Positions 1-12,003 of a DNA stretch of 12,003 nt are shown here, piece by piece. Position 1 is the first letter of the stretch; each line of letters opens with the position of its first letter. The stretch is from Desulfuromonadaceae bacterium (lineage in GTDB: Bacteria > Desulfobacterota > Desulfuromonadia > Desulfuromonadales > Syntrophotaleaceae): NCBI GenBank assembly GCA_021107335.1, contig JAIOSZ010000044.1, forward strand, positions 1-12,003, in the 5' to 3' direction. Under the pieces are notes generated by a model that was given only the letters and a program-made list of their open reading frames with translations, did not search any database and had not been told where the DNA came from. Both the position numbers and the translations under genes were made by a program.

Positions 1-64
1 GGTCGGGGGCTTTTCCTATAAATGACCATTTGTCAGACATTTAAATGATCACCCCGTTCAACGG

Positions 65-814
65 GTGGACCATTTTCGTTTTACAGGGGGGCATATGGAA
101 CTCTTTTTAGAAGTTTTTGAAAAGATGGAGCGCCAGGGGCCAGGGAGTGCCGAATCGACCCTCCGCGCCTTCAGCTCTATCCCGAATAAAAACCATATCG
201 AAACGATTCTCGATATCGGTTGTGGCAATGGGGCTGCAAGCCTGGCCTTGGCAAGTGCTTGCAAAGCAAAAATAACGGCGGTGGACAACCACACACCGTT
301 CCTGGAAAGCCTGAAAAAAGAAGCGGCTCGCCTCGGTTTTGCCGAGCGCATAGAAGCGGTCAACGCAAGTATGTTTGAGCTGCCCTATCCCGACGAAAGC
401 TTCGATTTGCTCTGGGCGGAGGGGAGTGCCTACATCATAGGGGTCGAGAAGGCTCTGCGTGAATGGAAACGCCTGATTCGTGATGGCGGCTACCTGTTTG
501 TCAGCGCCGCTGTGCTTCTGACCGAACATCCCTCCCCCGAGTGCGCCGAATTTTGGGAGACCGAATATCCAGGAATCAGTACCACGGAAGGACGTTGCCA
601 ACTCGCGAAGGAGTTTGGATACAGGATTCTCGGCTCCTTCACTCTGCCCCGCAAGGACTGGACAGCCTTCTACACCGACATGCTTCAACAAGTCGAAGCG
701 GCCATGGAAAAGCACGGCTCAAGCCAAGCCTTTGAAGACATGAAAAGGGAAATCCGAGTCGCCAATCTCTATGGCGACGAGTTCTCCTATGTCTGCCTGA
801 TGCTGCAAAAGTGA
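65..814 (+). CDS. Class I SAM-dependent methyltransferase
   Basis: Predicted cytosolic methyltransferase of about 249 residues that would transfer a methyl group from S-adenosylmethionine to an unknown acceptor. Motif I is clear (DIGCGNG, residues 50-56). An acidic residue that should contact the SAM ribose follows at D74 in AVDN. A motif near 106-117 (LPYPDESFDLLW) matches the usual LPFxDxSFD pattern, and GGYLFVS (141-147) is the post-motif strand. The N-terminal helix with RQGPGS (23-28) is typical of one group of small-molecule or unassigned methyltransferases. The start is uncertain: GTG at 65 keeps the extra residues MDHFRFTGGH, while ATG at 95 has a G-run (85-91) very close upstream. 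It converges with the ATPase gene and ends at the shared hairpin at 881-916. Family assignment is firm; the substrate is unknown. Confidence 0.9.
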   Translation: MDHFRFTGGHMELFLEVFEKMERQGPGSAESTLRAFSSIPNKNHIETILDIGCGNGAASLALASACKAKITAVDNHTPFLESLKKEAARLGFAERIEAVNASMFELPYPDESFDLLWAEGSAYIIGVEKALREWKRLIRDGGYLFVSAAVLLTEHPSPECAEFWETEYPGISTTEGRCQLAKEFGYRILGSFTLPRKDWTAFYTDMLQQVEAAMEKHGSSQAFEDMKREIRVANLYGDEFSYVCLMLQK

Positions 815-880
815 ATTGCCCCCAGGATCCTAGTCATTTTTGATTCATTAGGTGTCTAGCAAGTCACCACATTTCAGACA

Positions 881-916
881 GGAAAAGCCCGCCAGGCAAA
901 CTCGGCGGGCTTTTCC
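881..916. terminator. Bidirectional intrinsic terminator between convergent genes
   Basis: A perfect 13-bp stem (GGAAAAGCCCGCC at 881-893 with its complement at 904-916) encloses a 10-nt loop, AGGCAAACTC. Because the stem has a G+C core flanked by A4 and T4, either transcript forms a G+C hairpin followed by a U-run. That suits a terminator serving both the methyltransferase (+) and the ATPase (-). A diverged copy with the same loop occurs at 5401-5442. Confidence 0.8.
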
Positions 917-989
917 CATATTGCAGGACCTATGGGACTGAAAGGCTAACTTTAAGGACCAGGAAAGGGGCATAGGCACCTCATGCCGC

Positions 990-3749
990 TTAGGAGGGCC
1001 TTCCTGGAAACACTTTTCCAACCCTGCATCTGTTGAGAATTTTGAAAAGTTCCATGATCAGCAGCAACGACAAGGCCAGTATCAGCATGCTAAACCACTG
1101 AGTCATGGTGACAGGGGCCACTCTGAGAACCTTCTGCATCAGTGGCAGGTGCATGGCCAGGAGGTGCACGCTCTGGGCCACCAGCACGCCGCCGATCAGT
1201 AGCCGGTTGCGACGAAAGGGAACACCAAAAGCCGAGATACGCTCCGAACGGCAGTTAAAAACATGGACGTTTTCCAAAAGAACCATCAGCAACAGGATCA
1301 GGTTGCGGGCGGCCACCTCCTGCCACCCCGTCTGGATCAGCCACCACCAAGTGGCGAACGCCGTCAAGCCCATAGCCAGCCCGGAAACGATAGTTTGCTG
1401 CACCATCAACCGATCAAATATCCCTTCCGAGGGGCACCTCGGCGGCTTCTCCATGGCCCCTGGCTCCCCGCCCTCGAAGGCCAGGGCTACGTCCTGAATA
1501 CCGTTGGTTACCAGGTTGAGCCAGAGCAGTTGCACCGCCAACAGAGGCAGCGGTAGGCCGGTGCAAAGAGCCAAGGTGAAGAGGGTGATTTCGGCCGCAC
1601 CGGTGGAAATGAGCAGATAGATCACCTTGCGGATGTTATCGTAGGCAAAGCGCCCTTCCTCGATCCCTCCTTCGATGGAGGCGAAGTTGTCGTCGATAAT
1701 GATGAGGGAGGCGGTATCCTTAGCCACGTCGGTACCCGAGCCCATAGCGACTCCGATGTTCGCTCTGCGCAGGGCCGGGGCATCGTTCACTCCATCACCG
1801 GTGACAGCGACAAAATGACCGAGCCGGCGCAAGGCATCGACGATGGCCAGCTTCTGCAGGGGGGTCACACGGCTGAAGACCGTGGCCCCTTTAACCCTCT
1901 CCAGAAATTGAGGGATCTCGGCGGAACCAATCTCCTCCAATTTGCTGCCGGTAACCATCTCACTACTACTGCCGGCAATCTCAAGTTCCCGGGCAATACT
2001 CAGGGCCGTCGCCGGATGATCGCCGGTGATCATGACTACCCTGACACCGGCCCGTTGACATTTCGCTACGGCTTGCTTGGCCTCGGGGCGCAGAGGGTCG
2101 ATGAGCCCGATCAGGCCCAAGAAGCAGAGAGGCGGGATCGCCTGCTCGTCCAACTTCGCCGAGCCCTCCCCTGCCAAGATGCCGTGGCCCACGGCGATAA
2201 CTCGAAAGCCCCCTTCGGCCAACGCCTGGACCTCGTCGCCGATGGTCTCGGGGACGAGGGGGACTGTCCCGGTCTGGATCTGCATGGTGCTGCAGAAGGG
2301 CAGGATGGCTTCAGGCGCACCTTTGACCGCGACCTCGATAGTGCCGTTCTGACGGTAAAAGCGGGCTGCGTATCTGTGCTCCGATGCGAAAGGGATATCG
2401 TGGAGGATTGCGGCTTCGGCAGCAACTGTTGTAGGGTGCAGACTCATTTTGTAGCCCAGGGCCAAAAGGGCCACGTCCACAGCATCGCCCTGATGTTCCC
2501 ATACCCCGCTTTGCTCGGTCAGGCTGGCTTCGTTGCATAAAACAGCAGCCTTGGCCAATCGTTCCAGATTACGGCATTCGGCAGACTCCGGCTCCTCTCC
2601 TTCAGTGGTGGTAACCCGTCCGACTCCTGCGTAGCCTTCTCCGCTAACAGCATAGATTTTCCCTCCGGGCAGCCCGACCACCTTCGCGGTCTGTTTGTTG
2701 ACCGTCAGGGTCCCGGTTTTGTCGCTGGCGATGCAGGTACAGCTCCCCAAGGCCTCAACCGCTGTCAACTTGCGGACGATCACCTGGCGCCGTGCCATAC
2801 GTGCCGTGGCGATGGACAGGGCGACGGTCATGGCCACCGGCAAACCCTCTGGGATGGCCGACACTGCCAGGGCGACCGCCATGAAAAACACCTCCACATA
2901 GGAAAGGCCCTTGGCGATAGAGATCGCCGCCAGCACGCCGATGAAACCGAGCACCAGATAACTAATCTGGCGGGCGAAACCTTCCATGCGGATCAGCAGC
3001 GGTGGTTTGGTCGTCTCGGCCAAGGTCACCGCCTTGGCGATCTGACCCACCTCGGTGCGCAACCCGGTGGCGATCACCACCCCCCTGCTGCGACCGGAAC
3101 TTACGGTGGAACCGGCAAAAGCCATGTTGCTGCGCTCGCTCAGTGGCAGATGCTCGGGTAGCCGTTCGGTCTGTTTAGCGACCGACTGGGACTCGCCGGT
3201 GAGCAGCGATTCATCGATGGTCAGATTGTGCGCTTCAAATAGGCGCAGGTCCGCCGGGATACAGTTGCCCTCTTCCAGCAGGACCACATCCCCTGGCACC
3301 AGGTCCTCCGCGGCAATTCGCTTCTTACCCCCATTCCGGAGAACCAAGGCATAGATCCGCAGCAGACTCTGCAGGGCACCGGCACTCTGTTCCGCCTTCC
3401 ACTCCTGAAAAGTGCCGAGTCCGGCGTTGAGGAGGATGACCGCGAAGATAAAGAAGGCATCAGTCGCTTCGCCGATAAACAGGGAGACGCTGCCGGCCGT
3501 CAGTAGAATGTAGATCAGGGGGCTGAGAAACTGATGCAGGAAAATGGTGACGATTCCGGGTGGCTTCTTCGCGGGGAGACTGTTGGGGCCGAACTCCGCC
3601 AACCGCTCGGCAGCCTGTTCTTCGCTCAAGCCCTCGCGGCTCGACTGAACCTTGACAAAGACCGCACTCGCCGCCAGCGGGTGCCAGACGATGCCCACCT
3701 CCCCTTCAGTAAAGACATCTTGTTGCGTAAGCCCGATGTGGTTTTTCAT
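990..3749 (-). CDS. P-type cation-transporting ATPase (P2A/Ca2+-ATPase-like)
   Basis: Integral inner-membrane ion pump of 919 residues, the normal size for P2-type ATPases. Residue numbers below start at the ATG at 3749. In order: N-terminal cation-ATPase domain (about 20-62); M1/M2 (about 67-112); actuator domain with TGES (184-187); M4 with AIPEGLP (298-304); phosphorylation motif DKTGT with catalytic D343; nucleotide-binding KGAPE (476-480); TGD (575-577); hinge GDGVND (651-656); then six C-terminal membrane helices. The catalytic machinery looks complete. Against SERCA, the M4 Glu (E301), M5 Glu (E720) and M6 Asn (N745) are kept, but the M5 Asn is Gly and the M6 Asp is Asn (N749), so the ion is uncertain. 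The open frame extends to a TTG at 3893, but GGAGGGG just before the ATG at 3749 marks the likely start. The gene stands alone and ends at the shared terminator. Confidence 0.93.
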   Translation of the reverse strand: MKNHIGLTQQDVFTEGEVGIVWHPLAASAVFVKVQSSREGLSEEQAAERLAEFGPNSLPAKKPPGIVTIFLHQFLSPLIYILLTAGSVSLFIGEATDAFFIFAVILLNAGLGTFQEWKAEQSAGALQSLLRIYALVLRNGGKKRIAAEDLVPGDVVLLEEGNCIPADLRLFEAHNLTIDESLLTGESQSVAKQTERLPEHLPLSERSNMAFAGSTVSSGRSRGVVIATGLRTEVGQIAKAVTLAETTKPPLLIRMEGFARQISYLVLGFIGVLAAISIAKGLSYVEVFFMAVALAVSAIPEGLPVAMTVALSIATARMARRQVIVRKLTAVEALGSCTCIASDKTGTLTVNKQTAKVVGLPGGKIYAVSGEGYAGVGRVTTTEGEEPESAECRNLERLAKAAVLCNEASLTEQSGVWEHQGDAVDVALLALGYKMSLHPTTVAAEAAILHDIPFASEHRYAARFYRQNGTIEVAVKGAPEAILPFCSTMQIQTGTVPLVPETIGDEVQALAEGGFRVIAVGHGILAGEGSAKLDEQAIPPLCFLGLIGLIDPLRPEAKQAVAKCQRAGVRVVMITGDHPATALSIARELEIAGSSSEMVTGSKLEEIGSAEIPQFLERVKGATVFSRVTPLQKLAIVDALRRLGHFVAVTGDGVNDAPALRRANIGVAMGSGTDVAKDTASLIIIDDNFASIEGGIEEGRFAYDNIRKVIYLLISTGAAEITLFTLALCTGLPLPLLAVQLLWLNLVTNGIQDVALAFEGGEPGAMEKPPRCPSEGIFDRLMVQQTIVSGLAMGLTAFATWWWLIQTGWQEVAARNLILLLMVLLENVHVFNCRSERISAFGVPFRRNRLLIGGVLVAQSVHLLAMHLPLMQKVLRVAPVTMTQWFSMLILALSLLLIMELFKILNRCRVGKVFPGRPS

Positions 3750-3955
3750 GACCCCTCCAGCCCAGCCGCCGAAATGCTCCCGGTCGTGCTGGACGATCTG
3801 TGAACCCCAACCTGCCCCCCATCGTTGTCGTTGCGCAGCCCCTGGTCCGCCTCGGGGGAGAAGAACTCGGCAAGCACGGCAGGATCGAACCAAAGCCGGT
3901 CCTTGACCAGGCTGCGGCAGGGGGCTGCGAGATGAAGCGCTTCATGGGCAGCCCC
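3746..3955 (-). pseudogene. Possible 3' remnant of an unknown gene upstream of the ATPase
   Basis: A minus-strand frame runs through this stretch and ends in a TGA that overlaps the ATPase ATG as ATGA, the classic arrangement of translationally coupled genes. Its reading includes SLVKDRLWFDPAVLAEFF, which looks protein-like, but I do not recognise a family. Upstream of about 3957 the frame runs antisense through IS3 transposase sequence, so any real gene would have been cut there by the IS. The C-terminal part is low-complexity and may be non-coding leader. On the plus strand the same DNA could instead be a badly degraded N-terminal part of the transposase. Low confidence. Confidence 0.2.
3751..3758 (-). 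promoter_or_regulatory. Shine-Dalgarno fixing the ATPase start
   Basis: On the minus strand GGAGGGGT lies immediately before the ATG at 3749, with 4 nt between GGAGG and the start codon. This favours the 919-residue protein over the version extended to TTG at 3893, whose extra 48 residues look unlike a P-type ATPase N-terminus. Confidence 0.7.
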
Positions 3956-3956
3956 C

Positions 3957-4401
3957 AAGGGGATCTGTATCTGACTGCCATCAAGGATCTCTGGAATCGC
4001 GAGATCGTCGGCTACGCCATGAGTCATCGCATGATGCAGGATCTGGTCGGACGAGCCCTGTTTCGTGCTGTGACGGCCAAGCGCCCGCCTGCCGGTTTGA
4101 TCCACCACTCAGCCAGCATTGCTCGCTGAGTTACCAGGAGCTGCTCAAGCAGTTCGGTAAGGTGCCATCCATGAGTCGCAAGGGGAGCTGTTACGACAAT
4201 GCTCCGATGGAAAGCTTCTTCGGCCCACTCAAGACCGAACTGGTTCAGCACCGGAAATACCGCACTCGCCAGGAATCGATGGCTGAGATCTGCGAGTATC
4301 TTTAAGTATTCTACAACCGGCAGAGGAGATATGCCAGCCTGGGAAACATTTCCCCAGCGCCATTTGAGAGGAAATACTTCAGTTGGCAAGGAGCCGCTTG
4401 A
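3957..4401 (+). pseudogene. Decayed IS3-family transposase (orfB, DDE integrase core)
   Basis: The translation starts inside the catalytic domain (GDLYLTAIKDLWNREIVGYA) and continues to PPAGLIHHS near 4110. The frame then changes: the usual HHSDRGSQ is read as HHS, then SQHCSLSYQELLKQF in the -1 frame. This fits loss of about 10 bp at about 4111, including the catalytic Asp of DRG. Downstream, MSRKGSCYDNAPMESFFG retains the third acidic residue, but TAA at 4303-4305 interrupts EYL-VFYN where a Glu codon is usual. The tail (SLGNISPAPFERKYF) ends at TGA 4399-4401. The N-terminal half and orfA are missing. The gene cannot make an active transposase. Confidence 0.85.
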
Positions 4402-4412
4402 CAAACATATGG

Positions 4413-4437
4413 TGTCCACTATTGAGGACCGACCTCA
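4413..4437. repeat. Right terminal inverted repeat of the decayed IS3 element
   Basis: Just after the transposase stop, read from the outer end inward on the minus strand, the sequence begins TGAGGTCGG and ends GTGGACA. This matches the usual pattern of IS150-like IS3 termini (TG at the tip, GTGGACA at the inner end). The matching left repeat is not found to the left of 3957, so that end of the element has been lost. Confidence 0.6.
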
Positions 4438-4737
4438 GCCCTTAGGCTCATATTTCTCAGCCAAAGCGGGACAATGGGCACTTTCTTACATTTATCGTCC
4501 TGTACAATCTACGCTAAAAATCGACTCACAAAACTTTGACTTGACATGCCACATGTGTAGAATTGAAGAGACATTAATTTTCGGGAATTGGATTTGCGGT
4601 TACAAAGGCAAACGCTTGACTTTTCTAGAAATTGATTAAATTCTATGGATTTTTAAGTATAGAAAAGTGCCCGTGGTTACACGGTTTACATAGACCGCCT
4701 AGTAACAACTGGGCCCTTAATGAAAATGAGATGAAGT
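4438..4737. other. A+T-rich intergenic region upstream of psiE-like gene
   Basis: About 300 bp without a convincing gene. One frame is open across part of it, but it is only the continuation of an unrelated frame over the dead transposase. The base composition becomes strongly A+T-rich here, matching the following gene rather than the ATPase side. A promoter-like pair is listed separately (4536-4563). A second TTGACT lies at 4616-4621, but its downstream hexamer is poor. Confidence 0.5.
4536..4563 (+). promoter_or_regulatory. Candidate sigma70-like promoter for the psiE-like gene
   Basis: TTGACT (4536-4541), then 16 nt, then TAGAAT (4558-4563). It is oriented toward the gene at 4738 and would give a leader of roughly 165 nt. 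This is only a consensus match in A+T-rich DNA, where chance matches are common. Confidence 0.3.
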
Positions 4738-5208
4738 ATGAATGAAGAAAAAAACAACAATTCTATTCATGAGCCTGGTCACGATCTTCATCTTGAGCAC
4801 GAAGACCCTACTATTCGTATTCTACATAGGATAATCCGTATTGCAGTAAAAATACTCGCTATACTAATGGTTGTTGTTATCGTATGGGGCATAGGAGATG
4901 TGATCTACGTTTTATATAAACGTATTATGGAGGAGCCTTTTCTTTTATTGAGCATAAGTGATATTTTTGAGACATTTGGTGCGTTTTTGGCTGTGCTAAT
5001 TGCGATTGAGATATTTGTAAATATAAGTATGTATTTGTCTACGAACGTAATACCAGTAAGGTTAGTAGTAGCAACTGGATTGATGGCCGTTACACGTAAA
5101 GTAATAATTTTTGATTTTGACAAAATAGCACCTCCATATGTTTTTGGAGTTGCTGCGGTAGTTCTTTCTCTTGGTCTTACCTATTGGCTGATTACAAAGC
5201 GAACCTGA
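4738..5208 (+). CDS. PsiE-family (phosphate-starvation-inducible-like) membrane protein
   Basis: A 156-residue inner-membrane protein with four hydrophobic segments at about 36-60, 74-98, 105-118 and 132-152. The N-terminus is hydrophilic and rich in His, Glu and Asn. The block FETFGAFLAVLIAIEIFVNI (78-97), followed by STNVIPVRLVVATGLMAVTR and a third block around KVIIFDFDK, is characteristic of the PsiE family (PF06146). The biochemical role of the family is unknown; in E. coli psiE was found as a phosphate-starvation gene. The ATG at 4738 has only a weak purine-rich stretch upstream. The gene is alone, A+T-rich and flanked by IS remnants, which suggests a separate origin from the G+C-rich left block. 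I see no Pho box that I could defend. Confidence 0.85.
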   Translation: MNEEKNNNSIHEPGHDLHLEHEDPTIRILHRIIRIAVKILAILMVVVIVWGIGDVIYVLYKRIMEEPFLLLSISDIFETFGAFLAVLIAIEIFVNISMYLSTNVIPVRLVVATGLMAVTRKVIIFDFDKIAPPYVFGVAAVVLSLGLTYWLITKRT

Positions 5209-5456
5209 CAACATGTTCCTCTTCGGAAAAAATAAAACTCTACTATTTTAGCGCTGCACTTTATTTGGGGAATAAGGAAATAATAGACATTCCCTGTATC
5301 CCCGGTAGATTCTAGTCGTAAGTGCACCACTCGTAGGCTGAGCTAAAAAACAGGACATGATGGGGTTTCTGGTAGTGTTGGAAGTGCGAACAGCCATCAG
5401 ACGAGAAAATCCCGCCAGGCAAACTTGGCGGGATTTTCTCGTATTGCAGGTCCCCT
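5209..5456. other. Intergenic region between psiE-like gene and IS
   Basis: About 250 bp with no plausible gene. No U-tract hairpin directly follows the psiE-like stop. The main structure is the hairpin repeat at 5401-5442, about 190 bp downstream, followed by a TATTGCAGG tail and then the left tip of the IS. A weak 6-bp inverted repeat (GGGAAT/ATTCCC) occurs near 5270-5295. Confidence 0.5.
5401..5442. terminator. Second copy of the hairpin repeat; possible terminator
   Basis: A perfect 16-bp stem (ACGAGAAAATCCCGCC at 5401-5416 with its complement at 5427-5442) has a 10-nt loop, AGGCAAACTT. The loop and the GCCCGCC/TCCCGCC core match the hairpin at 881-916, with stem differences compensated on both arms. 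TCAGAC just before and TATTGCAGG just after are also shared between the copies. It could terminate transcripts from psiE or shield against read-through from the IS. It also qualifies as a dispersed palindromic repeat. Confidence 0.65.
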
Positions 5457-5537
5457 TGACCTCCCCCCAGAAAATAGGACAAGTCAAAACTGGAATTTTC
5501 GGGCAAAATGAACCTTTGGGAGAGGAGACGTTTTGCC

Positions 5538-5804
5538 ATGAAGAAAACAAAATTCACCGATGAGCAGATCGCGTTTGCGCTCAAGCAGGCAGAGACGGGA
5601 ACCAAGGTGGCTGAGGTTTGCCGGAAGATGGGGATCTCGGAAGCCACTTTCTACAATTGGAAGAAAAAGTATGGTGGCCTTGGTGTCAGCGAACTGCGCC
5701 GGTTGAAGCAACTTGAGGAAGAAAATCGGCAGCTCAAGAAGCTGGTAGCCGATCTAAGCCTCGACAAGCAGATGTTGCAGGATGTACTGTCAAAAAAGTT
5801 CTAA
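5538..5804 (+). CDS. IS3-family transposase OrfA (helix-turn-helix subunit)
   Basis: An 88-residue DNA-binding protein that recognises the ends of its own IS. KFTDEQIAFALKQAETGTKV (5-24), then EVCRKMGISEATFYNWKKKY, is the classic HTH_Tnp_1 helix-turn-helix. It is followed by a leucine-zipper-like coiled coil (about 54-80, LKQLEEENRQLKKLVADLSL) used for OrfA/OrfAB multimerisation. The ATG at 5538 is chosen because homologues begin MKKTKFTDEQI-like and AGGAG lies about 10 nt upstream. An in-frame ATG at 5508 precedes that motif. The gene ends FAA-style at TAA 5802-5804, just past the slippery A6G site, and overlaps the OrfB frame. Confidence 0.92.
   Translation: MKKTKFTDEQIAFALKQAETGTKVAEVCRKMGISEATFYNWKKKYGGLGVSELRRLKQLEEENRQLKKLVADLSLDKQMLQDVLSKKF
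5792..5798 (+). other. Programmed -1 frameshift site (A AAA AAG)
   Basis: The heptamer AAAAAAG is phased A-AAA-AAG in the orfA frame, ending four nucleotides before the orfA stop codon. A -1 slip moves ribosomes into the orfB frame (K-V-L-K-P-A-Q) with no stop before OrfB, giving an OrfAB fusion of about 375 residues. This is the usual way IS3 elements make active transposase. The phasing is seen directly; use of the site is inferred. Confidence 0.8.
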
Positions 5805-5827
5805 AACCAGCCCAAAAACGCCGCCAG

Positions 5828-6664
5828 GTGGATCGCCTTGAAATGGCCTATCGCATTGGCAAACGCAGGGCCTGTGAGGTCGTGGGCCTGCAACGCTCGG
5901 TCTACTACTATAAATCGGTCAAGGATGATCGTGTTCTGCGGCAGCGTATCTGTGAGATTGCCACGACCCGGATTCGTTACGGTTATTTGCGGATCCATGT
6001 GCTGTTAAGACGTGAGGGCTGGCACGTCAACCATAAGCGGGTTCATCGAATTTATTGTGAAGAAGGCCTGAACCTGCGCCAAAAAAGACCGAGGCGCCGC
6101 GTGGCTGCAGCACATCGCGTACAGCGACCCGCAGTCTCTAAGATTGATCAGTGTTGGTCCATGGATTTTGTGGCCGACAACTTGTTTAATGGCCGCCGAA
6201 TCAGGGCCTTAACTGTCGTCGATAATTTGAGTCGTGAATGCCTCGCCATCCATGTGGATAGGGCAATTAAGGGGAAGCAGGTCGTTCAGGTAATGGAAAG
6301 ACTGCGCCTTTTTACAGATCGCTGCCCTGAAAGGATCCAGGTCGACAACGGCTCGGAATTCATTTCCAAGGATCTGGATAAGTGGGCGTACGAAAACGGA
6401 GTCACTCTAGACTTCTCCAGGCCGGGAAAACCGACAGATAACGCCTTGATTGAGTCGTTCAACGGAAGCTTTCGCGATGAATGCCTCAACACCAATTGGT
6501 TTCTTTCAATTGACGATGCCAAGAAAAAGGTCGATGCTTGGCGAAGAGATTATAATGGGTTTCGCCCGCATTCATCGCTGGGGAATTTAACCCCGGAACA
6601 GTTCCGGGAGCAACACATAGGAAGCCCGAAATCCCTACATTTGATCTGTCCTGGTTACGGGTGA
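5828..6664 (+). CDS. IS3-family transposase OrfB (DDE integrase core)
   Basis: This is the catalytic part of the transposase, normally made as a frameshift fusion with OrfA. The HTH_21-like region lies at about 35-95 (IRYGYLRIHVLLRREGW). The rve/DDE core follows with D113 in WSMDFVAD, D173 in QVDNGSEF and E209 in DNALIESFNG, with 35 residues between the second Asp and the Glu, as expected for the DD(35)E family. The tail HSSLGNLTPEQF is typical of the IS407/IS2-like branch. The GTG at 5828 is only the first possible internal start; the frame is open from the slippery site at 5798. No stop or frameshift is seen, so the element appears capable of making active transposase. Confidence 0.92.
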   Translation: MDRLEMAYRIGKRRACEVVGLQRSVYYYKSVKDDRVLRQRICEIATTRIRYGYLRIHVLLRREGWHVNHKRVHRIYCEEGLNLRQKRPRRRVAAAHRVQRPAVSKIDQCWSMDFVADNLFNGRRIRALTVVDNLSRECLAIHVDRAIKGKQVVQVMERLRLFTDRCPERIQVDNGSEFISKDLDKWAYENGVTLDFSRPGKPTDNALIESFNGSFRDECLNTNWFLSIDDAKKKVDAWRRDYNGFRPHSSLGNLTPEQFREQHIGSPKSLHLICPGYG

Positions 6665-6720
6665 GGCTCACGAAAGTCGGAAGCTCTACTTTACAATTGT
6701 CTACTTGACGGGGAAGCTTA

Positions 6721-7311
6721 CGATCCCAGGTCGCTAAATTGATTGGCTTGAATCGCAATACAGTCAATCGCTATCTAACCAAAATCAGGCAGCGCTTGGC
6801 TGAGTATTGCAATGCTCAATCTCCTTATTCAGGAGAAATCGAAGTTGACGAATCGTTCTTCGGTGCACGTCGCGTCAAGGGCAAAAGGGGCCGTGGTGCA
6901 GGCGGTAAAACAATCGTATTTGGCATCTTTCAACGGAACGGTCATGTCTATACGGAGATCGTTCCAGATTGCTCCAAGGCCACATTGCAAGCGGTTATAC
7001 GCGGAAAAGCAGAGCTTAAAAGCATTATCTACTCAGACGGTTGGCGTGGCTATAACGGTCTGGTCGATGTTGGTTATGGTAAGCACTTTCGTGTCGAGAA
7101 CGGCAAGGATGAGTTTGCCAAAGGTCGTAACCATATCAACGGAATTGAAGGCTTTTGGGGCCACGCAAAAACAAGGCTCGTTCGCTTCCGTGGTATGTCG
7201 CCAAATACCTTCAACTTGCATCTGAAAGAATGTGAGTTTAGATTCAATCATAGAGGCCAGGATCTCTGTCGTTTGGTCCTTAGTATTTTGCGAAATCAAC
7301 CTCTAAACTAG
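6721..7311 (+). pseudogene. 5'-truncated IS1595-family (ISXO2-like) transposase
   Basis: The open frame begins in mid-domain, directly at the right end of the IS3 element, with SQVAKLIGLNRNTVNRYLTK, an N-terminal helix-turn-helix. The ISXO2-like DDE domain follows: GEIEVDESFFG (first Asp), IIYSDGWRGY (second Asp) and GRNHINGIEGFWGHAK (the conserved Asn/Glu region). It ends with FRFNHRGQDL and a stop at 7309-7311. The core is intact, but the first few dozen residues usual for the family, including any zinc-ribbon-like start, are missing. A TTG at 6739 is the only in-frame start-like codon and has no good ribosome site. The missing 5' part is not found to the left of the IS3 element, so this is not a clean insertion. 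Confidence 0.8.
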
Positions 7312-7320
7312 TCATGACCC
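6721..7320 (+). mobile_element. Remnant of an IS1595-family element (right part)
   Basis: The right part of the element survives. The outermost sequence, read inward from 7320 on the minus strand, is GGGTCATGACTAG, and an A+T-rich run follows outside (AAAAATAAAAAT), the kind of target IS1595 elements prefer. The matching left repeat was not seen in the window. The exact right tip is an inference. It ends only about 27 bp from the integrase stop codon. Confidence 0.5.
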
Positions 7321-7347
7321 AAAAATAAAAATCGGTGTTTCTCGGAC

Positions 7348-8712
7348 CTAACCTGAAGCAGAGTTAGACTTGCTTAACTTTCTCTGCAGCCGAGCATTCT
7401 CCAACTGCATCTGCGCAAGCTGCCCTTGCAATTCCGCAACTTGCCCACGCAACTGACTTTCAACAGTCCCCTTATACATATCCTCTTTACCATGAGTGTA
7501 TGCCGCTTCGCTGGCCGCTGCAGAATGGCCCAACTTCGGCATCAGATCTAGGACAACCGATTCTGGATCATTTGAAAACCCCAGTTTTTGTCTGGTCTGG
7601 AGAATTTCAGTAGCGCTTTCCTTTCCAAACTTTCTTCTGATGCTGTGTCCCCCAGAGCCTTTTCTTAGCCCTATCGCTTTAAATCCGTCTGCAATAATCC
7701 GCGAAATACGTTTATTTCCCAGGGGCCTACCAGTAGTAAAGCCAATAAAAAGATGCCCTTTCGCTTTTTCCTCTCCGACGCCTAGCCGATCCAAAGTTGA
7801 CTGTCGAACGCCCTTGATGAAATTTGCGATCCTTATTATTAACTGAAGTTTCACATCGTAAGCAGTCTGATAGCCAAATTTCTGCTCAGGCGGCGTAACC
7901 AGGATTTCGCGTTTCCCTTGCACCAGCGCCGCGTCAATGACTTCTTCTGAAAAGTGTTCCACCAAAAGGCTACGCACGCTTCCGCCCCGCCAACCTACAT
8001 GCTCAATAATATCTATAATCAGGACGTTCCTCTCTGCCGTCAGCGGATCGCAAAACTCCCTGAAATATCTCCGCAGCCGAATCAACTCGTCGTCGGTTGC
8101 ATAATGCTGCCTTTTGTGCTTCGACCTTGCTCCTGTTCTTCTAAAGCAAAGCGGATAAATCGTCTTCTTGGCTTCACCTTTCTTATCAAATGCCTCAGGG
8201 TCTTTCATATAATCAGGCAATTTGCTTCGAATAGGTGCTGTAGGCCACCCCATCCAACCTTCCATCAATGCCTGAATTTCTTGTGCCCACCAGTAGAATT
8301 GATAAATGGCCCTTAGTTTTATGTTGACGGTCTGCTGTGCTGTCTTTTCGGTTCGACTGCTACTCCTACCCTTTACATTAGACAGCTCCCAAGCCTTATA
8401 TTCCTCTAGATCGCTGTCCTCTATCTCTTTCCAGGACTTCCCTTTTACTCGCAGGTAGTCGCAAAAAGACTTCAGGGAATAGGCCACCATCTGAATTTCT
8501 GAAAGATATGCCTGCTCGTTGTCTGCAGTATTATCATGACTCGCCAAATGTTTTTTTGCCATATAAAGCGCATACTGGGAAAGCTCTATCATGAGCTTAA
8601 TTTTCTCATCAAAGAAAAGCGGCACATCTCGATTTGGCACATAAGGCGCCCACACTATCTTGATCGGGTATATCCGTCTTAGATCAAGTGTCTTAATCCC
8701 TTTTCCCCCCAT
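7348..8712 (-). CDS. Tyrosine recombinase / phage-type integrase with C-terminal coiled coil
   Basis: A 454-residue site-specific recombinase. An N-terminal SAM-like core-binding region lies at about 65-150, followed by a catalytic domain at about 205-410. The catalytic set is complete: R242 (GWRGG), K278 (PPEQKFG), H356 and R359 (GGHSIRR), H396 (LGHS) and nucleophile Y405 (AAYTHG). An extra tail (about 418-448, SQLRGQVAELQGQLAQMQLE) has Leu/Gln heptads predicted to form a coiled coil, which suggests a partner or multimerisation. The start ATG lies 10 nt after the RecJ-like stop, and an SD-like AGGGGA overlaps that stop, so it is the last gene of a three-gene operon. It is much larger than XerC/D and is not adjacent to a recognisable tRNA or att site here. 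Confidence 0.92.
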   Translation of the reverse strand: MGGKGIKTLDLRRIYPIKIVWAPYVPNRDVPLFFDEKIKLMIELSQYALYMAKKHLASHDNTADNEQAYLSEIQMVAYSLKSFCDYLRVKGKSWKEIEDSDLEEYKAWELSNVKGRSSSRTEKTAQQTVNIKLRAIYQFYWWAQEIQALMEGWMGWPTAPIRSKLPDYMKDPEAFDKKGEAKKTIYPLCFRRTGARSKHKRQHYATDDELIRLRRYFREFCDPLTAERNVLIIDIIEHVGWRGGSVRSLLVEHFSEEVIDAALVQGKREILVTPPEQKFGYQTAYDVKLQLIIRIANFIKGVRQSTLDRLGVGEEKAKGHLFIGFTTGRPLGNKRISRIIADGFKAIGLRKGSGGHSIRRKFGKESATEILQTRQKLGFSNDPESVVLDLMPKLGHSAAASEAAYTHGKEDMYKGTVESQLRGQVAELQGQLAQMQLENARLQRKLSKSNSASG

Positions 8713-8722
8713 AGATCATCCC

Positions 8723-10510
8723 CTATTCGGCAACACCAAGGACCTTGAGTTGGAGTGTTCTATTGCCCCTAAAAACATTATCAGAAAGCATATAAACAAA
8801 AGTGTTGGCGGCCCCCACCTTAACGGGCATTTCAATGCTGTCCTCGTCTACAGCGAAGAACCAAATGGCTTTATACACTATGTTATCCATTCTGAGTTTC
8901 AACTGAAGGTGTGAACCATCTCCAACCTTCTTCACATCAAGCACCGTAAACTTCCCTCGAAAAGACGGATATGGGAAGTCCTTGCCCCAAGGGTCTAACG
9001 TCATCAACTTATCTACCGTTTCCAATGTCAGATGCACAGCATCTAACTCACCGTCTACCCACAGGATTGGCTTGAGGGATCTGGCGCCCACTTGAAGACT
9101 GATCGCTTCCTCATACGCTACGCTAAACTGAGCAATATCATCTATTGAAAGAGTAGCACCAGCCGCGCCCGCGTGTCCTCCAAACCCTACCAACAAGCCT
9201 TTATGATTATCTGCCACATGCTGTAATGCTTCTCTGACATGGATCCCATCAATGCCCCTAAATGATCCACTGGCTAGGGCACTGCCATCCTTTCCGGTTA
9301 CTTTGTTTTGGTCTCCGTTACGCGCACCCGCCCCTTTCGGCGAAAAGATAGCGGCAGGTTTCCCATACGCTTCAACGACCTTGCTCGCGGTAATCCCATG
9401 AACTCCGCTGTGTCCATCGTCAATGAACACAACGATAGAATTCCCTTCAATCTCTCTTGCCGCCGCAAACGCTCTTCGTCGAACCCCCCTTTCTATGTCT
9501 TTCCTTAAAGAGTTTTCCTCCTTAAGAATTTTCCACTGTTTACGCGCTGCACTAATATCCTTTTCAACTAAAAAATGAAAGCCGACATCTGCCCAATCAA
9601 GTCTTCCCGCAGCAGCAACCGTTGGTGCCAAATTGAATGCAATGTGTTCTGAGCACACCTCAGTCCCGATTTCCTGCCGAAACACCTTCCAACACGCTCT
9701 CTTTTCGCTGTTGATTAGTGCAAGCCCACGCTTTACCATTGCGCGGTTGATGTAACTCTTGTCTGGCCTCAACGCGACACAATCCGATATTGTCGCCACG
9801 GCTACGTAATCGATAACATCCACTAAGCTTGGAATCTCAGGTCGATAATTTTTCTCAAGAAGCCTCGTCCGCACTTTAGCCATTGTAAGGAAGGCAACAG
9901 CCGCCCCACAAACAAAGCGGTCATACTTTGAGTCGAGTCTTGCTGGATTAACTACCGCGAAAGCAGATGCTGGCGGCCCTTCCACCGGAACCGCATGATG
10001 ATCTGTAACGACAACGTCCTTCCCCGCTTCCGCTATCTTTCTAATCCTCTCTTGATCGCTACTTCCTTTATCTGCCGAAATAACCAATGTGGCATCGGTT
10101 TCCAATATCCGTTCAACCACAGGTTCAGTAATTCCATACCCCTCAGTAAGCCGATGGCTAGTGACTACAGACAGATTGTTAGGGTCTACTCCAAAATGAT
10201 CTACGAGTGCTGACCACAAAACAGATGCCGCTGATATACCATCGAGATCGTGGTCGACCGCAAGAATGCAACGCTCTCCCCCTTCGATTGCCTTGACAAT
10301 ACGATCAACTGCTTTATCCATGTCCGGGATACAGATTGGATCATCAATCTTCGCAACTGATGGCTGGAACAAGGCTTCTACACTAACGCTCTGTTCAACT
10401 CGTTTTGCTACCAGATCCGCTAACCAAGGCTCGACACCTTCTCTAACCAAATCTTCAAAAACACAATCTATCCGCTGACGCGCCCGCACCTCTGGAACCG
10501 GTCGTACCAC
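8723..10510 (-). CDS. RecJ-like single-strand DNA exonuclease (DHH family)
   Basis: A 595-residue DHH/DHHA1 phosphoesterase, close to the usual RecJ length. RecJ degrades single-stranded DNA 5' to 3' using Mn2+/Mg2+. Visible motifs: motif I VDHDLDG (85-91, D86/D88/D90), metal ligand D147 in ISADKGSS, DHH (170-172), D243 in ISDCVAL, AAAGR (299-303), and the DHHA1 signature GGHAGAAG (444-451). The region from about 475 to the end fits the OB-like C-terminal domain. All metal-binding residues appear intact, although ADKGSS replaces the more usual VDCG-type sequence. The start is GTG at 10510, supported by AGGAGG 4 nt upstream. It lies 30 nt after the helicase gene and 10 nt before the integrase gene. 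It is probably not the housekeeping recJ, given this context. Confidence 0.9.
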   Translation of the reverse strand: MVRPVPEVRARQRIDCVFEDLVREGVEPWLADLVAKRVEQSVSVEALFQPSVAKIDDPICIPDMDKAVDRIVKAIEGGERCILAVDHDLDGISAASVLWSALVDHFGVDPNNLSVVTSHRLTEGYGITEPVVERILETDATLVISADKGSSDQERIRKIAEAGKDVVVTDHHAVPVEGPPASAFAVVNPARLDSKYDRFVCGAAVAFLTMAKVRTRLLEKNYRPEIPSLVDVIDYVAVATISDCVALRPDKSYINRAMVKRGLALINSEKRACWKVFRQEIGTEVCSEHIAFNLAPTVAAAGRLDWADVGFHFLVEKDISAARKQWKILKEENSLRKDIERGVRRRAFAAAREIEGNSIVVFIDDGHSGVHGITASKVVEAYGKPAAIFSPKGAGARNGDQNKVTGKDGSALASGSFRGIDGIHVREALQHVADNHKGLLVGFGGHAGAAGATLSIDDIAQFSVAYEEAISLQVGARSLKPILWVDGELDAVHLTLETVDKLMTLDPWGKDFPYPSFRGKFTVLDVKKVGDGSHLQLKLRMDNIVYKAIWFFAVDEDSIEMPVKVGAANTFVYMLSDNVFRGNRTLQLKVLGVAE

Positions 10511-10514
10511 TTTG

Positions 10515-10520
10515 CCTCCT
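10515..10520 (-). promoter_or_regulatory. Shine-Dalgarno for the RecJ-like GTG start
   Basis: A full AGGAGG on the minus strand sits 4 nt before GTG at 10510, within the 30-nt gap after the helicase stop. It supports the GTG start and independent ribosome loading inside the operon. Confidence 0.75.
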
Positions 10521-10540
10521 GTTCTCCACTGAATCTATCT

Positions 10541-12003
10541 TTAGTTAAAGTTTAAGCCAATAACGCGATCAAAAGCACGGGGTTGTGATGTCACTTCCCT
10601 TGTAAATACCCCTTTGTCTCCAACCAGTACCACTTGTTTCTGCGCACTGGTTATCGCCGTATACAACCAAGGGTTATCCACGATTCTGTTGTCGCCCGTT
10701 TCTGTTACAGCCACTATTACACGTTCAAATTGTGAGCCCTGTATCTCATTGCACGCAATAGCATAACCAAGAGAAATATACGCCAGATCGCCCTCATGCA
10801 CCTTCACTAGCGATCCTCTGAAATCAATCTCGGCAACGTACCGAACCTCCAGGCCGGCGTCCGTAATATCCCACATCTGACCTTCAAATATTTCTGTCAC
10901 GGTCCCAAGCATTCCATCGCAAAGGCCACGAGAATGATCATTCATCGAATGCCATACCACTGGATCACCAACTGTGATCTCTTCATTGCCGGTCAAAGCA
11001 TTACAATTTTGCAAATTTAAAACTGGTATTTCCAGCCTTTGATATTCCCGCAATTCACGATGTTCCTTATGGAGTGCCTGGTTAAGGAGGCCACAAATAT
11101 CCTTAGTAGCAGCTACAATTTGTACATCACCGTACTCTTTGCTCTCCCGATAGACCCGCAAGATATTTTGAACGGTCGTTTCAACGCATGTACTTTCAAG
11201 AAAGCTGACCCCCACCTTCCGCTTTCTAAGCCCAACAAAGTTTTCGATTTCAGGAATTGTCAGAGATCGAACTGCATTGGCTACTTGTGGAATGCCTGTT
11301 TCTAACTCTGATCGATGCGTCGTTACTAGTTCCACCTGAGGAATACGCTTTGCGCTTTCCATTGCGTGGAATACCAAGCCAGGGCCTTTTGGAAATAACC
11401 GATAACTATCTCCGATGAAACATATGCGGACAGTTCGTGGAAGCTTTTTCAGAATCCGATAGGCCACCGCCACATCCAACACGCTCGCTTCGTCGATGAA
11501 CAACCACGCGTTTTCTGCAATTCCACCCTCATCAAGTTTTTTTTGAAACTTGACAATACTTATTGGTTTAATTCCTATGATTTCATGCCTACTATTCGTT
11601 GCGGGACCAGTCGAAGCTAGCAAGAAAATGGTGGCCCTATCCCCAATTTGATCAAAGATCGCATTTAAAACATGAAACTTACCAACACCGATCCCCCCAA
11701 AGATACAACTTACGGGGCTTTCAAATACCGTCCGTACTGCCTTAAGTTGCTCGGGGCTTAATGGATAACCAACCGTCTCCTCAAATTTATTGAGACGATT
11801 TTCATCAAATTCTACTGCTAGAAGAGCCGGCCATCTCTCTAACATTTTTGTTCGTTCAAGTATTTCTTTTTGGACGTGCTGCTCAACTACAAACGCCCAC
11901 TTTAGTTGAACTAAGTCACGGCCCTCCCATTCAACGATTCGATCCTGACAAGTCGCTAATGCATCCTCAATCGGAACTTGCGCCCCCAGCAATTCTTCAA
12001 CAC
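10541..12003 (-). CDS. RecD/RecD2-like SF1B helicase, partial, with altered catalytic motifs
   Basis: The frame is open to the window edge (V-E-E precede the TTG at 11992), so the N-terminus lies outside. Numbering here starts at that TTG. The order matches RecD2: Q-like motif LSPEQLKAV (78-86), Walker A region GGIGVGKF (99-106), motif II DEAS (167-170), motif III GDSYRLFPKGPG (194-205), an SH3-like VGDPVVWHSMND (341-352), and the motif V/VI region AIACNEIQGSQFERVIV (411-427) with YTAITSA (444-450). Relative to RecD consensus, the Walker A Ser/Thr is Phe106, GDPxQLPPVG is GDSYRLFPKG, HKxQG is NEIQG, and TAITRA is TAITSA. ATP hydrolysis may be impaired or specialised. It is the first visible gene of the operon with the RecJ-like nuclease and integrase. 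The fold is clear; activity is uncertain. Confidence 0.85.
   Translation of the reverse strand, partial: VEELLGAQVPIEDALATCQDRIVEWEGRDLVQLKWAFVVEQHVQKEILERTKMLERWPALLAVEFDENRLNKFEETVGYPLSPEQLKAVRTVFESPVSCIFGGIGVGKFHVLNAIFDQIGDRATIFLLASTGPATNSRHEIIGIKPISIVKFQKKLDEGGIAENAWLFIDEASVLDVAVAYRILKKLPRTVRICFIGDSYRLFPKGPGLVFHAMESAKRIPQVELVTTHRSELETGIPQVANAVRSLTIPEIENFVGLRKRKVGVSFLESTCVETTVQNILRVYRESKEYGDVQIVAATKDICGLLNQALHKEHRELREYQRLEIPVLNLQNCNALTGNEEITVGDPVVWHSMNDHSRGLCDGMLGTVTEIFEGQMWDITDAGLEVRYVAEIDFRGSLVKVHEGDLAYISLGYAIACNEIQGSQFERVIVAVTETGDNRIVDNPWLYTAITSAQKQVVLVGDKGVFTREVTSQPRAFDRVIGLNFN

Follow-up and report, generated by a model that had tools for sequence, protein, structure and literature searches.

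An island of 65 kb that interrupts tmk in P. putida KT2440 is the closest described counterpart of the locus analysed here. Genetic evidence is reported to identify its dNMPK (PP_1964) as the strain's thymidylate kinase; the authors term the island a first-case example and describe, in other strains, standalone dNMPKs that take the place of tmk (PMC10653934). Further described elements resemble the locus in their recombination genes or in their gene content. GInts carry the operon ginABCD, which encodes three integrases and a small HLH protein (PMC5385486), and the GInt is called a Tn6571-family transposon in a survey of defence islands (PMC10121019). The strand-biased circularizing integrative elements (SEs) contain intA, tfp, intB and srap, have a median length of 15.7 kb, are described from Gammaproteobacteria only and possess imperfect inverted ends of 13-19 bp with a 6-bp spacer (PMC10214605). 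Finally, Tn552-II is a 9-kb tnpABC transposon with a gene resembling its target (tgl), for which its authors suggest target rescue, an idea left untested in their description (PMC12486829). Besides the tmk paper, none of the titles and abstracts listed for open-licence PMC articles on recJ insertion, gene replacement by islands, GInts with nrdB and follow-ups to tmk described the operon family reported below. One such island (tmk of P. putida) is already known; the operon family and the breadth of its targets appear to be new.

Results

The analysed stretch of DNA (the window) is the entire 12,003-bp contig C32 of MAG G000, which comprises 351 contigs and 2,177,878 bp and is 67% complete. It carries the following genes:

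65-814, plus strand: methyltransferase-like gene (ORF and domain search), probably cargo
990-3893, minus strand: P-type ATPase gene (ORF and domain search), probably cargo
4738-5208, plus strand: PsiE-family gene (ORF and domain search), probably cargo
5508..6664, plus strand: IS3-type transposase genes, two ORFs (Pfam HTH_Tnp_1 and rve), probably island cargo
6739..7311, plus strand: IS1595-family transposase gene (Pfam DDE_Tnp_IS1595), probably island cargo
7348-8712, minus strand: INT, a tyrosine recombinase of 454 aa, last gene of the operon
8723-10510, minus strand: RecJ-like DHH nuclease of 595 aa, the island's own RecJ
10541-12001, minus strand: RecD2-like protein, 486 aa, truncated on the 5' side where the contig stops (855 aa in the related genome G119)

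The IS1595-family gene is assigned to the cargo because of the side of the operon on which it lies. The first-pass annotation had read the helicase, RecJ-like and recombinase genes as neighbours on one strand; we find them at the same positions, with gaps of 30 nt (RecD-like to RecJ-like) and 10 nt (RecJ-like to INT). Its further remark that each downstream gene has its own Shine-Dalgarno-like site holds for the RecJ-like gene, where AACAGGAGG precedes the GTG start, and less well for INT, where the site (GGGGATGATCTATG) is weaker, both as judged by eye.

INT has no Pfam match. However, its AlphaFold model (mean pLDDT of 86) finds integron integrase, XerH and Cre as structural matches, and among 20 homologues R242 is invariant, while H356, R359 and Y405 are kept in at least 90%. 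The later histidine (LGH) is present in the window and replaced by Q in some homologue rows. INT thus shows the fold and the catalytic residues (R, H, R, H/W, Y) of a tyrosine recombinase. The RecJ-like protein matches Pfam DHH, DHHA1 and RecJ_OB, all above gathering, and its DHD.DG and TDHH residues are invariant across 43 homologues, so that the three domains and the catalytic Asp and His of a RecJ-type DHH nuclease are in place. With 349.5 bits it scores under the curated cut-off of 396.9 of the TIGR00644 equivalog. The RecD-like protein matches Pfam AAA_30, AAA_19 and UvrD_C_2 and reaches 162 bits against TIGR01448 (cut-off 500). Its SF1B motor motifs are not those of an intact RecD2 helicase: Walker A reads GKF, HK of motif V is changed to NE, and the arginine of motif VI to serine (TS). 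The G119 protein (855 aa, with HHH_RecD2 and an N-terminal AAA_33 domain) reads CKS, NE and TS at these places. Its counterpart in genome G538 keeps Walker A, has lost HK and the arginine and carries DD instead of DE. All these motor motifs are kept in the related proteins of G024, G069 and an Alteromonas plasmid (see below). Judging from these motifs, the RecD-like protein of the window and of G119 is probably structural or regulatory.

Within the order (136 genomes), the recombinase profile matched four genomes, namely G000, G119, G024 and G069. G119 is a same-genus relative, probably Syntrophotalea acetylenivorans, with a complete chromosome on one contig (3,218,469 bp). It carries the trio in identical order, with protein identities of 84% (INT), 93% (RecJ-like) and 82% (RecD-like). 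Moreover, 9 of the 25 recombinase clusters have a longest contig of exactly the same length as that of a RecJ-like cluster, a comparison that draws on the best 120 of 583 RecJ matches. The conservation in G119 and this indirect comparison show that the trio is grouped by more than chance. In G119, one strand encodes a 615-aa recombinase-like protein (A), an 814-aa protein (B), proteins of 223 and 133 aa, the RecD2-like protein, the RecJ-like protein and INT. The trio is thus the downstream end of a seven-gene operon. Protein A has a weak phage-integrase match (18.5 bits, under the cut-off), and B has no significant Pfam match.

Immediately before the gene for A, and after two genes read as secD and secF, lies the start of the housekeeping recJ of G119. 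TIGR00644 positions 2-65 match at 1,065,776-1,065,967 and positions 63-546 at 956,050-957,483, with the RecJ-like gene between them; relative to the intact recJ of genome G121, the two pieces cover residues 1-93 and 92-571. Hence ~108.3 kb sit inside recJ, in its catalytic DYDVDG codons. One end of the island reads GATTAC-GATGTT followed by TTATGCTACAATCCCT, the other AGGGGTTGTATAATAA followed by GATGTG-GATGGC, which gives imperfect inverted ends around a 6-bp spacer. The operon occupies one end and is followed by ~97 kb of other DNA and an AT-rich end. The recombination operon of the trio therefore belongs to an island with definable ends, which bears out the earlier suggestion that the three genes are the core of an uncharacterised integrative element.

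The same break is present in the MAG of the window. Its contig C110 contains recJ only from the same codon onward, adjoining an island end near-identical to that of G119; the N-half of recJ was not found in this 67% complete MAG, in which operon (C32) and recJ junction (C110) sit on separate contigs. In both G119 and G000 the only complete RecJ found is that of the island. On the other side of the operon, positions 65..5208 of the window have no nucleotide match to the G119 island. Genome G121, which is close to G000 (dS of 0.12 over the C part of recJ), has an intact recJ. Between G000 and G119, island genes differ by a dS of 0.39-0.57 and the host recJ by 1.28; the far lower values of the island genes fit horizontal spread into the same site. 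The corresponding dN/dS values are 0.095 for the RecJ-like gene, which is hence under strong purifying selection, 0.15 for INT and 0.22 for the available RecD-like part. The frame of the host recJ C-half is still open and shows no relaxed selection, perhaps explained by recent insertion.

Islands that split recJ were also found in other genomes; beyond G119 and G000 these came from RecJ searches and are a biased sample. In G525, recJ positions 3-63 and 61-545 lie ~44.6 kb apart, with the break at the DYDxDG codons. The RecJ-like gene is near the recJ N-half, and the opposite end holds an operon of four genes (440/508/821/122 aa), whose 508-aa product is a Pfam phage integrase. In G538, the recJ N-part reaches to position 268, and after it come matches to A, B, C, the RecD-like protein, the AAA_33 part (here on its own) and INT; the C-part from 266 lies beside the RecJ-like gene on a different contig. 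The recJ C-part of G526 stands alone beside the RecJ-like gene, with the same junction. In G108, the break is at the DHH codons of recJ and the two pieces are ~22.9 kb apart; the DNA between them encodes an operon of four genes (429/515/722/147 aa) as well as a full RecJ of 563 aa, which scores as housekeeping type (439 bits) and groups with housekeeping RecJ in the tree. The islands of G525, G108 and G538 thus each carry a complete RecJ. The four-gene operons of G525 and G108 are distantly related to each other, and both have the GInt layout. CBASS-like genes are part of the cargo of the islands. A further split recJ with a RecJ-like copy may exist in G1083 (three matches, best 1.7e-103), which was not counted. 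Also left out were the recJ pieces at contig ends in G038, G073 and G101 and the partial or broken recJ matches in G025, G029, G017, G673, G590, G757, G851 and G898.

Four islands with related operons and without RecJ were found by the recombinase profile or protein, regardless of RecJ. They lie in G024, in G069, on the Alteromonas plasmid pAMCP48-600 (the one analysed of two Alteromonas plasmid records matched) and in the Methylibium record RPME01. By blast, the operon genes B, RecD-like and INT match in G024, where the A gene is assigned from place and size alone and INT contains an internal TGA. A, B, RecD-like and INT match in G069 and Alteromonas, and A, B and INT in Methylibium, whose operon is without D and the RecD-like gene. 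In G069, pfkA is broken after GGGDCP, with its C part ~35 kb further on, and just inside the C-part end the island encodes a complete 364-aa phosphofructokinase of 49% identity. The EF-P gene of G024 is broken between residues 84 and 85; directly after INT the island encodes a full EF-P of 186 aa (sharing 82% identity with the N-half and 70 and 77% with two C pieces), and the genome retains a second EF-P gene that is 36% identical. Both genomes have an intact recJ. In Alteromonas, the break in nrdB is close to the 3' end of the gene, and next to the break lie a complete nrdB and then yfaE. In Methylibium, dcd is broken and INT is followed by a gene annotated as dCMP deaminase family, with ComEB-type matches under the cut-off; no second dcd place was found in the RPME01 record. 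The product of this deaminase-family gene is possibly an analogue of the dcd product, not a homologue. Three of the four islands thus carry a homologue of the gene that they break and one a possible analogue, where a chance homologue would be expected in roughly 1% of such islands, estimated as island genes over genome genes. The Alteromonas and Methylibium targets are plasmid genes, and the hosts may have a chromosomal copy.

Compared ungapped with one another, the island ends agree over the first 20 positions at 13 (G119), 13 (G069), 11 (G525), 7 (G108) and 5 (G538) positions. The 6-bp spacer is clear in G119 and in G069, where GTCCAG is identical at both ends, and was assigned by eye for the other islands. 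We also considered that the island copy is recoded against its own recombinase. By eye, target and copy have different spacers in G119 and the window, G069, G024 and Alteromonas, with G108 as the exception, so that recoding is not supported as a rule.

The RecJ-like protein was recognised in 17 genomes (those of L009-L025), 13 of which have no other RecJ match and three a split or partial recJ; the remaining one (G534) has a further partial match, close to where a contig begins, that may be the housekeeping recJ. In the order of the window it occurs in six of 136 genomes (G000, G119 and four members of one family, G097-G100), none with an intact housekeeping recJ. A TIGR00644 match over the cut-off is present in 118 of the 136; the recJ C-halves of G119 and G000 and the RecJ carried by the G108 island are part of this count. 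The order of G525 comprises 399 genomes, of which 366 were matched, 360 over the cut-off; among the matches listed, with 22 weak or multiple cases re-examined, G525 is the sole recognised holder of the RecJ-like gene. Among the matches listed for the family of G526 (187 genomes), the holders are G525, G526, G530 and G538, with G1083 as a possible addition. The RecJ-like gene of L011 follows genes read by eye as tgt, yajC, secD and secF, which is the place of recJ in G119 and G108; that of L009 follows homoserine dehydrogenase and threonine synthase.

In a 75-row tree, the RecJ-like proteins stand apart from housekeeping RecJ with full support, subject to a long-branch warning. The first-pass annotation had considered that the gene might be the sole recJ of its genome and group with vertically inherited RecJ. 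The outcome is mixed: the gene is indeed the only complete recJ found in the genome of the window, but because the housekeeping copy is broken, and it groups apart. Island-linked and sole copies are intermixed, and at least five changes of state are needed. This pattern fits repeated domestication of the RecJ-like gene, with a direction that the tree does not give. Among 395 genomes of a phylum sample, in which up to four candidates per genome were scored and which did not include G119, G024 and G069, only the window's own genome matched the recombinase profile; this suggests that the recombinase is rare in the phylum. A phage origin was rejected: a search of viral contigs with the recombinase alignment gave no relatives, and the nine RecJ relatives in such contigs are at most 30% identical. 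RecJ genes of large Xanthomonas and Dyella plasmids (36-37% identity) are sister to the RecJ-like clade, but their context differs and we do not regard them as the same system.

Discussion

The islands resemble the tmk island in that a core gene is split, tyrosine recombinases are carried and the lost activity would be supplied, which for the present islands is read from sequence. The tmk island differs in having one target gene, a non-orthologous substitute and a function proven by genetics (PMC10653934). With GInts they share an operon at one end, large cargo, an AT-rich other end and imperfect border repeats. The tripartite GInt structure (operon, cargo, AT-rich 3' end) is found in the G119 island, and the G525 and G108 operons follow the GInt layout of two or three recombinase-like genes plus a small gene. 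In contrast, the window/G119 operon consists of seven genes, differently arranged and including those for the RecD-like and RecJ-like proteins, and its target is broken, as compared by description (PMC5385486). As in SEs, recombinase-type genes lie together at one end; the imperfect inverted ends and the 6-bp spacer, clearest in G119 and G069, may also resemble those of SEs, in which the spacer can differ between the two ends. However, by description, number and set of genes in the window/G119 operon are not those of intA-tfp-intB-srap (PMC10214605). As in Tn552-II, the island carries a homologue of its target gene (PMC12486829). The pattern of the tmk case, a split core gene and the same activity encoded by the island, extends to recJ, pfkA, the EF-P gene and nrdB with homologues and to dcd with an analogue only.

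We consider it probable that the trio belongs to the recombination genes of an island inserted at the DYDVDG codons of recJ, and that the island RecJ replaces the recJ so broken. The tyrosine recombinases of the operon (INT and A, with B as partner) would join the ends much as in SEs, GInts and Tn554. Insertion would kill the target gene, and the carried gene, a putative rescue copy, would supply the lost function.

RecJ and the RecD-like protein might instead work in transposition of the island, for example by resecting a copy-out intermediate, with the insertion into recJ a coincidence. Within the operon the RecJ-like gene is flanked, at 10-30 nt, by the RecD-like gene on one side and INT on the other, which speaks for such a role. 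However, the G024, G069, Alteromonas and Methylibium operons do without RecJ, the RecJ-like gene lies at the opposite island end in G538 and G525, and the RecD-like motor of the window is degenerate; we therefore hold this role to be improbable. The same degenerate motor, and the phosphofructokinase, EF-P, NrdB or deaminase carried with the four RecJ-less operons, tell against the earlier proposal that the element processes its own DNA ends. That these sister islands carry a match to their own broken gene argues that RecJ is here a replacement and not a general part of the recombination machinery.

The target copy could also be a passenger, or aid recombination through homology, its function not being needed. 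The closeness of the EF-P copy of G024 to its target (82%) and the other copy that hosts of the plasmid cases may possess are compatible with this. Yet the RecJ-like protein, with an identity of only about 31% to the host recJ product, is too distant for homology use, its gene is under strong purifying selection (dN/dS of 0.095), and 13 of the 17 RecJ-like genomes have no other RecJ match, which makes this reading quite unlikely. Defence against invading DNA, also raised for the trio earlier, draws on matches of the RecD-like protein to RecD-type and helicase-type PADLOC models and on the CBASS-like genes within the same islands. The PADLOC matches are confined to that protein, however, with none for the RecJ-like protein and INT; its motor is degenerate, the trio sits at the recombination end of the island, and metabolic genes take the place of RecJ in sister islands. 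A defence module is hence hardly credible.

Returning to replacement of the broken recJ by the island copy, a broader proposal is one towards which we lean slightly: widespread multi-recombinase islands would enter the most conserved motifs of core genes, carry a swappable replacement and would, in several lineages, have caused core genes such as recJ to be displaced. Targets in the most conserved coding motifs would open many hosts to the islands. Where the rest of the island decays, the foreign gene would be left as the sole copy of the host.

The usual view of integrative elements is that they spare their hosts by settling in tRNA genes, at gene ends or in dispensable genes. The related-operon islands described here interrupt core genes at or close to catalytic codons and come with a replacement. 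The candidate rule spans recJ, pfkA, the EF-P gene and nrdB, with one case, tmk in P. putida, described as solved experimentally (PMC10653934). If the replacement is needed, loss of the island would be costly, and the arrangement would act as an addiction device without a toxin. It would also offer a route for the displacement of core genes by foreign homologues; in several lineages, the RecJ-like protein is the only RecJ found.

Further observations on the islands

The RecD-like protein of G119, probably Syntrophotalea acetylenivorans (locus L072, 7747-10314 for the whole RecD-like gene), carries a kinase-type P-loop domain, AAA_33, fused at its N-terminus, whereas in G538, another genome with a recJ-splitting island, AAA_33 is a piece of its own, placed between RecD-like and the tyrosine recombinase INT (locus L135, 18563-18889). 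Beside the operon end in the window, IS3-type and IS1595-type transposase genes lie adjacent to each other (5508-7311). An IS3-like ORF in the G119 island (991204-992049) has, by eye, a very similar start.

PADLOC also detected CBASS-like genes in the islands of G119 and of G000, the genome of the window. On C110, another G000 contig, the nucleotide cyclase, E1-E2 and JAB genes adjoin one another; in G119, ~75 kb lie between the cyclase and the E1-E2/JAB pair.

CBASS-like genes (PADLOC; locus and positions)
C110, L095 956-4329: nucleotide cyclase, E1-E2 and JAB proteins
G119, L071 587-1630 and L090 8257-10529: cyclase and E1-E2/JAB pair

Behind INT, the Alteromonas island holds reverse transcriptase and regulator genes (locus L235, 35704-36973), with a type I restriction system farther along.

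In Methylibium RPME01, the island splits the dcd of the plasmid, and a dCMP-deaminase-like gene is present in the same island.

Methylibium RPME01 dcd/dCMP-deaminase-like gene
L101 6960-7169; L236 around 12600-13200

This island gene is possibly a non-orthologous replacement for the split dcd.
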